64,000 bases of DNA. Source: Verrucomicrobiota bacterium (GTDB lineage Bacteria; Verrucomicrobiota; Verrucomicrobiia; Verrucomicrobiales; Verrucomicrobiaceae). Below are positions 1 through 64,000 of the stretch, piece after piece. The notes below the pieces were generated by a model that was not told the DNA's origin, searched no databases, and saw only the letters and a program-made list of their open reading frames with translations. The stretch lies in assembly GCA_025360015.1 (NCBI GenBank), contig JANYCZ010000059.1:1-64000 (forward strand), in the 5' to 3' direction. Numbering within the stretch: the stretch's first letter is position 1; every line of letters starts with the position of its first letter. A program made the translations under genes and the position numbers.

Positions 1-283
1 AATCGTATCAACAACTCACAACAAACACGAGGCGAACCACTCGCCGTAGAGTCATCACGAAAAAGAAACCCGAAGAAAAACACAACTCACCTTTGACAGG
101 CCCTCATAGCAGGATGGGTGTGGCGACAGCCCGCCCGTCCAACAGCGTACGGCAGACACTGGGGCGTGCGAATGTCCTCGAAGTCGGGGCGGTTTGGCGA
201 AGGTGCCTGTGGGTGATTGCGAGGGAACTGCCCGCCAAACACACCCAACCTACGTCCCGAATAGCCAGTCGTCATCCCACTGC
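1..283. other. Gene-free stretch downstream of moxR
   Basis: I see no convincing gene here; the short ORFs on both strands lack any protein-like pattern. An imperfect inverted repeat is present: about 15 bases at 111-125 (aggatgggtgtggcg) resemble the reverse complement of 233-251. It could be a degenerate MITE or a folded RNA end of the moxR transcript, but this is only a suggestion. Confidence 0.4.
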
Positions 284-1273
<990 letters not shown>

Positions 1274-1313
1274 GGGGCGATTCTCGCCAGCGGCTCCCAT
1301 TGCGCAAGGCGCG

Positions 1314-3938
1314 TTAGTCCATCTGCACCAAAATCTCGCGCGGCTTGGCACCTTCGCCGGGGCCGATGATGCCGCGGTCTTCGAGGATGTCGATCATGCG
1401 GGCGGCCTTGCCATAGCCGAGGCGCAGACGGCGCTGCAGCAGGCTGGTGCTGGCTTTTTTCTCCTGGCGGATGACTTCCAGGCACTTCTCCAGACATTCC
1501 TGTTCATCGGAGCTGACACCTTCTCCATCGTCCCCTTCTTCATCGCCAAACTCGCCCGTTTCGTCATCGACTTTGACGTCGAAGACCGGCTTGCCCTGCG
1601 CGACGCAATGCTGCACCAGCGCGTGAATTTCATCATCGGTGACCAGAGCGCCCTGGCTGCGAATGGGCTGCGCACCGCCGGGCGGCACGTAGAGCATGTC
1701 CCCTTTGCCGACGAGATTTTCCGCACCTTTGCGGTCGAGAATGACGCGGCTGTCCAGCGCAGACGAAACTTGGAACGCGATGCGCGTCGGGATGTTCGCC
1801 TTGATGACGCCGGTGATGACGTCCGCCCGCGGTGTCTGCGTGGCGACGATGAGATGGATGCCGGCCGCACGCGCCATCTGCGTGATGCGAGCGATGGCGA
1901 CTTCGATGTCCGCAGGCGCGGTCTGCATCAAATCCGCGAGCTCATCCACAATGACGACGATGTAAGGCATCGTGTCAGGAATGACGACCTCCTGCCGACG
2001 TGGTGGCGGCGGCTGGGAATCCCCGAGCCAGGTGCCGCTGGCATCGCGCAGTTCGTTGTCGCCATCTACGGTGCCGACTTCGGCGGTCTTTGGCACAGGA
2101 TTTTCTTCCGCAGCTTCCTTGGCGAAAGCAGCGGAGACACGAGCATCATCCACTCCGGCCTTGGTCTTGGTCTTGGGCGCATTCTTGAGAGCCTCCGCGG
2201 CAGCGGCATTGCGCGCGGCACGGGCGGCGTCTGCCTCGGCCTTGCGTTTGATATTGCGGTTGTTGAAGGCTTCGAAATTACGGCAGCCTTCCTGCGCAAA
2301 AATCTGGTAGCGGTTTTCCATCTCCTTGACCACCCAGCGCAGGGCCAGCAGTGCCTTCTTCGGATCCGTCACCACAGGCAGCGCCAGATGGGGCAGCTCT
2401 TCGTAGTTCTGCATTTCCACGACTTTCGGATCGATCATGATGAAGCGCAGCTCATCCGGCGCAAAACGGCAGATCAGACTGGTGATGATGCTGTTGATGC
2501 ACACGCTCTTGCCACTGCCCGTGGCACCCGCGACGAGCAGATGCGGCATGGCCGCGAGATCGCCGATGATCGTCTTGCCATACACATCCTTGCCCAGTGC
2601 GACGGGCAGCTTGGACTTGCCGTTGACGAAGACATCGTCCTCCAGCAGTTCGCGCAGCGGCACGATGGTCTTCTCCGAATTGGCCAGCTCGATGCCCACG
2701 GTGTCCTTGCCGGGAATCGGCGCGAGGATGTTGATCCGCTCGGCACGTGTGGCACGGGCAATGTCCGCATCCAGATTGGCGATGCGGCTGACACGCAGGC
2801 CATCGACAGGACGCACTTCATAACGGGTGATCGCTGGGCCACGGGTGATGTCCCCCGGCTCCACGCTGATACCGAAACTCGCCAGCGCTTTGACGATGGT
2901 GGCCTGGATGCCGAGCAGTTCGCTCTTGTCCGTGGGAGCACGATTCGTTTCCTCCGGCCATTTCAGCAGCTCCATGGGCGGCAGCTTGTAGTCCTTAAAA
3001 AGCTTGGTGAGATTTCCCAGCGAGCCATGCGGCGCCTGCTCCATCTTCTGCGCACGTTTCTGCTCCCAGACCTCGGCCAGTTTCGGTTTGTCGCTGCGGT
3101 CCTCATGCGCACGCGAGATGGAGGAGTCGATGATCTTCGGCGGTGGCGGGTCAAACTTGAGCGGCAGCTCCATGTTCGTGGCGGCCATGACCGGAGTGTC
3201 TCCCCGCAGTTCCGCCCCGCCCTTCTTCTTTCGACGCAGCCCTTCAGGCACCGGCGTCACCGTACCCGGAATGGTGTGCGCCGCTTCCTCGGCCAGTTTT
3301 TCGTCGATCAGGCGCTGCGCCTCGCGCTCCGTCTTCCAGCGCGTCAGTTCTGCACGGATGTTTTGAATCACCATCAGCGGATGCTGGCCGGTCACGAGAA
3401 AGAGTCCAGCCATGTACACCGTGCCGAGCACCAGGGTGGCACCGGCCTTGCCGAGCAGATTCTTCAGGAGCGTACCGCCGATCACATAGCCCAGCCCGCC
3501 CGAGCCACCCAACGGCGTGAAGTGATCCCGCTCGCTCAGCAAATTCTGCACCTCCAGCAGTGCCGCCCCACTGATGATCATGACCGCCACGCCCAGCCAG
3601 GCGGCGCGCGTGATCTTCACCTTGGAGTGCAGTTTGCACACACCAAACCACGTCATGCTGAAGGGCAGCAGATACGCCGCGAAGCCCATCAGCCATAGCA
3701 TGTGTCCTGCCGCCAGCGCGCCCACACGGCCCACAAAATTGTGCGTCTGCTCCCCCGAAGATTCCGACAGCGCCAGAAACGACCACGAGGGCATATCGCG
3801 TGGATCATACGAAATCAGCGCCAGCAGCAGCATGGCAGCCACCATCAGCAGCAGGATGCCGAAGACATCGTTCCATGGTCCCTCCTTCTCGTCCGTGGAT
3901 CGGGCGCGAGGGGGACGGGCGGCAGCGGCACGGCTCAT
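1314..3938 (-). CDS. ftsK: FtsK/SpoIIIE-type DNA translocase
   Basis: Membrane-anchored DNA pump that moves chromosome ends through the division septum and positions dif for resolution. The 874-residue protein has four N-terminal membrane segments (about 24-43, 72-95, 112-130, 165-185), a short charged linker, an alpha domain, the RecA-like motor with Walker A GATGSGKS at 471-478 and Walker B YIVVIVDELADLM, and a C-terminal winged-helix gamma domain (DEQECLEKCLEVI to the end) that reads KOPS-type polarity sequences. Two features are unusual: the linker is short compared with E. coli FtsK, and an Ala/Lys-rich stretch of roughly 70-80 residues (from RKAEADAARAARNAAAAEAL) is inserted in the motor just before Walker B. 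An 829-aa ORF on the opposite strand is a shadow. Confidence 0.96.
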   Translation of the reverse strand: MSRAAAARPPRARSTDEKEGPWNDVFGILLLMVAAMLLLALISYDPRDMPSWSFLALSESSGEQTHNFVGRVGALAAGHMLWLMGFAAYLLPFSMTWFGVCKLHSKVKITRAAWLGVAVMIISGAALLEVQNLLSERDHFTPLGGSGGLGYVIGGTLLKNLLGKAGATLVLGTVYMAGLFLVTGQHPLMVIQNIRAELTRWKTEREAQRLIDEKLAEEAAHTIPGTVTPVPEGLRRKKKGGAELRGDTPVMAATNMELPLKFDPPPPKIIDSSISRAHEDRSDKPKLAEVWEQKRAQKMEQAPHGSLGNLTKLFKDYKLPPMELLKWPEETNRAPTDKSELLGIQATIVKALASFGISVEPGDITRGPAITRYEVRPVDGLRVSRIANLDADIARATRAERINILAPIPGKDTVGIELANSEKTIVPLRELLEDDVFVNGKSKLPVALGKDVYGKTIIGDLAAMPHLLVAGATGSGKSVCINSIITSLICRFAPDELRFIMIDPKVVEMQNYEELPHLALPVVTDPKKALLALRWVVKEMENRYQIFAQEGCRNFEAFNNRNIKRKAEADAARAARNAAAAEALKNAPKTKTKAGVDDARVSAAFAKEAAEENPVPKTAEVGTVDGDNELRDASGTWLGDSQPPPPRRQEVVIPDTMPYIVVIVDELADLMQTAPADIEVAIARITQMARAAGIHLIVATQTPRADVITGVIKANIPTRIAFQVSSALDSRVILDRKGAENLVGKGDMLYVPPGGAQPIRSQGALVTDDEIHALVQHCVAQGKPVFDVKVDDETGEFGDEEGDDGEGVSSDEQECLEKCLEVIRQEKKASTSLLQRRLRLGYGKAARMIDILEDRGIIGPGEGAKPREILVQMD

Positions 3939-4097
3939 GACAACAATCTGGTAATTGTGGCAGACGAAATTATTTAAGGCTACCGAAATATTTACCTTGC
4001 CTCACTTTTATGAATCGGCTTCGATCCTGCCCGGGATGCCGCTTGACCGCGATATTCCTGCGAACATCTTTGCCCGTCTCTTCGTCACACCACTCTT

Positions 4098-4532
4098 ATG
4101 AAAAACACACTCGCCCTCACCCTTGCCGCCGTGCTTGCCCTCGGTGTCTCCATCCAATCCACCACCAGCGCGCAGGACGCGGGCAAAGTGGACTTTGAGA
4201 AGCAGGTCCTCCCCATCTTGAAGGAGAGCTGCTTCAAGTGCCACGAGAAGGAGCATGAAGACGGTGGCAAGATCAAGAAGCCCAAGGGAGGTCTGCGTCT
4301 CGACAATGCTGCCGCCATCATGAAAGGCGGCAAAGAGAACCCGGAAGAAACCGTGGTGGCCGGCAAGCCGGACGCCAGCTGGCTGGTGAAGACCATGGCC
4401 CTCCCTGACACCGACGATCTGGCCATGCCTCCGGAAGGCAAAGGCGACCGCGTCTCTGCCGCCAACATCGCCCTCATCAAGAAGTGGATCACCGAAGGTG
4501 CCAGCTTCGGAGCCTGGAAAGGCGTCGAGTAA
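4098..4532 (+). CDS. Small secreted Planctomycete-type cytochrome c
   Basis: Periplasmic c-type cytochrome domain protein of 144 residues. An N-terminal signal peptide (MKNTLALTLAAVLALGVSIQ, cleavage near TSAQD) is followed by a single haem-binding motif CFKCH at 45-49 inside the 'FEKQVLPILKESCFKCH' context characteristic of the PSCyt1 family. Distal AMPPEGK may carry the axial methionine. The domain usually occurs as the N-terminal part of large PSCyt1/PSD1 proteins in Planctomycetes and Verrucomicrobia; here it stands alone, so it is more likely an electron shuttle than an enzyme. It is divergent from ftsK and is followed by a strong intrinsic terminator, so it is probably a monocistronic unit. 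Confidence 0.9.
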   Translation: MKNTLALTLAAVLALGVSIQSTTSAQDAGKVDFEKQVLPILKESCFKCHEKEHEDGGKIKKPKGGLRLDNAAAIMKGGKENPEETVVAGKPDASWLVKTMALPDTDDLAMPPEGKGDRVSAANIALIKKWITEGASFGAWKGVE

Positions 4533-4561
4533 TTTCTCAGTAACCACATCTCACCACGAAG

Positions 4562-4591
4562 GGCGGAGCCTTGGGCTCCGCCTTTCTTTTT
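4562..4591 (+). terminator. Intrinsic terminator after the cytochrome c gene
   Basis: A perfect 9-bp GC-rich stem (GGCGGAGCC / GGCTCCGCC) with a TTG loop is followed directly by TTTCTTTTT. It lies 30 bases after the stop of the cytochrome gene and just before the methyltransferase start, so it separates the two transcription units. Confidence 0.9.
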
Positions 4592-4597
4592 CCATTC

Positions 4598-5638
4598 ATG
4601 AACATACCCTTTCGTTTCACCACCTGCCGCGCCGGATCTGAAGCCACGCTCAAGCGTGACATCGCCAGCCACTTTGCCGGTGAACTCAACCCTGCGTTCA
4701 TGAAGCCGCAGTTCATCACCTGGAAGGTGCGGCATCCAGGCTTCAGCCCGCCGAAGAACCTCAGCCACTTCGCGCGCGTCAGCGGCATCTCCATCGGCCT
4801 GTGCAAAACCATTGGAGAACTCGTCGAGCACGCCCGCCAGTTCGGCACCAAGCCGCTGCGCCTGCATGTCTTCCCCCGCATCACAGCCGAAGACGGCGTA
4901 GAAGCCGCCACCTGGCAGCGCATCGACACCCTCGCCGCTGAAATCACCAGCGTGCTGGAGCAAGCGGGCATCCCTCTCGAAACCAAGTTGCCCCTCGCTC
5001 ATGGCGATCTGATTCTGGATGTCATCGTCGGCGAAACTGCGGAAGAGCCCCTCTTCCTCGGCAGCCACGAGCACCAGCCGGGCATGCACGCGCAGCCCGG
5101 CGGCCTGCCACGCATTGCCTTGCCGGAAGACGTACCCTCACGCGCCTGGCTCAAATTTGAACAAGCCCTCGCCTGGCGCGGCTGGGATGAACTCGATCTG
5201 CGCGGGCAGACTGCGCTCGACCTCGGCTGCGCCCCCGGCGGAGCCACCTACGCCCTGCTGCAGCGCGGCATGAACGTCCTCGGCATTGACACCGGCGAGA
5301 TGGACCCGCGCGTGCTGGAGATCGCCAAAACGCAAGGCGTCCGGTTCGACCACTGGCGCACCGCCGCAGGCCGGCTCAATCTCACAGCCCTGCCGAAAGA
5401 GGTCGCTCTGCTGCTCTGCGACATCAATCTCGCCCCGCCGCTGGTGATTCCCGAGATCCAGCGCATTCAGGATGCCGTGCAGGCCCGCCGCCTGATCCTC
5501 ACGATCAAGCTCAACACCCCTGCCCTCGAAGATCGCGCCCACGAGTTCATCGACACGATCCGTGATTTCGCCCCCGCTCCCGTGTTTGCCACGCAGCTTG
5601 CAGGCAATCGCCGGGAGATATGCATCTGCGCCGGATAG
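4598..5638 (+). CDS. RlmM/FtsJ-like SAM-dependent methyltransferase
   Basis: Probable ribose 2'-O-methyltransferase of the RlmM type (E. coli RlmM modifies C2498 of 23S rRNA), 346 residues. The N-terminal half resembles a THUMP-like RNA-binding part, and the C-terminal half is a Rossmann-fold methyltransferase with SAM motif I LDLGCAPGGATYALLQRG and an acidic motif II (VLGIDTGEMDP). The LLLCDIN segment fits motif IV. The start MNIPFRF is chosen because the upstream codons of the ORF overlap the terminator stem of the previous gene. The family resemblance is read from the motifs, so the exact substrate is inferred and another rRNA or tRNA ribose is possible. Confidence 0.75.
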   Translation: MNIPFRFTTCRAGSEATLKRDIASHFAGELNPAFMKPQFITWKVRHPGFSPPKNLSHFARVSGISIGLCKTIGELVEHARQFGTKPLRLHVFPRITAEDGVEAATWQRIDTLAAEITSVLEQAGIPLETKLPLAHGDLILDVIVGETAEEPLFLGSHEHQPGMHAQPGGLPRIALPEDVPSRAWLKFEQALAWRGWDELDLRGQTALDLGCAPGGATYALLQRGMNVLGIDTGEMDPRVLEIAKTQGVRFDHWRTAAGRLNLTALPKEVALLLCDINLAPPLVIPEIQRIQDAVQARRLILTIKLNTPALEDRAHEFIDTIRDFAPAPVFATQLAGNRREICICAG

Positions 5639-6106
5639 CGTGTTTAAAATGAGTGCCGGAGCGTCGGGAAAACCCAGCTTTCAAGTTCCACTTCTGAACG
5701 GAGAGCTGACTGTGAAGAAGGGCTGGACTCAGTCTACAGGCAAGAACCATGGTCGCCCCCCCTTGGAATTTGAACTCTGAAACTGGAGTCTTCGTGGCGG
5801 GAGAAGGGCTGTCCCACCAACCGTGACATGTTAAGTCATGCAAACCATGCCCTGCCCCTAAGAAAGGGTGCACCGAAATAAATTCCTCTTTAAAAAAAGT
5901 CGCTGTGAATGGCTTGTCAGGCATCGTTTTTGCTATATGAAATTCTGTCCTTCGGGCGGGTTTTTCAGGTCGAAGCCCTTTTTGGCTCCACTCACACATG
6001 GCTGGGTAGCTGATCCCCGGCAGGGCCGTGCCCCCCCTTCAGATCCTGCTTCCAAAACCTCCCGCGTGCCGACTTCCTGCGCGCGCCAGTTCATCTATTT
6101 CCACTT
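5639..6106. other. 468-bp intergenic region before the autotransporter
   Basis: No gene is supported here. The antisense ORF 5547-5999 has no protein-like pattern and overlaps the end of the methyltransferase gene. The middle part (about 5870-5960) is clearly more AT-rich than the surroundings and probably holds the autotransporter promoter, but I could not assign convincing -35/-10 boxes. No riboswitch or terminator was recognised. Confidence 0.4.
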
Positions 6107-9100
6107 ATGCTTACCCCTCGCCTCACCCGCCGTCTGCCCGCTTTCATCCTCGGCTGCCTGACGGCGGCGCTGCTGACCAGCCAAGTCATGGCGCAGGGCG
6201 GAGCGTTCATCAATTACACCAACGGCCAGACGTATGCGGCGGGCTACGACACCACCGGATCGATTGTCACCCTCACGCTGACCCTCGGAACGGCCACGCA
6301 GAGTGGCTTGCTCACCGGCAGCGGCAGCGTGCTCAAAGCCGACACTGGCACTCTCATCCTCTCCGCTTCCAATGATTATTCCGGCACCACCACGCTGACT
6401 GCCGGCACCCTCCAGGTGGTGGCCAGCGGGGCCATCTCTCATAGTTCCTCCGACCTCTACGTCGGGAAGCAGTCCGGCGACGTGGCCACCCTGCTCATCT
6501 CCGGCGGCAGCGTCAGCAATGCCAATGGCTATCTAGGCTACGACTCTGGCAGCAACGGCACGGCGATGGTGAGCAGCGGCACCTGGACCAACAACAGCGA
6601 TCTCACCATCGGCAATGACGGCACCGGGGTGCTCAACATCTCCGGCGGCAGCGTCAGCAACGACAACGGCATTCTGGGGGCCAGCAAAGGCAGCAGCGGC
6701 ACGGTGAATGTGAGCAGCGGCACCTGGACCAACAACAGCGATCTCACCATCGGCAATGACGGCACCGGGGTGCTGAACCTTACGGACCAAGGCAAGGTCT
6801 CCGTCAATTCTGGCAACGGCACACTGTACCTGGCGAATAGCAGCGACAGCACCGGCACGCTCAACCTCGGCACCGGCGGCACGGCCGGCATACTGAAAGC
6901 GGCCAGCGTCTCCGGTGGGGACGGCACCGCTGTGGTGAACTTCAACCACACCGGAGTCAACGTCTTCACCCCCACGCTGGGGGGTGCCCTGACGGTGAAC
7001 CAGATCGGCCCCGGCACCACCACGCTCACGGCTGGGAACACATACACCGGCAGCACCCATGTCCTGGGCGGCACGCTGTTGCTGGGCTTTTTCCCATATT
7101 CACCGTCTGCGTCAAACATTCTGCCCAGCACCACGGACCTCACCCTCGGCAGTGGCACGCTCCACGTGAGCAGCTACATCAGCATAATCTTGGTCGGCGG
7201 CGGCATTATCCAGACCGGGAACAGCTTGGCCCCCGCTTTCCAAAGCGACAGCATCATAGTCATCGGGCCTGGAGGTGGAGGTATTTACCCGAGCACCCCT
7301 ACCCAAACCGTGAACAGCTTCTCAACCGCTTTTCAAGGTGGTGGCAGCATCGTGCTGGACATGAACCGAACCTTGGTTCTCGGCACTCTCAACTCCATAG
7401 GCAAGCTCTCCGCAGTGAATTTCAACACCGCCGCCACGGGTGCGAACGGAGCCAACACAGGCAGTGGCGTCATCGTTCTCACCGGCCCGAGCGCCGGTGA
7501 CGCCATCTCTTCAGGCTTCACCGTCACCGATGCCACCGGCTTTGGTCTGGCCACGGTCGATGGCTCGGATCAGGTCATCCGCCTCACCACCACCGCGCTC
7601 CTGCCCGCCAGCGGAGCGGACGCCGGCACAGACTACCTCATCAACAACAATGCGGGAAGCAGTAGCACAGCAGGCAGTTCCTCCCTCCTCATCTCCACTT
7701 CCCAGTCCGCTCGCAGCATCACCGTGGACACCACCGCCGCCTCTGGCGTACTGAGCCTAGCCTCGGGCGTGGTGCTTGGCAGTGATGTCTGGAACTTCGG
7801 CAGCAACGGCAACGGCGGCTTCTTATTCCTGGGCTCTGGCGGCGGCAGCCACACCTTTGAGATCACGGGCAGTGACTCCGGCGCAGGCATCACCACGACC
7901 ACCGCAGGTGGCACCCTCCAGTTCAACAACTACAACGCCTCCCCTGTCACCCTCTCCACCAACATTCTGGACCACGGCACCACTAGCGTACTCTTCCACG
8001 GCCCGGGCACCACGATCCTCACTGGCACGAACATGTACAACGGGGACACCACTGTCTCCAGCGGTGTGCTTCAGGTGGCCGGCTCCGGCTCCATCACCAG
8101 CCTTGGCACCACCACCGTCGGCAGCCAGACGGGCGACAATGCCGTGCTCAACATCCTCGGCCTCGTGCAAGACTTTTCCGCCGTGGTCGGCGACGCCGCT
8201 GGCTCAACCGGCACCGTGAACGTGAATGGAAACGGAGAGTGGGACCAAAAAGACACCCTCACCGTCGGCAATTCCGGCACCGGCGTGCTGAACATTGACG
8301 GCGGCCTTGTCTCCAGCAGAGTCGGCATTCTCGGTGCCAATGCCGACTCCAGCGGCACCGTGACCGTGAGTAACTTCGGGGAGTGGGATGTCTATGGCGG
8401 TCTCTTCATCGGTCAGGACGGCACCGGCGTGCTGAACCTAACCGACGGCGGCGCTGTCTATTTGAACGGGTTTAAAAAGATTGCCGGTGGCACCGTCACC
8501 CTCGGGGCGCAGGGCACGTTGAACTTTGGCACTGGCGGAGCTACTGGCTATTTGTTGGGCACCACGACTGTGACAGGCGACAGCGGTGCCGTGGTGAACT
8601 ACGATTATAACGACTTCGGAAGATTCAAATCTCCGTCCAACCCGGTGCTGACGGGCGATCTGGCGGTGAACAAGCTCGGCGGTGGCTATCTCTTCTTCGA
8701 CCAACAAAACACCTATACCGGCGGTACCACGGTGAACGGTGGCACACTTGAACTCGATTTTTTCAGTGTCAAATCAGACATCATTTCCAGATCCTCCGCC
8801 CTGACCCTGGGCGGCGGCACACTGAGCCTCTACGCTGGAAAAGGCCCCAACAGCCAGACCCTGAACGGCCTCACCACCACCGCAGGCACCGGCAGCCAGA
8901 TCTACCTCAGCTCCAGTGTCACCCTCAATCTGGGCGCGCTCACTTCCGCAGGCAGCGGCTCTGCGCTGAACTTCGACACCTATGACGGCGGCGCGGATGG
9001 TGCCAGAGTGGGCACCGGCATCGTCTTGCTCTCCGGTCAGACCACCGGCAGCGTCATCAATCCCGGCTACACCGTCACCGACTCCACCGGCTTTGGCCTC

Positions 9101-11974
9101 GCCACGGTCAATGACTTCAATCAAATCATCCGCCTCTCCAACACCAGTCTTCTGCCAGACAGCGGTGCTGTCGCAGGCACAGACTACCTCATCGACAACA
9201 ACGACGGCGACAACACGGACCCCGGCAGCTCCATCCTGGAGATCACCGCCTCCCAGACCGCCCGCAGCATCACGGTGGACGCCACCCAATCTGCCGGTCG
9301 GCTCACACTGGACGCCGCCGTCGTCCTCAGCAGTGACGTATGGAATTTCGGCAGCAGCAATGGTTACCCATACGAGATCACCGGCAGCGGCCCCGGCACA
9401 GGCATCACCACGGCCACCGCAGGCGGCATGCTCCAGATCAATAACTACAACTACGGCACAAAAACGACCGTAACCATCTCGGCCCCGATCATGGACAACG
9501 GCGGCAGCGGCCTCCGGGTCGCAGGCACCGGCCTCACCATCCTCACCGGCGCTGACACCTACACCGGGGAAACCATCATCAACGGCGGCACACTCTTCAT
9601 CAATGGCGACCACACGGCTGCCACCGGTGAAATCACTGTGCAGTCCTCCGCCGAACTGGCTGGCACCGGCATGCTCGGCAGCCACATCCACGTGCAGAAT
9701 GGCGGCATCCTGACCCCGGGAAGCATTGCTGCTATCGGCACACTCACCGGGACGACCGCCACCTTTGACACCAACAGCATCTTTCATGTGATAGGCGGCG
9801 GCACCACCCTGAGCAGCCTGCACCTCACCGGCACCGTCACCCTTGCCGCTGGTGCTCTCTTCTACATCGACACCGACTCCCCGCTCACGCTCACCAAATA
9901 CACCCTCATGACCGCCGCCAGCGGCCTGGATGGCAGCACCGCCTTCAATGTGGAGAGCAGTTTCGGGAAGCCGCTGAAGGGCGGCGATGTGCTCCCCGGC
10001 TACCATCTCGTTTACACTGGCAAAACACTTGAACTCGATGCCGATGTCACCGCACCCGCAGTCGCCTACTGGACCGGCAAGGTGGACAACAAATGGTCCT
10101 CCCTCACCTCCGGCAACAGCAACTGGGCTACCGCCGCAGACGGCCTCACCGACACCGCCGCACTCCCTGACTCACCCACAGATGTGACCTTCACCGCCCA
10201 AACCGTCCCCCTCAATACGACGGTCCTCACCGTCCTCGACCTCGACCTCACCATCAACAGCCTCACTGTCAATACGCCCACCATCATTACCGCAAATGGG
10301 GTCATCCTCACCGGGCCTGGTGCTCCACCACTGACCACGCACACGCTCACGGTGACCACCACCACGACGATCAACAGCCAGCTGGGCATCTCTGACGGAG
10401 CCACCCTCATCGACAATGGCACCCTTACCATTGCCAAAGAAGGCAACCTCTATGGCAACGGTGCCGTGCAGATGGCTGCGGATCAATCCATGATCGTCAA
10501 CGGGAGCATTACCGGGCCCATTTCCGACTTCATCGTCCCCGGCGCGCAGGCACTCTCACTCACCACCTCCGGCACCGGTGCCATCATGATGGAAGCAGGC
10601 AGCACTCTTCATCTCAATCTCAACACAGGGGCAGGCCTCGGAGACAACACGGGCATCAGCAGCGCCGCAGGCGTCCTTAATCTCCACGGCATTCTCAATG
10701 CCACCGCAGGAGGCACCCTCGTGCTGGAAAACCACAATGCCATGACCGGCTTTGCCGGCGGCGACCAGTGGAAGGTCATCGATCTCAACAGCGGTGCCGG
10801 TGCCATCACCGGTCACCTCGCCCTCAACGACAGCAGCCTCGGCCTCGCCACCGGCTTCATCGGCACCTTTGACCAGACCACCGGCATCTACAGCATCGCC
10901 GACCACCGCCCTGAAATGACCACGCAAAGCTCCGGCCTGCCCATGGCCAATGCCGAAGGCCAGTCCATCAACTCCGGCGTGCAGACCGCCACCAACGACG
11001 TCAACAACCACCTCTTCAACCTCCGCTCCGGTGGCGGCGAAGAAGACTCGGACGGCAGCATCGCCTCCTCCTTGGATGAAGGCGTGGTCCTCGGCCAGGG
11101 CGACGGCCCCGAAGACCCCATCGCCAAGCGCGTCAAACGCACCCGCCAGTGGGAAGTCTTCACCACCGTCAACTACGGCAACGTCCGCCTCAATCCGATC
11201 AGCAACCAGTCCGGTGTGCAGATCGACTCCTGGGCCTCCAGCGTCGGCGTTGAGCGCCACCTCTCCCGCGGCTTCATGCTCGGCTTTGCCGCCACCTTTC
11301 TGCAAAGCACCCAGAGCTACACCGGCGGCCTCGGCAATCTCCATCTCGAAGGCCCTTCCCTTTCCGCCTACGTCTCCTACGTGCGCAGAAACTACTGGAG
11401 CAGCCTCCTCTACTCCTTTGGCGACTACGACCTCGGCTCCCAGCGCAATCCCGGCCTTGGCCTCCCCACCGCCTCCGGTGCCACCAATGCCTACACCAAC
11501 GCCGTTCAATACAACACCGGCTGGAACTTCCGCTTCCAAAACAACACGCTCATCACCGGCCCCTTCGCCGGCATCGACTACCTCCACGGCACCGTGGACG
11601 CCTACACCGAGACCGGCGGCGGTGCCGGTGCGCTGCACTACGGCAAGCAGACCTTCGAATCCCTCGTCACCCGCATCGGCTGGTCCGCCTCCAAGAAAAT
11701 CGAAACCACCTGGGCCAGCATCATCCCGCAGCTCCGCCTCAGCTACGAGCGCCAGAACCTCAAGAATAACGGCACCAGCGTCAACCTCATCAATGCGCCT
11801 TTCAGCGCCGCTGGCGGCAATCAAAGCCCCGGGCAGGACTACATGGTCATCGGCACCGGCGTAAGCTTCCAGTTCAGCCCCGAGTTCAACCTGGTGCTCG
11901 GCTACCAGACGCAGATCTTCCGCAACAACCTCTCAGCCCACTTCGGCAGCATCCGCTTCGGCTACAGGTTCTAA
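6107..11974 (+). CDS. Giant autotransporter with PATR beta-strand repeats
   Basis: Type Va autotransporter of 1955 residues. A signal peptide (ends near SQVMAQ, residue 28) precedes a long passenger made of autotransporter-associated beta-strand repeats (pattern G-T-L-x-L / YTGGTTVNGGTL; e.g. NTYTGSTHVLGGTLLL and NTYTGGTTVNGGTLELD), predicted to form a right-handed beta-helix on the cell surface. The last 280 or so residues (from RQWEVFTTVNYGNV) form the beta-barrel and end in aromatic RFGYRF, as outer-membrane proteins do. A 47-residue unit containing GTWTNNSDLTIGNDGTGVLN is repeated in tandem, and a segment of about 500 residues is duplicated. No protease or lipase motif is visible in the passenger, so an adhesive or surface-layer role is the reasonable guess. 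Large antisense ORFs are shadows of the biased codon use. Confidence 0.93.
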   Translation: MLTPRLTRRLPAFILGCLTAALLTSQVMAQGGAFINYTNGQTYAAGYDTTGSIVTLTLTLGTATQSGLLTGSGSVLKADTGTLILSASNDYSGTTTLTAGTLQVVASGAISHSSSDLYVGKQSGDVATLLISGGSVSNANGYLGYDSGSNGTAMVSSGTWTNNSDLTIGNDGTGVLNISGGSVSNDNGILGASKGSSGTVNVSSGTWTNNSDLTIGNDGTGVLNLTDQGKVSVNSGNGTLYLANSSDSTGTLNLGTGGTAGILKAASVSGGDGTAVVNFNHTGVNVFTPTLGGALTVNQIGPGTTTLTAGNTYTGSTHVLGGTLLLGFFPYSPSASNILPSTTDLTLGSGTLHVSSYISIILVGGGIIQTGNSLAPAFQSDSIIVIGPGGGGIYPSTPTQTVNSFSTAFQGGGSIVLDMNRTLVLGTLNSIGKLSAVNFNTAATGANGANTGSGVIVLTGPSAGDAISSGFTVTDATGFGLATVDGSDQVIRLTTTALLPASGADAGTDYLINNNAGSSSTAGSSSLLISTSQSARSITVDTTAASGVLSLASGVVLGSDVWNFGSNGNGGFLFLGSGGGSHTFEITGSDSGAGITTTTAGGTLQFNNYNASPVTLSTNILDHGTTSVLFHGPGTTILTGTNMYNGDTTVSSGVLQVAGSGSITSLGTTTVGSQTGDNAVLNILGLVQDFSAVVGDAAGSTGTVNVNGNGEWDQKDTLTVGNSGTGVLNIDGGLVSSRVGILGANADSSGTVTVSNFGEWDVYGGLFIGQDGTGVLNLTDGGAVYLNGFKKIAGGTVTLGAQGTLNFGTGGATGYLLGTTTVTGDSGAVVNYDYNDFGRFKSPSNPVLTGDLAVNKLGGGYLFFDQQNTYTGGTTVNGGTLELDFFSVKSDIISRSSALTLGGGTLSLYAGKGPNSQTLNGLTTTAGTGSQIYLSSSVTLNLGALTSAGSGSALNFDTYDGGADGARVGTGIVLLSGQTTGSVINPGYTVTDSTGFGLATVNDFNQIIRLSNTSLLPDSGAVAGTDYLIDNNDGDNTDPGSSILEITASQTARSITVDATQSAGRLTLDAAVVLSSDVWNFGSSNGYPYEITGSGPGTGITTATAGGMLQINNYNYGTKTTVTISAPIMDNGGSGLRVAGTGLTILTGADTYTGETIINGGTLFINGDHTAATGEITVQSSAELAGTGMLGSHIHVQNGGILTPGSIAAIGTLTGTTATFDTNSIFHVIGGGTTLSSLHLTGTVTLAAGALFYIDTDSPLTLTKYTLMTAASGLDGSTAFNVESSFGKPLKGGDVLPGYHLVYTGKTLELDADVTAPAVAYWTGKVDNKWSSLTSGNSNWATAADGLTDTAALPDSPTDVTFTAQTVPLNTTVLTVLDLDLTINSLTVNTPTIITANGVILTGPGAPPLTTHTLTVTTTTTINSQLGISDGATLIDNGTLTIAKEGNLYGNGAVQMAADQSMIVNGSITGPISDFIVPGAQALSLTTSGTGAIMMEAGSTLHLNLNTGAGLGDNTGISSAAGVLNLHGILNATAGGTLVLENHNAMTGFAGGDQWKVIDLNSGAGAITGHLALNDSSLGLATGFIGTFDQTTGIYSIADHRPEMTTQSSGLPMANAEGQSINSGVQTATNDVNNHLFNLRSGGGEEDSDGSIASSLDEGVVLGQGDGPEDPIAKRVKRTRQWEVFTTVNYGNVRLNPISNQSGVQIDSWASSVGVERHLSRGFMLGFAATFLQSTQSYTGGLGNLHLEGPSLSAYVSYVRRNYWSSLLYSFGDYDLGSQRNPGLGLPTASGATNAYTNAVQYNTGWNFRFQNNTLITGPFAGIDYLHGTVDAYTETGGGAGALHYGKQTFESLVTRIGWSASKKIETTWASIIPQLRLSYERQNLKNNGTSVNLINAPFSAAGGNQSPGQDYMVIGTGVSFQFSPEFNLVLGYQTQIFRNNLSAHFGSIRFGYRF
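6570..6774 (+). repeat. Two 64-bp exact repeats in the passenger
   Basis: The 64-base sequence beginning tgagcagcggcacctggacc occurs identically at 6570-6633 and 6711-6774, 141 bases (47 codons) apart. It encodes the SSGTWTNNSDLTIGNDGTGVL part of the passenger repeat. Perfect identity at the DNA level implies a recent duplication or gene conversion and makes the copy number prone to change. Confidence 0.95.
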
Positions 11975-12004
11975 CGCATCGCAGACTCGCCTTCAAACAA
12001 GGCG

Positions 12005-13054
12005 CTAAACCCGCAGGGGCACGACCTTGCGGTCCAGATCATGGGTGGCGTGAATGCGCCGGACGGTGCCGCTGCGCGAACGCATCAGAATGGAGTGCGT
12101 TTCCACACGATGTCCCACGAGACGGCAGCCTGGCAGCAGGGGGCTGTCACTGATGCCTGTGGCGCAAAACAACGCGCTCTCACCGACGATGAGCTCATTC
12201 ACTCGAAAGACCTGCTCCATCTCAGCCGCAGGCGTGTATGCCGCGACCTCGGCGCGATGCGCTTCATCGTGAAACCACATGCGCAACTGCATGTCGCCAC
12301 CGAGGCATTTCAGCGCGGCAGCCGCCAGAATGCCTTCGGGAGAGCCGCCCATGCCCACGTAGAGATCGCAGTTCGACTCCGGCATGGAGGGCGCGACCGC
12401 CGCTGCGATGTCGCCATCCGTCACCATTCTCAAGGCAGCGCCCGTGCGGCGGATCTGCTCCACAATGTCGTGATGGCGGGGACGATCCATGGTGGAAACA
12501 ACGAGATCGCGTTCACGCTTGCCCAGGGCCTGGGCCACGAATGCGATGACCTCCTGCAGCGGCATGTCGAGGAAACAGCGGTCCCCCCTGCCCTCCAGCG
12601 CCTTCTTCACCGCCGGTCCGTAGGCGATCTTGTGGCTGTAAAAGCTCGGAATGCTTTTCATCGCACACGGCGCGCCGTCAGGGATCTGCGCCGCCGCAAT
12701 GACGGAAATGCTGTTGGGCAGGCCTTTGGCGATGTTGCTGGTGCCGTCGATGGGATCGAGAGCGATGTTGAAGCGCGGTGATCCATCACGCCAGGTGCCC
12801 AAGTGTTCACCCACGAAAATGCCGGGAGCATTGTCCTTGATGCCTTCACCGATCACGACCTCGCCACGAATGTCGAGAATGTCGAAGACGCCATAGATCG
12901 CGCTGCAAGCCGCACCATCCGCGAGTTCTTTCTCACCGCGCCCGAGCCAGTGGATCGCCTGCAGGGCCGCGTTTTCCGTGGCACGCACGAATTCAAATTC
13001 GAGGATGCGTTCCAGATCGTGAGTACTGCGCAGCGGTGGGAGAGATGTGGACAT
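12005..13054 (-). CDS. glpX: Class II fructose-1,6-bisphosphatase
   Basis: Gluconeogenic enzyme that hydrolyses fructose-1,6-bisphosphate to fructose-6-phosphate. The 349-residue protein matches GlpX along its length: early FEFVRATENAALQA, AIYGVFDILDIRGEVVIGEG, and the metal/phosphate-binding DPIDGT at about 100-105, followed by NIAKGLPNSISVIA. It is the last gene of the minus-strand run sufS-sufU-mutM-glpX, with 63 bases to mutM. A 6-bp stem (CGCCTT/AAGGCG, 11988-12004) lies between its stop and that of the convergent autotransporter and may terminate both. Together with the two aldolases elsewhere in the window it covers the central steps of gluconeogenesis. Confidence 0.94.
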   Translation of the reverse strand: MSTSLPPLRSTHDLERILEFEFVRATENAALQAIHWLGRGEKELADGAACSAIYGVFDILDIRGEVVIGEGIKDNAPGIFVGEHLGTWRDGSPRFNIALDPIDGTSNIAKGLPNSISVIAAAQIPDGAPCAMKSIPSFYSHKIAYGPAVKKALEGRGDRCFLDMPLQEVIAFVAQALGKRERDLVVSTMDRPRHHDIVEQIRRTGAALRMVTDGDIAAAVAPSMPESNCDLYVGMGGSPEGILAAAALKCLGGDMQLRMWFHDEAHRAEVAAYTPAAEMEQVFRVNELIVGESALFCATGISDSPLLPGCRLVGHRVETHSILMRSRSGTVRRIHATHDLDRKVVPLRV

Positions 13055-13117
13055 GGCGGGGGCGTGATTGGCACGTGGCTGGTTGCCACGCAGAAATGCC
13101 AGAATGCCGGACGAATG

Positions 13118-13936
13118 TCACGATCCCTTTTGGCATTTCGGGCAGAAGAACGTCGAGCGCTGGCCTTGGACGATGCGTTGGATGTCTGTTTTGCAGACAC
13201 GGCAGGGCTCCTCCGCCCGGTCATAGACACGCAGGGCGAGCTTGAAGTAGCCGGGTTCGCCGCTCTCATTCACAAAGTCACGCAACGTGGTGCCACCCAT
13301 CTTGATCGAAGCCGCCAGCACCTTGCGAATGGCCTGCACCAGCTTGACGAGTTTCGGCTTTGTCACCTTCCCCGCCGCCTGCTGCGGATTGATCCCTGCC
13401 GTGAACAAGGCCTCGCTGGCATAGATATTGCCGACGCCGACCACGACATGCGCGTCCATGATCACCTGCTTGATCGCGGCGGTCTTGCCCTTGCAGGCGG
13501 CCTGCAGATGCGCAGCATTGAATTTATCCTCCAGCGGTTCGGGCCCGAGGTTTTTGAGCAGCGCATGCTGCAGCGGATCGCCCTCAATCCACAAAGCCGC
13601 CCCGAAGCGACGCGGATCGTGCAGACGCAACTGCTTGCCCCCCTCCAGCGTGATGGCGAGATGATCGTGCTTCTTGAACGGTGTTTCCGCCGGCAGCACC
13701 CGTAGATTTCCCGACATGCCGAGGTGCAGCAGTAGCGTGCCTTTGGCGGTGCCAAACAGCAGGTACTTCGCCCGGCGTGTGCCTGTATCAATCCGGCAGC
13801 CTTCAAGCTCATGAATCGTGTCCGGCACCGGCCAGCGCATCCGCTTGTCCCGCACGATCACCTCCCGCACCCGCTTGCCAATCACATGCGGCGAGACACC
13901 GCGCAGCGTGGTTTCGACTTCGGGGAGCTCAGGCAT
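13118..13936 (-). CDS. mutM: Formamidopyrimidine-DNA glycosylase
   Basis: Bifunctional glycosylase/AP lyase that removes 8-oxoguanine and FapyG from DNA. All hallmarks are present in 272 residues: the N-terminal catalytic MPELPEVE (Pro2 nucleophile, Glu3), the RRAKYLLFG lysine region near residue 55, and the C-terminal zinc finger C-x2-C-x16-C-x2-C (CRVC...CPKC). The family's usual size is about 270. It starts three bases after the sufU stop, so translation is probably coupled. The pairing with Fe-S assembly genes suggests a common oxidative-stress logic, which is inference only. Confidence 0.96.
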   Translation of the reverse strand: MPELPEVETTLRGVSPHVIGKRVREVIVRDKRMRWPVPDTIHELEGCRIDTGTRRAKYLLFGTAKGTLLLHLGMSGNLRVLPAETPFKKHDHLAITLEGGKQLRLHDPRRFGAALWIEGDPLQHALLKNLGPEPLEDKFNAAHLQAACKGKTAAIKQVIMDAHVVVGVGNIYASEALFTAGINPQQAAGKVTKPKLVKLVQAIRKVLAASIKMGGTTLRDFVNESGEPGYFKLALRVYDRAEEPCRVCKTDIQRIVQGQRSTFFCPKCQKGS

Positions 13937-13939
13937 GGC

Positions 13940-14377
13940 CTATTTGCTTTCCAGCGCCTGCTCCAGCGCTCTCCAAGCCAGCATGGCGCACTTCACGCGC
14001 TGCGGAAACTTCTGCACGCCCTCAAGCAGGATAAGCTCACCCAGCGCATCCTCATTCACAGGAGCACCGTCGCCCATGACGACGCGGCGGAAATCTTCGC
14101 GCACGGCGGCGGCTTCGTCCTTGGACTTGCCTTTGATCTTCTGCGTCATCATGGAGGCGCTGGCCTGGCTGATGGCGCAGCCCTGGCCGGTGAACTTGAG
14201 ATCGTCGATGTGGCCGGTGTCGGACACGCGCACCCAGACGTCGATCTCGTCGCCGCAGGAGGGATTGTCGCCGTGGGCATGGAGGCAGGGCGGCGGGAGT
14301 TCGCCGCTATTGCGCGGGTTCCGGGAGTGATCGAGGATCACCTGCTGGTAAAGGTCGCGGAGGTCGTCGGAGAGCAT
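13940..14377 (-). CDS. sufU: SufU-type Fe-S cluster assembly protein
   Basis: Zinc-containing sulfur acceptor/scaffold that takes persulfide from SufS. In 145 residues it shows the conserved ligands Cys41 and Asp43 (NPSCGDEIDVW), Cys67 (GQGCAISQASASMM) and Cys130 (RVKCAMLAW), and the long region between Cys67 and Cys130 that distinguishes SufU from IscU. The gene lies two bases after sufS and three before mutM. SufB, SufC and SufD are not in the window and must be encoded elsewhere. Confidence 0.94.
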   Translation of the reverse strand: MLSDDLRDLYQQVILDHSRNPRNSGELPPPCLHAHGDNPSCGDEIDVWVRVSDTGHIDDLKFTGQGCAISQASASMMTQKIKGKSKDEAAAVREDFRRVVMGDGAPVNEDALGELILLEGVQKFPQRVKCAMLAWRALEQALESK

Positions 14378-14379
14378 GA

Positions 14380-15597
14380 TCAGGTGAAGAACTTACGTGC
14401 GAGGAGCAGTACTTCGACGAGGCGATTGATCTCTTCGAGCGTGTTGTAGAAATAAAAGCTGGCGCGTGTGGTGCCGGGGACCTTGAAGCGCTTCATCAGC
14501 GGCTGCGTGCAGTGGTGCCCGCCGCGCATGGCCACGCCGTGGCTGTTGGCGAATTCCACAAGATCGTGCGGATGCGCGAAATCGAGATGGAAGGCGGCGA
14601 GCGCGCCCCGGTGGCCGCCCTGGGGGCCGAGGATGCGGATGCCCGGCACCTCGCCCATGCGCTGCACAGCGTAGTTGGTCAGGTTGTGATCATGCCGCTG
14701 GATTTTTTCGAGACCGATGGCCTCCAGATAATCAATGGCAGCCCCGAGACCGATGACACCGGCAATGTTGGGCGTGCCCGCTTCAAAGCGATGCGGCGGC
14801 GCTTTGTAGGTGCTGCTCTCCATGGAGACGGTCAGGATCATCTCGCCGCCACCATGCCAGGGCGGCATGGTTTCCAGCAGGGCCATGCGGCCATAAAGTA
14901 CCCCGATGCCGGTGGGGCCGCACATTTTGTGGCCGGAGAAAACGAAGAAGTCGCAGCCGAGATCACGCACGTCGATGGGCATGTGGCCCGCACTCTGCGC
15001 ACCATCGAGCACCGTCACGGCACCCACGGCTCGCGCCTTGGTGCAAAGTTCCTTGGCCGGATTGATGGTGCCGAGAGAATTGGAGATATGAACGAAGGCG
15101 AACAGCTTCACCTGTTCCGTGAGGAGGGTTTCAATGGATGCCTCGTCAAGCGTGCCGTCATCCAGCACCGGAATGTACTTGAGGGTCGCGCCAGTGCGCT
15201 GGGCGAGCAACTGCCATGGGACGATGTTGCTGTGATGCTCCATGCCGGTGATGAGGATGACATCCCCCGCCCGCAGATTTTGCGTACCCCAGGTGTTCGC
15301 CACGAGGTTGATGCCCTCGGTGGTGCCGCGGGTGAAAATGATCTCATCGTCCGACGCAGCACCGATGAAATGTGCCGCTTTTTTCCGCGCCGCTTCAAAG
15401 GCCTCCGTGGCGCGATTGCTCAACTCGTGCAGCGCACGGTGGACGTTGGAGTTGTCGCGCTCGTAGTAATGCGAAAGGGTCTGAATGACCGCGCGCGGTT
15501 TCTGGCTGCTGGCCGCGTTGTCCAGATACACCAGCGGGTGCCCATTCACCTGCTGATCGAGGATGGGGAAATCAGAGCGTATGCGATGCCAGTCCAT
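14380..15597 (-). CDS. sufS: Cysteine desulfurase SufS
   Basis: PLP-dependent group II cysteine desulfurase, 405 residues, that mobilises sulfur from cysteine for Fe-S cluster assembly with SufU. Seen in the sequence: YLDNAASSQKP at the N-terminus, the internal aldimine lysine in FVFSGHKMCGPTG (Lys224), and the persulfide-bearing catalytic cysteine in MRGGHHCTQPLM (Cys363). It is the first gene of a compact operon sufS-sufU-mutM-glpX. Confidence 0.96.
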   Translation of the reverse strand: MDWHRIRSDFPILDQQVNGHPLVYLDNAASSQKPRAVIQTLSHYYERDNSNVHRALHELSNRATEAFEAARKKAAHFIGAASDDEIIFTRGTTEGINLVANTWGTQNLRAGDVILITGMEHHSNIVPWQLLAQRTGATLKYIPVLDDGTLDEASIETLLTEQVKLFAFVHISNSLGTINPAKELCTKARAVGAVTVLDGAQSAGHMPIDVRDLGCDFFVFSGHKMCGPTGIGVLYGRMALLETMPPWHGGGEMILTVSMESSTYKAPPHRFEAGTPNIAGVIGLGAAIDYLEAIGLEKIQRHDHNLTNYAVQRMGEVPGIRILGPQGGHRGALAAFHLDFAHPHDLVEFANSHGVAMRGGHHCTQPLMKRFKVPGTTRASFYFYNTLEEINRLVEVLLLARKFFT

Positions 15598-15614
15598 GAT
15601 CTTGGACCCTGGCG

Positions 15615-15887
15615 CTAGCGTGTCACCACGCCCTGGCGCGGTGAAGCAGCGGCGGCAGGCACCTGTCCGGCGTAGTGACCACGGCTTTCGATCTGACGGG
15701 CGCGCTCCTGCATGGTGGCAGGCTTGCCGTCAGTCGGCAGATTGTTTTCGGAAATGTAGCCCAGCAATGCTGAACCGGTTTGATCCAAAATTCTCAACGG
15801 ATAGGTGTTCTTGAAAGCACTCCATGTCTGGCAGCTGGTCAGGCCGGAAGAAAGCAAAACGAGAAAACTAAGACGGGCGAATTTCAT
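15615..15887 (-). CDS. Small lipoprotein upstream of sufS
   Basis: Protein of 90 residues from MKFARL with a type II signal peptide: a hydrophobic stretch ends in the lipobox LTSC (SSGLTSCQTW). The mature part is short and contains ERARQIESRGHYAG. No known domain is recognised. An alternative start six codons upstream (MINTTV, 15905) is possible. It lies 17 bases before sufS on the same strand and next to another small lipoprotein that shares an MxxRxREIxxxxGxG-like patch, so the two may be distant paralogues. Confidence 0.7.
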   Translation of the reverse strand: MKFARLSFLVLLSSGLTSCQTWSAFKNTYPLRILDQTGSALLGYISENNLPTDGKPATMQERARQIESRGHYAGQVPAAAASPRQGVVTR

Positions 15888-15935
15888 TACGGTCGTGTTT
15901 ATCATGACGATCCAATTCTGTAAACAACAAGATGC

Positions 15936-16175
15936 TCAGTGCTTGAAAGCTACCTGGGAGCCGGTGCCATCCGCTGCCAGGAGGCCACGGCCATTTTTGG
16001 CCTGAATCTCGCGCCCGCGCATTTCCATGGCCTTGCCATTGGCTGCCCCCTTGCCGTTCTCATCCGCAAACATCAGGTAGTATGGTGCAAGACGCAATGC
16101 CGTACCGATCAGCCCGCAGTTGCTGAGCAACAGGCAGGCGGCAAGGGCAAAGATCAGACGGGAATTCACGGGCAT
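15936..16175 (-). CDS. Very small lipoprotein
   Basis: A 79-residue protein with an N-terminal hydrophobic helix ending in the lipobox LSNC (LLLSNCGLIG). The mature part has a second moderately hydrophobic patch (ALRLAPYYLMFA) and a C-terminal charged patch AMEMRGREIQAKNGRG that resembles the neighbouring lipoprotein. The function is unknown. It is divergent from the large azurin-domain gene; the 133 bases between them must hold both promoters. Confidence 0.65.
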   Translation of the reverse strand: MPVNSRLIFALAACLLLSNCGLIGTALRLAPYYLMFADENGKGAANGKAMEMRGREIQAKNGRGLLAADGTGSQVAFKH

Positions 16176-16308
16176 TTGTTGGTAATATCACAGCGCCCCC
16201 CAAGAGTAAACATTTTTGATCTCCGCAGCCCAAGGCGAAACTTGCGTTTTCCCCAGCAAACATTGATCCTGCCCTTCCGTATTGGACAGCCCTTTCGTCC
16301 CAACCCAC

Positions 16309-19300
16309 ATGAAGCAACTGCTCACCCTCCTCCTCGCCCTCACCGCTTCGCTCCACGCGGAGATCGAACTCAAGCAGGGCGACAGCATCGCCATTCTAGG
16401 CAATGCGCTGCCGGACCGCTCGCAATATTCCGGCTGGCTGGAAACCATGCTGACCCAGGCCAATGCCGGCAAGGACCTCACCTTTCGCAATCTGGCCTTC
16501 TCTGGCGATGAGGTGCAAACCTGGCACCGCATCGACAACTTCGGCACGCGTGACGAATGGCTCACGAAGGTGAAGGCGGACGTCATTTTTGCCTTCTACG
16601 GCTTCAATGAATCCTTCAAAGGCTACGAGGGCATCGCGGAGTTCAAAAAGAACCTCGCCAAGTTCCTCGACGACGCCAAGGCGCAAAACTACAGCGGCAA
16701 GGGCGCGCCACGCATCGTCCTCTTCTCACCCATCGCCCTGCAAAAGCTCGCCAGCCCCAGCCTGCCGCCGGTGGACGAAAAGAACACGAACATCCAGAAC
16801 TACACCGCTGCGATGAATGAAGTCGCCGCAGCCAAGGGCGTGACGTTTGTGGATCTCTACCAGCCCAGCGCCAAGGGCCTGCCGGAAGGCTCGACACTCG
16901 ACGGCCTCTACATCACCGACAGCGGTGAAAAGGCCATCGCCGAGGCCGCCTTCAAGTCCCTCACCGGCAAAGACGCCCCGCAGGTGAATGAAAAGCTGCG
17001 CCAGGCCATCAACGACAAAAACTGGGAGTGGCACCAGCGCTACCGCACCGTGGACGGCTACAACGTCTATGGCGGCCGCTCCGGCCTCGCCTACGCCGCC
17101 GGGGTGGGTGGATTCAAGCAGAACGAGCGCAATCCGGAGAAGCCCTACATTTCCAACTACCAGGTCATGATGGAGGAAATGGCCCAGCGCGATGTGAAGA
17201 CCGCCAACCGCGATCTGCGCGTGCACGCCATCGCCAAAGGCGGCGATCTGGTGGTCAAAGACGACAACCTGCCGTCCGTGGAAAAAGTGCCGACGAACAT
17301 GCCCAATCCGAAGGAGGGCAAGGAGTTCAACAAGGTGCCAATGACCGGCATGACATTCACTCCTGAAGGCCTCGTAGAATTTCCCGACGCGAAGGAGGCC
17401 ATGAAAAACATCCAGCCGGAGGCCGGCCTCAAGCTCACGCTTTTTGCCGATGAAAAAATGTTCCCCGAACTCGTGAAGCCGGTGCAGATGGCCTGGGACA
17501 CACGGGGCCGCCTGTGGATCAGCGCCTGGCGGAACTACCCTGAGCGCACGCCAACGAGCACAAAGGGCGACAGCCTGCTCGTCTTTGAAGACACGAACGG
17601 CGACGGCACGGCGGACAAGATGACCGAATTCGCCGACAACCTGAACTGCCCCACCGGATTCAATTTCTACAAGGACGGCGTCATCGTCATGCAGTCGCCA
17701 AATCTCGTGTACCTCGAAGACACCAATGGCGATGGCAAGAGCGACAAGCGCACCATCCTGCTGATGGGCCTGTGCGCCGCCGACTCCCACCATGAAACCA
17801 ACGCGCTGAGCTATGACTGCGGCGGCGCATTGTATCCAAGCGACGGCGTCTTCCACCGCACGCAGGTGGAGACACTCTACGGCCCTGTGCGCAACACCAA
17901 CGGCTGCATCTACCGCTTTGACCTCAACCGCCGCTCGCTCGAACGCTTCACCACGGACGCCACGGTCAATCCGCATGGCAAGACCTGGGACCGCTGGGGC
18001 AATGCATTCTTCACCGACGCCACCGGCAACGTGAACACCTTTGCCGAGGCCTCCTCCTGCTACCTGCCCCGCGAAGGCGGCGGCAGCGCCAAGCTGCAAG
18101 AGTTCTGGAAACGCCCCGCGCGCCCCGGTGCTGGCAACAACATCATCTCCAGCCGCCATTTCCCCGAAGAGTGGCAGAACAATTTTCTCAACTGCAACGT
18201 CATCAGCTTTCAGGGCATCTGGCGCGTGCCGCTCCTGCCAGACGGCTCCGCTTTGAAAGGCGAGGTCAGCAACGAACTCGTGAAGGCCGATCCCGCCGTG
18301 TATCCCACCTTCCGCCCCAGCGCCGTCAGCGTCGGCCCGGATGGCGCGCTGTATTTCTGCGACTGGTCCAACGCCATCATCGGTCACATGCAGCACCATT
18401 TGCGTGACCCCAATCGCGACCACCTGCACGGCCGCATTTACAAGCTGACCTATGAAGGCCGCGACCTGCTCAAGCCCGTGAAGATCCACGGCGAAAGCAT
18501 CGAACACCTGCTTGAAAACCTCAAGGTGTGGGAAGACAACGTGCGCATGCGCAGCAAGATCGAACTCGCCAAGCATGATGCCGCGAAGGTCGCCGCTGCC
18601 GCTAAAACCTGGGCCGCAAAGCTCGATCCGAGCGACAAAGAATACGAGCACCACCGCCTCGAAGCGCTGTGGACGCACCAGTGGGTCGATGTGGTGGACG
18701 TGGATCTGCTCAAAGCCGTTTTGCAATCCCCCGAACCCCGCGCCCGGGCCGCTGCGACGCGTGTGCTTTGCTACTGGAAAGATCGCGTTCCCGGTGCGCT
18801 CGATCTGCTGAAGGTGGCTGTCAATGATCCTGCCATGCCTGTGCGCATGCACGCCGTCCGCGCCCTCAGTTTTTACCAGCCCACGCCCGATGCGGAGAAG
18901 GCGCTGGAGATTGCCTACGACGTGCTCAAGCAGCCCACTGATTACTACATCGACCACGTCTTCAGCGAATCCCGCAAAGGCCTGCAGTCCGTGCTCAAGA
19001 CCAAGATCCTGCCGAAAGACCCCGGCGCGCTGGCCGAATTCATCGCCAAGACCACCAATGCCGATCTCAAGGGCCTGCCTGATCTGGAACCCGTGCTTGT
19101 CGAAAAACTCACGCGCCCGAAAATCACCGCCGATGTCCGCGCCAAAGCGCTCGAAGAGCTCGCCAAGACTAGCGGTGACGACACGCCCGTCGTACTCGTG
19201 AAGATGCTCCAGCGCATCGAAGCCGCCGACGGCAAACTCAACGCCACTGCCGATGACCTTGGCAAGCTCCTGCTTTCGCAATCGCCCAACCTGCTTGCGC

Positions 19301-20256
19301 GTCACGGCACGCTCATCAAGACTCTGGCCAAAGACGCCAAACAAGCCCCCGTGAAACGCGCCTGCTACGCCGCCTACATCGTCGGCGACAAAACGCCTGA
19401 CAATCTCTGGAAAGCCACCACGGACGGCGGCGAGCGCAACTACCTCATCGAAGCCATCGCTCTCATCCCTGCCAACGAAGCCGCTCTGCGCGCCAAGTTC
19501 CAGCCCCATCTCACCACGATGCTGGGAGACGCCAGCCTCGATGGCGGCCGCCTGCGCGCCGTGCTCACCGCCCTGCCCCTCATGGGTGCTGACCATGCAG
19601 GCGCGAATTTCCAGATTGTCGCGCAGCACCTCATCGACGGCAAAGAGCGCAACGCCGCCGCCAAGGCCCTCATGAAGTTCCCCAAGAACAACTGGGACGC
19701 CACCAAGGCGAAGCCCATCACCGATGCCGTGCTCGCCTACGGCAAGACCATCAAGCCCGCCGACCGCAGCAAACCCGAGTACGTCGAAATCATCGCCGCC
19801 GCCAAAGAAATGGCCGCACTGCAGGGAGATGCGGGCAAAGCCATTCTCACCGAACTGAAAACCATCAGCGTCGATGTCTTCGTCGTCCACACCGTGCATG
19901 AGCAGCTCCGCTTCGACACCACCAAACTTGAAGTCACCGCCGGCAAGCAGTTTGAAGTCATCTTCGAAAACGACGACGTCATGCCGCACAATTTTGTGAT
20001 TGTCCCGCCCGGCAAGCACATGGAAGTCGGCACCGCCGCCATGACCATGACGCCTGACAAAGTGGACAAGCAAGGCCGTGCCTTCATGCCCACCGCATTC
20101 GAAAAAGACATCCTCGCCGCCACCAAGCTCCTCGAACCCGGCCAGACCGAAACCGTCAAACTCAAAGCCCCCTCACAACCCGGCGAATACGAATTCGTCT
20201 GCACCTTCCCCGGCCATGCGGTGCTCATGTGGGGCACGCTGAGCGTGGTGAAGTGA
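16309..20256 (+). CDS. SGNH hydrolase - dehydrogenase propeller - HEAT - azurin fusion
   Basis: Secreted multidomain protein of 1315 residues. Signal peptide MKQLLTLLLALTASLHAE; SGNH/GDSL-like hydrolase (about 20-215; GDSIAILGNALPDR, late DGLYITD); from about 365 a beta-propeller of the TIGR02604 membrane-bound-dehydrogenase type (AWDTRGRLWISAWRNYPE, VFEDTNGDGTADK and LEDTNGDGKSDK calcium-like turns); helical HEAT-like repeats from about 740 to 1180; and a C-terminal azurin-like cupredoxin with His1227 (MPHNF), Cys1298, His1303 and Met1307 in CTFPGHAVLM, matching azurin spacing C-x4-H-x3-M. No CxxCH motif is present, although relatives carry a C-terminal haem domain. The start is MKQLL because it begins the signal peptide. 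A 1115-aa antisense ORF is a shadow. Likely a periplasmic or exported oxidoreductase acting on carbohydrate-like substrates; the substrate is unknown. Confidence 0.88.
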   Translation: MKQLLTLLLALTASLHAEIELKQGDSIAILGNALPDRSQYSGWLETMLTQANAGKDLTFRNLAFSGDEVQTWHRIDNFGTRDEWLTKVKADVIFAFYGFNESFKGYEGIAEFKKNLAKFLDDAKAQNYSGKGAPRIVLFSPIALQKLASPSLPPVDEKNTNIQNYTAAMNEVAAAKGVTFVDLYQPSAKGLPEGSTLDGLYITDSGEKAIAEAAFKSLTGKDAPQVNEKLRQAINDKNWEWHQRYRTVDGYNVYGGRSGLAYAAGVGGFKQNERNPEKPYISNYQVMMEEMAQRDVKTANRDLRVHAIAKGGDLVVKDDNLPSVEKVPTNMPNPKEGKEFNKVPMTGMTFTPEGLVEFPDAKEAMKNIQPEAGLKLTLFADEKMFPELVKPVQMAWDTRGRLWISAWRNYPERTPTSTKGDSLLVFEDTNGDGTADKMTEFADNLNCPTGFNFYKDGVIVMQSPNLVYLEDTNGDGKSDKRTILLMGLCAADSHHETNALSYDCGGALYPSDGVFHRTQVETLYGPVRNTNGCIYRFDLNRRSLERFTTDATVNPHGKTWDRWGNAFFTDATGNVNTFAEASSCYLPREGGGSAKLQEFWKRPARPGAGNNIISSRHFPEEWQNNFLNCNVISFQGIWRVPLLPDGSALKGEVSNELVKADPAVYPTFRPSAVSVGPDGALYFCDWSNAIIGHMQHHLRDPNRDHLHGRIYKLTYEGRDLLKPVKIHGESIEHLLENLKVWEDNVRMRSKIELAKHDAAKVAAAAKTWAAKLDPSDKEYEHHRLEALWTHQWVDVVDVDLLKAVLQSPEPRARAAATRVLCYWKDRVPGALDLLKVAVNDPAMPVRMHAVRALSFYQPTPDAEKALEIAYDVLKQPTDYYIDHVFSESRKGLQSVLKTKILPKDPGALAEFIAKTTNADLKGLPDLEPVLVEKLTRPKITADVRAKALEELAKTSGDDTPVVLVKMLQRIEAADGKLNATADDLGKLLLSQSPNLLARHGTLIKTLAKDAKQAPVKRACYAAYIVGDKTPDNLWKATTDGGERNYLIEAIALIPANEAALRAKFQPHLTTMLGDASLDGGRLRAVLTALPLMGADHAGANFQIVAQHLIDGKERNAAAKALMKFPKNNWDATKAKPITDAVLAYGKTIKPADRSKPEYVEIIAAAKEMAALQGDAGKAILTELKTISVDVFVVHTVHEQLRFDTTKLEVTAGKQFEVIFENDDVMPHNFVIVPPGKHMEVGTAAMTMTPDKVDKQGRAFMPTAFEKDILAATKLLEPGQTETVKLKAPSQPGEYEFVCTFPGHAVLMWGTLSVVK

Positions 20257-20271
20257 TATGGCATAGTTGCA

Positions 20272-20371
20272 CGCGGAGCGTCCTGGAGTGCGCCGGTCCT
20301 CCGGCGCTTTCGAACGTCCCCCTGCCCGCGAAAAGCTCCAGAGGGCTAGAGCACTCAAGAACGCTGCCGCG
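20272..20371. repeat. Paired REP-like palindromic element
   Basis: Two related units face each other between the convergent azurin-protein gene and dnaA. The plus unit reads CGCGGAGCGTCCTGGAGTGC followed by the stem GCGCCGG-tcct-CCGGCGC (20290-20307) and CTTTCG. The minus unit, read from 20371 leftwards, begins CGCGGCAGCGTTCTTGAGTGC and also contains GCTTTTCG. The outer arms form an imperfect 20-bp inverted repeat. The element resembles bacterial BIME/REP pairs and probably also acts as a bidirectional transcription stop. Confidence 0.7.
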
Positions 20372-20401
20372 CCTGCCATGCTCCATGCATGGCGAAGAGC
20401 C

Positions 20402-21835
20402 TCAGTTCTCCTTGATCTTCCCCGCCAGTGAATCCAGCGTGCGCTTGAAGTCGTTGGAACCGGTGATGAGGTTGGTGACGACCTTGCAGGCGTGGATGAC
20501 GGTGCCGTGGTCACGGCCACCGAATTCATCGCCAATCTGCACCAGCGGCAGCTTGGTGAGCGTGCGCGTGAGGTACATGGCCACCTGACGCGCTTCGGCG
20601 ATGTTTTTCGGACGTCGCGGGCCGGTGAGGTCGCTGACGCGCAGATCGTAATGCGTGGCGATGATGCGCTGGATGCGGTCCACGGTGACAGTCTTTGACG
20701 GATCCTCGTCGATCACGTCATGCAGCATCGTGGCGAGCGCGGATTCCGTGGGGACGGAGCCTTCCAGCGAGACATGGGCGGCCACACGCATGAGCGCGCC
20801 TTCCAGCTTGCGCACGTTGATGCGGATGCGCTGGGCCATGAAGTCGAGGATCCATGGATCGAGCGAGACATTGAAGTCGCTCTGCTTGCGGCGCAGGATG
20901 GCAATGCGGGTTTCAAAGTCCGGCACCTGGATCTGCGTGGCAAGGCCCCATTCAAAGCGTGAGACGAGACGGCTTTCGAGATTTTTGATCTCGCTCGGCG
21001 GGCGGTCGCTGGCGAGGACAATCTGCTTCGCGTTGTTGAAGAGTTCGTTGAAGGTGTGGAAGAACTCCTCCTGCGTGCTGTCCTTGCCCTCGAAAAATTG
21101 CACATCGTCGATGAGCAGCACATCCACCTTGCGGTATTTCTGGCGGAACTGGCTGAAGGTCTGGCGCTTGATGGCGTCCACAAACTCGTTGGTGAACTGC
21201 TCGGAGGTGACGTAGCGCACGTTGGCACGTGGTTTGCGCGCCAGCACTTCCTGGCCGATGGCCTGTAGGAGATGAGTCTTGCCAAGGCCGGTGGCACCGT
21301 AGAAAAACAGCGGATTGTAGATGCGGCCCGGCTTCTCTGCCACGGCACGGGCCACGGCCACAGAATAGCTGCTGTTCGGGCCGATGACGTAGCTGTCGAA
21401 GTTGAACTTGGCGTTCAGTCCGGCCTCGCTGAAAAAGCGAATCGGCGCATGGTCAGCGGCATTGACACGCGCCGCCTTGAGTTCAGGCAGGGGCGCGAAC
21501 GCAACGGGGGACGCCTCGGTCGCGACGTGGAATTCGATGACCGTCGGCACTCCAGTCACCTCCGCCACCGCATCGGTGACGGCGGCCGTGTGATTGCTCT
21601 CAATCCACAACTGATGGATCGGATTTGGCACGGTGATGACAAACCGGCCATCATCCGCAAGGCGCCCGGAGGTGCCGCTGAAGCAGCGTTGAAAGTTATC
21701 CCCACCCAGGCGCTTCACCAAAACTTCGCACACTTGATCCCAAACCGTGGGGACAGGCGTGAAGAGTTCAGTGTGTGCATGGTGTGCCGATCCGTTGAGA
21801 GAAGTGTTATTCGTGTGTTCATCGTTGCGCGCCAT
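20402..21835 (-). CDS. dnaA: Chromosomal replication initiator DnaA
   Basis: AAA+ initiator protein that melts the chromosomal origin. From MARNDEH it has 477 residues: an N-terminal domain I (VWDQVCEVLVKRLGGDNFQRCF), a linker, AAA+ domain III starting LNAKFNFDSYVIG with Walker A GATGLGKT (about 180-187) and Walker B VLLIDDVQFF, and a C-terminal helix-turn-helix domain IV with the DnaA signature IGDEFGGRDHGTVIHACK. The ORF track begins 21 codons earlier at a TTG (21898); the ATG at 21835 is preferred. dnaN is not adjacent, unlike the classic dnaA-dnaN order. Confidence 0.97.
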   Translation of the reverse strand: MARNDEHTNNTSLNGSAHHAHTELFTPVPTVWDQVCEVLVKRLGGDNFQRCFSGTSGRLADDGRFVITVPNPIHQLWIESNHTAAVTDAVAEVTGVPTVIEFHVATEASPVAFAPLPELKAARVNAADHAPIRFFSEAGLNAKFNFDSYVIGPNSSYSVAVARAVAEKPGRIYNPLFFYGATGLGKTHLLQAIGQEVLARKPRANVRYVTSEQFTNEFVDAIKRQTFSQFRQKYRKVDVLLIDDVQFFEGKDSTQEEFFHTFNELFNNAKQIVLASDRPPSEIKNLESRLVSRFEWGLATQIQVPDFETRIAILRRKQSDFNVSLDPWILDFMAQRIRINVRKLEGALMRVAAHVSLEGSVPTESALATMLHDVIDEDPSKTVTVDRIQRIIATHYDLRVSDLTGPRRPKNIAEARQVAMYLTRTLTKLPLVQIGDEFGGRDHGTVIHACKVVTNLITGSNDFKRTLDSLAGKIKEN

Positions 21836-22161
21836 GATGAGTGTTTCTGGGAGAGTGAGGTCGGAATGAGGTTGAGAAGCGATGTCGAAGAATTTCAAAC
21901 GGGAGCAATCAGAAGGCCATTGAATATCTTTTTAAATGACGACGCTTTGTATGTCGAAAACGACACGTGAAACAAGCTCTTCTTCGATATATTTTTAAAG
22001 TTTTGATGCGGGCATCGTAAAACATTTAAAAATAAATTCCCATTGGAATGTGGCGTGGACCGTGAAGATCCTGCGAATAGCCGTTTGCAACACAATAGAC
22101 ACGCAAAATACGTGCATGATTTGCCATAGATGCTGTCATGCGCCGGGCTGTGCCGTCGGCA
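21836..22161. promoter_or_regulatory. AT-rich region upstream of dnaA with imperfect palindrome
   Basis: A gene-free stretch of 326 bases, with 21905-22050 strongly AT-rich against the high-GC background. It contains the imperfect palindrome ATTTTTAAA-GTTTT-GATGC / GCATC-AAAAC-TTTAAAAAT at 21991-22033. It must hold the dnaA promoter. The palindrome could also end transcription of the DUF3500 gene coming from the right, be a regulator site, or be part of an origin unwinding region. I found no TTATCCACA-type DnaA box, so an origin assignment is not supported. Confidence 0.5.
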
Positions 22162-23208
22162 TCAATGCGCCTGCTTCACATGCTCACCGAGCAAATCACG
22201 ACCAAAGTCGCCATCAAAGCTGCGCCAGACGCTGTGCACATGATTGGCATCGTTCTGCGTGTTGTCATACTCAAGCAGGAAGGTCTTGCCCTGCACACGG
22301 TAATAATGCGGCTCGCCGCGCTCCTTGCCGCCCGCCCAGGCAAAATAAATCGGGCCGCCGGCTTGAAACTCTGCGCGTGCAGCATCAGCGATTTCAGGGC
22401 GCATGCGGTCAATGTACTCGGAAATGATGCGTGTGAGCATGTCCTTCTGTTTTTCGTTGAGCTCGGAATTCGCGAGACCGGCAGGTGACAGCGCGCTCAC
22501 TTTGTGCTCAGCAGCGGTGATCATTTCCTTGGGGGCTTCCGTGGTGATGAAGGCTGTCTTGAACTGCTCAGGTGTGAGCGACTTGACGAGCTCACGACCC
22601 AGTTCCTCCTCAACACCGAGCACGCGCAGGCCGGTGAGCGGTCCCTGGCGGATCTCTCCTGGATTGGTGCCCATGAACGCAGGGGTGGCGCGGATCATCT
22701 GGCCGTCCTTGAGGGTAAAATTCAGTGACAGGTGATGCCCTTCGACACGCCAGCCCCAGACTCCCTTGTCAGCAGGTTCGCCGAAGATCGAGACAAAGTA
22801 CTTTTCCGGATCACGCTTTTCGCGCGTGGCTGCGCGCTTGGATTCATCCGCGCCTTCCATTTGATAGAGCACTTCTTCGAGGCTCATGATCGTCACCGCC
22901 TTGGCGGAGCCACGAAAGCTGAGACCCGTATTTAAGAGGGCGTGGGCGAGCAGGCGCTGCTGCGGCGTCATCTCCTTGAGTGGCAGCCCCTTGCGCTCAC
23001 GCGGAATGAAATGCCAGTTTTCACGCTCCTCGGCGGCGAAATCGAAACAGGCCTTCGCCTTTTGCTCCGGGGTCAGCGCTGCCAGAAAGACCTTGGCGAT
23101 GGCGGACATCTGGGTGCCAGCATCGTGAGCCTCGACATTGCGCAGAGTGAAACTGGAAAAAGCAAGGCAAATGCCAAGAAACGGTGAGAGGCGCTGAGCG
23201 AGGTGCAT
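22162..23208 (-). CDS. Secreted DUF3500 protein
   Basis: A 348-residue protein with a signal peptide (MHLAQRLSPFLGICLAFSSF) and then the full DUF3500 pattern: FLAALTPEQKAKACFDF, RENWHFIPRERKGLPLKEM, LLAHALLNTGLSFRG, a central GHHLSLNFTLKDG, and the C-terminal YYRVQGKTFLLEYDNTQNDANHVHSVWR. The family is common in Verrucomicrobia and Planctomycetes; no biochemical role is established. The conserved histidines, aspartates and asparagines of the last motif suggest metal or ligand binding. It stands alone between dnaA and the secretion cluster. Confidence 0.88.
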   Translation of the reverse strand: MHLAQRLSPFLGICLAFSSFTLRNVEAHDAGTQMSAIAKVFLAALTPEQKAKACFDFAAEERENWHFIPRERKGLPLKEMTPQQRLLAHALLNTGLSFRGSAKAVTIMSLEEVLYQMEGADESKRAATREKRDPEKYFVSIFGEPADKGVWGWRVEGHHLSLNFTLKDGQMIRATPAFMGTNPGEIRQGPLTGLRVLGVEEELGRELVKSLTPEQFKTAFITTEAPKEMITAAEHKVSALSPAGLANSELNEKQKDMLTRIISEYIDRMRPEIADAARAEFQAGGPIYFAWAGGKERGEPHYYRVQGKTFLLEYDNTQNDANHVHSVWRSFDGDFGRDLLGEHVKQAH

Positions 23209-23403
23209 GGTGGTGAATGAATCGGCGTGAATGGTTGGCGGGGCAAGTCGAACGCTCCTTCCACCAGCGGTTTGTCATTCATTGTCATCAATTTTCGTGT
23301 TTGCGCACGCCGAGTCGTTGACACTTTCCGCCGCGAGGTTGTAGTCTGATGATTATCGTAAAATACCGATTTCTCGTACCACCCGCCACGCCGATCCGAA
23401 TTC

Positions 23404-25062
23404 ATGTACTCCAATGAAGCATACCTCCTCGAACAGCTCGAAGAAACCGGTCAGCTGACCGGGCGTGACATCCAGCAGGCAAAAACGGGGCTGAAACCCG
23501 GCGAGAGCGCCATTGCGGTGCTGATTAAATCGGGAGCGATCACGGATGAGCAGATCGCACGTACGGTGGCGGTGAACTCCGGCATGGAATACGTTGATTT
23601 GAACGGCTTCGAAGCCAACCCTGCCCTGAAGGGGCTCGTTCCTGTGGATGTGGCGAAGAAATATAAAATCGCGCCGCTGGGGATGAATCAGAGCACCTTG
23701 CAGATTGCGGTGGCCGACCCGTTTGATTTCGAAACGCTGGATGCGCTGCCACACGTGCTGCAGCCAGACATTGAGTTCTTCTGCTCCACACCGGCGCTGA
23801 TCAAGACCGTACAGTCCAACATCTATGGCAATGACGCCATTCTTGGCATTGAAACGAAGGGCGCAGACGCTGGCACTTCCTCAGATGCCGATGCCCCGGT
23901 CATCAAGCTGGTGCAGAACCTGCTGATGGAGGCGTTCAAGCAGAAGGCTTCTGATATTCATATTGAACCGCTGGAAAAGGACATCCGCATCCGCTACCGC
24001 ATGGACGGCGTGCTGGTGGACGTGGAGCATCATCCGAAACGCCTGCACTCCGCGATCATCGGCCGTATCAAAATCATGACCGGCTCCATGCAGCTGGATG
24101 AAAAGCGCGTCCCGCAGGACGGCCGCATCCAGATGCACTTCAACGACAAGGAGATCGACATGCGTGTGTCCATCATCCCCACCAACAACGGCGAGAGCGT
24201 CGTCATGCGTGTGCTCGACAAGAGCAGCCTCAAACTCGGCCTGGTGGATTTGGGATTCTTGAGTGATGACCAGGCCTCCTTTGAGCAGCTCATCACACTG
24301 CCGGACGGCATCATTCTGGTCACCGGCCCGACGGGCTCCGGTAAAACGACCACGCTGTACGCCTGCCTCAATTTCATCAACCGCCCTGACCGCAAGATCA
24401 TCACGGTGGAAGACCCGGTCGAATACGAACTCGCCGGGATCAATCAGGTCATGGTGAGGGAAGACGTGGGCATGACCTTCGCTGCGGCACTGCGCGCCAT
24501 GCTGCGGCAGGCGCCCAACATCATCATGCTGGGGGAAATTCGAGACTTGGAGACGGCTTCCATCGCCATCCAGGCCTCGCTCACAGGCCATCTGGTCTTT
24601 AGTACGCTGCATACAAACGATGCCCCGAGCGCCGTGGCACGTCTCACGGACATCGGGGTCAAGCCCTTCCTCACCGCCTCCGCCGTGCGGGCGATCGAAG
24701 CTCAGCGGCTCGTCCGCAAGCTCTGCCCGGACTGTAAACAGCCCGGCTCTCTGTCCACTCATGAACTGCGTTCCCTCGGACTCGAAGCAGCCCAGATGGC
24801 CGAGTCCACCATCATGAACGCCGTCGGCTGCTCCAAATGCCGCCAGCGCGGCTTCCGCGGCCGTATGTCCATCGTCGAAATTTTCAAGATCAACGACGAA
24901 GTGCGCGGCATGATCAATCAGCAGCTCACCACCCCCCAGCTGCGCAAACGTGCGCGTGAACTGGGCATGCGCACCCTGCGTGAGGATGGCATCCGCAAGG
25001 TACTTTCCGGCTCCACCACCGCCGACGAGGTCATTGAGTCGACCATGTCCGACGCCGATTGA
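23404..25062 (+). CDS. GspE/PilB-family secretion ATPase (first copy)
   Basis: Cytoplasmic ATPase that drives pseudopilus or pilus assembly; 552 residues. An N-terminal MshEN-like domain (LLEQLEETGQLTGRDIQQAK) is followed by the secretion ATPase core: SDIHIEPLEKDIRIRYRMDG, Walker A GPTGSGKT at 308-315, an Asp box EDPVEYEL, Walker B region MLGEIRDLETA, and HTND histidine box. A zinc-binding tetracysteine CPDC...CSKC near 440-480 is characteristic of GspE/PilB and absent from retraction ATPases. It is the first gene of a plus-strand run with a second ATPase, GspF and a pseudopilin. Confidence 0.92.
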   Translation: MYSNEAYLLEQLEETGQLTGRDIQQAKTGLKPGESAIAVLIKSGAITDEQIARTVAVNSGMEYVDLNGFEANPALKGLVPVDVAKKYKIAPLGMNQSTLQIAVADPFDFETLDALPHVLQPDIEFFCSTPALIKTVQSNIYGNDAILGIETKGADAGTSSDADAPVIKLVQNLLMEAFKQKASDIHIEPLEKDIRIRYRMDGVLVDVEHHPKRLHSAIIGRIKIMTGSMQLDEKRVPQDGRIQMHFNDKEIDMRVSIIPTNNGESVVMRVLDKSSLKLGLVDLGFLSDDQASFEQLITLPDGIILVTGPTGSGKTTTLYACLNFINRPDRKIITVEDPVEYELAGINQVMVREDVGMTFAAALRAMLRQAPNIIMLGEIRDLETASIAIQASLTGHLVFSTLHTNDAPSAVARLTDIGVKPFLTASAVRAIEAQRLVRKLCPDCKQPGSLSTHELRSLGLEAAQMAESTIMNAVGCSKCRQRGFRGRMSIVEIFKINDEVRGMINQQLTTPQLRKRARELGMRTLREDGIRKVLSGSTTADEVIESTMSDAD

Positions 25063-25108
25063 TTTACATTCCTCGAATCTCCAACGAACTTCAATCTTAC
25101 AGACGACT

Positions 25109-26773
25109 ATGACCCCCCATAATGTGGTAGAGATGCTCAAAAGCCGGGGCGTGATCGACAAAGGTCTCGCCTATGACATCGAGCAGGATGCCGTGCAAAA
25201 CGGCAAAGACATTGTTCAGGTGCTGCTGTCCTACGGCATCTACACCACTGAGGACGAATTCTGGGCGCAGGTGGCCGATGAACTGGGCGCCGACCACTTC
25301 GATCTCGACAATTTCGAGCCACCGCCCTCCGTGGTGGCGTTGATTCCGGGGGGGATGGCGCGTCTCTATGGCGCATTCCCGATCACTCTGGATGCCCAAG
25401 GCCTCCATGTGGCCTTCACCGATCCGCTGAATCCCCAGCTGGTCGAGGACCTGCGTTTCGGTCTCGAAAAAACCATTGTGCCGGTAGTCGCCCGCCGCAG
25501 TCAGGTACTGAACCTGATCGAGAAGTACTATGGTGCCGGCGCACCCAGCATTGAGGAAATTTTCGGCCAGCTCGGCAAGGCTGGCAAAGACGGGATCACG
25601 GCTGAAGCCGAAGCCAATTCCGCGCCCATCGTCAAATTCGTCGATCTGGTGATGCAGCAGGCCATCAAGGAACGTGCCAGCGACATTCACTTTGAGCCGT
25701 TCGAGCGTGAGTTCAAAATCCGCTACCGTGTGGATGGCTCCCTCTATGAGATGGCGCCGCCACCGCTCCACCTGGCGACTTCCATCATCTCCCGTGTGAA
25801 GGTGATGGCGAGCATGAACATCGCCGAGCGCCGCATCCCGCAGGACGGACGCATCATGACCAACGTGGGCGGCAAGCCGGTGGACATGCGCGTAAACTCC
25901 CTGCCCACCCAGCACGGCGAGTCCGTGGTATTGCGCGTTCTTGACCGTTCATCAATCAACATTGAGCTCGATGCGCTGGGCATGCAGCCCTTTCTTCAAG
26001 ACTACATCGTCGAGACCATCCACAAGCCCAATGGCATCTTCATCGTCACTGGTCCGACTGGTGCCGGCAAGACCACCACGCTCTACGCCTGCCTGCGGCG
26101 GATCAACACCATCGACTGCAAGCTGATCACCGCCGAAGACCCGGTGGAATACGAGCTCGATGGCGTCATGCAGGTGCCGATCAACGAGGCCGTCGGACTG
26201 ACGTTTGCCAAGGCCCTGCGTTCCTTCCTGCGTCAGGATCCCGACCGCATCATGGTGGGAGAAATGCGCGACCTTGAAACCGCCCAGATCGCGATCCAGG
26301 CCTCGCTCACCGGCCACTTGGTGCTCAGCACCCTGCATACGAATGATTCCGCCGGTGCTGTCACACGTCTGGTGGACATGGGAGTGGAGCCCTTCCTCGT
26401 CTCAGCCACGCTGGAGGGGGTGCTCGCCCAGCGCCTCCTGCGCACCATCTGCAAAAGCTGCCGCTCACCGTATGAGCCCAGCCTGCACATTCTCAATCAG
26501 CTCAATCTCACGCCGGAAGATATCGGCGGGAAACACTTCTACACCGGCTCAGGCTGCTCCGTCTGCGGCAGCAGCGGCTACAAAGGCCGCAAGGGCCTTT
26601 ACGAACTGCTGGATGTCACCGACCCCATCCGCGAGCTCATCACCAGCCGCGCCCCCTCCATCGTACTGAAGCAGAAAGCCATTGAGCTGGGCATGGTCAC
26701 CCTGCGTGAAGACGGCCTGCGCAGCATTTATGATGGCTCGACAACCATTGAAGAAGTCCTGAAATACACCTGA
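25109..26773 (+). CDS. GspE/PilB-family secretion ATPase (second copy)
   Basis: A second assembly ATPase of 554 residues, starting at MTPHNVVEMLKSRG 46 bases after the first copy; the longer ORF start lies inside the upstream gene. It has the same architecture: N-terminal MshEN-like domain, SDIHFEPFEREFKIRYRVDG, Walker A GPTGAGKT at 315-322, EDPVEYEL, MVGEMRDLETA, STLHTND, and the tetracysteine CKSC...CSVC. The two copies differ through most of their length, so this is an old duplication. They may form a mixed hexamer or serve different pseudopilins; the sequence does not decide. Confidence 0.92.
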   Translation: MTPHNVVEMLKSRGVIDKGLAYDIEQDAVQNGKDIVQVLLSYGIYTTEDEFWAQVADELGADHFDLDNFEPPPSVVALIPGGMARLYGAFPITLDAQGLHVAFTDPLNPQLVEDLRFGLEKTIVPVVARRSQVLNLIEKYYGAGAPSIEEIFGQLGKAGKDGITAEAEANSAPIVKFVDLVMQQAIKERASDIHFEPFEREFKIRYRVDGSLYEMAPPPLHLATSIISRVKVMASMNIAERRIPQDGRIMTNVGGKPVDMRVNSLPTQHGESVVLRVLDRSSINIELDALGMQPFLQDYIVETIHKPNGIFIVTGPTGAGKTTTLYACLRRINTIDCKLITAEDPVEYELDGVMQVPINEAVGLTFAKALRSFLRQDPDRIMVGEMRDLETAQIAIQASLTGHLVLSTLHTNDSAGAVTRLVDMGVEPFLVSATLEGVLAQRLLRTICKSCRSPYEPSLHILNQLNLTPEDIGGKHFYTGSGCSVCGSSGYKGRKGLYELLDVTDPIRELITSRAPSIVLKQKAIELGMVTLREDGLRSIYDGSTTIEEVLKYT

Positions 26774-26894
26774 TTCCGGCGACGCAAGCTGGCTCAGCCT
26801 GTCCGTATGCATCCCTGCATATTATTTGATGGACAGAACGCCAGCCGTCCCGGTATTCTAAAATTACACCGAACAACCGCCGCAGATACGCCCT

Positions 26895-28178
26895 ATGCCC
26901 ACGTTTCATTACATCGCCCTGGATCAGAACGGACAGGAAACCGCCGGAGATCTTGATGCTGCCTCCGAGGCAGATGCCATCAATCAACTGCGCCAGTCCG
27001 GCCTGTATCCGACCAGCGTCGCCGCTGAAGGTCAGGGGCAGGCGGCTGCCATCAAGAAACGGGTCAAATCCAGCTCGAAGGGCAAGACGAAGTCCGTCAA
27101 AGTCGGTGCCAATGCCAAGGTGAAGAGCAAGAGCCTGATGATTTTCACGCGTCAGCTCGCAACACTCATCGACTCCGGACTGCCCTTGCTGCGCGGTCTC
27201 ACCGTGCTGGGCCGGCAGGAGCCGAATCTGGTGATGAAAGGGACGATCACCACCCTCGCGGACAATGTGCAGACAGGCAGTACTTTCTCCGAAAGCCTGC
27301 AGCAGTACCCCCGCATCTTCAACAAGCTCTACGTCAACATGGTGAAAGCCGGCGAACTTGGCGGTGTCCTTGAACTCGTTCTCAACCGTCTCGCCGAGTA
27401 TCAAGAGAAGGCCCAGAAGCTCAAAAACAAGATTGTTGCCGCGATGGTTTACCCCATCATCGTCATGTTCATCGCCGCAGGCATCATGGTCTTCCTCATG
27501 ATGGTCATCGTGCCACGCTTTGAGTCCATCTTTGATGACATGATCCCTGGCGGCAAAGAAAAGCTCCCGGCGCTGACCAAATTCGTCATCAACTTCAGCC
27601 GCGACATGCTTGACTACAAATGGGTTCTGCTGAGCCTCATTGCCGGAAGCGTGGCTGGCTGGCGTGTGCTCGCCTCCACCCAAGGCGGACGCCGGTGGAT
27701 TGATCGCATGAAACTCAAGCTTCCGCTCTTCGGCGATGTGCAGCGCAAGACCGCCATTTCACGCTTCACCCGCACCCTGGGAACCCTGGTGACCTCCGGT
27801 GTGCCGATCCTGCAAGCCTTGAACATCACCCGTGACACCGCCGGCAACATGATTGTTTCCGACGCCATCACCAAAGTGCATGATGCCGTGAAAGAAGGTG
27901 AGTCCATGGTCGCCCCCCTGGAGTCCAGCGGCGTGTTCCCACCCATGGTGATCTCCATGGTCGATGTGGGTGAAGAAACCGGCCAGCTCCCCGAGATGCT
28001 TCTCAAAATCGCCGATGTGTATGAAGACGAAGTGGACAATGCCGTATCCGCCCTCACCTCCATGCTGGAGCCGCTGATGATCGTCGTCCTCGCCGTCGTC
28101 GTCGGTGTGATCGTGATGGCCCTCTTCCTTCCGCTCATTGAAGTGATCAAGAACCTCAGCGGCGGCGCTGGCGGCTAG
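26895..28178 (+). CDS. GspF/PilC-type inner-membrane platform protein
   Basis: Polytopic membrane protein of 427 residues that links the secretion ATPase to the pseudopilus. It begins with the family's MPTFHYIALDQNGQETAG strand segment, has two T2SSF domains (first from MIFTRQLATLIDSGLPLL, second from SRFTRTLGTLVTSGVPILQAL), and membrane segments near 190-215, 240-260 and at the C-terminus (LMIVVLAVVVGVIVMALFL). A Lys/Ser-rich linker of about 25 residues lies between the N-terminal strand and the first domain. It lies in the same orientation 121 bases after the second ATPase. Confidence 0.94.
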   Translation: MPTFHYIALDQNGQETAGDLDAASEADAINQLRQSGLYPTSVAAEGQGQAAAIKKRVKSSSKGKTKSVKVGANAKVKSKSLMIFTRQLATLIDSGLPLLRGLTVLGRQEPNLVMKGTITTLADNVQTGSTFSESLQQYPRIFNKLYVNMVKAGELGGVLELVLNRLAEYQEKAQKLKNKIVAAMVYPIIVMFIAAGIMVFLMMVIVPRFESIFDDMIPGGKEKLPALTKFVINFSRDMLDYKWVLLSLIAGSVAGWRVLASTQGGRRWIDRMKLKLPLFGDVQRKTAISRFTRTLGTLVTSGVPILQALNITRDTAGNMIVSDAITKVHDAVKEGESMVAPLESSGVFPPMVISMVDVGEETGQLPEMLLKIADVYEDEVDNAVSALTSMLEPLMIVVLAVVVGVIVMALFLPLIEVIKNLSGGAGG

Positions 28179-28221
28179 ACCGGCCAAACCTGCAGCTACA
28201 CCCCAACCTTTCTCTGGAGTC

Positions 28222-28899
28222 ATGAAAACAACCCTCTTCAAATTCCGTTCTCGCGCACGCGCCTTCACCTTGGTGGAGATGCTCATCGTGGTCACCATCA
28301 TCTCGATGCTCGCCGCCCTGACCCTCGGCGGCTATACCTATGCCATGCGCTCCTCCAAGCGGCGCCTCACCACTGGAGCATTCGAGGCGATCAAACTCGC
28401 TCTTGAACGTTACAATTCGGATTTCGGCGAATACCCACAGCCCGCCGCCACCAATCAAATGGTCCAGTTCCCTCCGGGGACCTTAGCCTATGACACGTCC
28501 GGGGCGGCATGCCTCTACCAGGCGCTGACGGGAGATGGTTATGACCAGATCAGCGGGGTCACTGCAGCAGGCGGCGGAGGTGGAACTTCGGATGGAAAAG
28601 TGGAGGGCACCAACGAGATCAAAAACAAAATGTTCGTCGAAGTCCCCCAGACCATCTTCACCCGCAAAGGCTCCACCTACATTCTTATCGATGGCTTTGG
28701 TCACCCGTTTCAATACATCAAGGCCGCTCTTCCAGCCGTCGCTGTCGGTGGCGCGGCTCCCGCCCCCGTTACGCCCACCACCATTAACTCCACCTACGAT
28801 CTGTGGTCATTTTCAGAGGACGAAGTAAACACCTACAAGAAAAGCATCGACACGCTGAAAGACCCCACGCTTTCCGTGAAATGGATCAAAAATTGGTGA
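28222..28899 (+). CDS. Type II secretion pseudopilin (GspG-like)
   Basis: Prepilin-like protein of 225 residues. A 14-residue basic leader precedes the N-methylation/transmembrane motif FTLVEMLIVVTIISMLAAL, with the conserved Glu at position +5. The residue before the cleavage site is Ala (RARA|FTLVE) instead of the usual Gly. The central part AFEAIKLALERYNSDFGEYP is the GspG-like helix, and the C-terminal GFGHPFQYI and LWSFSEDE segments match the usual structured end. It lies 43 bases after gspF in the same orientation and is the probable major pseudopilin of this module. Confidence 0.9.
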   Translation: MKTTLFKFRSRARAFTLVEMLIVVTIISMLAALTLGGYTYAMRSSKRRLTTGAFEAIKLALERYNSDFGEYPQPAATNQMVQFPPGTLAYDTSGAACLYQALTGDGYDQISGVTAAGGGGGTSDGKVEGTNEIKNKMFVEVPQTIFTRKGSTYILIDGFGHPFQYIKAALPAVAVGGAAPAPVTPTTINSTYDLWSFSEDEVNTYKKSIDTLKDPTLSVKWIKNW

Positions 28900-28966
28900 T
28901 GCGAGGCTGCTGCATCCTTTGAAAAACGATATTGACGGCTGGTTCATGGGCGAAGATTGATAACGT

Positions 28967-29314
28967 ATGCCCATTGGTCTTGCCATTGCCTCCATTCTTG
29001 CGCTGTTCATCAGCTTCTGGACGCTGAACATCGCGCGTGACCCGAGCGTCTGGCGCCTCTGGTGGATGGATCTCCTGGGAGTTCTTGACGTCGATTCCGA
29101 CCGTGAGCAGCGGCGGAGTCAGGAGCGCCAGATGTCCTTCATTTGCTATGCCTTGTTCATGCTGCTGCTGGCCAGCAGCCTGAGCGGCGCTTTCTGGACG
29201 GTGGATCTCGTACGAGAATTCAAACGCGACAAGACGCGATTTGAACGCGAGGTGGACAGCTCCGCCCGCGAATTCGAAAAAGTCAAAAGCAAGCCGCAGA
29301 GCATCAAACGCTGA
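28967..29314 (+). CDS. Small two-helix membrane protein
   Basis: A 115-residue protein with two membrane segments (about 3-22 and 58-80) and a charged C-terminal tail (REFKRDKTRFEREVDSSAREFEKV) that looks like a short amphipathic or coiled-coil helix. No family is recognised. It follows the pseudopilin by 67 bases in the same direction, so it may belong to the secretion operon, perhaps as an accessory membrane component, but only its position supports this. Confidence 0.6.
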   Translation: MPIGLAIASILALFISFWTLNIARDPSVWRLWWMDLLGVLDVDSDREQRRSQERQMSFICYALFMLLLASSLSGAFWTVDLVREFKRDKTRFEREVDSSAREFEKVKSKPQSIKR

Positions 29315-29400
29315 GCCTCCGGGCCAGCAGGAGCCGGATTTTGGTTTGCACGGGGCGTCCATCGCTGCGAAGGAAACGTTTCATTCCATTCCCGACCCCC

Positions 29401-30195
29401 ATGAACCGCCAGGAAAACCTCGAAGCTCTCTTTCGCAACGGCAAGACCGTCATTCTCCCCATCGACCACGGTTGCGCCATTCCCGTGCCTGGTTTGGAAA
29501 ATCCCTTTCAGCTCATCGATCAGGTCAATGAATTCGTCGATGGCTACGTCATGAACCTCGGCGTCGCCCTGCGTGCTGCCGACAGCCTTGCAGGCAAGGG
29601 CATCATCCTGCGCACGGACGTCTACAACACCCGCACCACCGGTGAAGGTGCTGGCAGCATCGGCGTCTATGGCGTCGAGGAGGCGGAAATGGTGGGTGCC
29701 AATGCCGTCATGAACATGCTCTACCCTGGCTCCGCCTATGAGAAGGCCAACTTCCAGGAGTGCGCCGACCTCATTCGCCTCAGCCTCGACACGGACATCC
29801 CCGTCATCCTTGAGTCCCTGCCCTTCGCTCTCGGTGCGCCGGAAAAATACACGGTGGAAAATGTCAGCTTCGCCGTCCGCCTCGCAGCCGAACTCGGCTC
29901 CGATGTCGTGAAGACCCCCTACCCCACCAACGGCACGGTCGAAGATTTCCGTCGCATCGTGGGGCAGAGCTTCGTGCCGGTCATCATCCTTGGCGGTGCT
30001 GCCATGGGAGACGACGCTGGCCTCTTGAAGATGGTCGAGGACGCCATGGACGCCGGAGCCGCTGGCATCGCCATTGGTCGCAATGTCTGGCAGCACAAAA
30101 ATCCTGCCGCCATCTCCCGCAGCCTCGCCGCCATCGTGCATGAAGATGCCTCCGCTCTCGAAGCCCTCGCGCTGCTGAAAGAACCGGTGCGCTAA
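29401..30195 (+). CDS. DeoC/LacD-family class I aldolase (FbaB-like)
   Basis: Probable archaeal-type class I fructose-bisphosphate aldolase, 264 residues from MNRQENL. TIM-barrel enzyme with ILPIDHGCAIPVPG near the N-terminus, the Schiff-base lysine in VVKTPYP (Lys171), and the phosphate-binding ILGGAAM and GAAGIAIGRNVWQ at the C-terminal strands. The longer ORF start overlaps the upstream intergenic region and lacks family similarity. Related enzymes condense DHAP with glyceraldehyde-3-phosphate or act on 2-amino-3,7-dideoxy sugars, so the substrate is not certain. A class II aldolase lies 3.5 kb downstream. Confidence 0.85.
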   Translation: MNRQENLEALFRNGKTVILPIDHGCAIPVPGLENPFQLIDQVNEFVDGYVMNLGVALRAADSLAGKGIILRTDVYNTRTTGEGAGSIGVYGVEEAEMVGANAVMNMLYPGSAYEKANFQECADLIRLSLDTDIPVILESLPFALGAPEKYTVENVSFAVRLAAELGSDVVKTPYPTNGTVEDFRRIVGQSFVPVIILGGAAMGDDAGLLKMVEDAMDAGAAGIAIGRNVWQHKNPAAISRSLAAIVHEDASALEALALLKEPVR

Positions 30196-30217
30196 ACCAG
30201 TTTCGTTTCAACCCACC

Positions 30218-30859
30218 ATGAAACGACTGCTTCTCGCCGCCAGCCTGTTCACCGCCTGCTCTCTTCACGCCCAGCAGCTTCAATCCTTCGACATCAAGGC
30301 CGACGGCTGGGCTGAAGGCGAGCCGCCAAAGGATGTCTTCGTCGTCGATGGCACCATCAAGATCGCTGCGCGCGATGGCAACAAAGCCATCGTCATTGAT
30401 CCCAATCCCATCACCGACGCCAGCGCCCAGTTCGCCGTCTCCGCCAGCGGCAATGCCAGCATTGAGGCCAGGATTCTCGCCATCAAGCGCGGCCGCAGCA
30501 CGCCGCGCTTCGGCGTCAGCGTTCATGGCATGAGCGGCCACCGTCTAATCGTCAATCCCGCCAAAAAATCCCTCGATCTCGTCAAGGGTGATCAGACGCT
30601 CGTTTCAGTCCCCTTTGCCTGGACCAGCGAAGTCTGGGTGAAGGTCAAACTCGAAGCCAAAAAGGGCGCAGGAGACGCCTGGGCCATCACCGGCAAAGCC
30701 TGGACCGCCGACGCGGCCGAGCCTGCCGAGCCCCTCATCAAACACGAGGAAACCAAACTCAAGGGCCAGGGCAAATGCGCCATCTGGGCCACCCCCTTCT
30801 CCGGCGAGCCGGTGTTCTTTGACGACATTAAAATCAGCGTCGAAACTGCGGCTCCTTAA
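30218..30859 (+). CDS. Secreted protein of unknown function
   Basis: A 213-residue protein with a signal peptide (MKRLLLAASLFTACSLHAQ). The mature part is rich in alternating hydrophobic residues (FVVDGTIKIAARDGNKAIVIDP, RFGVSVHGMSGHRLIVN, EPVFFDDIKIS) and looks like a beta-sandwich of the concanavalin/LamG or DUF1080 sort seen in Planctomycetes and Verrucomicrobia; this is a fold guess, not a family assignment. It starts 22 bases after the aldolase and may be co-transcribed with it. Two perfect hairpins follow its stop. Confidence 0.75.
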   Translation: MKRLLLAASLFTACSLHAQQLQSFDIKADGWAEGEPPKDVFVVDGTIKIAARDGNKAIVIDPNPITDASAQFAVSASGNASIEARILAIKRGRSTPRFGVSVHGMSGHRLIVNPAKKSLDLVKGDQTLVSVPFAWTSEVWVKVKLEAKKGAGDAWAITGKAWTADAAEPAEPLIKHEETKLKGQGKCAIWATPFSGEPVFFDDIKISVETAAP

Positions 30860-30865
30860 AGTAGA

Positions 30866-30911
30866 GTCTTGTTCCTGCGGAACAAGACACCCTTGTTGCA
30901 CAGCAACAAGG
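30866..30911. terminator. Two tandem perfect stem-loops between convergent genes
   Basis: Hairpin 1 (30866-30888) is GTCTTGTTCC-TGC-GGAACAAGAC, a perfect 10-bp stem. Hairpin 2 (30891-30911) is CCTTGTTGC-ACA-GCAACAAGG, a perfect 9-bp stem. The stems are similar to each other. They lie between the convergent stop codons at 30859 and 30926, so a bidirectional terminator is likely, although there is no clear run of T on either side. Confidence 0.7.
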
Positions 30912-30925
30912 CAACTTTCCATCGC

Positions 30926-31789
30926 TCACGGCGTGGACGGTGGGCTGACGGTGGTGCTGGCAGGCAGCGTGGCCGCCGCGTCTTTACCGCTGAGCAGTTC
31001 GAATTTCGTCAGGCGGGCAAACATGAACCCGACAAAGACACTGGCATTCATCTCGATGGGAACTCGCAGTTCGTCATCCGAAACCCAGATGGTCGCCTCC
31101 TTCATCTTCTTGTAGGCGCTGAGGACCAGCGTCGTGCGATCGATTTTTCGGATCTGCAGCCCCAGCTTGATGCAGGGGCGCTTTTGCCCCCCATACACAA
31201 TGGTTTCACGCCCCTTCACCTCGAACGTGGTCAGGTAGGGCGTATCCCAGGGCTGCACCACCCGTGTGATTTTTTGCCCGTTCTTCAGTTCCAGGCTGCG
31301 CACATAGAGGATCACAGAAAGAAGGTCATCCATGGGTCCATAGGCGCACGATGTTGTCGAAGTGCTCGGTGAGCCCTTCACCGGCTGTACGTGCGTCTGC
31401 GTGATCACACGGTTCCGTTCAAACGACACGCGGTAGCGGCAGGTCTCTTCACGGTCCGTCTCACGGTACTGCAAAAAGTGCGCCCGCAGATCACCGCGAT
31501 GCATGATGGAGGTCATCTCGCAGTCGTATTTCCACAGCGCACGCGCCAGACCAGTGCTCGCTGCGGTGGCATCAGCACGCAAGAAATCTCCCGCCTCACG
31601 TACAGTCAGCGTCGCCTGCCCCGCCGTCATCACATGACTCCAGCCGATGTCAAAAGTCAGCTTGCCTGGTGGCACCGGCCTCTGGGTTCCGGCGGTGCCA
31701 GGCGTGAGCTCTTTCACCCATTCCGGCGTCTGAGCACGAGCCACCGCATGATTCAGCAAACCAAGGAGGAGGAGCAGCAGAGTGCGCAT
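30926..31789 (-). CDS. Secreted DUF3108 protein
   Basis: A 287-residue protein with a signal peptide (MRTLLLLLLGLLNHAVARAQ) followed by the DUF3108 pattern: LTFDIGWSHVMTAGQATLTV near the start, a central YGPMDDLLSVILYVRSLELKNGQ, and the C-terminal ATIWVSDDELRVPIEMNASVFVGFMFARL. The fold is expected to be a lipocalin- or LolA-like beta structure in the periplasm or outer membrane; no reaction is known. It is divergent from the aminopeptidase with 66 bases between starts. Confidence 0.85.
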   Translation of the reverse strand: MRTLLLLLLGLLNHAVARAQTPEWVKELTPGTAGTQRPVPPGKLTFDIGWSHVMTAGQATLTVREAGDFLRADATAASTGLARALWKYDCEMTSIMHRGDLRAHFLQYRETDREETCRYRVSFERNRVITQTHVQPVKGSPSTSTTSCAYGPMDDLLSVILYVRSLELKNGQKITRVVQPWDTPYLTTFEVKGRETIVYGGQKRPCIKLGLQIRKIDRTTLVLSAYKKMKEATIWVSDDELRVPIEMNASVFVGFMFARLTKFELLSGKDAAATLPASTTVSPPSTP

Positions 31790-31855
31790 TCAGCAGTATT
31801 CCCCCGATTTTCCCTTTTGCCAGTCTGTGTCTTTTCCGCCACAGTCCCGCCAATC

Positions 31856-32956
31856 ATGCACGATCCACGAATTGACGCCCTCTCCCGCCAGCTTGTCCGT
31901 TATTCCACCAAGGTGAAAAAAGGCGATCTCGTCTGGATCGACCTCTTCGATGTGCCAAACACCGTGGGCCAGAGCCTCATCCGCGAAGTCGTCGCCGTCG
32001 GTGGTCTGCCCATGGTCCGCATCAACGATGCGGTGCTCACCCGTGAGCAGATGATCCATGCGGGCGAAAAACAGTACGACATCATCGCGGAAAACAACCT
32101 CGCCCTCATGAAGCAGACCGACTGCTACATCGCCGTGCGTGGCAGCCACAATATCACCGAAGCCGCCGATGTGCCGCCGGAGAAGATGAAGCTCGTCATG
32201 GCCAAGCTCCGCCCTGTGCAGAACGAGCGCGTCAACAACAGCCGCTGGGTCGTCCTGCGCTGGCCCACCGCCTCCATGGCCCAGCAGGCAGGCATGAGCA
32301 CCCAGGCCTTTGAAGACTTCTTCTTCCGCGTCTGCCTGCTCGACTACGCCGCCCTCCTACCTGCCATGAAAGCGCTGAAGCAGCTCATGGACAAAACCAA
32401 GCACGTCCACCTCATCGGCCCCGGCACGGATCTCAGCTTCAGCCTCAAAGGCCTCAAGGCCATCGCCTGCGGCGGCAATCACAACATCCCCGACGGCGAA
32501 GTCTTCACCTCTCCCGTCAAAACCAGCGTCGAAGGCGTCATCAGCTACAACGCCCCCACCATCTACCAGGGCATCGCCTTCGACAGCGTGAAGCTTGAGT
32601 TCAGCAAGGGCAAGATCGTCAACGCCACCGCCAACAACACCCCCGCTATCAACAAGATTCTCGACAGCGACGAAGGTGCCCGCTACATCGGCGAATTCGC
32701 CATCGCCTTCAATCGCGAGATCAAGGAGCCCATGCGCGACATCCTGTTCGACGAAAAAATCGCCGGCAGTTTCCACTTCACCCCCGGCCAGGCCTACGAA
32801 GGCGTTGCCGACAACGGCAACCGCAGCCAGGTCCACTGGGATCTTGTCAACATCCAGCGCCCCGAATACGGCGGCGGCGAGATCCGCTTCGACGGCAAAG
32901 TCATCCGCAAAGACGGCAAGTTCCTCCTGCCGGAACTCAAGCCGCTCAACTACTAA
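31856..32956 (+). CDS. M29-family aminopeptidase
   Basis: Metal-dependent aminopeptidase of the AmpS/AmpT (M29, thermophilic metalloprotease) family, 366 residues from MHDPRIDALS. Conserved metal-site elements are visible: GNHNIPDGEVFTSP, GEFAIAFN, the SFHFTPGQAYEG histidine, and NRSQVHWDLV with the His and Asp ligands, near the C-terminus. The ORF track runs 155 codons further upstream across the promoter and the antisense DUF3108 gene; the shorter start is the only one compatible with the family, whose usual length is 360-415. No signal peptide, so cytoplasmic. Confidence 0.92.
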   Translation: MHDPRIDALSRQLVRYSTKVKKGDLVWIDLFDVPNTVGQSLIREVVAVGGLPMVRINDAVLTREQMIHAGEKQYDIIAENNLALMKQTDCYIAVRGSHNITEAADVPPEKMKLVMAKLRPVQNERVNNSRWVVLRWPTASMAQQAGMSTQAFEDFFFRVCLLDYAALLPAMKALKQLMDKTKHVHLIGPGTDLSFSLKGLKAIACGGNHNIPDGEVFTSPVKTSVEGVISYNAPTIYQGIAFDSVKLEFSKGKIVNATANNTPAINKILDSDEGARYIGEFAIAFNREIKEPMRDILFDEKIAGSFHFTPGQAYEGVADNGNRSQVHWDLVNIQRPEYGGGEIRFDGKVIRKDGKFLLPELKPLNY

Positions 32957-33012
32957 AGTTGACCCGTTGCGCCGCAACCGTCGGAAAGAACTCCCGTTGC
33001 AGCGCCACTGGA

Positions 33013-33630
33013 CTACTTCGCCACCGGCGGCTGAAAGTTCAGCAGTTCGATCTCCACCGCATGCTTCCGCTCCGGCAGCAGCTCCACCATGCTGATGCTG
33101 CCGTACTCAATGTTGAAATGCGCAAGATGCGCCAGCGGCACCTCCAGCAACAGCGCGATCATCACGCGGATGATGCCGCCATGGCAAAAAATCGCCACCT
33201 TCTGATCCGGGTGCGCATGGATGATCTTCAGCAGGCACTCCTGCACCCGCGACTTCAATTCCCCGATGTCCTCGCCATTCGCGATGCCATTGCTCTCGAT
33301 GATCTCCAGCCAGTCAAACGCACTCACGCCGAAGTTCTTCTTCACCTCATCCCAGCGGCTGCCGGTCCAATCCCCGAAATCGATCTCCCGCAGTCCGGTC
33401 ATCAGCACCGGCTCCATGCCCCGCTGCTTGGCCAGCGGAGCCATCGTCTGCTGCACCCGCAGCATCGGGCTCGCATACAGCCCATCTAGCTTCGTATCCT
33501 TCAGCCACTCCGCTACCGCCTCCCCCATCCGCACCCCCAGCGGCGAAAGCCCCATGTCAATGCGCGAGCCTCCAAACACCTTGTGATACTTCTCATCCAC
33601 CTCCCCGTGGCGGATGAAGTAGATCTGCAT
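33013..33630 (-). CDS. Histidine phosphatase family protein
   Basis: Phosphoglycerate-mutase-like phosphatase of 205 residues. The catalytic phosphohistidine motif IRHGEVD is at 6-12 and the second catalytic histidine in VAIFCHGGIIRVM near 155. Family elements LSPLGVRMGEAVAEWL, YASPMLRVQQTMAPL and LREIDFGDWTG are present. Members include alpha-ribazole phosphatase, phosphoserine phosphatases and sugar phosphatases, so the substrate cannot be assigned. The start MQIYFIRHG is chosen over a start 9 codons upstream because it opens the first strand of the fold. Convergent with the aminopeptidase. Confidence 0.88.
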   Translation of the reverse strand: MQIYFIRHGEVDEKYHKVFGGSRIDMGLSPLGVRMGEAVAEWLKDTKLDGLYASPMLRVQQTMAPLAKQRGMEPVLMTGLREIDFGDWTGSRWDEVKKNFGVSAFDWLEIIESNGIANGEDIGELKSRVQECLLKIIHAHPDQKVAIFCHGGIIRVMIALLLEVPLAHLAHFNIEYGSISMVELLPERKHAVEIELLNFQPPVAK

Positions 33631-33677
33631 GGGATGATTCGGGAGATGAGATTTCACAAGTGGTCGATGAAAGGTGG

Positions 33678-33715
33678 GGAAAAATAAGGAAGGCAGCGTT
33701 TTGACGCTGCCTTCC
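33678..33715 (-). terminator. Intrinsic terminator of fbaA
   Basis: A perfect 11-bp stem GGAAGGCAGCG / CGCTGCCTTCC with a 6-base loop (33688-33715). Read on the minus strand it is followed by TTATTTTTCC. It lies 29 bases beyond the stop codon of the class II aldolase and separates it from the phosphatase gene. Confidence 0.9.
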
Positions 33716-33743
33716 AGAATGGTTGGAATAAAATCCGGCGGCC

Positions 33744-34775
33744 TTACACCGTGCCGAAGATGGTCTTGCCGGTGCTGAGGAGGTCGTTGCAGGCTTCCTT
33801 CATGCGGTCGCAGAGGCCTTGCTCACCCTTCTTGAGGTAGGAGCGTGGGTCGTAGGTCTTCTTGTCGCCCACTTCACCGTCGATCTTGAGGACGCCGGCG
33901 TAGTTTTTGAACATGTGATCGACGATCGGGCGGGTGAAGGCATACTGGGTGTCGGTGTCGATGTTCATCTTCACCACGCCGTAGCCGAGGGTCTCGCGGA
34001 TTTCTTCGAGCAGGGAGCCGGAACCACCGTGGAAAACGAGGTCCATTTCGGACTTGGCACCGTGCTTGGCGGTGACGGCGGCCTGGCCATCGCGCAGGAT
34101 GGTGGGCTTGAGCTTCACAGCGCCGGGCTTGTAGCTGCCGTGGACGTTGCCAAAGGTAGCGGCGAACATGAAGCGGCCGATGCCACTGAGGGTCTCATAC
34201 ACTTCCAGCATGTCTTCAGGCGAGGTGTAAAGCTTGTCGGCGGCGACACCGCTGGTGTCGTGACCGTCTTCTTCACCACCGACGACGCCGGCTTCGACTT
34301 CGAGGATGATTTCGTGCTTCACGCACTCTTCGAGCAGTTCCTTGGAAAGGCGCATGTTCTCAGCCAGCGGCAGTTCCGAGGCGTCGAGCATGTGGCTCTG
34401 GAAAAGATTGTTCAGGCCGGCAGCGCGACGCTTGGCAGTTTCGGCGATGAGAGGCTTGAGGAAGCTGTCCACCTTCTTTGGCTGGCAGTGGTCGGTGTGC
34501 AGACCGACGAGGATGTTGTAGCGCTCAGCCAGACGATGGGTGGCTTCAGCGAGGACGATGGCACCAAAGGCCTGGTCCTTGAGGGAGGTGCCGGAGGCAA
34601 ACTCGCCGCCGCCCGTGGAAACCTGGATGATGCCGTCGGACTTGGACTCCGCGAAGGCCTTCAGCGCGCCATTGATGGTCGTGATGGAGGTGACGTTGAT
34701 CGCAGGATAGGCGTAACCACCCTTCTGGGCGGCATCAAGCATGGCACGGTATTGGGCGGGTGTGGCTACGGGCAT
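33744..34775 (-). CDS. fbaA: Class II fructose-bisphosphate aldolase
   Basis: Zinc-dependent aldolase of glycolysis and gluconeogenesis, 343 residues from MPVATPAQYRAML. Metal ligands are seen in GLHTDHCQP, FGNVHGSYKPG and LVFHGGSGS; the active-site loop EVEAGVVGGEEDGHD and the C-terminal YDPRSYLKKGE are typical of the FbaA (type A, about 340-360 residues) subgroup. The ORF track extends 63 codons further upstream through a region without family similarity. It is followed by its own strong terminator and so is probably expressed alone. Confidence 0.95.
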   Translation of the reverse strand: MPVATPAQYRAMLDAAQKGGYAYPAINVTSITTINGALKAFAESKSDGIIQVSTGGGEFASGTSLKDQAFGAIVLAEATHRLAERYNILVGLHTDHCQPKKVDSFLKPLIAETAKRRAAGLNNLFQSHMLDASELPLAENMRLSKELLEECVKHEIILEVEAGVVGGEEDGHDTSGVAADKLYTSPEDMLEVYETLSGIGRFMFAATFGNVHGSYKPGAVKLKPTILRDGQAAVTAKHGAKSEMDLVFHGGSGSLLEEIRETLGYGVVKMNIDTDTQYAFTRPIVDHMFKNYAGVLKIDGEVGDKKTYDPRSYLKKGEQGLCDRMKEACNDLLSTGKTIFGTV

Positions 34776-35033
34776 CTTTGTGGTGTGTGTTTGAGAGTGG
34801 AACGTCCCGAGGGAAGCAAGAAACGGGCCGGGTGCAAGAAGCGCTTCGTATTCAGCGTGCGTGAACAAAAGGCGGCACGGCATGTCTGCTCCTGTATGCC
34901 CCCGTTGGATGCGTGCGAATTCTGCGACCCCAAAAGCAGTCTCACCCTGCTGGTCTCCCCTCATTCTCCCCGCACTCGCTGGTTGACGCCCGACTATTAA
35001 GGTTCTTTAACTACAGCAACTCATCCACCCGCA

Positions 35034-35885
35034 ATGCCGCCCATGGAATCCTTTCTCTCGCCCGGCCTGCAGTATGGCCTCGAACACAGCACTCCCACCT
35101 GCTGGATCATCTGCGGCGTCCTCGCGCTGCTTTCCATCACCAGCTGGGCGGTGATCCTGAGCAAGCACTTCCTGCTCTCCCGCGTCCACAAGGCCAACCT
35201 GTCCTTTCTGCGGGAGTATCGCGAGAGCAACCACGCGCTGGAGCTGTATCAGCAGCGCGAGCCGCATGAGTTCTCCTCCTTCTACCACATCTACCACGCC
35301 GCCTGCCGTGAGATGTCGTGGTACCTCCTGGGTGAAGACGAGCCTGGCACCACGTTTGCGGCGCGGCTGCAGGGCGCGGGACGCATCACCCCCTCGCAAA
35401 TGAATGCGGTGCAGGTGGCCATGGAACGCAGCGTGGCAGAGGCGGCGCTGCGGCTGGAGGCCCGCATGAGCTGGGTGGCCACCGCCCTGAGCGGCGCGCC
35501 CTTTCTCGGTCTTCTGGGCACCGTATGGGGCATCCTGGACACCTTCAGCACCCTGACAACAGCGTCTGACACAGCAACACTCGCCACCCTGGCTCCTGGC
35601 ATCACCACCGCGCTGGTCACCACGGTGCTGGGCCTGGTGGTCGCCATCCCGAGCATGGTCGGCTACAATGCCCTCGTGAACCGCATTCGCGGCATGGTGG
35701 TCCGGCTGGACAACTTCGCCAGTGAGCTGAATGCAGGCTTTGACCGCACCTTTGTGGACCATCGCTTCAGCAACGAAGCCCTGCCCAGCATGAGCGCGCT
35801 CGGCAGCCCATCCATGCCCGCCTTTACCGGCACCAGCTCCTCCCCCCTGCCCACGTCAATGCATGCCATGCATGCCCGCGCATGA
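35034..35885 (+). CDS. tolQ: TolQ/ExbB-type proton channel protein
   Basis: Inner-membrane subunit of the proton-driven Tol motor, 283 residues. Membrane segments lie at about 22-42, and in the C-terminal MotA/TolQ/ExbB domain (LSGAPFLGLLGTVWGILDTF and ITTALVTTVLGLVVAIPSMVGYN). The conserved GLLGTVWG and TTVLGLVVAIP motifs line the proton path. An alternative start, MESFLSP, is three codons later. First gene of tolQ-tolR-tolA-tolB-pal; it overlaps tolR by four bases (ATGA), indicating coupled translation. Confidence 0.93.
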   Translation: MPPMESFLSPGLQYGLEHSTPTCWIICGVLALLSITSWAVILSKHFLLSRVHKANLSFLREYRESNHALELYQQREPHEFSSFYHIYHAACREMSWYLLGEDEPGTTFAARLQGAGRITPSQMNAVQVAMERSVAEAALRLEARMSWVATALSGAPFLGLLGTVWGILDTFSTLTTASDTATLATLAPGITTALVTTVLGLVVAIPSMVGYNALVNRIRGMVVRLDNFASELNAGFDRTFVDHRFSNEALPSMSALGSPSMPAFTGTSSSPLPTSMHAMHARA

Positions 35886-36310
35886 AACGCCACTCCAACA
35901 GGCATCAGCTCCGGCTCATCACTGAGATCAGCATCACCCCGCTGATGGATCTGGTGCTGGTGCTGCTGTTTGTCTTCCTGCTGGCCGCCCCGTTGCTCAA
36001 GGCGGACAAAGGCATGCTGACCCCGCCTGCGCCCACACCACCGCCCGCCCCCACCAGCGCTTCTGCTCCCACGGAAATGATGACGCTGCTGGTGAACAAC
36101 GACCAGTCCGTCACATTGAATGGAGCGATGATGGCGCGCGCGGACCTTCCCGTTTCTTTAAAGCAACTCGTGCAGCGCAAACCTGGCATCGGCATCGAAG
36201 TACGTATGCACCGTGACCTGCAGGTGCAGCAGCTGGTGGAAACCATGCAGATGCTGGAGCAGGCGGGCATCCAGAAGACCACCGTCACGACACATGCCGA
36301 CGAACCCTGA
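35882..36310 (+). CDS. tolR: TolR/ExbD-type motor subunit
   Basis: A 142-residue inner-membrane protein with one membrane helix. The family motif ITEISITPLMDLVLVLLFVFLL carries the conserved Asp that takes part in proton conduction. A Pro/Ala-rich spacer (TPPAPTPPPAPTSASAP) leads to a periplasmic ExbD domain (GIGIEVRMHRDLQVQQLVETMQMLEQAGI). Overlaps tolQ by four bases and directly abuts the next gene. Confidence 0.93.
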   Translation: MKRHSNRHQLRLITEISITPLMDLVLVLLFVFLLAAPLLKADKGMLTPPAPTPPPAPTSASAPTEMMTLLVNNDQSVTLNGAMMARADLPVSLKQLVQRKPGIGIEVRMHRDLQVQQLVETMQMLEQAGIQKTTVTTHADEP

Positions 36311-37192
36311 TTGAAAACGAACCGTAAACGCCCTACGACGCTGGAGCCGATTTCAGCAGCGGTGATTGTCATCGTCTCGCTGCATCTCGGTGCCGTGTTG
36401 GGTGTCTGGGGCTGGTGGCAGAATACCCGCAGCGCCCAGCGGGATGCCAGGGCCTCAAAGCTGACCTGGATGAACCCGGGTGATTTCAAAACTCAGGTAC
36501 CACTGACCTCCACCGTGCCACGGGCCGTCAAAGTGGCTTCAGCAGCCAAGGCGGCCCACAAGGCCCCACCCGCAGCACCACCACCCAAACCGCCTGCGGA
36601 TCCCCCGGTGCAAAAAGCCACGCTCATCGCCGCCCCGCCCCAGCAGCATGTGATGGAGCCCGTGCCAAACCCTACCGGCACCCCCTTGTTTGCAGGCACC
36701 GCCGTGCCACCGGCCAAACCTTCTGCCAATCGCAGCATCACTCTGCGCCGGGCTCCGGAAAAGCGTGCTGGAACCACGATGTTCGGCGCTCCCGCGCCAC
36801 CGATGACCAGCCCGACGCTGATGGACATCGCCCGTCTCAACACCCTTCGCCCTTCGGCGATCCCGCCACCCGGCAGCGCCCCTGACACTCCGGTGGACGA
36901 AGCGGATCTGGATGCCGTCGATGAATCGGTCAATGCGGCATTTCTCGCCAGCTGGACCGCCCCGCCCATCGAAAGCGTGCCCGATGGCCAGCGCGAAGGG
37001 CGGCTGAACATCTCCATCGGCAAGGACGGCAGCATCTTGAAGGCGCAGATGAGCAAGTTTTCCGGCTCGCACGTCCTGGACCAGTCCATCCTCGAAGCCG
37101 CCGCCAAAGTGAAAAAAATTTCCACGACACTGCCTTCTAATTACTCCAAAGACAGCTACGATCTGGAAATGAATTTCCTCCTGCTGCCCTGA
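36311..37192 (+). CDS. tolA: TolA/TonB-like energy-transducing protein
   Basis: A 293-residue protein in the TolA position. It begins with a TTG codon immediately after the tolR stop; N-terminal membrane anchor (ISAAVIVIVSLHLGAVLGVW); a long Pro/Ala/Lys-rich periplasmic spacer (AAHKAPPAAPPPKPPADPP); and a C-terminal TonB/TolA-like domain (REGRLNISIGKDGSILKAQMSKFSGSHVLDQSILEA). The spacer would span the periplasm so the C-terminal domain can meet TolB/Pal or an outer-membrane partner. Assignment as TolA rather than TonB rests on the neighbours. Confidence 0.85.
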   Translation: MKTNRKRPTTLEPISAAVIVIVSLHLGAVLGVWGWWQNTRSAQRDARASKLTWMNPGDFKTQVPLTSTVPRAVKVASAAKAAHKAPPAAPPPKPPADPPVQKATLIAAPPQQHVMEPVPNPTGTPLFAGTAVPPAKPSANRSITLRRAPEKRAGTTMFGAPAPPMTSPTLMDIARLNTLRPSAIPPPGSAPDTPVDEADLDAVDESVNAAFLASWTAPPIESVPDGQREGRLNISIGKDGSILKAQMSKFSGSHVLDQSILEAAAKVKKISTTLPSNYSKDSYDLEMNFLLLP

Positions 37193-37201
37193 CCCTTCCG
37201 C

Positions 37202-38419
37202 ATGAACGTCCGCACCCTGCTTCTTGTTCTCACCCTTGCCATCTGCCACGGCACGCGGACGGAGGCTGGTGTCCTGGACAGTCTGCGCGGCTGGGTCGGC
37301 CTCGGCGGCAAAAACAGAACCGAGGAAGCAAAGAAAACCATGCCGCGCATCCGCGTGGGGGCCTTCACCGGTGGCACGGGCTCCAGCGCCCAGCAGACCC
37401 TGCGGAAGGAACTGCTCGACTCCCGCGAGTTCTTCGTTGCCAGCGCCGAGGAGAAAGTCGATTACACTGTGGAAGGCACATCCGTGGGCGGGCGTGTCAC
37501 CGGCAGGCTGCGCGACACCAAAGGGAAGGAACTCTTTCAGCGCAGCTATGCCGCGCCGGGGCTGGATGAAAACCTCAAGGCCCTCACCGACGATGTCATC
37601 TACACCATCACAGGCCGGCCCGGCCTCGCCACCAGCCGCATCGTCTTTGTCAGTGATGTGACCGGCAAGCGCCAGATTTACGTCTGCGATTCCGAAGGCG
37701 GAGAGGTACATCAGGTCACGCATGACAAAAATGGCGCGGTGGCTCCATCCCTCTCCCCGGATTCCTCCATGATCGCCTTCACCAGCTATCGCAGCGGCTT
37801 CCCCATCATTCGTCTGCTGGATCTGAATGTGGGCTGGGAGCGCGGCGTGACCGACACTCCCGGCAGCAGCTTTGGCTCGGCCTTCTCACCCGATGGCACG
37901 CACCTCGCTGCCGTGATGAGCTTTATCGGCAATCCCGAAATTTTCGTCAGCGATCTCAACACCAACACCGCCGCGTGTGTGAGCGATTCCGTCGGCGCGC
38001 CCTCCAGCCCCTCCTGGCATCCGAACGGTCGCGAGCTGGTCTTTTCCAGTGACGATGGCGACGGCCCGAAGCTGTACATTGTGGAAGTGCCGCAGAAAGA
38101 AGGCGGCTCTTCGCGCCTGTTTCGCTGGCGCACCGGCTATCACTTTTGCACCGATCCCGAATGGTCGCCCGATGGCCATCACATCGCCTTCACCACTCGC
38201 ACCAATGGTGAATGGACCGTCGCCGTGAAGCCCTACCCCAACGGCGGCGTGCGCGTCGTGCAAACAGGTGGTGCGGAGCATCCATCCTGGAGTCCCAACG
38301 GGCATTTCATCACCTATGTGCAGCACGGGGAGCTCTTTGTGCATGATCTCCGCAGCGGCAACCGTCGTGCCATCGTGCGCGGCTATGGCCGCATCACCGA
38401 ACCCCGCTGGATGCGCTGA
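37202..38419 (+). CDS. tolB: TolB-like periplasmic beta-propeller
   Basis: A 405-residue periplasmic protein: signal peptide (MNVRTLLLVLTLAICHGTRTEA), an N-terminal TolB alpha/beta domain (TVEGTSVGGRVTGRLRDTKG), and a WD40-like/PD40 six-bladed propeller with repeated SPDxxxIAFTS and SPDGTHLA, WSPDGHHIAF, WSPNGHFITYV motifs. It would interact with Pal and TolA in the Tol-Pal envelope system. Nine bases separate it from tolA. Confidence 0.92.
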   Translation: MNVRTLLLVLTLAICHGTRTEAGVLDSLRGWVGLGGKNRTEEAKKTMPRIRVGAFTGGTGSSAQQTLRKELLDSREFFVASAEEKVDYTVEGTSVGGRVTGRLRDTKGKELFQRSYAAPGLDENLKALTDDVIYTITGRPGLATSRIVFVSDVTGKRQIYVCDSEGGEVHQVTHDKNGAVAPSLSPDSSMIAFTSYRSGFPIIRLLDLNVGWERGVTDTPGSSFGSAFSPDGTHLAAVMSFIGNPEIFVSDLNTNTAACVSDSVGAPSSPSWHPNGRELVFSSDDGDGPKLYIVEVPQKEGGSSRLFRWRTGYHFCTDPEWSPDGHHIAFTTRTNGEWTVAVKPYPNGGVRVVQTGGAEHPSWSPNGHFITYVQHGELFVHDLRSGNRRAIVRGYGRITEPRWMR

Positions 38420-38422
38420 GCC

Positions 38423-38902
38423 ATGATGAACGCCGCCATTCGCTCCTGCCTCCCTGCACTCAGCCTCCTACTGGCCTCCTGCAGCAGCATGTCCATGCCA
38501 TCTTTCCTGCGCAGCCCTGCGTCTGAAGCCGTTGTCTTCGCGCTCGGTCCTCGGGAGGGCTACACCTCCCCGCTGAATGGCAGCCTCAAGCCAGCGTGTC
38601 CCGCACTGGTGTTCGACCGCGCTGACTTCAAGCTCACCGAAACGCATCAGCAAACGCTGCACAGCCTCGCGCAGGAGATGAGCAAGAATAAAAAAGCCCG
38701 CCTGCTGGTCGCGGGTTACGCACCGCCGAACCTGCCCCAGGATCATGCCCGCTCCATCTCTGAACGTCGTGCGCTGGCCGTGCGGCAGCGTCTGATCGAA
38801 CTCGGACTGGAAGCCGCGAATATCCAGACCGTTGGTTTTGGCAATGACTTCTCCCCCACCGGTCCATCCTCGGATGTGGTGGTCGTTTATAGGCAGAACT
38901 GA
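38423..38902 (+). CDS. pal: Pal-like OmpA-domain lipoprotein
   Basis: A 159-residue lipoprotein with lipobox LLASC (ALSLLLASCSSM), then an OmpA-like C-terminal domain: ALVFDRADFKLTETHQQTLHSLAQEM, LLVAGYAPPN, SISERRALAVRQRLIELGLEAANIQTVGFG, which corresponds to the peptidoglycan-binding region of Pal. It closes the tol operon three bases after tolB. The usual GHTDxxG segment reads VAGYAPPNLPQD, so one of the canonical peptidoglycan-contact residues is altered; binding should not be taken for granted. An alternative start is one codon later. Confidence 0.87.
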   Translation: MMNAAIRSCLPALSLLLASCSSMSMPSFLRSPASEAVVFALGPREGYTSPLNGSLKPACPALVFDRADFKLTETHQQTLHSLAQEMSKNKKARLLVAGYAPPNLPQDHARSISERRALAVRQRLIELGLEAANIQTVGFGNDFSPTGPSSDVVVVYRQN

Positions 38903-38993
38903 AGCCCCACGTCGGCCGCCGGGAGGGGTGCAAACAGCGGCGCTGTCTGGTCGCAAGATCACGGCATTACGCCCGTTCATTCTGCCCCCAATC

Positions 38994-41726
38994 ATGCTCA
39001 ACCGTCCAAACCTCCTCCTCGTCGTTCTCGCCTTGGCCGCGCCGTTTGCCTTCATGTCCGCGAGCCCGGACACTCCCGCCAAGGCCAAAAAGGACAAAGG
39101 CCCCTTCGTCGCGGGAAAACCCGCCTTCACCCCGGACGCAGCCACTCAGCCCTTCGATCCCGCAGCGGTAAAGCCGGATCATCTCGACCCCAGTGCGTTC
39201 AAAGTGCCCGAGGGGCTTGAAATCACCGTGTGGGCCACTTCCCCGCAGCTCTTCAATCCGGCGAACATGGACATCGACCACGCGGGCCGCGTCTGGATCA
39301 CGGAAGGGGTGAACTACCGCCGCCACTCCGGCCGCAGCCGTGAGGGCGACTGCGTGCGCGTGCTGCAGGATACCGATGGCGACGGCACCTGTGACAGCAG
39401 CCACGTCTTCGTGCGTGAAAAGGAGCTCGAATGCCCGCTGGGGGTCGCGGTTTTCGACAACGTCATCTTCGTCTCCAACACGCCGAACATCATCAAGTAC
39501 ACCGATGTGAACCGCGATCTGAAATTTGATCCCGCCATCGACAAGCGCGAGGTCTTCCTCACCGGTTTTGAGCAGCCGCAGCATGACCACAGCTTGCACA
39601 GCGTCTATGCCGGGCCCGACGGCCGCCTCTATTTCAGCAATGGCAACTGCGGTGCGGAATTCAGCGACAAAAGCGGCAAAACCTTCCGCATTGGCAGCGC
39701 GTACCTGAACAACCCCTATGCCGGTGCCAAAAGCGACGACGGCCATGTCTATGTCGGTGGCTTCACCGCCAGCATCGATGCCGACGGCCGCAACGCACGC
39801 GTCCTCGGCTTCAACTACCGCAACAGCTTTGAAGGCGTTCGCACCAGCTACGGGGACATGTTTCTCAATGACAACGACGATCCGCCCGCGTGCCGCGTAA
39901 GCCACCTCATCGAAGGAGGGAGCTTCGGCTTCTTCTCCCGCGATGGCAAACGTCAGTGGCGCGCGGACAAACGTCCCGGCCAGAGCATTCCCACCGCCGA
40001 GTGGCGGCAGGAAGATCCCGGCAGCATCCCCGCTGGAGACGTCTATGGCGGCGGGGCGCCTACCGGTATGTGCTTCTATGAAAACGGCGCGCTCGGTGAG
40101 AAATGGAAGGGCCTGCTGCTGAGCTGTGAAACGGGACGCAATGTCGTCTTTGGCTACCTGCCGACACCTGAGGGCGCAGGCTTCAAGCTGGAACGCTTCG
40201 ACTTCTGCACCACCAACACTACGGGTGTATTTAAAGGCAGCGACTTCGTGGGGGGAGCCAACAACCTGTCCAATGAACGGCACACGCTTTTCCGTCCTTC
40301 GGATGTGTGCGTGGGGCCCGATGGTGCAATCTATGTCAGCGACTGGTTCGATAAACGCACGGGAGGGCATCAGGACACGGATGAAACCTGCAGCGGGACG
40401 ATCTACCGCATCGCGCCGAAGGGCTTCAAGCCCAAGGTGCCTGCGCTTGATCTCAGCACGGTTGCAGGCCAGCTCACCGCGTTGCAATCTCCTGCAACGA
40501 ATGTGCGTCAGGTGGGCTTCACACGGCTGAAGGCAGCAGGCGATGTCATCATGCCTGAAGTGCTCAAGCTGCGTGAGAATGCCGATCCCTACATTGCCGC
40601 GCGTGCGGTCTGGCTGCTGGCGCAGCTTGGTGATCCGGGGCTGATCTCGGCACGCATTTGGCTGGAATCTGAGGACACCACGAAGCGCCTGGTGGCACTG
40701 CGTGCCATCCGTGCGGCGACGAATGAGGGCATCGACATTTTCAGCAATCTGACCACGGACCTTTCGCCCATGGTTCGGAGCGAGGTCGCGGTGGCGCTGC
40801 GGGATGTGCCGGCGGCGCAAAGCGTGGCACTGCTGTGCAAACTATCGCACCACATTGACGGTGGAGACCGTTCATTGCTTGAAGCCTGGGGCATCGGTTG
40901 TGAGGGCAAGGAGGAGGCGGTCTGGGCCGCGCTGAAGCCGGTGGGGGCCTGGAGCGATGATTTTGCCCATATCACCTGGCGTCTGCATCCTGTTGCGGCT
41001 GTGTCGGATTTGGCAAAACGTGCGGCTGATGACAAGCTCACCGTGGAGCAGCGCAAGCTCGCCTTGGACACTCTGGCCTTCATCCCGGAAGCCGGAGCGG
41101 CCCAGGCGGTGCTGGAACTGGCCAAGGACAAAGAGTCCCCCATTCATGAGGATGTCATGTGGTGGCTCATCAAGCGCAGCACGGATGACTGGTCCGCGTT
41201 TGGCATCGCGGAGGAGTTGAAGAAGGCTGGCATCTTCGATCCTCAAAGCGCCAAGCTCATCACCATCATCACGCCTGCGCCGATCCCGAGCACGGTGAAG
41301 CTCGAAGAGGTTCTCAAACTTCAGGGCAACGCCAAAAACGGCGCGCAGCTGGTCACCCGCTGCGTCATGTGCCACCAGATCAATGGGCAGGGCGTTGAGT
41401 TTGGGCCGAACCTGGAGGGCTGGGGCCGGAGCCAGCCGGGTGACATCATCGCGCAGGCGCTCATTGATCCGAGCAAGGACATCGCGCATGGCTATGATGG
41501 CCAGGAAATCATCACCAAGGACGGCGTCACGATCCACGGCATGCTCCTCACGGAGGGCGACATCATGATCATGCGCAGCATGGGCGGCCAGAATCAATAC
41601 GTGGCACGCTCCCGCATCAAAAGCCGGAGGAAACTCGACCACAGCATGATGCTCAACGCCACGCAGCTCGGGCTGAGCGCGCAGGACGTGGCTGACATCG
41701 TGGCTTATTTGCGTACCGGGAAATAA
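38994..41726 (+). CDS. Dehydrogenase-type propeller with C-terminal haem c
   Basis: Secreted protein of 910 residues of the Pirellula/Verrucomicrobium membrane-bound dehydrogenase type (TIGR02604 with TIGR02603). Signal peptide MLNRPNLLLVVLALAAPFAFMSA; beta-propeller from about 65 (EGLEITVWATSPQLFNPANMDID, WITEGVNYRRHSGRSREGD, LQDTDGDGTCD); HEAT-like helical repeats from about 490 to 740; and a C-terminal cytochrome c domain with CVMCH at 790-794 and the family's GPNLEGWGR and QEIITKDGVTIHGML segments. The ORF track start is 54 codons upstream, inside pal. Compare the azurin-fused relative at 16309. Substrate unknown, likely a sugar or alcohol. Confidence 0.92.
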   Translation: MLNRPNLLLVVLALAAPFAFMSASPDTPAKAKKDKGPFVAGKPAFTPDAATQPFDPAAVKPDHLDPSAFKVPEGLEITVWATSPQLFNPANMDIDHAGRVWITEGVNYRRHSGRSREGDCVRVLQDTDGDGTCDSSHVFVREKELECPLGVAVFDNVIFVSNTPNIIKYTDVNRDLKFDPAIDKREVFLTGFEQPQHDHSLHSVYAGPDGRLYFSNGNCGAEFSDKSGKTFRIGSAYLNNPYAGAKSDDGHVYVGGFTASIDADGRNARVLGFNYRNSFEGVRTSYGDMFLNDNDDPPACRVSHLIEGGSFGFFSRDGKRQWRADKRPGQSIPTAEWRQEDPGSIPAGDVYGGGAPTGMCFYENGALGEKWKGLLLSCETGRNVVFGYLPTPEGAGFKLERFDFCTTNTTGVFKGSDFVGGANNLSNERHTLFRPSDVCVGPDGAIYVSDWFDKRTGGHQDTDETCSGTIYRIAPKGFKPKVPALDLSTVAGQLTALQSPATNVRQVGFTRLKAAGDVIMPEVLKLRENADPYIAARAVWLLAQLGDPGLISARIWLESEDTTKRLVALRAIRAATNEGIDIFSNLTTDLSPMVRSEVAVALRDVPAAQSVALLCKLSHHIDGGDRSLLEAWGIGCEGKEEAVWAALKPVGAWSDDFAHITWRLHPVAAVSDLAKRAADDKLTVEQRKLALDTLAFIPEAGAAQAVLELAKDKESPIHEDVMWWLIKRSTDDWSAFGIAEELKKAGIFDPQSAKLITIITPAPIPSTVKLEEVLKLQGNAKNGAQLVTRCVMCHQINGQGVEFGPNLEGWGRSQPGDIIAQALIDPSKDIAHGYDGQEIITKDGVTIHGMLLTEGDIMIMRSMGGQNQYVARSRIKSRRKLDHSMMLNATQLGLSAQDVADIVAYLRTGK

Positions 41727-41733
41727 TCGACAA
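41690..41733 (+). repeat. Direct repeat, original copy (end of cytochrome gene)
   Basis: These 44 bases hold the last codons of the haem-domain gene (ADIVAYLRTGK and stop) and a few bases beyond. They recur at 42492-42535 with 41 of 44 bases identical, in front of the second lipoprotein gene. See that entry for the interpretation as a tandem duplication. Confidence 0.95.
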
Positions 41734-41797
41734 GCGGCGGAAGAGAGTCCTTCACCAAAGGCTTGCCCGGAGAGACATGCCCCTTTAAATCCGTGAC

Positions 41798-42451
41798 ATG
41801 AACTTTTTTCGCCTCAGCATTCCCGCCGCTGTTTTAAGTCTTGGCGGTTGCAGCTTTTCCACCGCTCCGGAACCACCCGAGTTCAAGCTGTCAGCCGAGG
41901 CTTTGAACCAGCAATATGCCGCCAGGAGGGAGACCGAGGCCGGCCGTCTCTATGCTGGAGAGATTGCAACGGCACGAGATGATGAAGGGCGCAGAACTTA
42001 TCGTGCCACAGGTGGCGCGCTCTATGTGATCGACTCGGTGCCGCCCATTCAGGTGATGGCTCCCGAAATCACCATCACTCCCGACTTCTCTGAAACCCTT
42101 GGCAAAGCCACGGTGAAAAAGGACGACCGTCTTTACATCGCGCATGGAACCACGAAATTCCGCGTGGAGGGGACCACCCTCAAACCGGATGGCGCACACC
42201 TCATACGCCGGATCGCCGTTGAGAAAGTTCCGTTAAAAAATTCCGCAGCGGCGGAAGCCGGGGCGGCCGCAACCAGCACCACCGGGGCAGAACCGGCAGC
42301 GCCGCCTCCGCCCAAACCGGTCAATCGGAAAGCTGTTTCCGAGCCCAAGGCAAGGAAGAGCAGCCCGCCCCGTGCGGACAAGCCCAAGGAAGCGCCTGCG
42401 GTGGACCGCCCGCGCCTGCTCAATTTGATGCGAGAACCCACGGAACGCTGA
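41798..42451 (+). CDS. Lipoprotein, first copy of a tandem pair
   Basis: A 217-residue lipoprotein with lipobox LGGC (AVLSLGGCSFSTAPEPPEF). A compact N-terminal domain (LYAGEIATARDDEGRRTYRATGGALYVID ... ITPDFSETLGKATVKKDDRLYIA ... FRVEGTTLKPDGAHLIRRI) is followed by a Pro/Lys/Ala-rich tail ending VDRPRLLNLMREPTER. No domain family is recognised. It is clearly paralogous to the next gene: same lipobox region STAPEPPEFKLS and the same C-terminal end. The tail could reach through or bind the peptidoglycan. Confidence 0.8.
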   Translation: MNFFRLSIPAAVLSLGGCSFSTAPEPPEFKLSAEALNQQYAARRETEAGRLYAGEIATARDDEGRRTYRATGGALYVIDSVPPIQVMAPEITITPDFSETLGKATVKKDDRLYIAHGTTKFRVEGTTLKPDGAHLIRRIAVEKVPLKNSAAAEAGAAATSTTGAEPAAPPPPKPVNRKAVSEPKARKSSPPRADKPKEAPAVDRPRLLNLMREPTER

Positions 42452-42491
42452 TTTTCAAGATGATGGGCGGAAGGGTGCCATGAGCCGATGA

Positions 42492-42535
42492 GGCTGACAT
42501 CGCGGCTTATTTGCGTACCGGCAAATAATCGGCAA
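42492..42535 (+). repeat. Direct repeat, duplicated 3' end of the cytochrome gene
   Basis: This segment differs from 41690-41733 at only three of 44 positions and still spells ADIAAYLRTGK-stop in one frame, although no cytochrome gene is here. It shows that a unit of about 800 bases, running from the end of the cytochrome gene through the lipoprotein gene, was duplicated in tandem. Confidence 0.9.
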
Positions 42536-42604
42536 ACATCCGATCCGTCGGTCCTGTCACATTCGCTCAATGCAGTGCCGATGACAAAGCTCCAACCTCC
42601 CTCC

Positions 42605-43342
42605 ATGATCTTCCTCCGCTTCGGCGTTCTTGCAGCCGCCATCACTCTCTGCAGTTGCAGCCTTTCCACCGCGCCCGAGCCGCCTGAGTTCAAATTGTCC
42701 GCCGCAGCTCTCGGCAAGCAGTATCGTGCGACGCGCAAGACCGGCTCGGTGAGCCTGTACGCCGGCAAAATTAAGACCTCGCGGGACGAGTGGGGGCGAG
42801 AGACTCACCTTGCCAGCGGTGGCGCGCTGCTGGTGAAGGAGACCTCGCCGCCCATTCTGGCGCTGGCTCCCAGCATCTCGATCACTCCGGAGTTTTCCGA
42901 AGTGCGCGGGCAATCCACGGTGAAGAAGAATGATCTGCTCTACCTCGGGCAGGACGAGTCCACGGCCATCCGAATCGACGGTACTGCCATCACGCCGGAA
43001 GGATCGTATCTCATTCGCGCCATCGCCGCAGCCGAAGTCGATCCACCCACGGGGATTGAACGCGCAGACGCGGTGGCCACCAGTCTCGCCTACGTCCCCA
43101 CCTTTGGCGCGAAGGAAGCCCCGGCTGCAACACCTCCGAGTGAGCCGGTGGAGGTGAAGCCAAAGACGGTTTCAAAGCCCAAGCGCAAGGCCCGGCCGAG
43201 CCCGGCCAGAAAGCCAGCTTCTGAGGTGGTCAAAGCCAGTGCTCCCCCGCCAGCGCCAGCGCCAGCGCCCAAGCCGAAGGCAGCACCTACGGTGGACCGC
43301 TCCAAGTTACTTAATTTGATGCGCGAGCCTACGGTCCGGTGA
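42605..43342 (+). CDS. Lipoprotein, second copy of the tandem pair
   Basis: A 245-residue lipoprotein, lipobox LCSC (AAITLCSCSLSTAPEPPEF), paralogous to the preceding gene over the folded domain (LYAGKIKTSRDEWGRETHLASGGALLVKE ... ITPEFSEVRGQSTVKKNDLLYLG) and at the C-terminus (VDRSKLLNLMREPTVR). Its Pro/Ala/Lys linker is longer (SPARKPASEVVKASAPPPAPAPAPKPK). An in-frame ATG at 42581 would add eight residues and lengthen the signal peptide n-region; the ORF track start at 42488 lies in the duplicated cytochrome remnant and is not credible. Confidence 0.78.
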   Translation: MIFLRFGVLAAAITLCSCSLSTAPEPPEFKLSAAALGKQYRATRKTGSVSLYAGKIKTSRDEWGRETHLASGGALLVKETSPPILALAPSISITPEFSEVRGQSTVKKNDLLYLGQDESTAIRIDGTAITPEGSYLIRAIAAAEVDPPTGIERADAVATSLAYVPTFGAKEAPAATPPSEPVEVKPKTVSKPKRKARPSPARKPASEVVKASAPPPAPAPAPKPKAAPTVDRSKLLNLMREPTVR

Positions 43343-43405
43343 TGGGAAAAGGTTTCAGGATTGAGGGCTGCGGGCTGACGCAGACAAGGCATGGCTCAAT
43401 CCTCA

Positions 43406-43553
43406 GAAACCGCACTCGGAGAGTGCGGACCACTCCACTAGGGGGACTTGCACGCCTTGGGCAGCGCGCGGTCATGCGCGATGCTGAGCATGCAATCCTC
43501 TGGGTGTTTTCGACTGCCCTGAAACCGCACTCGGAGAGTGCGGACCACTCCAC
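43406..43553. repeat. Two REP-like palindromic units, direct repeat
   Basis: A 33-base sequence beginning gaaaccgcactcggagagtg is found identically at 43406-43438 and 43521-43553, 115 bases apart. Each contains the perfect stem CCGCACTC-gga-GAGTGCGG. The similarity continues weakly beyond it (cacgcct...gcgcggtcat...gctga). Read on the minus strand the units have the form GGAGTG-stem-GTTTC, like the element at 20272-20371. They fill the convergent space between the second lipoprotein and the LysM gene. Confidence 0.85.
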
Positions 43554-43616
43554 GAGTTGGCCTTACCACGCCTCTGCAGCTCGCGGTCATCCGCGCTGCT
43601 GATCCCGCCGTTCCGC

Positions 43617-44261
43617 TCAATAGGGCCAGCGGAAGGGTTCGTTGGTGATCAGTTTGCTTTTGGGGTAGGCGGCGATGCGGACCTGGTTGTGGGAGTTGCC
43701 GCTGAGGAGCCAGACGTTGGTGTCGTCTTCGGCGTGCAGGAAGCCGATGTGGCCGCTGCCGGCCTGGTCCACGGTGAGAGGCTGCATGATGCAGATGGAG
43801 CCGTAGGCGGGAACGACCGGGCGGCCCCAGCCCCACCAGTCGGAGACGCGGGCGCTGTGCTGGGGCTTGTAGCCGGAGCGCAGGACGCACCAGTTCACAA
43901 AGGCAGCGCACCAGGCGGTTTCGTCATGCAGCAGATTGCCGGCGATGCCACAGCTCTGCAAATACTCGAGGATGCGCGGGTTGTCGCCGCTGGCCCATTC
44001 CTGCACACCGACCTCCATGATGGCGATCTGCATCCAGGGCGGCGGCGCGGCAAAATCCGTCGGCGCACTCGCGGCGGGTGCATCCACAGGACCGCCCGCT
44101 CCGGCGTCGTCCACATTCACGAGCTGGCCGGGAAACAGCACCTTCCAGTTGCCCCATTCGACCAGATCAGGATTGGAAGCCTGAAATTGATCGAGCGTCA
44201 TGCCAAAGGACGCTGCGATTTTGGAGGGATTGTCGCCGGGCTGAACGGAGTATTGGGCCAT
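43617..44261 (-). CDS. LysM plus amidase-like (CHAP/NlpC-type) protein
   Basis: A 214-residue protein from MAQYSVQPGDN. The N-terminal LysM motif (YSVQPGDNPSKIAASFGMTLDQFQASNPDL ... GQLVNV) binds peptidoglycan. After an Ala/Pro linker, the C-terminal domain (ETAWCAAFVNWCVLRSGY, GSGHIGFLH, LLSGNSHNQVRI) matches the TIGR02594/CHAP-like cysteine amidase pattern with Cys in WCAAF, His in GHIGF and Asn in GNSHN. There is no signal peptide, so it needs lysis or a holin, or another export route. Divergent from the Rep gene. A longer start at 44300 adds 13 residues without a signal sequence. It could be a phage-type lysin, a cell-wall enzyme or a toxin. Confidence 0.8.
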   Translation of the reverse strand: MAQYSVQPGDNPSKIAASFGMTLDQFQASNPDLVEWGNWKVLFPGQLVNVDDAGAGGPVDAPAASAPTDFAAPPPWMQIAIMEVGVQEWASGDNPRILEYLQSCGIAGNLLHDETAWCAAFVNWCVLRSGYKPQHSARVSDWWGWGRPVVPAYGSICIMQPLTVDQAGSGHIGFLHAEDDTNVWLLSGNSHNQVRIAAYPKSKLITNEPFRWPY

Positions 44262-44749
44262 GAGCTGACCACTGCCGTAGCAAGCTGAAGACTTCAACAA
44301 TCAAAAGCGATGGCGCGACCACGCGCACTCAGTCGCAGCCGCGCAAGTCGCGGCTCCTCGCATACTCGGGCTTCGCAGCCAACCCGTTTCGCAGGAGGTT
44401 CTCATTTCCGAGGTTGCCGGGGACTAACCACTATTCAGGGCCGGGGCCTGGCTTGATGCCATGCCTCCGGCCCGGTGGTCACGATGCGTTCATGATGCCG
44501 CCGCTCCCTGCATTCCTGCCGGTGCGCTGTGGCCTGCAACCTTCACGCCGTGCGCCCCCATGCCCCTTTCATGTCCTTCTGCTGCAACAACCACAACCAC
44601 CGCGACACCCTCAGCCCGGCAGGCCGGGAAGGAAGCCGGAGGCGCTTTCCCCGGCCTGCCGGGCCGGGGCTGCGGGCTTGTCTAAGCAGCATAATAGAAC
44701 ACTCACCCCACATGCCCCGGCAACGTTGCGCTGGTTCCCCGGTGCGTCG
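44262..44749. other. Stem-loop-rich region between the LysM and Rep genes
   Basis: The 488 bases between two divergent genes hold at least three stem-loops: AGCCGCG-caagt-CGCGGCT (44337-44355); an imperfect 15-16-bp hairpin with loop ttgat (44438-44473); and a perfect 15-bp inverted repeat GCCCGGCAGGCCGGG / CCCGGCCTGCCGGGC with a 21-base loop (44614-44664). The last lies 85 bases before the TTG start chosen for Rep. It is a candidate nick site or double-strand origin for the HUH protein, or a regulator of its expression. The two outer promoters should also lie here. Confidence 0.6.
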
Positions 44750-45769
44750 TTGATTGATATTGAGCTGCCTGCGCACCACTCGGACATACGGAAGCGCAAG
44801 CAGCAGCCCCGGGGCCGCATCAAGGAATGGAGCGCCGCCAGCCGCTCCCGTTTGAAGCACACCCTCGGCAGGCTCCAGCGCAAGGAACTGGGCCGCGCCA
44901 TGCTCGTCACCCTCACCTATCCGTTGGAGTGCCCGGCACCCGATGACCACGAAGTTTACAAGGCCCATCTGCACCGGTTCAACATGGCCTTGCGCCGCCG
45001 CTGGCCGCTCTGCTCGGGCATCTGGAAGCTGGAGTTCCAGACACGCGGCGCCGCGCATTACCACTTCATGCTCTTCGGCCTGCATGACGAACCGCTCGAA
45101 GCTCTGCACACCTGGACACGCAAGACCTGGTATCGCATCGCCCACAATGGCGACAAGCATCTGGGCGCATCATGCGAAAAGGTTGAACCGGTTAAAAGCA
45201 CCGGCGGTTCCATGGGCTATTTTGCCAAGTATATCGGCAAGGGAGATCAGACCATGCCGGGGAACTTCAGCGGCAGATACTGGGGCAAGGTCAATGCTGC
45301 ACACCTTCCCACCGCTGCTTCAAAGAGCATCGAGGTGCCGCACAAAATCGCCGCCACCATCCGCCGCATCGCTCGCAAAAAGATGCAGAGCGATGTCAAC
45401 ACCGCCTGCTGGAAGCGCTGGCTGGAGCACCGGCGCAAGGACGGGTTCCGGTTCAGCCGCTTGCAATGGGAGCGCGCCATGGGCCAGCACCACGGCGGCG
45501 CTCAGCGCATCGCCCTTTGGGAGCACGTACCCGCCGTGCGGTTCTTCGATGAGGGCGAGTGGTGGCACCTTTCCGCCCACCACCTGCGCATGCGCTACGA
45601 CCTCGACCACTTCCAGCAAATCATGAAGGACCACCCGCTGCCCAAACGCTGGCGGCTCCGCGACAATGACCGCGTCCGCCTGCTCTGCGACGCCTCCTCG
45701 TTCATCGCCGCTCTCGCTCGGCTGGACAAGCCGGAGGGGTGTTTTCTGACGTTCTCTCAAGCGGGTTGA
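44750..45769 (+). CDS. Rolling-circle replication initiator (HUH endonuclease)
   Basis: HUH-superfamily Rep protein, 339 residues from the TTG codon at 44750. The three Rep motifs are present in order: motif 1 LVTLTYP (52-58), metal-binding HYH (His103-Tyr-His105 in GAAHYHFMLFG), and catalytic YFAKYIGKG with Tyr157 and Tyr161 spaced as in two-tyrosine initiators such as the phiX174 A protein. GRYWGKV follows at about 178. Such enzymes nick DNA at an origin and remain linked to the 5' end. The ORF track starts 336 bases earlier, but that part is low-complexity, contains the long inverted repeat and lacks protein-like pattern. No capsid, coat or relaxase gene accompanies it in the window. Confidence 0.82.
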   Translation: MIDIELPAHHSDIRKRKQQPRGRIKEWSAASRSRLKHTLGRLQRKELGRAMLVTLTYPLECPAPDDHEVYKAHLHRFNMALRRRWPLCSGIWKLEFQTRGAAHYHFMLFGLHDEPLEALHTWTRKTWYRIAHNGDKHLGASCEKVEPVKSTGGSMGYFAKYIGKGDQTMPGNFSGRYWGKVNAAHLPTAASKSIEVPHKIAATIRRIARKKMQSDVNTACWKRWLEHRRKDGFRFSRLQWERAMGQHHGGAQRIALWEHVPAVRFFDEGEWWHLSAHHLRMRYDLDHFQQIMKDHPLPKRWRLRDNDRVRLLCDASSFIAALARLDKPEGCFLTFSQAG

Positions 45770-45775
45770 CCTGGC

Positions 45776-45794
45776 TCCACCGCTTCGCGGTGGA
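45776..45794 (+). terminator. Stem-loop after the Rep gene
   Basis: Perfect 8-bp stem TCCACCGC-ttc-GCGGTGGA, seven bases after the Rep stop codon. It is probably the transcription end of the gene; it has no T tract. Confidence 0.45.
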
Positions 45795-45891
45795 TGGCTC
45801 GAAGACCCACCATGCCCGCGTCCGGCGGCCCATGATCAAACTCTTACCTCAAACAAGCTGGCACGTCCCGCTATTGGTTAGCGCGAGAGGG

Positions 45892-46260
45892 TCATTTTAA
45901 TTGGTTCATTTCCCTCAAAACAGTGTCCGTTAAGTCCGAAACATTGTCAAAATCGCTTATGAGCAGGTCAAAGCTGTAATCCGAATCAATCATATGGAGA
46001 CTTACGGGATAGCCTTTCTGGATGCGAAACGCTAAGTCAATGCCTGCATTTCCCGCGCCCGAAAGCGCTATGCTTTCTAAATCGTCCTTGAGTTCAACAA
46101 TTGTGCTGTCGCCGCCGTGGTCGTAGCGCCCCTTGAGGGAAGCGCCATCATCAGGCGATTCTTCGATGTTACTAATCTCACTAATTGTAGAAAAGAGTTC
46201 CCTTACTTTTTCACGGTCGAACACTTTTCCCTCGTCGATATATAGCATGAAGAAGTTCAT
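45892..46260 (-). CDS. Candidate immunity protein for the Rhs-type toxin
   Basis: A 122-residue, acidic protein without signal peptide (MNFFMLYIDEGKVFDREKVRELF ... LLISDFDNVSDLTDTVLREMNQLK). No family is recognised. The evidence for an immunity role is its position: its ATG overlaps the TGA stop of the toxin gene (ATGA), the classic arrangement of polymorphic toxins. Its base composition is visibly poorer in GC than the chromosome around it, like the C-terminal part of the toxin. Confidence 0.65.
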   Translation of the reverse strand: MNFFMLYIDEGKVFDREKVRELFSTISEISNIEESPDDGASLKGRYDHGGDSTIVELKDDLESIALSGAGNAGIDLAFRIQKGYPVSLHMIDSDYSFDLLISDFDNVSDLTDTVLREMNQLK

Positions 46261-47729
46261 CGAATAATAACCCGCCCGTCGAGGTTGTGCTTTTTGAGCA
46301 TATTGAGGAAGAAACTTTCGGCTGCTGGATTGTTGATGATCACTTCAACATCTCGTAGAGGATTGCCGGGGTCTGCAATAATACGCCTCATTCTGGCGAA
46401 CTCATCATCGACCTGCCCAACGATTTTAGTTCGTAAAAAATCAGGGATTTTGGAACCCGGAATGAAAGGGCTGCTTCCGGGTTTCATGATGAACTTTGCT
46501 TCTTGGATCGTCCTTCCGATTATGCCATCGACATCTAGTGTGGTGCCTCCCCCACTGACAGTGTAGTTGTATCGGCCAGTATTTGCGATTTCCCACTGTC
46601 CTGTGACTGTTGTGGTTGGAGTGTTGAATCGCCGCAATGATGCCTTAAAAATCTCCGGTGTTACACTTCCCGCCGTTACAACAGCATTTGGAACCACTCG
46701 AAACGGCTTATACAAAGGCCATCCACCGTACAAGACCGCCGGAGATCGGTTGAACTCCAGCCGCCATGTAATACGATCCAGAAGAGCAGCTGCACTGCTT
46801 GTCATGGCTCCCATAAAGCGGGGGACCTTAATTGGTGCCAACATCACAAGAACATCACCTCCAAGTTTACCTGACCCAGTGATCAAACTGTTATGATCCA
46901 CCTCAGGGTAAATCCCTTCACGAGCCCAGGTCTCGGTGCTTTCGGCATCGAAGTAAGGCTCCATAGATTCATCGCGGTCCCACCCTCTCAGAACTCTGGA
47001 AAAAGTGACGAGAAAATTCGCTATATCCTTAGGAGCTCTGGCAATAGCGCCGCCACCTCCGGCAGCAAGGTTTCCAGCTTTGTGTCCTTCAGTGCCGCTG
47101 TTATAGTCGTCTCCACCCAGCCAACTGTAGTTCGAGGAAACCCCAGGGATGCGCCCCATCCCGTTACGGCCATGGCAAACCATGGTGGGGACTCCCAGAC
47201 CGCCCATGAAGTTCATCATTTGCAGTGGTGGCAGTCCTTCTTGAATGCGCTGCCGGTTGATCGCAGCCAGCTCTTCGCCAGTGACCATCCCCAGATAATC
47301 CCAATTGTTGACCGGATCCCCATTGCAGTAGGCATAGAGGTTCATGCCAACCTGGATCCACACAATGAAGAGGTGGTTTTGGGCATCCCACTGGTACGCC
47401 ATGACCACCACAGTGGCAGGTGGCCTGGTGGGGCCTTCACTCAGGGCTCTGATGCCACGCTTCATGGCGTGGAGACCCTCGGCATCGTAGGTCAATGCCG
47501 CCCACTTTGGCGAGGTGGCCGGGCAGTCTGCATTCTCCCCGAGAGGGAACTGATTCGCCAAGTAGCAGCCGTGCGTTCGTGGGTGATGGCCGCGGTCACC
47601 GATGACCGCCTTCTGGTTACGATGGGCTGCCGCATCGTAGGCGTAGTTGCAGCGCACACCACCCCAGGCGCGGTTTCCCGCGCCAAGGAGCATCAGCAGC
47701 ATCAAGCAAGACTGGAGGATCGACCGCAT
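46257..47729 (-). CDS. Orphan Rhs-type polymorphic toxin
   Basis: A 490-residue protein from MRSILQS with a possible signal peptide (SCLMLLMLLGAGNRAWG). Only the end of an Rhs core is left: YAYDAAAHRNQKAV, YQWDAQNHL and the hyperconserved boundary motif NLYAYCNGDPVNNWDYLGM (about 130-150), after which Rhs proteins carry a variable toxin. The C-terminal domain (DVDGIIGRTIQEAKFI ... SKIPDFLRTKIVGQVDDEF ... NPLRDVEVIINNPAAESFF) resembles restriction-endonuclease-fold toxin domains (D...EAK core), so a nuclease is likely. The repeats between WDAQNH and NLYAY are absent, so the gene is an internally deleted or orphan cassette. The start further upstream overlaps a VapC remnant. Followed at once by the immunity candidate. 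Confidence 0.72.
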   Translation of the reverse strand: MRSILQSCLMLLMLLGAGNRAWGGVRCNYAYDAAAHRNQKAVIGDRGHHPRTHGCYLANQFPLGENADCPATSPKWAALTYDAEGLHAMKRGIRALSEGPTRPPATVVVMAYQWDAQNHLFIVWIQVGMNLYAYCNGDPVNNWDYLGMVTGEELAAINRQRIQEGLPPLQMMNFMGGLGVPTMVCHGRNGMGRIPGVSSNYSWLGGDDYNSGTEGHKAGNLAAGGGGAIARAPKDIANFLVTFSRVLRGWDRDESMEPYFDAESTETWAREGIYPEVDHNSLITGSGKLGGDVLVMLAPIKVPRFMGAMTSSAAALLDRITWRLEFNRSPAVLYGGWPLYKPFRVVPNAVVTAGSVTPEIFKASLRRFNTPTTTVTGQWEIANTGRYNYTVSGGGTTLDVDGIIGRTIQEAKFIMKPGSSPFIPGSKIPDFLRTKIVGQVDDEFARMRRIIADPGNPLRDVEVIINNPAAESFFLNMLKKHNLDGRVIIR

Positions 47730-47776
47730 TTGAAGTGCCCTTTGTAGCAGGCAGCAGCGGCTAAAGGAAGGAGGAT

Positions 47777-48005
47777 TCACCCCATTTCGCAGCTCAGGAC
47801 TTCAATGCGCCCGCAATGTCCGTCCCTGGTGGCCACGGTCAGCCCCCACTGCATCGCGCAGGCGGCGATCCACATGCCATGTCGTTGTGAGGAATGGGCT
47901 GGCCTGCGGCGGCGAGCTGCGTGCTGATCCTGCGGTAATACCCGGTGGTTGCGTCATCCACGGTGATCAGGGTGATGCCGGCGATGAACGCCTCGGAACA
48001 TCGGA
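47777..48005 (-). pseudogene. Frameshifted VapC (PIN-domain) remnant
   Basis: Read on the minus strand, ITLITVDDATTGYYRRISTQ-LAAAGQPIPHNDM ends in one frame and WIAACAMQWGLTVATRDGH-C-RIEVLSCEMG follows in another, joined near 47880. Together they match the C-terminal half of VapC ribonucleases (the PIxxNDxxIAAxA motif and the ATRD acidic motif). The N-terminal half is not recognisable and no VapB antitoxin is seen. This is therefore a decayed toxin-antitoxin locus; the function is lost. Confidence 0.65.
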
Positions 48006-48698
48006 GGTGGCGGAGCGCGGGCTGACTGCGGAGCCCATGCGCGGCGGAACTGCTTGCAGACGCTGCTGGTGAACGTTGGGTGTGGCGGAGTGCCCGGTTT
48101 GCTTCCCGGCTGGTGGTCAGCCAACCCAGGGGAGCCTCGCTAAGGCTTAGCACCCCTGGGCTGCATTACGCAGCCCTTTCAGGGCTGGTGTGTGGCGGGA
48201 CGGAGCGGCGAAGAGAACACGGCCCGTGCTAGGAAATGAGAGGTTCCGTTCTCATGGAGGCAGCGAAATGCTGCATTCACCGAAGGCCCTTTAACCCGAC
48301 CCGTTTTCAGTTGCTCATGGCACCAGCTGAACATGCCCAATGATACCACGATTCATTGAAAACGGGTCTGCATCTCAGCCCAGCCAGGGAAAGCTTTCTG
48401 CGTGAGATCGTATTCGAGCCGGGCAGAACTCGCGCTGGCATCACTACGCGATGCGAGTGCAATGCATACGAGGGGTGTCGCTGCGCTTAACCCCTCGCTA
48501 CATGCTGGAATGGCTCCGCCATTCATCCGGCCCTATGCAGACCTGTTTTCAATTGATTGTGGTATGAGAAGTGGACGGAAACGGCTTTGCGATGAGTGAA
48601 GGTTACTTCTAAAAAGAAGGCGAGGAGACGCTCGGCGGCGGTTGGGGACCAACCGCTCTACCGGTCCAGGGCGAGCTAAAGCTCGCTAGTACTTTGGC
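48006..48698. other. Gene-free stretch with short repeats
   Basis: No convincing gene. It includes a CCCAGGGG...CCCCTGGG-type palindromic stretch (48125-48175), copies of the motif gacc(c/t)gttttca at 48298, 48357 (inverted) and 48541, and a GCGAGCT-aa-AGCTCGC stem (48671-48686) just past the stop of the ABC ATPase gene. The MITE-like element 48356-48552 is listed separately. Confidence 0.5.
48356..48552. mobile_element. MITE-like element with 18-bp terminal inverted repeats
   Basis: The ends ttgaaaacgggtctgcat (48356-48373) and atgcagacctgttttcaa (48535-48552) are inverted repeats matching at 17 of 18 positions, bounding 197 bases without coding capacity. A further copy of the arm core, gacccgttttca, lies 58 bases to the left (48298-48309) and forms a perfect 12-bp inverted repeat with the left arm. 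No transposase is inside, so it would be a non-autonomous element. No clear target-site duplication was seen. Confidence 0.55.
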
Positions 48699-49451
48699 TC
48701 AAGCGGCGAGGCTGTAGTGGGGGCCGATGACTTTGCCGCGGAGGCGGTCGGCTTTGGCTCCGGCTTGATCGTGCTCGATGACGCCGTCCCGGAGGCGGAT
48801 GATGCGGGTGCAGCGCTGCACCATGCGCTCGTCATGGGTGACGAAGACGAGGGTCTTGCCCTGCTGATTGAGATCGTCGAAGAGATCGAGGATTTCCTTG
48901 CCGGACTTGGAGTCGAGATTGCCGGTGGCTTCGTCGGCGAGGATCACGAGGGGACTGTTGGAGAGGGCGCGGGCGATGGCGACGCGCTGCTGCTGGCCGC
49001 CGGAGAGTTCGTTGGGCTTGTGATTCAAGCGGTGCTCCAGGCCTACCTGAGTGGCGAGACGGGTGCCGGTTTCAATCATGTCGGAATCCTTCGCTCCGCC
49101 ATAGTACATGGGCACGGCGATGTTTTCGATGACGCTGAGCTGCTGGATGAGATTGTAGCTCTGGAAGATGAAGCCGAGGTTTTTGTTTCGCGCGGCGGAA
49201 AGGTCATCGTCCTCAAGATGAGCCACGTTGAGACCGCCGAGGTAGTAGTCGCCGGAGGTGGGCTGATCGAGGCAGCCGAGTACATTGAGCAGGGTGGACT
49301 TGCCGCAGCCGGAGGGGCCCATGATGCAGACATATTCGCCGGGATAGATGGAGAGAGAGACGCCCTGCAGCACGTGCTGGGTGGTCTCCCCCATCTGGTA
49401 GCTCTTGCAGATGTCCACCAGCTTGATGATGGGATCAGTGTCCGGCATCAC
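48699..49451 (-). CDS. ABC transporter ATPase (MacB/LolD type)
   Basis: A 250-residue ATP-binding subunit. Walker A GPSGCGKS at 45-52, Q-loop FIFQSYNLI, signature [15 protein letters not shown] at 149-163, Walker [18 protein letters not shown]. The sequence belongs to the MacB/LolD/FtsE group, which pairs with FtsX-like permeases. It lies two bases after the HlyD-type gene in the efflux operon, but no permease gene follows; the next 900 bases hold no gene. Confidence 0.92.
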
Positions 49452-49453
49452 GG

Positions 49454-51256
49454 TTACGGTTTGGCGACGGCCACGGCTTTTTCCTTGGGCTTGGAAGGTT
49501 TGGCTTTGGGGGTGACCTCATGCTCAGGCCGGGCGGGGCCGCCCATGTCGGCCTCAGCTTTCTTTGGCAGGGCGAGGGCCACGGCTTCGCCGCCGTTCAA
49601 ACCATCCCGCACTTCAATGAACTCATCGTTGAAAAGGCCGGTGCTGATCTGCCGGCGCTCCAGCGTGCCGTTGTTGCTGACGTAGCAGAAATGATGATCC
49701 TGCTCCACCTCGATGGACTGGACGGGGACGTAGAGCACGTCGGCCAATTGATCGACGATGATCTCGACCTTGGCGTTCATGCCGGGCTTCATCCAAGGGT
49801 GGTAACCTTCGATGTGAACGGTGCAGGGATAGACCTTTAAATTAGGCGTGAAACGGCTGCTGCTGGAGTCCGGCAGCACGGCGAGCTCGGCCACGCGGCC
49901 ATCCAGCTCCTTGCCGGGCTCGGCATCCACCCGCACCTTGACGGGCTGGCCGATGCGCACCTTTTTGATCTGGGATTCATGCACGTTCACGCGCACGCCC
50001 ATCTGGCTCATGTCCGGGATGGTGAGCATGGTCTGGCGCAGGCGCACGGTGGCTCCTTCCTCGATGCTGTTGCTGTAATTGTAGGAGGCGCTGGCGTTCA
50101 GATCGCCGTAGGCCACCAGGCCGGACTGCGGAGCTTTGATGACGCAGGCCTTGAGCTGCAGCTCGAGGTTTTCGCGCCGTGCCAGCTCCATTTCGTAGCG
50201 CCGCTTGGCGGTGCTGAATTTCGTTTCCGCCTGGGCCATGCGGGAGCGGTTGGCGCGGATGGTGCGCTGGAGCTTGTTCAGCGCCTCACGATAGGCGGCG
50301 AGGTAAGTGGCGCACTGCTTGCTGAACTCGTATTTTTTAAACAAGGCGAGAGCGGTCTCCGATGTCTTCACGGAAAGCTCCACCTTGTCAAAGCTCACCT
50401 GGTCATTTTCAAGGAGGGCAGCGGTGACGAATTTTTTCTCCTCCAGACGTTTGGAGGACTCGACCTTCTGCTTGGCCAGGGCGAGCTCCGAGCGGTGCAG
50501 CAGCAGATCATCCTCCAACTGCCGCAGCTTCTGCTGCGCCTCGCCATCGCTCTGAGCCTTCTGCCCGAGGAAAGGCGAGAAGTCGATCATCTCACTTTCA
50601 GGGGGCGCGAGCACTGACTTTTTGGATCCCGTCTTGGCAGCAGGCGCATCCCGTTTTGCGATGGTTGACGCAGCGTTGATCGGAACGCTGGCCTGCGACT
50701 CAAGGACGTCCGCGTATTTTTCAAAGGCCTCAACGTCCGGGGGCAGCATCGCCGCTGTGAGGATGGCACCGGTGACTTCACGGCCGAGGTACTTTTCGAA
50801 GTCCATCAAAGCGAAAATGCCCGTTTGCTTGGTGTCACGCACCAGGGTCTGGTTTTCACTCTTCTGGATCTCGCGGTTTTCATCGGCATCGATGTAACTT
50901 GAGACCGTGGTTTGAAAATCGATCTCGTGGGTTTCGATCTTGGTTTTGAGGTCGGTGCTGTCGAGCTCGATGAGCACCTTGCCATCCTTGATGTCCTCTT
51001 CGGTAATCATGTACCCCTCGGGGATGAGGCTGAGGATTTTGGTGGGGACTTCGATCTCACTTTTCACTTCATTGTTTTGCAGGGCGCGGATCTCTCCGCC
51101 TTGCAGCACGCTGATCTCCAGCGGGCCGCGCTGCACGATGCGTGTGGGCACTTTCTCAGCGGTGGTGCCGCCGCCGGACAGACTCCACCAGCCGACGACA
51201 GCAAGAACGCTGACGCCCGCGATGATGATTCCTTTGCTGGATTTTCCCTTCTTCAT
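49454..51256 (-). CDS. HlyD/MacA-like periplasmic adaptor
   Basis: Membrane-fusion protein of 600 residues. N-terminal membrane anchor (GIIIAGVSVLAVVGWWSL), first half of the lipoyl-like domain, a long alpha-helical hairpin (about 215-370, LRQLEDDLLLHRSELALAKQKVESS), the second lipoyl half (VIKAPQSGLVAYGDL), beta-barrel (RVNVHESQIKKVRIGQPVKVRVDAEPG) and membrane-proximal domain (YHPWMKPGMNAKVEIIVD). It is longer than usual adaptors (about 400) because of an insertion near 105-215. It would bridge an inner-membrane transporter to the TolC-like protein encoded upstream, with which it overlaps by four bases. Confidence 0.88.
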   Translation of the reverse strand: MKKGKSSKGIIIAGVSVLAVVGWWSLSGGGTTAEKVPTRIVQRGPLEISVLQGGEIRALQNNEVKSEIEVPTKILSLIPEGYMITEEDIKDGKVLIELDSTDLKTKIETHEIDFQTTVSSYIDADENREIQKSENQTLVRDTKQTGIFALMDFEKYLGREVTGAILTAAMLPPDVEAFEKYADVLESQASVPINAASTIAKRDAPAAKTGSKKSVLAPPESEMIDFSPFLGQKAQSDGEAQQKLRQLEDDLLLHRSELALAKQKVESSKRLEEKKFVTAALLENDQVSFDKVELSVKTSETALALFKKYEFSKQCATYLAAYREALNKLQRTIRANRSRMAQAETKFSTAKRRYEMELARRENLELQLKACVIKAPQSGLVAYGDLNASASYNYSNSIEEGATVRLRQTMLTIPDMSQMGVRVNVHESQIKKVRIGQPVKVRVDAEPGKELDGRVAELAVLPDSSSSRFTPNLKVYPCTVHIEGYHPWMKPGMNAKVEIIVDQLADVLYVPVQSIEVEQDHHFCYVSNNGTLERRQISTGLFNDEFIEVRDGLNGGEAVALALPKKAEADMGGPARPEHEVTPKAKPSKPKEKAVAVAKP

Positions 51257-52941
51257 TCTCCTTTTGGCTTCTCCTTGTTCAATACGTCCACCCAGCCGCC
51301 ATCTTTCTCAATGAAGAGGACGCCCATGTCCCGCCAGAGTCTGAGCCGCACCAATGTGTGGTTGATCGTGGTGGAGACCATGAGGTTTCGCGTGGTGTTC
51401 AAATCGCGCTGGGCATCGACGAGGTTGATGGCGGAGCCGAGGCCTTCGGCATTGAAGGCTTCCTCCACGCCCAGACGCTGGGTGCTGATTTCCAAGCCCA
51501 CTTTGGCCAGATCGTACTGCTGGCGCGCCAGGCGCAGATCACGCCAGCCGGTGCGGACGTCGCTGCGGGCGTTTTCCTCGGCCAGATCCACGGCGCGTCG
51601 TGCCTGCTGCTCGGCAATGATGGCGGCGCGCAGGATGTTACGTTCGGGTTTTTGGTTGAGGTTCAGATCGGTGTTAAACCCCATGCTGTAGTTGCGATTG
51701 CCTGGCTGCAGCGCGAAGTCCGTACGGCTGGGATTGTCGAGGACGTTGTAGTTCACCAGCGCATTCACAGTGGGCAGCGCCTGCTGTTTCGCGATCAGCA
51801 CTTTCCGGCTGGTGTCCTCCACCTGATCCCGCAGATTCAGCAGGTCGAGGCGGCTGTTCATCATGACGGTAATGCCATCGTCCAGTGTCCCGGGTGACTC
51901 GATGATCTGCAAAGCGTCCCTGTCCTTGTAATCGGGCACGATGCGCTCGATGACGGGCAGCCCGAGATTGACCTTCAGATCATCCAGGCTCTGCTCGTAG
52001 TCACGGATGGCGCTGAGCCATGAACGCTCGAACACAATGCGCGACTGGACCAGACGAAAGACGGAGGACTTGGTGCTGCCTGCCGCATTTTCCTTCTGCA
52101 TGGCGGTCTCACGGGCCACCACAAAGTCAAAGGCCTTGAAGGCGAGGTAGGCATTGCGAGCGGTCTCCCGCAGCAGAATGACATTAAAGTACTGAGTGGC
52201 GATGTCCACCGTGAAGGACTTGCGATACTGGCCAAAGGTGCGGATGGCGTAGAGGACAGCACGCTCGTTTTGGGTGAGCACTTCCGAGGCGGAAAGATAG
52301 CCGGCTCCGCTGAGCAGCGGCTGAGTGAGGGAGAAACCGAGTGCGGAGAGGCCATTGCCCCTGCCGCCACCGGTCAGGAAACGCACAAAGTTGCTGGTGA
52401 GATTGGTGCCGATCTGCGCCCCGGTGCGAGTCAGTGCTGACACTCCCAGATTGCCGGTGGTGGTCTGCGTCGAGGAACGCACCAAGTTGCTGACGCCTGA
52501 CAAGGCGACCGAGCTGGTCTTGGTCCCGGAGCCGGTGCCGGCGAAGATCGGTGAAAACTGCTGACGCGTGAGCGTGAGGCCCAGCGCCGCCTGGTACACG
52601 GCCTCCTTCTGCGTCAGATAGGTACGGTTACGATGCACCGCATAGTTCAGGGCCTCGGCCAGACTGACCATGCGGGCATTTTTTTCCACATAGGCGCGGT
52701 CGCCCATGAACTCCTCTGTCTTCAAGTTGTTGCGGAGTTCCTCCATCCGCACGGGAGGCGGGATCGAGATGTCCAGAAACGCATCTCCTGAGTTTGGCAC
52801 CTTGCTGGCTTTTTTGCGCAGGATGCCATAGGTCTCCTTGTCCGCCCACTTCTTGTAAAACCCCGTGGTACAAGCGCTCAGCCCCCAAACCAGCAGCGTG
52901 AGAGACGCGACGGCAGGGTGGAACAGGCGAAGTTTAGGCAT
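51253..52941 (-). CDS. TolC-family outer-membrane channel lipoprotein
   Basis: A 562-residue outer-membrane efflux protein. Lipobox LSAC in the signal peptide (LTLLVWGLSACTTG) anchors the N-terminus; two OEP domains follow (first from SLAEALNYAVHRNRTYLTQKEAVYQAALGLTL; second from DLLNLRDQVEDTSRKVLIAKQQALP), with strand segments near 170-215. First gene of the operon tolC-hlyD-ABC ATPase. The start MPKLRLF is preferred over a start six codons upstream. A sigma-factor gene is divergent from it. Confidence 0.88.
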   Translation of the reverse strand: MPKLRLFHPAVASLTLLVWGLSACTTGFYKKWADKETYGILRKKASKVPNSGDAFLDISIPPPVRMEELRNNLKTEEFMGDRAYVEKNARMVSLAEALNYAVHRNRTYLTQKEAVYQAALGLTLTRQQFSPIFAGTGSGTKTSSVALSGVSNLVRSSTQTTTGNLGVSALTRTGAQIGTNLTSNFVRFLTGGGRGNGLSALGFSLTQPLLSGAGYLSASEVLTQNERAVLYAIRTFGQYRKSFTVDIATQYFNVILLRETARNAYLAFKAFDFVVARETAMQKENAAGSTKSSVFRLVQSRIVFERSWLSAIRDYEQSLDDLKVNLGLPVIERIVPDYKDRDALQIIESPGTLDDGITVMMNSRLDLLNLRDQVEDTSRKVLIAKQQALPTVNALVNYNVLDNPSRTDFALQPGNRNYSMGFNTDLNLNQKPERNILRAAIIAEQQARRAVDLAEENARSDVRTGWRDLRLARQQYDLAKVGLEISTQRLGVEEAFNAEGLGSAINLVDAQRDLNTTRNLMVSTTINHTLVRLRLWRDMGVLFIEKDGGWVDVLNKEKPKGE

Positions 52942-53087
52942 AGGATGGCTGACCGGCATTGATGTGGTTGGGCCGGGATTGGTTTTTTGGGGGGCATGGA
53001 TTACGCCTGTCCTGACGATGATCTATCGAATGGATGACAAAACCTCGTTGCCACGTCTCAAGCCGCCGTTACTATTCGTTCCGCCGT

Positions 53088-53762
53088 ATGTCCGACCTCC
53101 CCAAAGTCGCTGAAACTGAACAACTCCTCAAGGAGACCTCTGGATCGCCACCGACCCGGAAGACGCTCATTGAGAAACTGGACAACTGGGATGACTGGGC
53201 GAGCTGGGACGAATTTTACCGCACGTATTCGGGTTTCGTCTTCCACGTCGCGCGCAAGACGGGGCTGAGTGATGACGAGGCCAGTGACGTCGTGCAGGAG
53301 ACTTTCATCGGCGTGGCCAAGAACCTGCAAAAGAAGAAGTTCGACACGAGCCTCGGCTCCTTCAAATCGTTCCTGCTCAATCAGGCGCGCTGGCGCATCC
53401 TGGATCAGTTTCGCCGCCGCAAGAAACAGCAGAGCCGCGAGGCGAATCTCTACGCCGATGAAACGGACGAACGCCGCACGGCACCGATCGAACGCTGCGC
53501 GGACCCCAACGGCGTGGCGCTCGAAAAGCTGTGGGAAAAGGAATGGCAGGACAAGGTGATGGACATCGCGCTGCGCCGTGTGCGTGCGCTGGTATCGCCA
53601 CGGCAGTTTCAGATTTTTTCCTGCTACGTAATCAAAGGCTGGAGCCCTGAACGTGTGAAGAAGGAGCTGGGCGTGAATGCCGCGCAGGTGTATCTGGCAA
53701 AGCATCGCGTGGGGCGGATTTTGAAGAGGGAAGCGGCGAAACTGTCTGAGGCGGAGCAGTAG
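53088..53762 (+). CDS. ECF-like RNA polymerase sigma factor
   Basis: A 224-residue sigma-70 family protein. Region 2 is clear (WDEFYRTYSGFVFHVARKTGLSDDEASDVVQETFIGVAKNL, then LGSFKSFLLNQARWRILDQFRRR), and region 4 lies at the end (RVRALVSPRQFQIFSCYVIKGWSPERVKKELGVNAAQVYLAKHRV). The linker between them is long. This kind is abundant in Planctomycetes/Verrucomicrobia. No anti-sigma factor gene is adjacent. It is divergent from the efflux operon, so it may control it. The start MSDLPKVAE is chosen over one 18 codons earlier. Confidence 0.9.
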   Translation: MSDLPKVAETEQLLKETSGSPPTRKTLIEKLDNWDDWASWDEFYRTYSGFVFHVARKTGLSDDEASDVVQETFIGVAKNLQKKKFDTSLGSFKSFLLNQARWRILDQFRRRKKQQSREANLYADETDERRTAPIERCADPNGVALEKLWEKEWQDKVMDIALRRVRALVSPRQFQIFSCYVIKGWSPERVKKELGVNAAQVYLAKHRVGRILKREAAKLSEAEQ

Positions 53763-53858
53763 GATTGAGAGTCGCATCATAGGAAACTTATGATCTCTTT
53801 TCGAGCGGCCTGCCCCTGCTTGCTGAAAGCGACTACCTTCCTGTCACGTAGCCGTCTC

Positions 53859-55256
53859 ATGCGCCGCACTCTTGCCCTCCTTGTCGCCATCTCGTCTTTG
53901 CATGCGGCGGATCCCGTTTCGCTTTTCATCGAAGGCTATGCGGGGCAGCGCAGCATCGCGCAGGGGGAGGAGATTCCGATCCATGTCAGTACGACGGCGG
54001 CGAAGTATGAGATCGAGGTGGCGCGGCTGGGGGCGGTGCGGGAGGTGGTGTGGAAGAAGGCGGATGTGCCTGGAGTCGCGTATGCCGTGCCGGAGGATGC
54101 TTCGGCGAATGGGTGCCGCTGGCCGGAGAGTGTGCGTGTGCCCAGCGGGGAGACGTGGAAGAGCGGCTACTATGAGGTGACGCTGCGGGCTGCTGATATG
54201 GGGGGCAAATGGACGCAGCGTGGCAAGCGCACGGCGGAAGGCAGCGCGTGGTTCATCGTGCGTGAGGCGAAGCCGGGGACGACTTCGAAGATGCTGCTGC
54301 AGCTTTGCACGAACACTTACAACGCGTACAACAACTGGGGCGGCTTTTCCGTGTATGCCTACAGCAGCCTGTCGAATAATCAGGGGCATCGCGTGAGCTT
54401 TGAGCGGCCAGGGCCTTCGCAGTTCAGCCGGTGGGAGCTGCCCTTTGTGCAGTGGGCGGAGAAGAACGGCTATGCGCTGGAATTCGCCGCGAATGACGAT
54501 TTGGAATTTAGGCCTGAGATTTTAGCGAGTTACAAGCTGGTGCTGAGTGTGGGCCATGACGAATACTGGAGCACGCCGATGAGGGATCACTTGGAGGAGT
54601 GGATCGGCAAGGGTGGCAACGTGGCTTTCTTCAGTGGCAACACCTGCTGCTGGCAGGTCCGTGCGGAGGATGGCGGGCGGGCCTTCACCTGCTGCAAGCA
54701 GAACTACCACCTGGATCCCGTCTATCAGTCACGCGAGTTTAAAACGGTGAGCACGTTGTGGAGTCATCATTTGCTGCAGCGGCCGGAGAACGAACTCACG
54801 GGTGTCGGCTTTCTGTGGGGTGGGTATCGTAAGAGTCATGGGCAGTTCATGACGGATCCGGCGGAGTATGAGGTGCACCGACCAGAGCACTGGGTGCTCG
54901 CGGGCACGGGCTTGAAGCGTGGGGAGAAGTTTGGCGGCAAGGACACGATCGTCGGTTATGAGTGCGATGGCTGTGAACTGGTGTGGAGGGACGGGCTGCC
55001 CTTCCCCACTTGCAAGGATGGGACGCCGAAGACTTTTGAAGTGCTGGCCACGTGTCCGACGCGCTGGCACCCTGATGATGCGGAGTGGTATGAGAAGTGG
55101 GAGAGCGGGCGCACGGGCGCGGCCTGCATGGGGCTCTATACGCGTGGCGGGACGGTCTTCACCGCAGCCACCACGGACTGGGCGCATGGACTGATGGGAG
55201 GGGATGCGGCGGTGATGCGCATCACGCAAAACGTGCTGGAGAGGTTGTCGAAATAG
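53859..55256 (+). CDS. Secreted N,N-dimethylformamidase beta-subunit-like protein
   Basis: A 465-residue protein from MRRTLALLV with a signal peptide (LALLVAISSLHAAD). The C-terminal two-thirds match the domain seen in the large subunit of dimethylformamidase: LLQLCTNTYNAYNNWGGFSVYAY, LVLSVGHDEYWSTPMRDHLEEWIGKGGNVAFFSGNTCCWQVR, and DWAHGL near the end. In the known enzyme this domain holds the iron site; whether the ligands are kept cannot be decided by eye. The small subunit is not here. Probably a periplasmic metalloamidase or a non-catalytic relative. The sigma factor gene ends 97 bases upstream. Confidence 0.8.
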   Translation: MRRTLALLVAISSLHAADPVSLFIEGYAGQRSIAQGEEIPIHVSTTAAKYEIEVARLGAVREVVWKKADVPGVAYAVPEDASANGCRWPESVRVPSGETWKSGYYEVTLRAADMGGKWTQRGKRTAEGSAWFIVREAKPGTTSKMLLQLCTNTYNAYNNWGGFSVYAYSSLSNNQGHRVSFERPGPSQFSRWELPFVQWAEKNGYALEFAANDDLEFRPEILASYKLVLSVGHDEYWSTPMRDHLEEWIGKGGNVAFFSGNTCCWQVRAEDGGRAFTCCKQNYHLDPVYQSREFKTVSTLWSHHLLQRPENELTGVGFLWGGYRKSHGQFMTDPAEYEVHRPEHWVLAGTGLKRGEKFGGKDTIVGYECDGCELVWRDGLPFPTCKDGTPKTFEVLATCPTRWHPDDAEWYEKWESGRTGAACMGLYTRGGTVFTAATTDWAHGLMGGDAAVMRITQNVLERLSK

Positions 55257-55279
55257 AGCGGTGAATGCGCCAGTGTACA

Positions 55280-55313
55280 GCGCATCTTCTGCCCAGGAAT
55301 CCACAAGATGCGC
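55280..55313. terminator. Stem-loop after the dimethylformamidase-like gene
   Basis: A 9-bp perfect stem GCGCATCTT / AAGATGCGC with a 16-base loop, 24 bases past the stop codon. Probably a transcription end; no T tract follows. Confidence 0.4.
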
Positions 55314-55571
55314 GGAGCCACGGAGCCAGGATGGCATACGTTCAGGGCATCATGAAACACACCTCCGCCACCTCTGAAAATCCGCCCTCTGCTGCTGAGA
55401 AACCCCTTCCCCGCAAACTGGGAGCCAACCACAATGAGACGGCCTCCAAGCCAAGGAAACATCACAACAACTTCCAGCAGTCCTGCGACCTGCGTGAAGA
55501 TCGTGGCATACGCCAACTCAAGTCGAGTCCCAAAAACAGGCCATGACGCAAAACCAGACGCCAAAAAAACC

Positions 55572-55838
55572 ATGAATGATCTGCCTCCGCCGCATGCAGT
55601 GGAACTCACATGTCATCAAGCCCTGATGCGCGTGGAAGATTATGTGCGGCGGCAACCTACGAAGGCAGCCCTGGCGGCGCTAGGCGCGGGCCTGGTTTTC
55701 AATCTGGTGCCTCCGCGCATGATTGCCAGAGTTGCGGCGACGCTGGCAGCCCGATTGCTTCCACCCGCACTCCTCGGACTCGGTGTGCTCAAGGCTTTTG
55801 AGATGTGCTGTGACAAAGATTCTGCCGGGACTCATTGA
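55572..55838 (+). CDS. Small membrane-associated hypothetical protein
   Basis: An 88-residue protein from MNDLPPPHAVEL. The second half is hydrophobic with glycine (AALAALGAGLVFNLVPPRMIARVAATLAARLLPPALLGLGVLKAF) and could form one or two membrane helices; a helical region RVEDYVRRQPTKA precedes it. This resembles the DUF883/YqjD architecture of ribosome- or membrane-associated stress proteins, but the resemblance is weak. The ORF track start 46 codons earlier is in low-complexity sequence. Confidence 0.5.
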   Translation: MNDLPPPHAVELTCHQALMRVEDYVRRQPTKAALAALGAGLVFNLVPPRMIARVAATLAARLLPPALLGLGVLKAFEMCCDKDSAGTH

Positions 55839-55887
55839 GCCGACGGGTTTCGTTTTTTCCAACGGCTGACCAAGCGGGGCTCACACT

Positions 55888-56151
55888 TCACAACGCAGGG
55901 CAGTCATCGCCCCAGAGCAGCAGCACAGGCTCGGGATCGTCTTCGAGGCTGTCCCAATGCAGACTGCCATTCGGCTTCACACAGGGTGGCAGATCCAGCG
56001 GATAGTACATCGAACGCACGCCGGAGAGTTGGGCACTGCCCAGGTGACCACCCAGCACGACACTCTGTTTCACCAAGAGCCGCAGGCACTGGCAGGTGGC
56101 CTTCCAAGGACAGGTCAGGGAGCATTCCAAGTTGGTGGCGCGCTTGTTCAT
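55888..56151 (-). CDS. Cysteine-rich hypothetical protein
   Basis: An 87-residue protein from MNKRATNLECSLTCPWK with a cluster C-x3-C-x5-C-x-C at the N-terminus (CSLTCPWKATCQC) and two later cysteines (LPPCVKPNG, GDDCPAL). The pattern could bind zinc or an iron-sulfur cluster. No family is recognised, and an overlapping longer ORF in another frame (55904-56323) is the competing reading. It lies divergent from the P-type ATPase gene. Moderately likely to be real. Confidence 0.4.
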   Translation of the reverse strand: MNKRATNLECSLTCPWKATCQCLRLLVKQSVVLGGHLGSAQLSGVRSMYYPLDLPPCVKPNGSLHWDSLEDDPEPVLLLWGDDCPAL

Positions 56152-56306
56152 AGCCGGAGCGTTGCACACTCAACAAGCGCGCGATGTCACGCTGTGTCCA
56201 TGCGCGATACCACGTGATGGACCCTACTGGCTTCCAGTATGAAGTGGTGCTGACAGCGATGAGAACAGACATTGCGTCATTGCAATCCTGCGCCCGCCCC
56301 TGACAG

Positions 56307-58841
56307 ATGAGGCGCATGAACATTCACCTGCTCGACATTGATACAGCCCTAAAGCAGGTGAGTTCAACGAGAGAAGGCCTCACAGCCGCCGATGCCGCCG
56401 AACGGCTGGCGCTGGCACGTGCCAAGCTGCACAAAACTGGCGGCGGCACCTGGCGCCTGCTGCTCAATCAGTTTCGCAGTCCGCTGGTGATCCTGCTGCT
56501 GGTGGCGATGACGATTTCCTCTTTTCTTGGCGACAAGATGGATGTGCTGATCGTTTCGAGCGTCGTGCTAATGAGCACGCTGCTGGGATTCTGGCAGGAA
56601 TACAACGCCGCCAACGCGGTGGCAGCACTGCTGGCCGTGATCCAGGCCAAGGCCACGGTACTGCGCGATGGCAAGCAGATCGATCTGCCGGCGAATCAGA
56701 TCGTGCCGGGTGATGTGGTGATGCTGAGCGCAGGCGACACCATTCCCGGCGATGGCCTGCTCATTGAATCCAAGGATCTGTTTGTCGATGAATCTGCGCT
56801 GACGGGTGAAAGCTATCCGGCGGAGAAAAAAGTGGGCGCGGTGGCGGCAGACGCACGGCAGAGCGAGCGCTTCAACGCGGTCTTTGAGGGCACGCATGTC
56901 GTCAGCGGCACGGCACGCGTGCTGGTGGTGAACACGGGAGCAGAAACGGAGTTTGGCGCGATCTCCGAGCGGCTGCGGTTGCGCGCGCCCGAAACGGACT
57001 TCGAGCGCGGTCTGCGCCGGTTTGGCGAGATGCTCATCAAGGTGACGCTCATCTTTGTCATCGCCATTTTTGCCATCAATGTGTTCTTCCACCGCCCGGT
57101 GCTGGAGGCTTTCATGTTTGCGCTGGCGCTCGCGGTGGGGATGACGCCTGAACTGCTGCCGGCCATCGTCAGCATCACACTGGCACGCGGCGCGAAGCGC
57201 ATGGCGGAGGATCAGGTGATCGTGCGCCGACTGTCCTCGATTGAAAATTTTGGTAGCATGAATGTGCTCTGCTCTGACAAGACCGGCACGCTCACCGAGG
57301 GCAAGGTCAAACTGCTGGGCGCGTATGATGCGCAGGGGAACGCCAGTGATCTCGTGCGGCTGCATGCCGTGCTCAACGCCACGTTTGAAAGCGGCTTCAC
57401 CAATCCCATCGATGCGGCGCTGCGCGCCGAAGCGAGCCTCGATCTGAGTGGATTCACCAAGTTTGATGAAGTGCCTTACGACTTCATCCGCAAGCGCCTC
57501 AGCGTGGTGGTCGAGCACGCGGACGCGGCACGCCGCCATGTGATGCTCACGAAGGGCGCGTTTGTCAACGTGCTGGCGGTCTGCACCCAGGTTGCCACGC
57601 CGAACGGAGATCAACCGATGGCGGAATTTCATGCGGGCCTGCTGCAGCGGTTTGCCGACTACAGCAACGCGGGGCATCGGGTGCTCGGAGTGGCCAGCCG
57701 CGATGTCACCGGCGATCCCGAGATCAACAAGGATGACGAGCGAGACATGACTTTCACCGGGTTTCTGCTGTTTGATGATCCACCGAAACCCGGTGCGGCA
57801 GAAGCGATCCAGGAACTGCGGCAGCTGGGCGTGGACTTCAAGGTCATCACGGGAGACAACCGCTTCGTGGCACAGCGGCTCGGCACGCAGATGGGCATTG
57901 CCAAACCTGAGGTGCTCACGGGCGAGGACCTGCACAAGATGAACGACGCAGCGCTGGTGAATCGCGTCAGCGACGTGGACATCTTTGCCGAAACGGAGCC
58001 CAACCAAAAGGAGCGCATTCTCATCGCGCTGCGCAAAGCCGGGCATGTCGTCGGCTATCTTGGCGATGGCATCAACGACGCCTCCGCGCTGCATGCGGCG
58101 GATGTAGGCATCTCCGTGGATGGTGCCGTGGATGTGGCGAAAGAAGCGGCTGACATTGTCCTGCTGCGTCATGACCTCGGCGTGCTCGCACGGGGCGTGC
58201 GTAATGGCCGCATCACCTTTGCCAACACGCTCAAATACATCTTCATCGCCACCAGCGCCAACTTTGGAAACATGTTCAGCATGGCGGGTGCTTCACTGTT
58301 TCTGCCGTTCCTGCCGCTGCTGCCAAAGCAGATCCTGCTCAACAACTTCCTCTCCGACCTGCCCGCGCTGACCATCGCCACCGACTCTGTGGACCCCGAG
58401 CAGGCGCTGAGGCCGCGCCGATGGGATCAGAAGTTCATCCGGCGTTTCATGGTCGCCTTCGGCCTCGTGAGTTCCGTGTTTGATTACCTGACCTTTGGCG
58501 CGCTGCTGCTGATGCTGCGCGCCAACGAGGCGCAGTTTCAAACTGGGTGGTTCATCGAATCCGTGCTGACGCAGATGTTCATCGTCATGGTGATTCGCAC
58601 GCATCGCTCCATTTTTCAAAGCAAGCCGGGGCGCATCCTCACCCTTGCCACACTGGCGGTCGCCGGCAGCGTCGTCGTGCTGCCTTACACGCCCGTCGGC
58701 GGCTTGTTCGGCCTTGTGCCCCTGCCCTGGTATTTCATGGTCACGCTCGTGGGCATCACCCTGCTGTATTTGCTGACGAGTGAGGTGGTGAAGCGGGTGA
58801 TGTTTGCCAAGCTGGAGCAGAGGGCTGCGCCCAGCCGGTGA
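56307..58841 (+). CDS. mgtA: Magnesium-transporting P-type ATPase
   Basis: P-type ATPase of class IIIB, 844 residues, that uses ATP to import Mg2+. Order: N-terminal cation-ATPase domain, membrane helices near 52-95, actuator domain with LTGES near 170, membrane segment with the family-specific GMTPELLPAIVSITLARGAKRMA, phosphorylation motif CSDKTGTLTEG (Asp324), nucleotide domain, GDGIND hinge, and C-terminal membrane helices. MgtA rather than Ca2+ or K+ pump because of the GMTPELLP motif and loss of the calcium-site pattern. An in-frame ATG at 56316 is an equally good start. No regulatory leader is evident. Confidence 0.93.
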   Translation: MRRMNIHLLDIDTALKQVSSTREGLTAADAAERLALARAKLHKTGGGTWRLLLNQFRSPLVILLLVAMTISSFLGDKMDVLIVSSVVLMSTLLGFWQEYNAANAVAALLAVIQAKATVLRDGKQIDLPANQIVPGDVVMLSAGDTIPGDGLLIESKDLFVDESALTGESYPAEKKVGAVAADARQSERFNAVFEGTHVVSGTARVLVVNTGAETEFGAISERLRLRAPETDFERGLRRFGEMLIKVTLIFVIAIFAINVFFHRPVLEAFMFALALAVGMTPELLPAIVSITLARGAKRMAEDQVIVRRLSSIENFGSMNVLCSDKTGTLTEGKVKLLGAYDAQGNASDLVRLHAVLNATFESGFTNPIDAALRAEASLDLSGFTKFDEVPYDFIRKRLSVVVEHADAARRHVMLTKGAFVNVLAVCTQVATPNGDQPMAEFHAGLLQRFADYSNAGHRVLGVASRDVTGDPEINKDDERDMTFTGFLLFDDPPKPGAAEAIQELRQLGVDFKVITGDNRFVAQRLGTQMGIAKPEVLTGEDLHKMNDAALVNRVSDVDIFAETEPNQKERILIALRKAGHVVGYLGDGINDASALHAADVGISVDGAVDVAKEAADIVLLRHDLGVLARGVRNGRITFANTLKYIFIATSANFGNMFSMAGASLFLPFLPLLPKQILLNNFLSDLPALTIATDSVDPEQALRPRRWDQKFIRRFMVAFGLVSSVFDYLTFGALLLMLRANEAQFQTGWFIESVLTQMFIVMVIRTHRSIFQSKPGRILTLATLAVAGSVVVLPYTPVGGLFGLVPLPWYFMVTLVGITLLYLLTSEVVKRVMFAKLEQRAAPSR

Positions 58842-58843
58842 CG

Positions 58844-59857
58844 CTATTTTTTCAGCAGACGATGTGAGCAGATCAGACCGGGGATCATCGGCAGCCAGAA
58901 GCTCAAACCGCGGAAGAGCAGGGTCGCCGAGAGGCCGACAGAGAGCGGCATGCCGATGCTTCTCAAGGCCATGACGGAGGCCGTTTCAAAAGTGCCAAGC
59001 CCGCCTGGAATGATGCCGATGGTGCGGAACAAGTTTGAAACCATGAAACTGAAAAACACACCGCCCACCGATGAGGATACTCCCAGAGATCGCGCCGCCA
59101 CCCAGATAGTCGCCGCATCCAGCAGGAAAATCATCACATGCATGGCGAAGGCGAGGAAGATCACGCGATGATTTTTAAAAGAGCCGGGAGGGGCGTGCTC
59201 GACCCACTGCAGCAGGCGAGTCAGCCTGGCAAAACGACGCAGCTTTGTTTTCACCCATTTCATTCCACCGATGGGCAGGAAGATCAGGAACGCAGACACA
59301 CCGAACTCGACCAGCACAAAGACAAGCATCGCCACGTTGACCCAGGCTGGAAGATAAGCGTGATACAAGGACACTCCCAGCGCCACGGCCATGCAGGAGG
59401 CATACGCGAGGTGAAACATCGCCACATCCACGAGGACCGCAGACGCCACCAACGCACGCGGCATGCCCATGCGTGAAAGCGCTCCGGATACAAACGCCAC
59501 ACCGCTGATCCCGCCGGTAGGCAGCGCCTGATCCACAAACAGCATTGCAAGACTCAGCTTATAGGATTTGCCCACAGACAGCGCTTGCTCCCCGGCCCCT
59601 GTCACCACGCGCCACACAATGCCCTGCATCATGTAGGTGCCTGATTGCAGCAGCAGCGCCAGCCCGAGCCAATAGATATCCATCTTCCGCAACAAGCGCA
59701 GAAAATCCCCCTGTTCGGTCAGGTGCGTCACCACCAAGATCAAGGCACCACAGGCCGCCGCGCCTAGCAGCCACACCAGCCAGGGCGCGTGCGCCGGCTT
59801 CACCAGAGAATTCTGGAGCGGCCCCTCAGGCTGGTCAGGTTTCGGCGCTTCGGACAT
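58844..59857 (-). CDS. LPG synthase/flippase-like membrane protein
   Basis: Polytopic inner-membrane protein of 337 residues of the UPF0104 / lysylphosphatidylglycerol-synthase TM-region family. About eight hydrophobic segments; family hallmarks are QALPTGGISGVAFVSGALSRMG near 115-135 and GIIPGGLGTFETASVMALRSIG near the end. Members flip lipid intermediates or aminoacyl lipids; there is no synthase domain here, so a lipid-transport role is more likely than LPG synthesis. Convergent with the Mg2+ ATPase gene, with only two bases between the stop codons. Confidence 0.88.
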   Translation of the reverse strand: MSEAPKPDQPEGPLQNSLVKPAHAPWLVWLLGAAACGALILVVTHLTEQGDFLRLLRKMDIYWLGLALLLQSGTYMMQGIVWRVVTGAGEQALSVGKSYKLSLAMLFVDQALPTGGISGVAFVSGALSRMGMPRALVASAVLVDVAMFHLAYASCMAVALGVSLYHAYLPAWVNVAMLVFVLVEFGVSAFLIFLPIGGMKWVKTKLRRFARLTRLLQWVEHAPPGSFKNHRVIFLAFAMHVMIFLLDAATIWVAARSLGVSSSVGGVFFSFMVSNLFRTIGIIPGGLGTFETASVMALRSIGMPLSVGLSATLLFRGLSFWLPMIPGLICSHRLLKK

Positions 59858-59982
59858 GCCTTTCTTTGAAAGGACCAGCCGGTGAAGTCAATCTCGAAAC
59901 CACGGACCCACGCCAGATGCCTATGCCTTTTTCAAAACTGCCCGATCACGCTGAAATCAAAATCGCCCATGCCGTTATCGCC

Positions 59983-60834
59983 TTATTTCCTCGCCTTGGC
60001 TTCGGTCTCCCTGGCCGCGGCAGCCCAGCGGATGCCCTCCAGCACATGGTGGCGCACGAAGGGCGTGCTCAGGGAGCGCAGATCGTGACCGAACTCGGTG
60101 TAGAAAAAGCGGCCGCCCGCCGCTGGCTCATGCGTCCAGGCGATGGGATGATCCGCGCCCATCGGCCTGCCGCCGCGCGTCATGAAGTAATCGCGCACGG
60201 GCGTGTAGGTGCTCTCATCCACACGCAGCAGCACCTGAAAGCCGGGCAGCCCGGTCACGCAGCGGTCGTGATTCGTCCAGTCCGCCTCGATCCAAAACTC
60301 TGAGGGCTGCCCCTTGACTGTGGGATGCTCTTTCGCTGCGGGCTCCACGGTTACTTTCGCCTTGGAGAAATCCGAGTCGCTGTTGAAGTCGCAGCCGGCC
60401 AGCTGGTTCAGCCATGGCCAGCCGGTTTGATGCACGAGAGCCGCATGCAGGCCGACGACTCCTTTTTTACCGGTGGCAAACCACGCCTCGACTGACTGCC
60501 GCTGAACCTCGGGAATGATTTTGTCGAGTTCATTGGCGTTGTTGAGCAGCAGCACATCGTACTTTGCGATCACCTGTGGCATGAGGTCTTTGGGGCTCTC
60601 GGTGATGTCCACATCAAAGCCGTTTTCATGGCCCAGCAGCACCAGCCAGCGGTTGATGCCGGGAATGTCGGGATGCCGGTAATAGGCGGTGCCGGAGAAG
60701 ACGAGCACCTTCATGCGGTCGCCAGCAGGCGCAGCCGGAGCCGTGGTATCATGCGCCAAGGCCATAGTGGCGAAGGCCGCGAGGGAGAGTACGGTGAGGA
60801 GATGGAAGGCGCGGTGAATCTTGAGAGAGGGCAT
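59983..60834 (-). CDS. Secreted ThuA-domain protein
   Basis: A 283-residue protein with a signal peptide (VLSLAAFATMALAHD) and a ThuA-like class I glutamine amidotransferase fold: MKVLVFSGTAYYRHPDIPGI, VLLLNNANELDKI, KGVVGLHAALVHQTGWPWLNQLAGCDF, and GRFFYTEFGHD. In ThuA the amidotransferase catalytic cysteine is replaced, and no nucleophile elbow is apparent here either. Members occur in carbohydrate-use gene sets of Verrucomicrobia and Planctomycetes and are thought to act on sugars such as trehalose derivatives. No trehalose genes are nearby, so the substrate is unknown. Confidence 0.9.
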   Translation of the reverse strand: MPSLKIHRAFHLLTVLSLAAFATMALAHDTTAPAAPAGDRMKVLVFSGTAYYRHPDIPGINRWLVLLGHENGFDVDITESPKDLMPQVIAKYDVLLLNNANELDKIIPEVQRQSVEAWFATGKKGVVGLHAALVHQTGWPWLNQLAGCDFNSDSDFSKAKVTVEPAAKEHPTVKGQPSEFWIEADWTNHDRCVTGLPGFQVLLRVDESTYTPVRDYFMTRGGRPMGADHPIAWTHEPAAGGRFFYTEFGHDLRSLSTPFVRHHVLEGIRWAAAARETEAKARK

Positions 60835-60871
60835 CGGCTGATGGGTGGAATGGGACTGCTGGAGGCTTCCT

Positions 60872-60948
60872 GACCGGCTGAAGCCGGGACTACAATACGA
60901 AGAGGCAGAAGGCGGACCGGCTGAAGACCGAACTACGTACGAAGAGGC
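60872..60948. repeat. Two copies of a short intergenic repeat
   Basis: gaccggctgaagccgggactac...gaagaggc (60872-60906) and gaccggctgaagaccgaactac...gaagaggc (60915-60948) are near-identical 34-35-base copies, each with a short CCGGCTGAAGCCGG-like palindrome. They lie between the ThuA gene and the dehydrogenase gene. Confidence 0.8.
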
Positions 60949-61047
60949 TGGCGCTGGGGCGGAGGCAGGGTGGTGACCTGGGATCTTGTACTTGAATCGT
61001 GGCGCTGTGATCGAGGACGAGGACGATTTTGTCCATGTGCGGTCACT

Positions 61048-61875
61048 TTAGCGCTGGCCGATGACGCTGAAATCGAGATCGCCTTTGCCGGCATCCACTC
61101 CGGAGCGCATGGCGGCGGCGGTGCAGTCGAGGGCTGGGGTGGAGAGCCTGGCTTCGGCGGCGAGTTCGCGGGCGAAGTCGGCGTCCTTGAGCATGTTGCG
61201 CAGGGCAAAGTGGGGCTCGAAGTCGCTCTTGATGATGGCGGGGAGCTTCATGCCGATGAGAGCGGAGAAGTTGGCGTTTGATTCCAAGGCTTCGAGCAGA
61301 CGTTCCAACGGGATATTATTGGCCTTGGTGATGTCTGCGGCTTCAGACACGGCTTCCACGATCACGGCGGAGACGAGATTGGTGACGATCTTGAGCACCA
61401 TGGCATCGCCGATGGCACCGAGTGGGAGTATCTTGGCGGCGCTGGCGGAGAGCACGGGTTTGGCGCGCTCCAGCAGCAGTTCGCTGCCGCCGATGTAGTA
61501 GCTGAGCTTGCCGTTTTGCGCTGCCATCTTGCTGCCGGTGAAGGGGGCATCGAGAAACGCAGCGCCGGTTTCTTCGACGAGCCTGGCGGCTTCCAGCGTG
61601 GCCTTCTTGCTGACCGTGGCGTGGTTCATGATGAGGTGGCCGGCTTTGAGCGCGGGCTGCATGTCCTCAATCGCCTCAATGAGTGCGGCGCTGTCGCGCA
61701 CGAAAATTTGAATGATGCCTGCGGCTTCGGCGACCTCATGCGGCGAGGCGAGGAAGTTCGGCACGGGACGCGCGCTGCGGCTCCAGACAAAGACTTCATG
61801 CCCTGCTTTGCGCAGATTGTCCGCCACACGACTGCCGATGATGCCTAGCCCGAGGATGCCAACGTTTTGTTTCAT
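61048..61875 (-). CDS. 3-hydroxyisobutyrate/tartronate-semialdehyde-type dehydrogenase
   Basis: NAD(P)-dependent beta-hydroxyacid dehydrogenase family protein, 275 residues. N-terminal Rossmann fold with VGILGLGIIGSRVADNL, the substrate motif LDAPFTGSKMAAQNGKL, and the conserved catalytic lysine region ALVLKIVTNLVSA-type (here MVLKIVTNLVSAVIV), then the helical C-terminal dimerisation domain. Substrates in the family include 3-hydroxyisobutyrate, tartronate semialdehyde and gamma-hydroxybutyrate; the sequence does not decide. Eight bases separate it from the upstream PPIase gene, so co-transcription is likely. Confidence 0.9.
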   Translation of the reverse strand: MKQNVGILGLGIIGSRVADNLRKAGHEVFVWSRSARPVPNFLASPHEVAEAAGIIQIFVRDSAALIEAIEDMQPALKAGHLIMNHATVSKKATLEAARLVEETGAAFLDAPFTGSKMAAQNGKLSYYIGGSELLLERAKPVLSASAAKILPLGAIGDAMVLKIVTNLVSAVIVEAVSEAADITKANNIPLERLLEALESNANFSALIGMKLPAIIKSDFEPHFALRNMLKDADFARELAAEARLSTPALDCTAAAMRSGVDAGKGDLDFSVIGQR

Positions 61876-61883
61876 GGGCGCAT

Positions 61884-62939
61884 TTAGGGCGCAGGCTCGG
61901 CGCGGTCAATGACCTCTGCGCGATAAACGACCGACTGCGGCGAGCGCTCCCGCAGCGCGGACAGGAGGCTCTGCACCGCCTCGGCGCGTCGTTTGCTGGT
62001 GAGCAGCGCGGTGATTTCGCCCTTCACTTCGGCAAAGGCCGGCAGCCGTGAGGCAAGGCGTTCCATGACGATGATGAGGTGCCAGCCGAGCTGGGTCTGC
62101 ACGGGCTCGCTGAACTGGCCGACTTTGAGTTTCTCCACCGCTGCGATGAAATCCGACGGCATGCGCTGCTGCGTGAACCAGCCGAGATCGCCGCCGAGGG
62201 CTTTGCTGCGGGCGTCATCCGAATGCTCTTTGGCCAGTTGCGCAAAGGTTCTCTCTTTGGTCAGAAGCTGGCGCTGGATCTCCAGGATCTCCGCCTCGCG
62301 ATCCGGCTGCGACTTGTCGTGCTGGGTAAGAAAGATGTGTGCCGCGTGGTGCGCCAGCGGGATGCGCAGCGTTTCCTTGAATGCAGCGTACCAAGCGCGG
62401 GCGTCCTGGTCCGAGGTTTCCTTCATGCGCGGCTGAATTTGCTCTGCGATCCATGCTCCATCGAGCTGCGCTTCGTCGATCCGGGCTTCCAGCGACTTCG
62501 CTGTCAGTTGCTGTGCGGCCAGGCGTCTGTGAAACTCCGCCGCATCGGCAAACTGGCGCTGCATCCAGTCCGCCTCGTGCTTCACGGCGGCCTTGGGTGC
62601 TGCGGTGTCGATACTGCTTTGACTGCGGCTGGCACGCACGAGGCGGCCATTCACCAATTCCTCCAGCGCCTGCCAGCGTGTCTGCTTGCGCGCCTCTGGG
62701 GTGAGACTGGCCCATGCGGCATCGCGCTTCCAGAGCTGCTCGCGCATCGCCTCCTCCAGTTCCAGCCGAGTGATCGTTTGGCCATGCACTTCCGCTGCCG
62801 TTTCCCTTTTCGGTTGAGCCATCAGCCATGCACGCAAGGGCCCTTTAAAAACATAGAGGTCTGCCAGGAGGCAGCAAGCGAGGATTAAAAAGGCGGTCAA
62901 CCGCCATGGGAAGCCTGGTGACGAATGCGACATTGGCAC
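61884..62939 (-). CDS. Parvulin-type peptidyl-prolyl isomerase (SurA/PpiC-like)
   Basis: Membrane-anchored periplasmic foldase of 351 residues. An N-terminal hydrophobic anchor (WRLTAFLILACCLLADLYVF), a chaperone region of the SurA_N type (EAMREQLWKRDAAWASLTPEARKQTRWQALEELVNGRLV), and a rotamase/parvulin domain with AHHAAHIFLTQHDKSQ, FAQLAKEHSDDARSKALGGDLGWF and TQLGWHLIIVMER. It helps outer-membrane or secreted proteins to fold, which fits the many secreted proteins around. Divergent from the PEP-CTERM gene. Confidence 0.92.
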   Translation of the reverse strand: MPMSHSSPGFPWRLTAFLILACCLLADLYVFKGPLRAWLMAQPKRETAAEVHGQTITRLELEEAMREQLWKRDAAWASLTPEARKQTRWQALEELVNGRLVRASRSQSSIDTAAPKAAVKHEADWMQRQFADAAEFHRRLAAQQLTAKSLEARIDEAQLDGAWIAEQIQPRMKETSDQDARAWYAAFKETLRIPLAHHAAHIFLTQHDKSQPDREAEILEIQRQLLTKERTFAQLAKEHSDDARSKALGGDLGWFTQQRMPSDFIAAVEKLKVGQFSEPVQTQLGWHLIIVMERLASRLPAFAEVKGEITALLTSKRRAEAVQSLLSALRERSPQSVVYRAEVIDRAEPAP

Positions 62940-63104
62940 TGCAAACTAGGGGGGGCTTTGGCGATGGCAAGCAGGGCGCATTCTCATAAAAGCGCCTCAC
63001 ACTCTCAAAATTGGCTCGATTTTACATATTTTTTACATGTTTTTCATCATTTTAACAATTTAAACCTAGATTTATTGAGCCTTTACCATTATTTTCATAC
63101 CATC
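62940..63104. promoter_or_regulatory. AT-rich promoter region of the PEP-CTERM gene
   Basis: The 165 bases between the divergent PPIase and PEP-CTERM genes turn abruptly AT-rich after 63000, with several TTTTACAT/TTTTCAT-like direct repeats (63020-63055). This is probably the promoter and regulator-binding region of the PEP-CTERM gene. No sigma-54 type GG/GC element could be fixed with confidence. Confidence 0.4.
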
Positions 63105-63911
63105 ATGACCTTCCCAAAGTTTTTCTCCCTGGTATTTGTTGCTTTAGCCGCCACGGCTTCGGCCGACACCGTCAGTGTGACCGGCTTGGAAAACGACGGC
63201 AATCCAATTGGACAGTATGTGATTGGTGGTCAGACCTATTGGTGGATGTGCATCGAGCCTGGACCGCCAGCCTTGAGCAATCAGACCATCACTGCACAGA
63301 CCTATTCGTTTCAGGATGGCTGGGACAAGCAGAACACCGAGCGTTACGCCATCTATCAGTCAGACCCGAGCCTCTACACCAGCGTCATCCCAAAGCAGGT
63401 CGCGGTCATGGAGTACGTGCTCGACGCTTACCTACCTTGGGACACGCAGGCAGGAGCCTCGGGCCGCTTCTTGGAGCAGGATCCCAGCTTTTCCAGTTTC
63501 ACCAACAACGACACCTTTCACAACTCGATGTTCGCGGTGCAGAACTTCCTTTCCGAAACTCAAGGCAAGGCGGTGAACTCCGACTTCACCACCATCATGG
63601 ACTCCAGCGGGAACACCTTCTACCAAGATTACTATGCCGGTCTCGGAGATGCCACGGACAACGCTCGTTCATCCATCTTCCAGAGCATCCTCAACGATGT
63701 CGTCGCCAAGGATGCGGCGGGCTTCTTCGCCACCTACACCGCCCAGCACAGCTACTTCACCGTGAATACTTTCGCGCCCGTAAACGATCCGAACAACTGG
63801 CAGGATGGCTTGGTCATTGGCGGGTTTTCTCCCGTTCCAGAGCCCGGCGGTGCCCTCCTCATCGCAGCCTGCGGCATCGCATGGACCCTGCGCCGCCGTC
63901 GGATTGGATAG
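63105..63911 (+). CDS. Secreted PEP-CTERM protein
   Basis: A 268-residue exported protein from MTFPKFFSLVF with a signal peptide (FSLVFVALAATASAD). The mature part is rich in Gln, Asn, Thr and Tyr and of unknown function. It ends with a complete PEP-CTERM sorting signal: PVPEPGG, a hydrophobic helix ALLIAACGIAWTL and the basic tail RRRRIG. Such proteins are processed by exosortase/archaeosortase-type enzymes and usually go to the cell surface or the extracellular matrix; the sorting enzyme is not encoded here. The ORF track extends 60 codons further upstream through AT-rich promoter sequence. Confidence 0.88.
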   Translation: MTFPKFFSLVFVALAATASADTVSVTGLENDGNPIGQYVIGGQTYWWMCIEPGPPALSNQTITAQTYSFQDGWDKQNTERYAIYQSDPSLYTSVIPKQVAVMEYVLDAYLPWDTQAGASGRFLEQDPSFSSFTNNDTFHNSMFAVQNFLSETQGKAVNSDFTTIMDSSGNTFYQDYYAGLGDATDNARSSIFQSILNDVVAKDAAGFFATYTAQHSYFTVNTFAPVNDPNNWQDGLVIGGFSPVPEPGGALLIAACGIAWTLRRRRIG

Positions 63912-64000
63912 AACGGGAGCGTCATCGCCCGCTCTGCAAGGTTTGGGAAAACTGCACCCTCGCGTGCCCGAGTGCTGCATCTGCCATGAGCAGCCGTGAG

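Follow-up and report, generated by a model that had tools for sequence, protein, structure and literature searches.

The palindromic elements of the window, by which we mean the whole 64,000-nucleotide stretch analysed (C17:1-64000 of its own genome, G000), are very probably REPs of two separate REP-RAYT systems, both of which have left copies there: the element at 20272 would be an inherited orphan, and the units at 43406 and 43521 would belong to a system whose RAYT is present in the genome. This genome is a Prosthecobacter-like member of the Verrucomicrobiota, assembled as 6.61 Mb in 79 contigs. The REP/RAYT identity is well supported. The elements are short GC-rich palindromes with an unpaired head, multicopy and mostly intergenic; inverted pairs were found in the window (20285/20359), in the BIMEs around the RAYT gene L048 and in the pairs around the RAYT gene L049. 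RAYT genes flanked by cognate copies were found at L048, L049, L118, L136, L215 and other loci, and the encoded proteins have an HUH plus single-Tyr Y1 domain and are related to TnpA-REP. An Rfam search of the window gave no match.

The element at 20272, which we assign to class A, lies between convergent genes as follows.

16282..20256, + strand: left neighbour of the BIME, a PVC-type heme-binding protein with a C-terminal azurin domain
20271..20372, no strand assigned: class-A BIME/REPIN, two inverted hairpins within an outer inverted repeat (GCGGAGCGT... / ...AACGCTGCCGCGC), from sequence and folding
20285..20311, + strand: class-A unit 1, foot GGAGT, stem GCGCCGG/CCGGCGC, loop TCCT, then TTTC; sequence GGAGTGCGCCGGTCCTCCGGCGCTTTC
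about 20333..20359, - strand: class-A unit 2, (T)GAGT, stem GCTCTAG/CTGGAGC, loop CCCT, then TTTTC; sequence (T)GAGTGCTCTAGCCCTCTGGAGCTTTTC
20402..21898, - strand: right neighbour, convergent, dnaA (TIGR00362, 494 bits)

Folding of 20271-20372 as single-strand DNA gave z values of -2.9 (+) and -3.9 (-), and the two-unit plan is shared with the 167-bp BIMEs that flank L048. Class-A units consist of GGA(G/C)T, a stem of the form GC…GC and TTT. The stem of unit 2 contains one G-T pair, a slight decay from GGAGTGCTCCAGTCCTCTGGAGCTTT, and at 20359 the first G of GGAGTG has been lost; the intact version of this unit adjoins dnaA in two other genomes (G021 and G012) and also lies beside cognate RAYTs. 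With up to 2 mismatches, the 20285 unit was present in 27 of the 35 genus genomes, where the reversed-pattern control gave 0 matches, and its own genome held only two copies of this type. Both stems of the window BIME (GCGCCGG-TCCT-CCGGCGC and GCTCCAG-TCCT-CTGGAGC) flank RAYTs L118 (G021), L136 (G013), L215 (G012) and L221 (G008), the last with the unit-1 stem and loop on one side, and both flank L123 (G007) with one loop change. The window's own genome yielded no RAYT flanked by these stems, and since only the two copies occur there, the BIME is best read as an inherited, slightly decayed orphan.

The own genome does encode class-A RAYTs with other stems. L048 (C39:108.5 kb) specifies a protein of 189 aa with the motifs NHYH, VWHN and YTHQNP and sits between two 167-bp BIMEs that are 99% identical and whose first unit is GGAGTGCGGTGGGAAGCGAAGCGCCACACCGCTTTC. 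Used as a genome query, the L048 BIME gave 77 matching pieces in at least 30 separate places, the places being fewer because many pieces are one place matched on both strands. A second class-A RAYT, in contig C59, carries the different stem GCGGTGC-TTCA-GCACCGC. The L048 protein passes the NCBIfam model NF047646 REP_Tyr_transpos (85.2 against a cut-off of 80), a model matched by 18 of 18 class-A proteins examined; L118 (class A) and L049 (class B) score below that cut-off. The sole relative of the L048 protein in the PDB is E. coli TnpA-REP, 4ER8 (E 9.8e-7; profile 4.1e-11).

Class-A loci with the GGA(G/C)T foot were found in Verrucomicrobiota, Planctomycetota (Fuerstiella, Planctomyces, Phycisphaerae), Lentisphaerae/Victivallales, Kiritimatiellota, Gallionellales and Lysobacterales, and single taxon assignments may be wrong because most of these genomes are MAGs. 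One unit with this foot reached up to 61 copies per genome, with 0 matches to the reversed control. In a Lysobacterales MAG (L304), the downstream flank carries five class-A units arrayed at 42-bp spacing after the RAYT, and in the genome of L307 (G068) the main class-A unit has a variant with a compensatory G-C to T-A change, GGACTGCTGCAGCCTGCTGCAGC, at about 20 copies.

The second site, which we assign to class B, comprises a direct rather than an inverted pair.

42488..43342, + strand: left neighbour of the pair, no family match
43406..43436, - strand: class-B REP, foot GTGG, stem CCGCACTC/GAGTGCGG, loop TCC; sequence GGAGTGGTCCGCACTCTCCGAGTGCGGTTTC
43406..43602, - strand: tandem pair of 82-nt units (family D5) containing both class-B REPs, 82% identity
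43521..43551, - strand: second class-B REP, identical GGAGTGGTCCGCACTCTCCGAGTGCGGTTTC, 115 bp away, a local direct duplication
43617..44300, - strand: right neighbour, convergent, LysM/CHAP-type TIGR02594 protein

Adjoining the LysM/CHAP gene is a 451-aa ORF (44414-45769, +) with a match to PF23343 REP_ORF2-G2P, a replication-protein family; elsewhere in the window, a large ORF of 1955 aa (6107-11974, +) contains direct repeats of 141 and 273 nt. Like 43406/43521, the pair at 211300/211433 is a local direct duplication.

With up to 2 mismatches, 18 copies of the 43406 unit were found in the own genome, with 0 control matches, and the unit also occurs in nine other genus genomes. Ten of the 18 lie in C56:121-143 kb or C68:1-28 kb, that is, around the class-B RAYT L049 (C56:142.2 kb; motifs NHVH, WQ and YIAENP). 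The exact 43406 stem flanks L049 on both sides, in one inverted pair upstream and in a second pair downstream, which the contig end truncates. Thus both the further copies and the RAYT genes that were to be looked for were found in this genome. The end of C56 and the start of C68 (L152, L153) share a 16-nt overlap inside a class-B REP; because of this overlap the two contigs may adjoin, and the assembly probably broke at a class-B repeat beside its RAYT. Many other REP-RAYT systems coexist in the genome, which contains 23 PF01797 Y1_Tnp frames. The Y1_Tnp genes L032, L037, L046, L050 and L053 have GTAG-footed REPs of their own, for example GTAG-CCGTGGGTG and GTAG-CGCGGAAT, and at L039 a near-perfect palindrome of 28 bp, GGAGTGGGGGTCGGGAGACCCCCACTCC, with a foot at each end (C17:155111-155138), comes after a RAYT-like gene.

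Copies were counted by pattern and DNA searches. Scanned loosely for GGAGTG hairpins, contig C17 gave 37 matches, no more than with permuted motifs, and stricter frames were then used. The preliminary description had seen REP-like palindromes whose stems vary while pairing is kept, and this was borne out: among 196 stretches picked solely by GGA[GC]TGC-N14-GCTTT, 195 had at least three of the four unselected inner pairs, compared with 2 when partners were shifted by one base. Pairing holds in 94.3% of cells over the 35 distinct stems; double-change cells numbered 51 against 13.5 in shuffles, and the covariation score was 0.589 against 0.174, a level reached in 0 of 500 shuffles. RAYT protein distance was correlated with stem distance (Mantel r of 0.55 for class A and 0.49 for class B, 0 of 2000 permutations), a test that leaves host phylogeny in, yet the two class-A RAYTs of one genome bear different stems.

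The feet followed the RAYT class. A simple GGA[GC]T hairpin lay within 320 nt in 66 of 98 class-A RAYT loci (on both sides in 47) and GT[AG]G in 11 of 98, while class-B loci had GT[AG]G in 30 of 36 and GGA[GC]T in 3 of 36; these counts are of loci, not independent lineages, and include near-duplicates of one genome that entered via two collections. Background in far-flank windows was 2/200 for GGA[GC]T and 9/200 for GT[AG]G, so that GT[AG]G at class-A loci is near background. The scan gave no simple GGA[GC]T hairpin at 32 of the 98 class-A loci, some of which, including L048, have long interrupted stems that it misses. The feet observed were GGA[GC]T and GT[AG]G; CGTC was not among them.

The residues W94, Q95, E100, H101 and R104 have been named in connection with GTAG reading by TnpA-REP (PMC6006769). 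In an alignment to 4ER8, the only structure in the PDB related to either protein, class B retains W94, Q95, H101 and R104 and has D in place of E100, on a weak match (E 0.057). In class A, W94 and E100 are retained and T stands at 101 and 104; from the alignment, these changes at the H101/R104 positions appear as a correlate of the foot change, not a proof. A change of WQ to WH as the cause of the tag change was rejected, since GGACT-tagged class-A members keep WQ. The larger reading of these data is a third tagged REP superfamily with a GGA(G/C)T foot and a RAYT clade of its own (E100 kept, T for H101/R104), and hence a REP-transposase guide code that has been rewritten in nature; we consider the balance even between this proposal being right and being wrong.

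The elements differ between genomes in occupancy of orthologous gaps. The BIME is present in the convergent gap between dnaA and the azurin-domain gene in G000, G001 and G031 and absent in G004, where another hairpin, CCGCTTCACTCAG...CTGAGTGAAGCGG, occupies the gap; in G021 and G012 the BIME follows dnaA, although the azurin-domain gene was not located there. From this pattern of presence and absence, the BIME at this site has a long history in the group, and G004 has either lost it or never acquired it. At 43.4 kb, the convergent gap lacks the class-B REP in G030, G004, G021, G008 and G058, and in G031 it holds GTAG REPs with a different stem. Mobility of the elements is suggested by the orthologous gaps without them and by the gap that holds another REP family, evidence that consists of comparisons of presence and absence between species, not of observed events. 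Copy number does not cleanly follow the cognate RAYT: 20285-type copies are numerous in G005, G011 and G029, and G030, G012 and G021 hold class-B copies, with no close cognate RAYT found in these genomes. Since the assemblies are drafts, cognate RAYTs may be missing from them or lost.

Several other explanations were weighed against two REP-RAYT systems. That the hairpins are ordinary intrinsic terminators, selected at the 3' ends of convergent genes, would suit the position of both window sites, the location of most copies near gene 3' ends and the other hairpin seen in the G004 gap. However, a scan for intrinsic terminators (hairpin plus T tract) at 20200-20450 found 0, and terminators would not predict conserved feet, two-unit BIMEs, RAYT flanking or the presence and absence in orthologous gaps. 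Placement between convergent genes, which had been proposed as typical, held for both window sites and not across the genome: of the 37 own-genome copies with both neighbours called (by simple codon-usage gene calls, 85% coding), 14 were between convergent, 22 between co-directional and 1 between divergent genes, against expected length shares on C17 of 0.257, 0.544 and 0.199. Divergent gaps were depleted (P = 0.003), and the convergent enrichment was not significant (P = 0.07). With 22 of 37 copies between co-directional genes, we give the terminator explanation hardly any credence. Only marginally less improbable is a single REP family with a GGAGTG...TTTC frame, as first described for the four units. 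The six-base left flank and the TTTC right flank do agree in the window copies, apart from the lost first G of unit 2, but class-B relatives have the left feet GGAGTGG, GGCGTGG, GAAGTGG, AAAGTGG and AAAGTAG and GTGTCC on the right, so that neither GGA nor TTTC is conserved in class B and its constant part is GT(G/A)G beside the stem. Since only this known head is constant, the GGAGTG and the TTTC common to both classes are largely coincidence. The class-A and class-B RAYTs are only distantly related and barely alignable (22 of 88 residues identical), and a common origin of the four units was rejected on the differing feet, GGA(G/C)T and GT(G/A)G, and this low identity; the one family thus resolves into two classes.

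The repeats might also move without a RAYT, by recombination or local duplication, the RAYT merely sitting among them. The two local direct duplications fit such movement, as do the genomes with many copies and no cognate RAYT detected. It is nevertheless unlikely, if less so than the preceding two, given the exact match of RAYT lineages to the stems of their flanking units, the Mantel result, and the spread of copies over many contigs, where their flanks are unrelated. Under two REP-RAYT systems, a REP on single-stranded DNA would fold into a hairpin preceded on its 5' side by a short unpaired foot, and the cognate RAYT/TnpA-REP, an HUH single-tyrosine endonuclease, would recognise the foot-hairpin, cut, and copy or move the element. 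For the class-A BIME the foot would be GGA(G/C)T and the cognate RAYT the one that sits between matching stems in congeners; for class-B REPs it would be the canonical GT(G/A)G, read by L049, around which the copies are concentrated. We infer recognition, cleavage and mobilisation by the RAYT from work on E. coli TnpA-REP, and any cellular role of the elements is likewise putative.

Both classes resemble the REP/BIME (REPIN) and RAYT systems of gammaproteobacterial type, which have the head GT(A/G)G (Nunvar 2010, PMC2817692; Bertels and Rainey 2011, PMC3116915), in their intergenic palindromes, unpaired head, inverted pairs, RAYT with cognate flanks and stem-RAYT covariance; class B has the canonical head, whereas the class-A foot is GGA(G/C)T. 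Most REPs have been sorted into GTAG and CGTC superfamilies, with GTAG repeats in the verrucomicrobium Opitutus terrae (Di Nocera 2013, PMC3733652). Short tagged stem-loops, dimers and several families per genome are common to those and to our elements, and class B fits GTRG, but class A fits neither superfamily. Among TnpA-Y1 proteins, GT[AG]G feet are known in subclasses 2.2, 2.4, 2.5, 2.7 and 2.8, and other feet in subclass 2.6 and class 3 (CnGA) (Quentin 2018, PMC6006769). Class-A RAYTs share NHYH with subclass 2.8 (NHYH, W[YH], YIHYNP, GT[AG]G REPs), and many members have W then H, but their tyrosine motif is YxHxN(A/P), their foot is not GT[AG]G, some members have WQ, and they occur in several other phyla; they do not belong to that subclass. 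Class 3 of Planctomycetes (PMC6006769) likewise has a RAYT-like gene flanked by non-GTAG hairpins, but with the foot CnGA and a Y----Q signature, neither of which class A has. A literature search for class-A sequence words gave no match, and we found no description of the GGA(G/C)T foot in the papers compared, Quentin 2018 in its main text among them; its supplementary tables may hold an earlier listing. As far as checked, this foot looks like a new variant within known REP/RAYT systems. Class-A repeats would escape any scan in which GT[AG]G is obligatory, such as that of the published survey (PMC6006769). With its numerous RAYTs in each genome and both occupied and empty gaps, this genus should also be useful for the study of REP turnover outside Proteobacteria. 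In target choice by TnpA-REP, the foot is essential in E. coli and loosely needed in other systems (PMC8266576); class A, a clade found in nature whose foot differs but is kept consistently, with changes to match at the residues that read the foot, offers a ready comparison for target reading.
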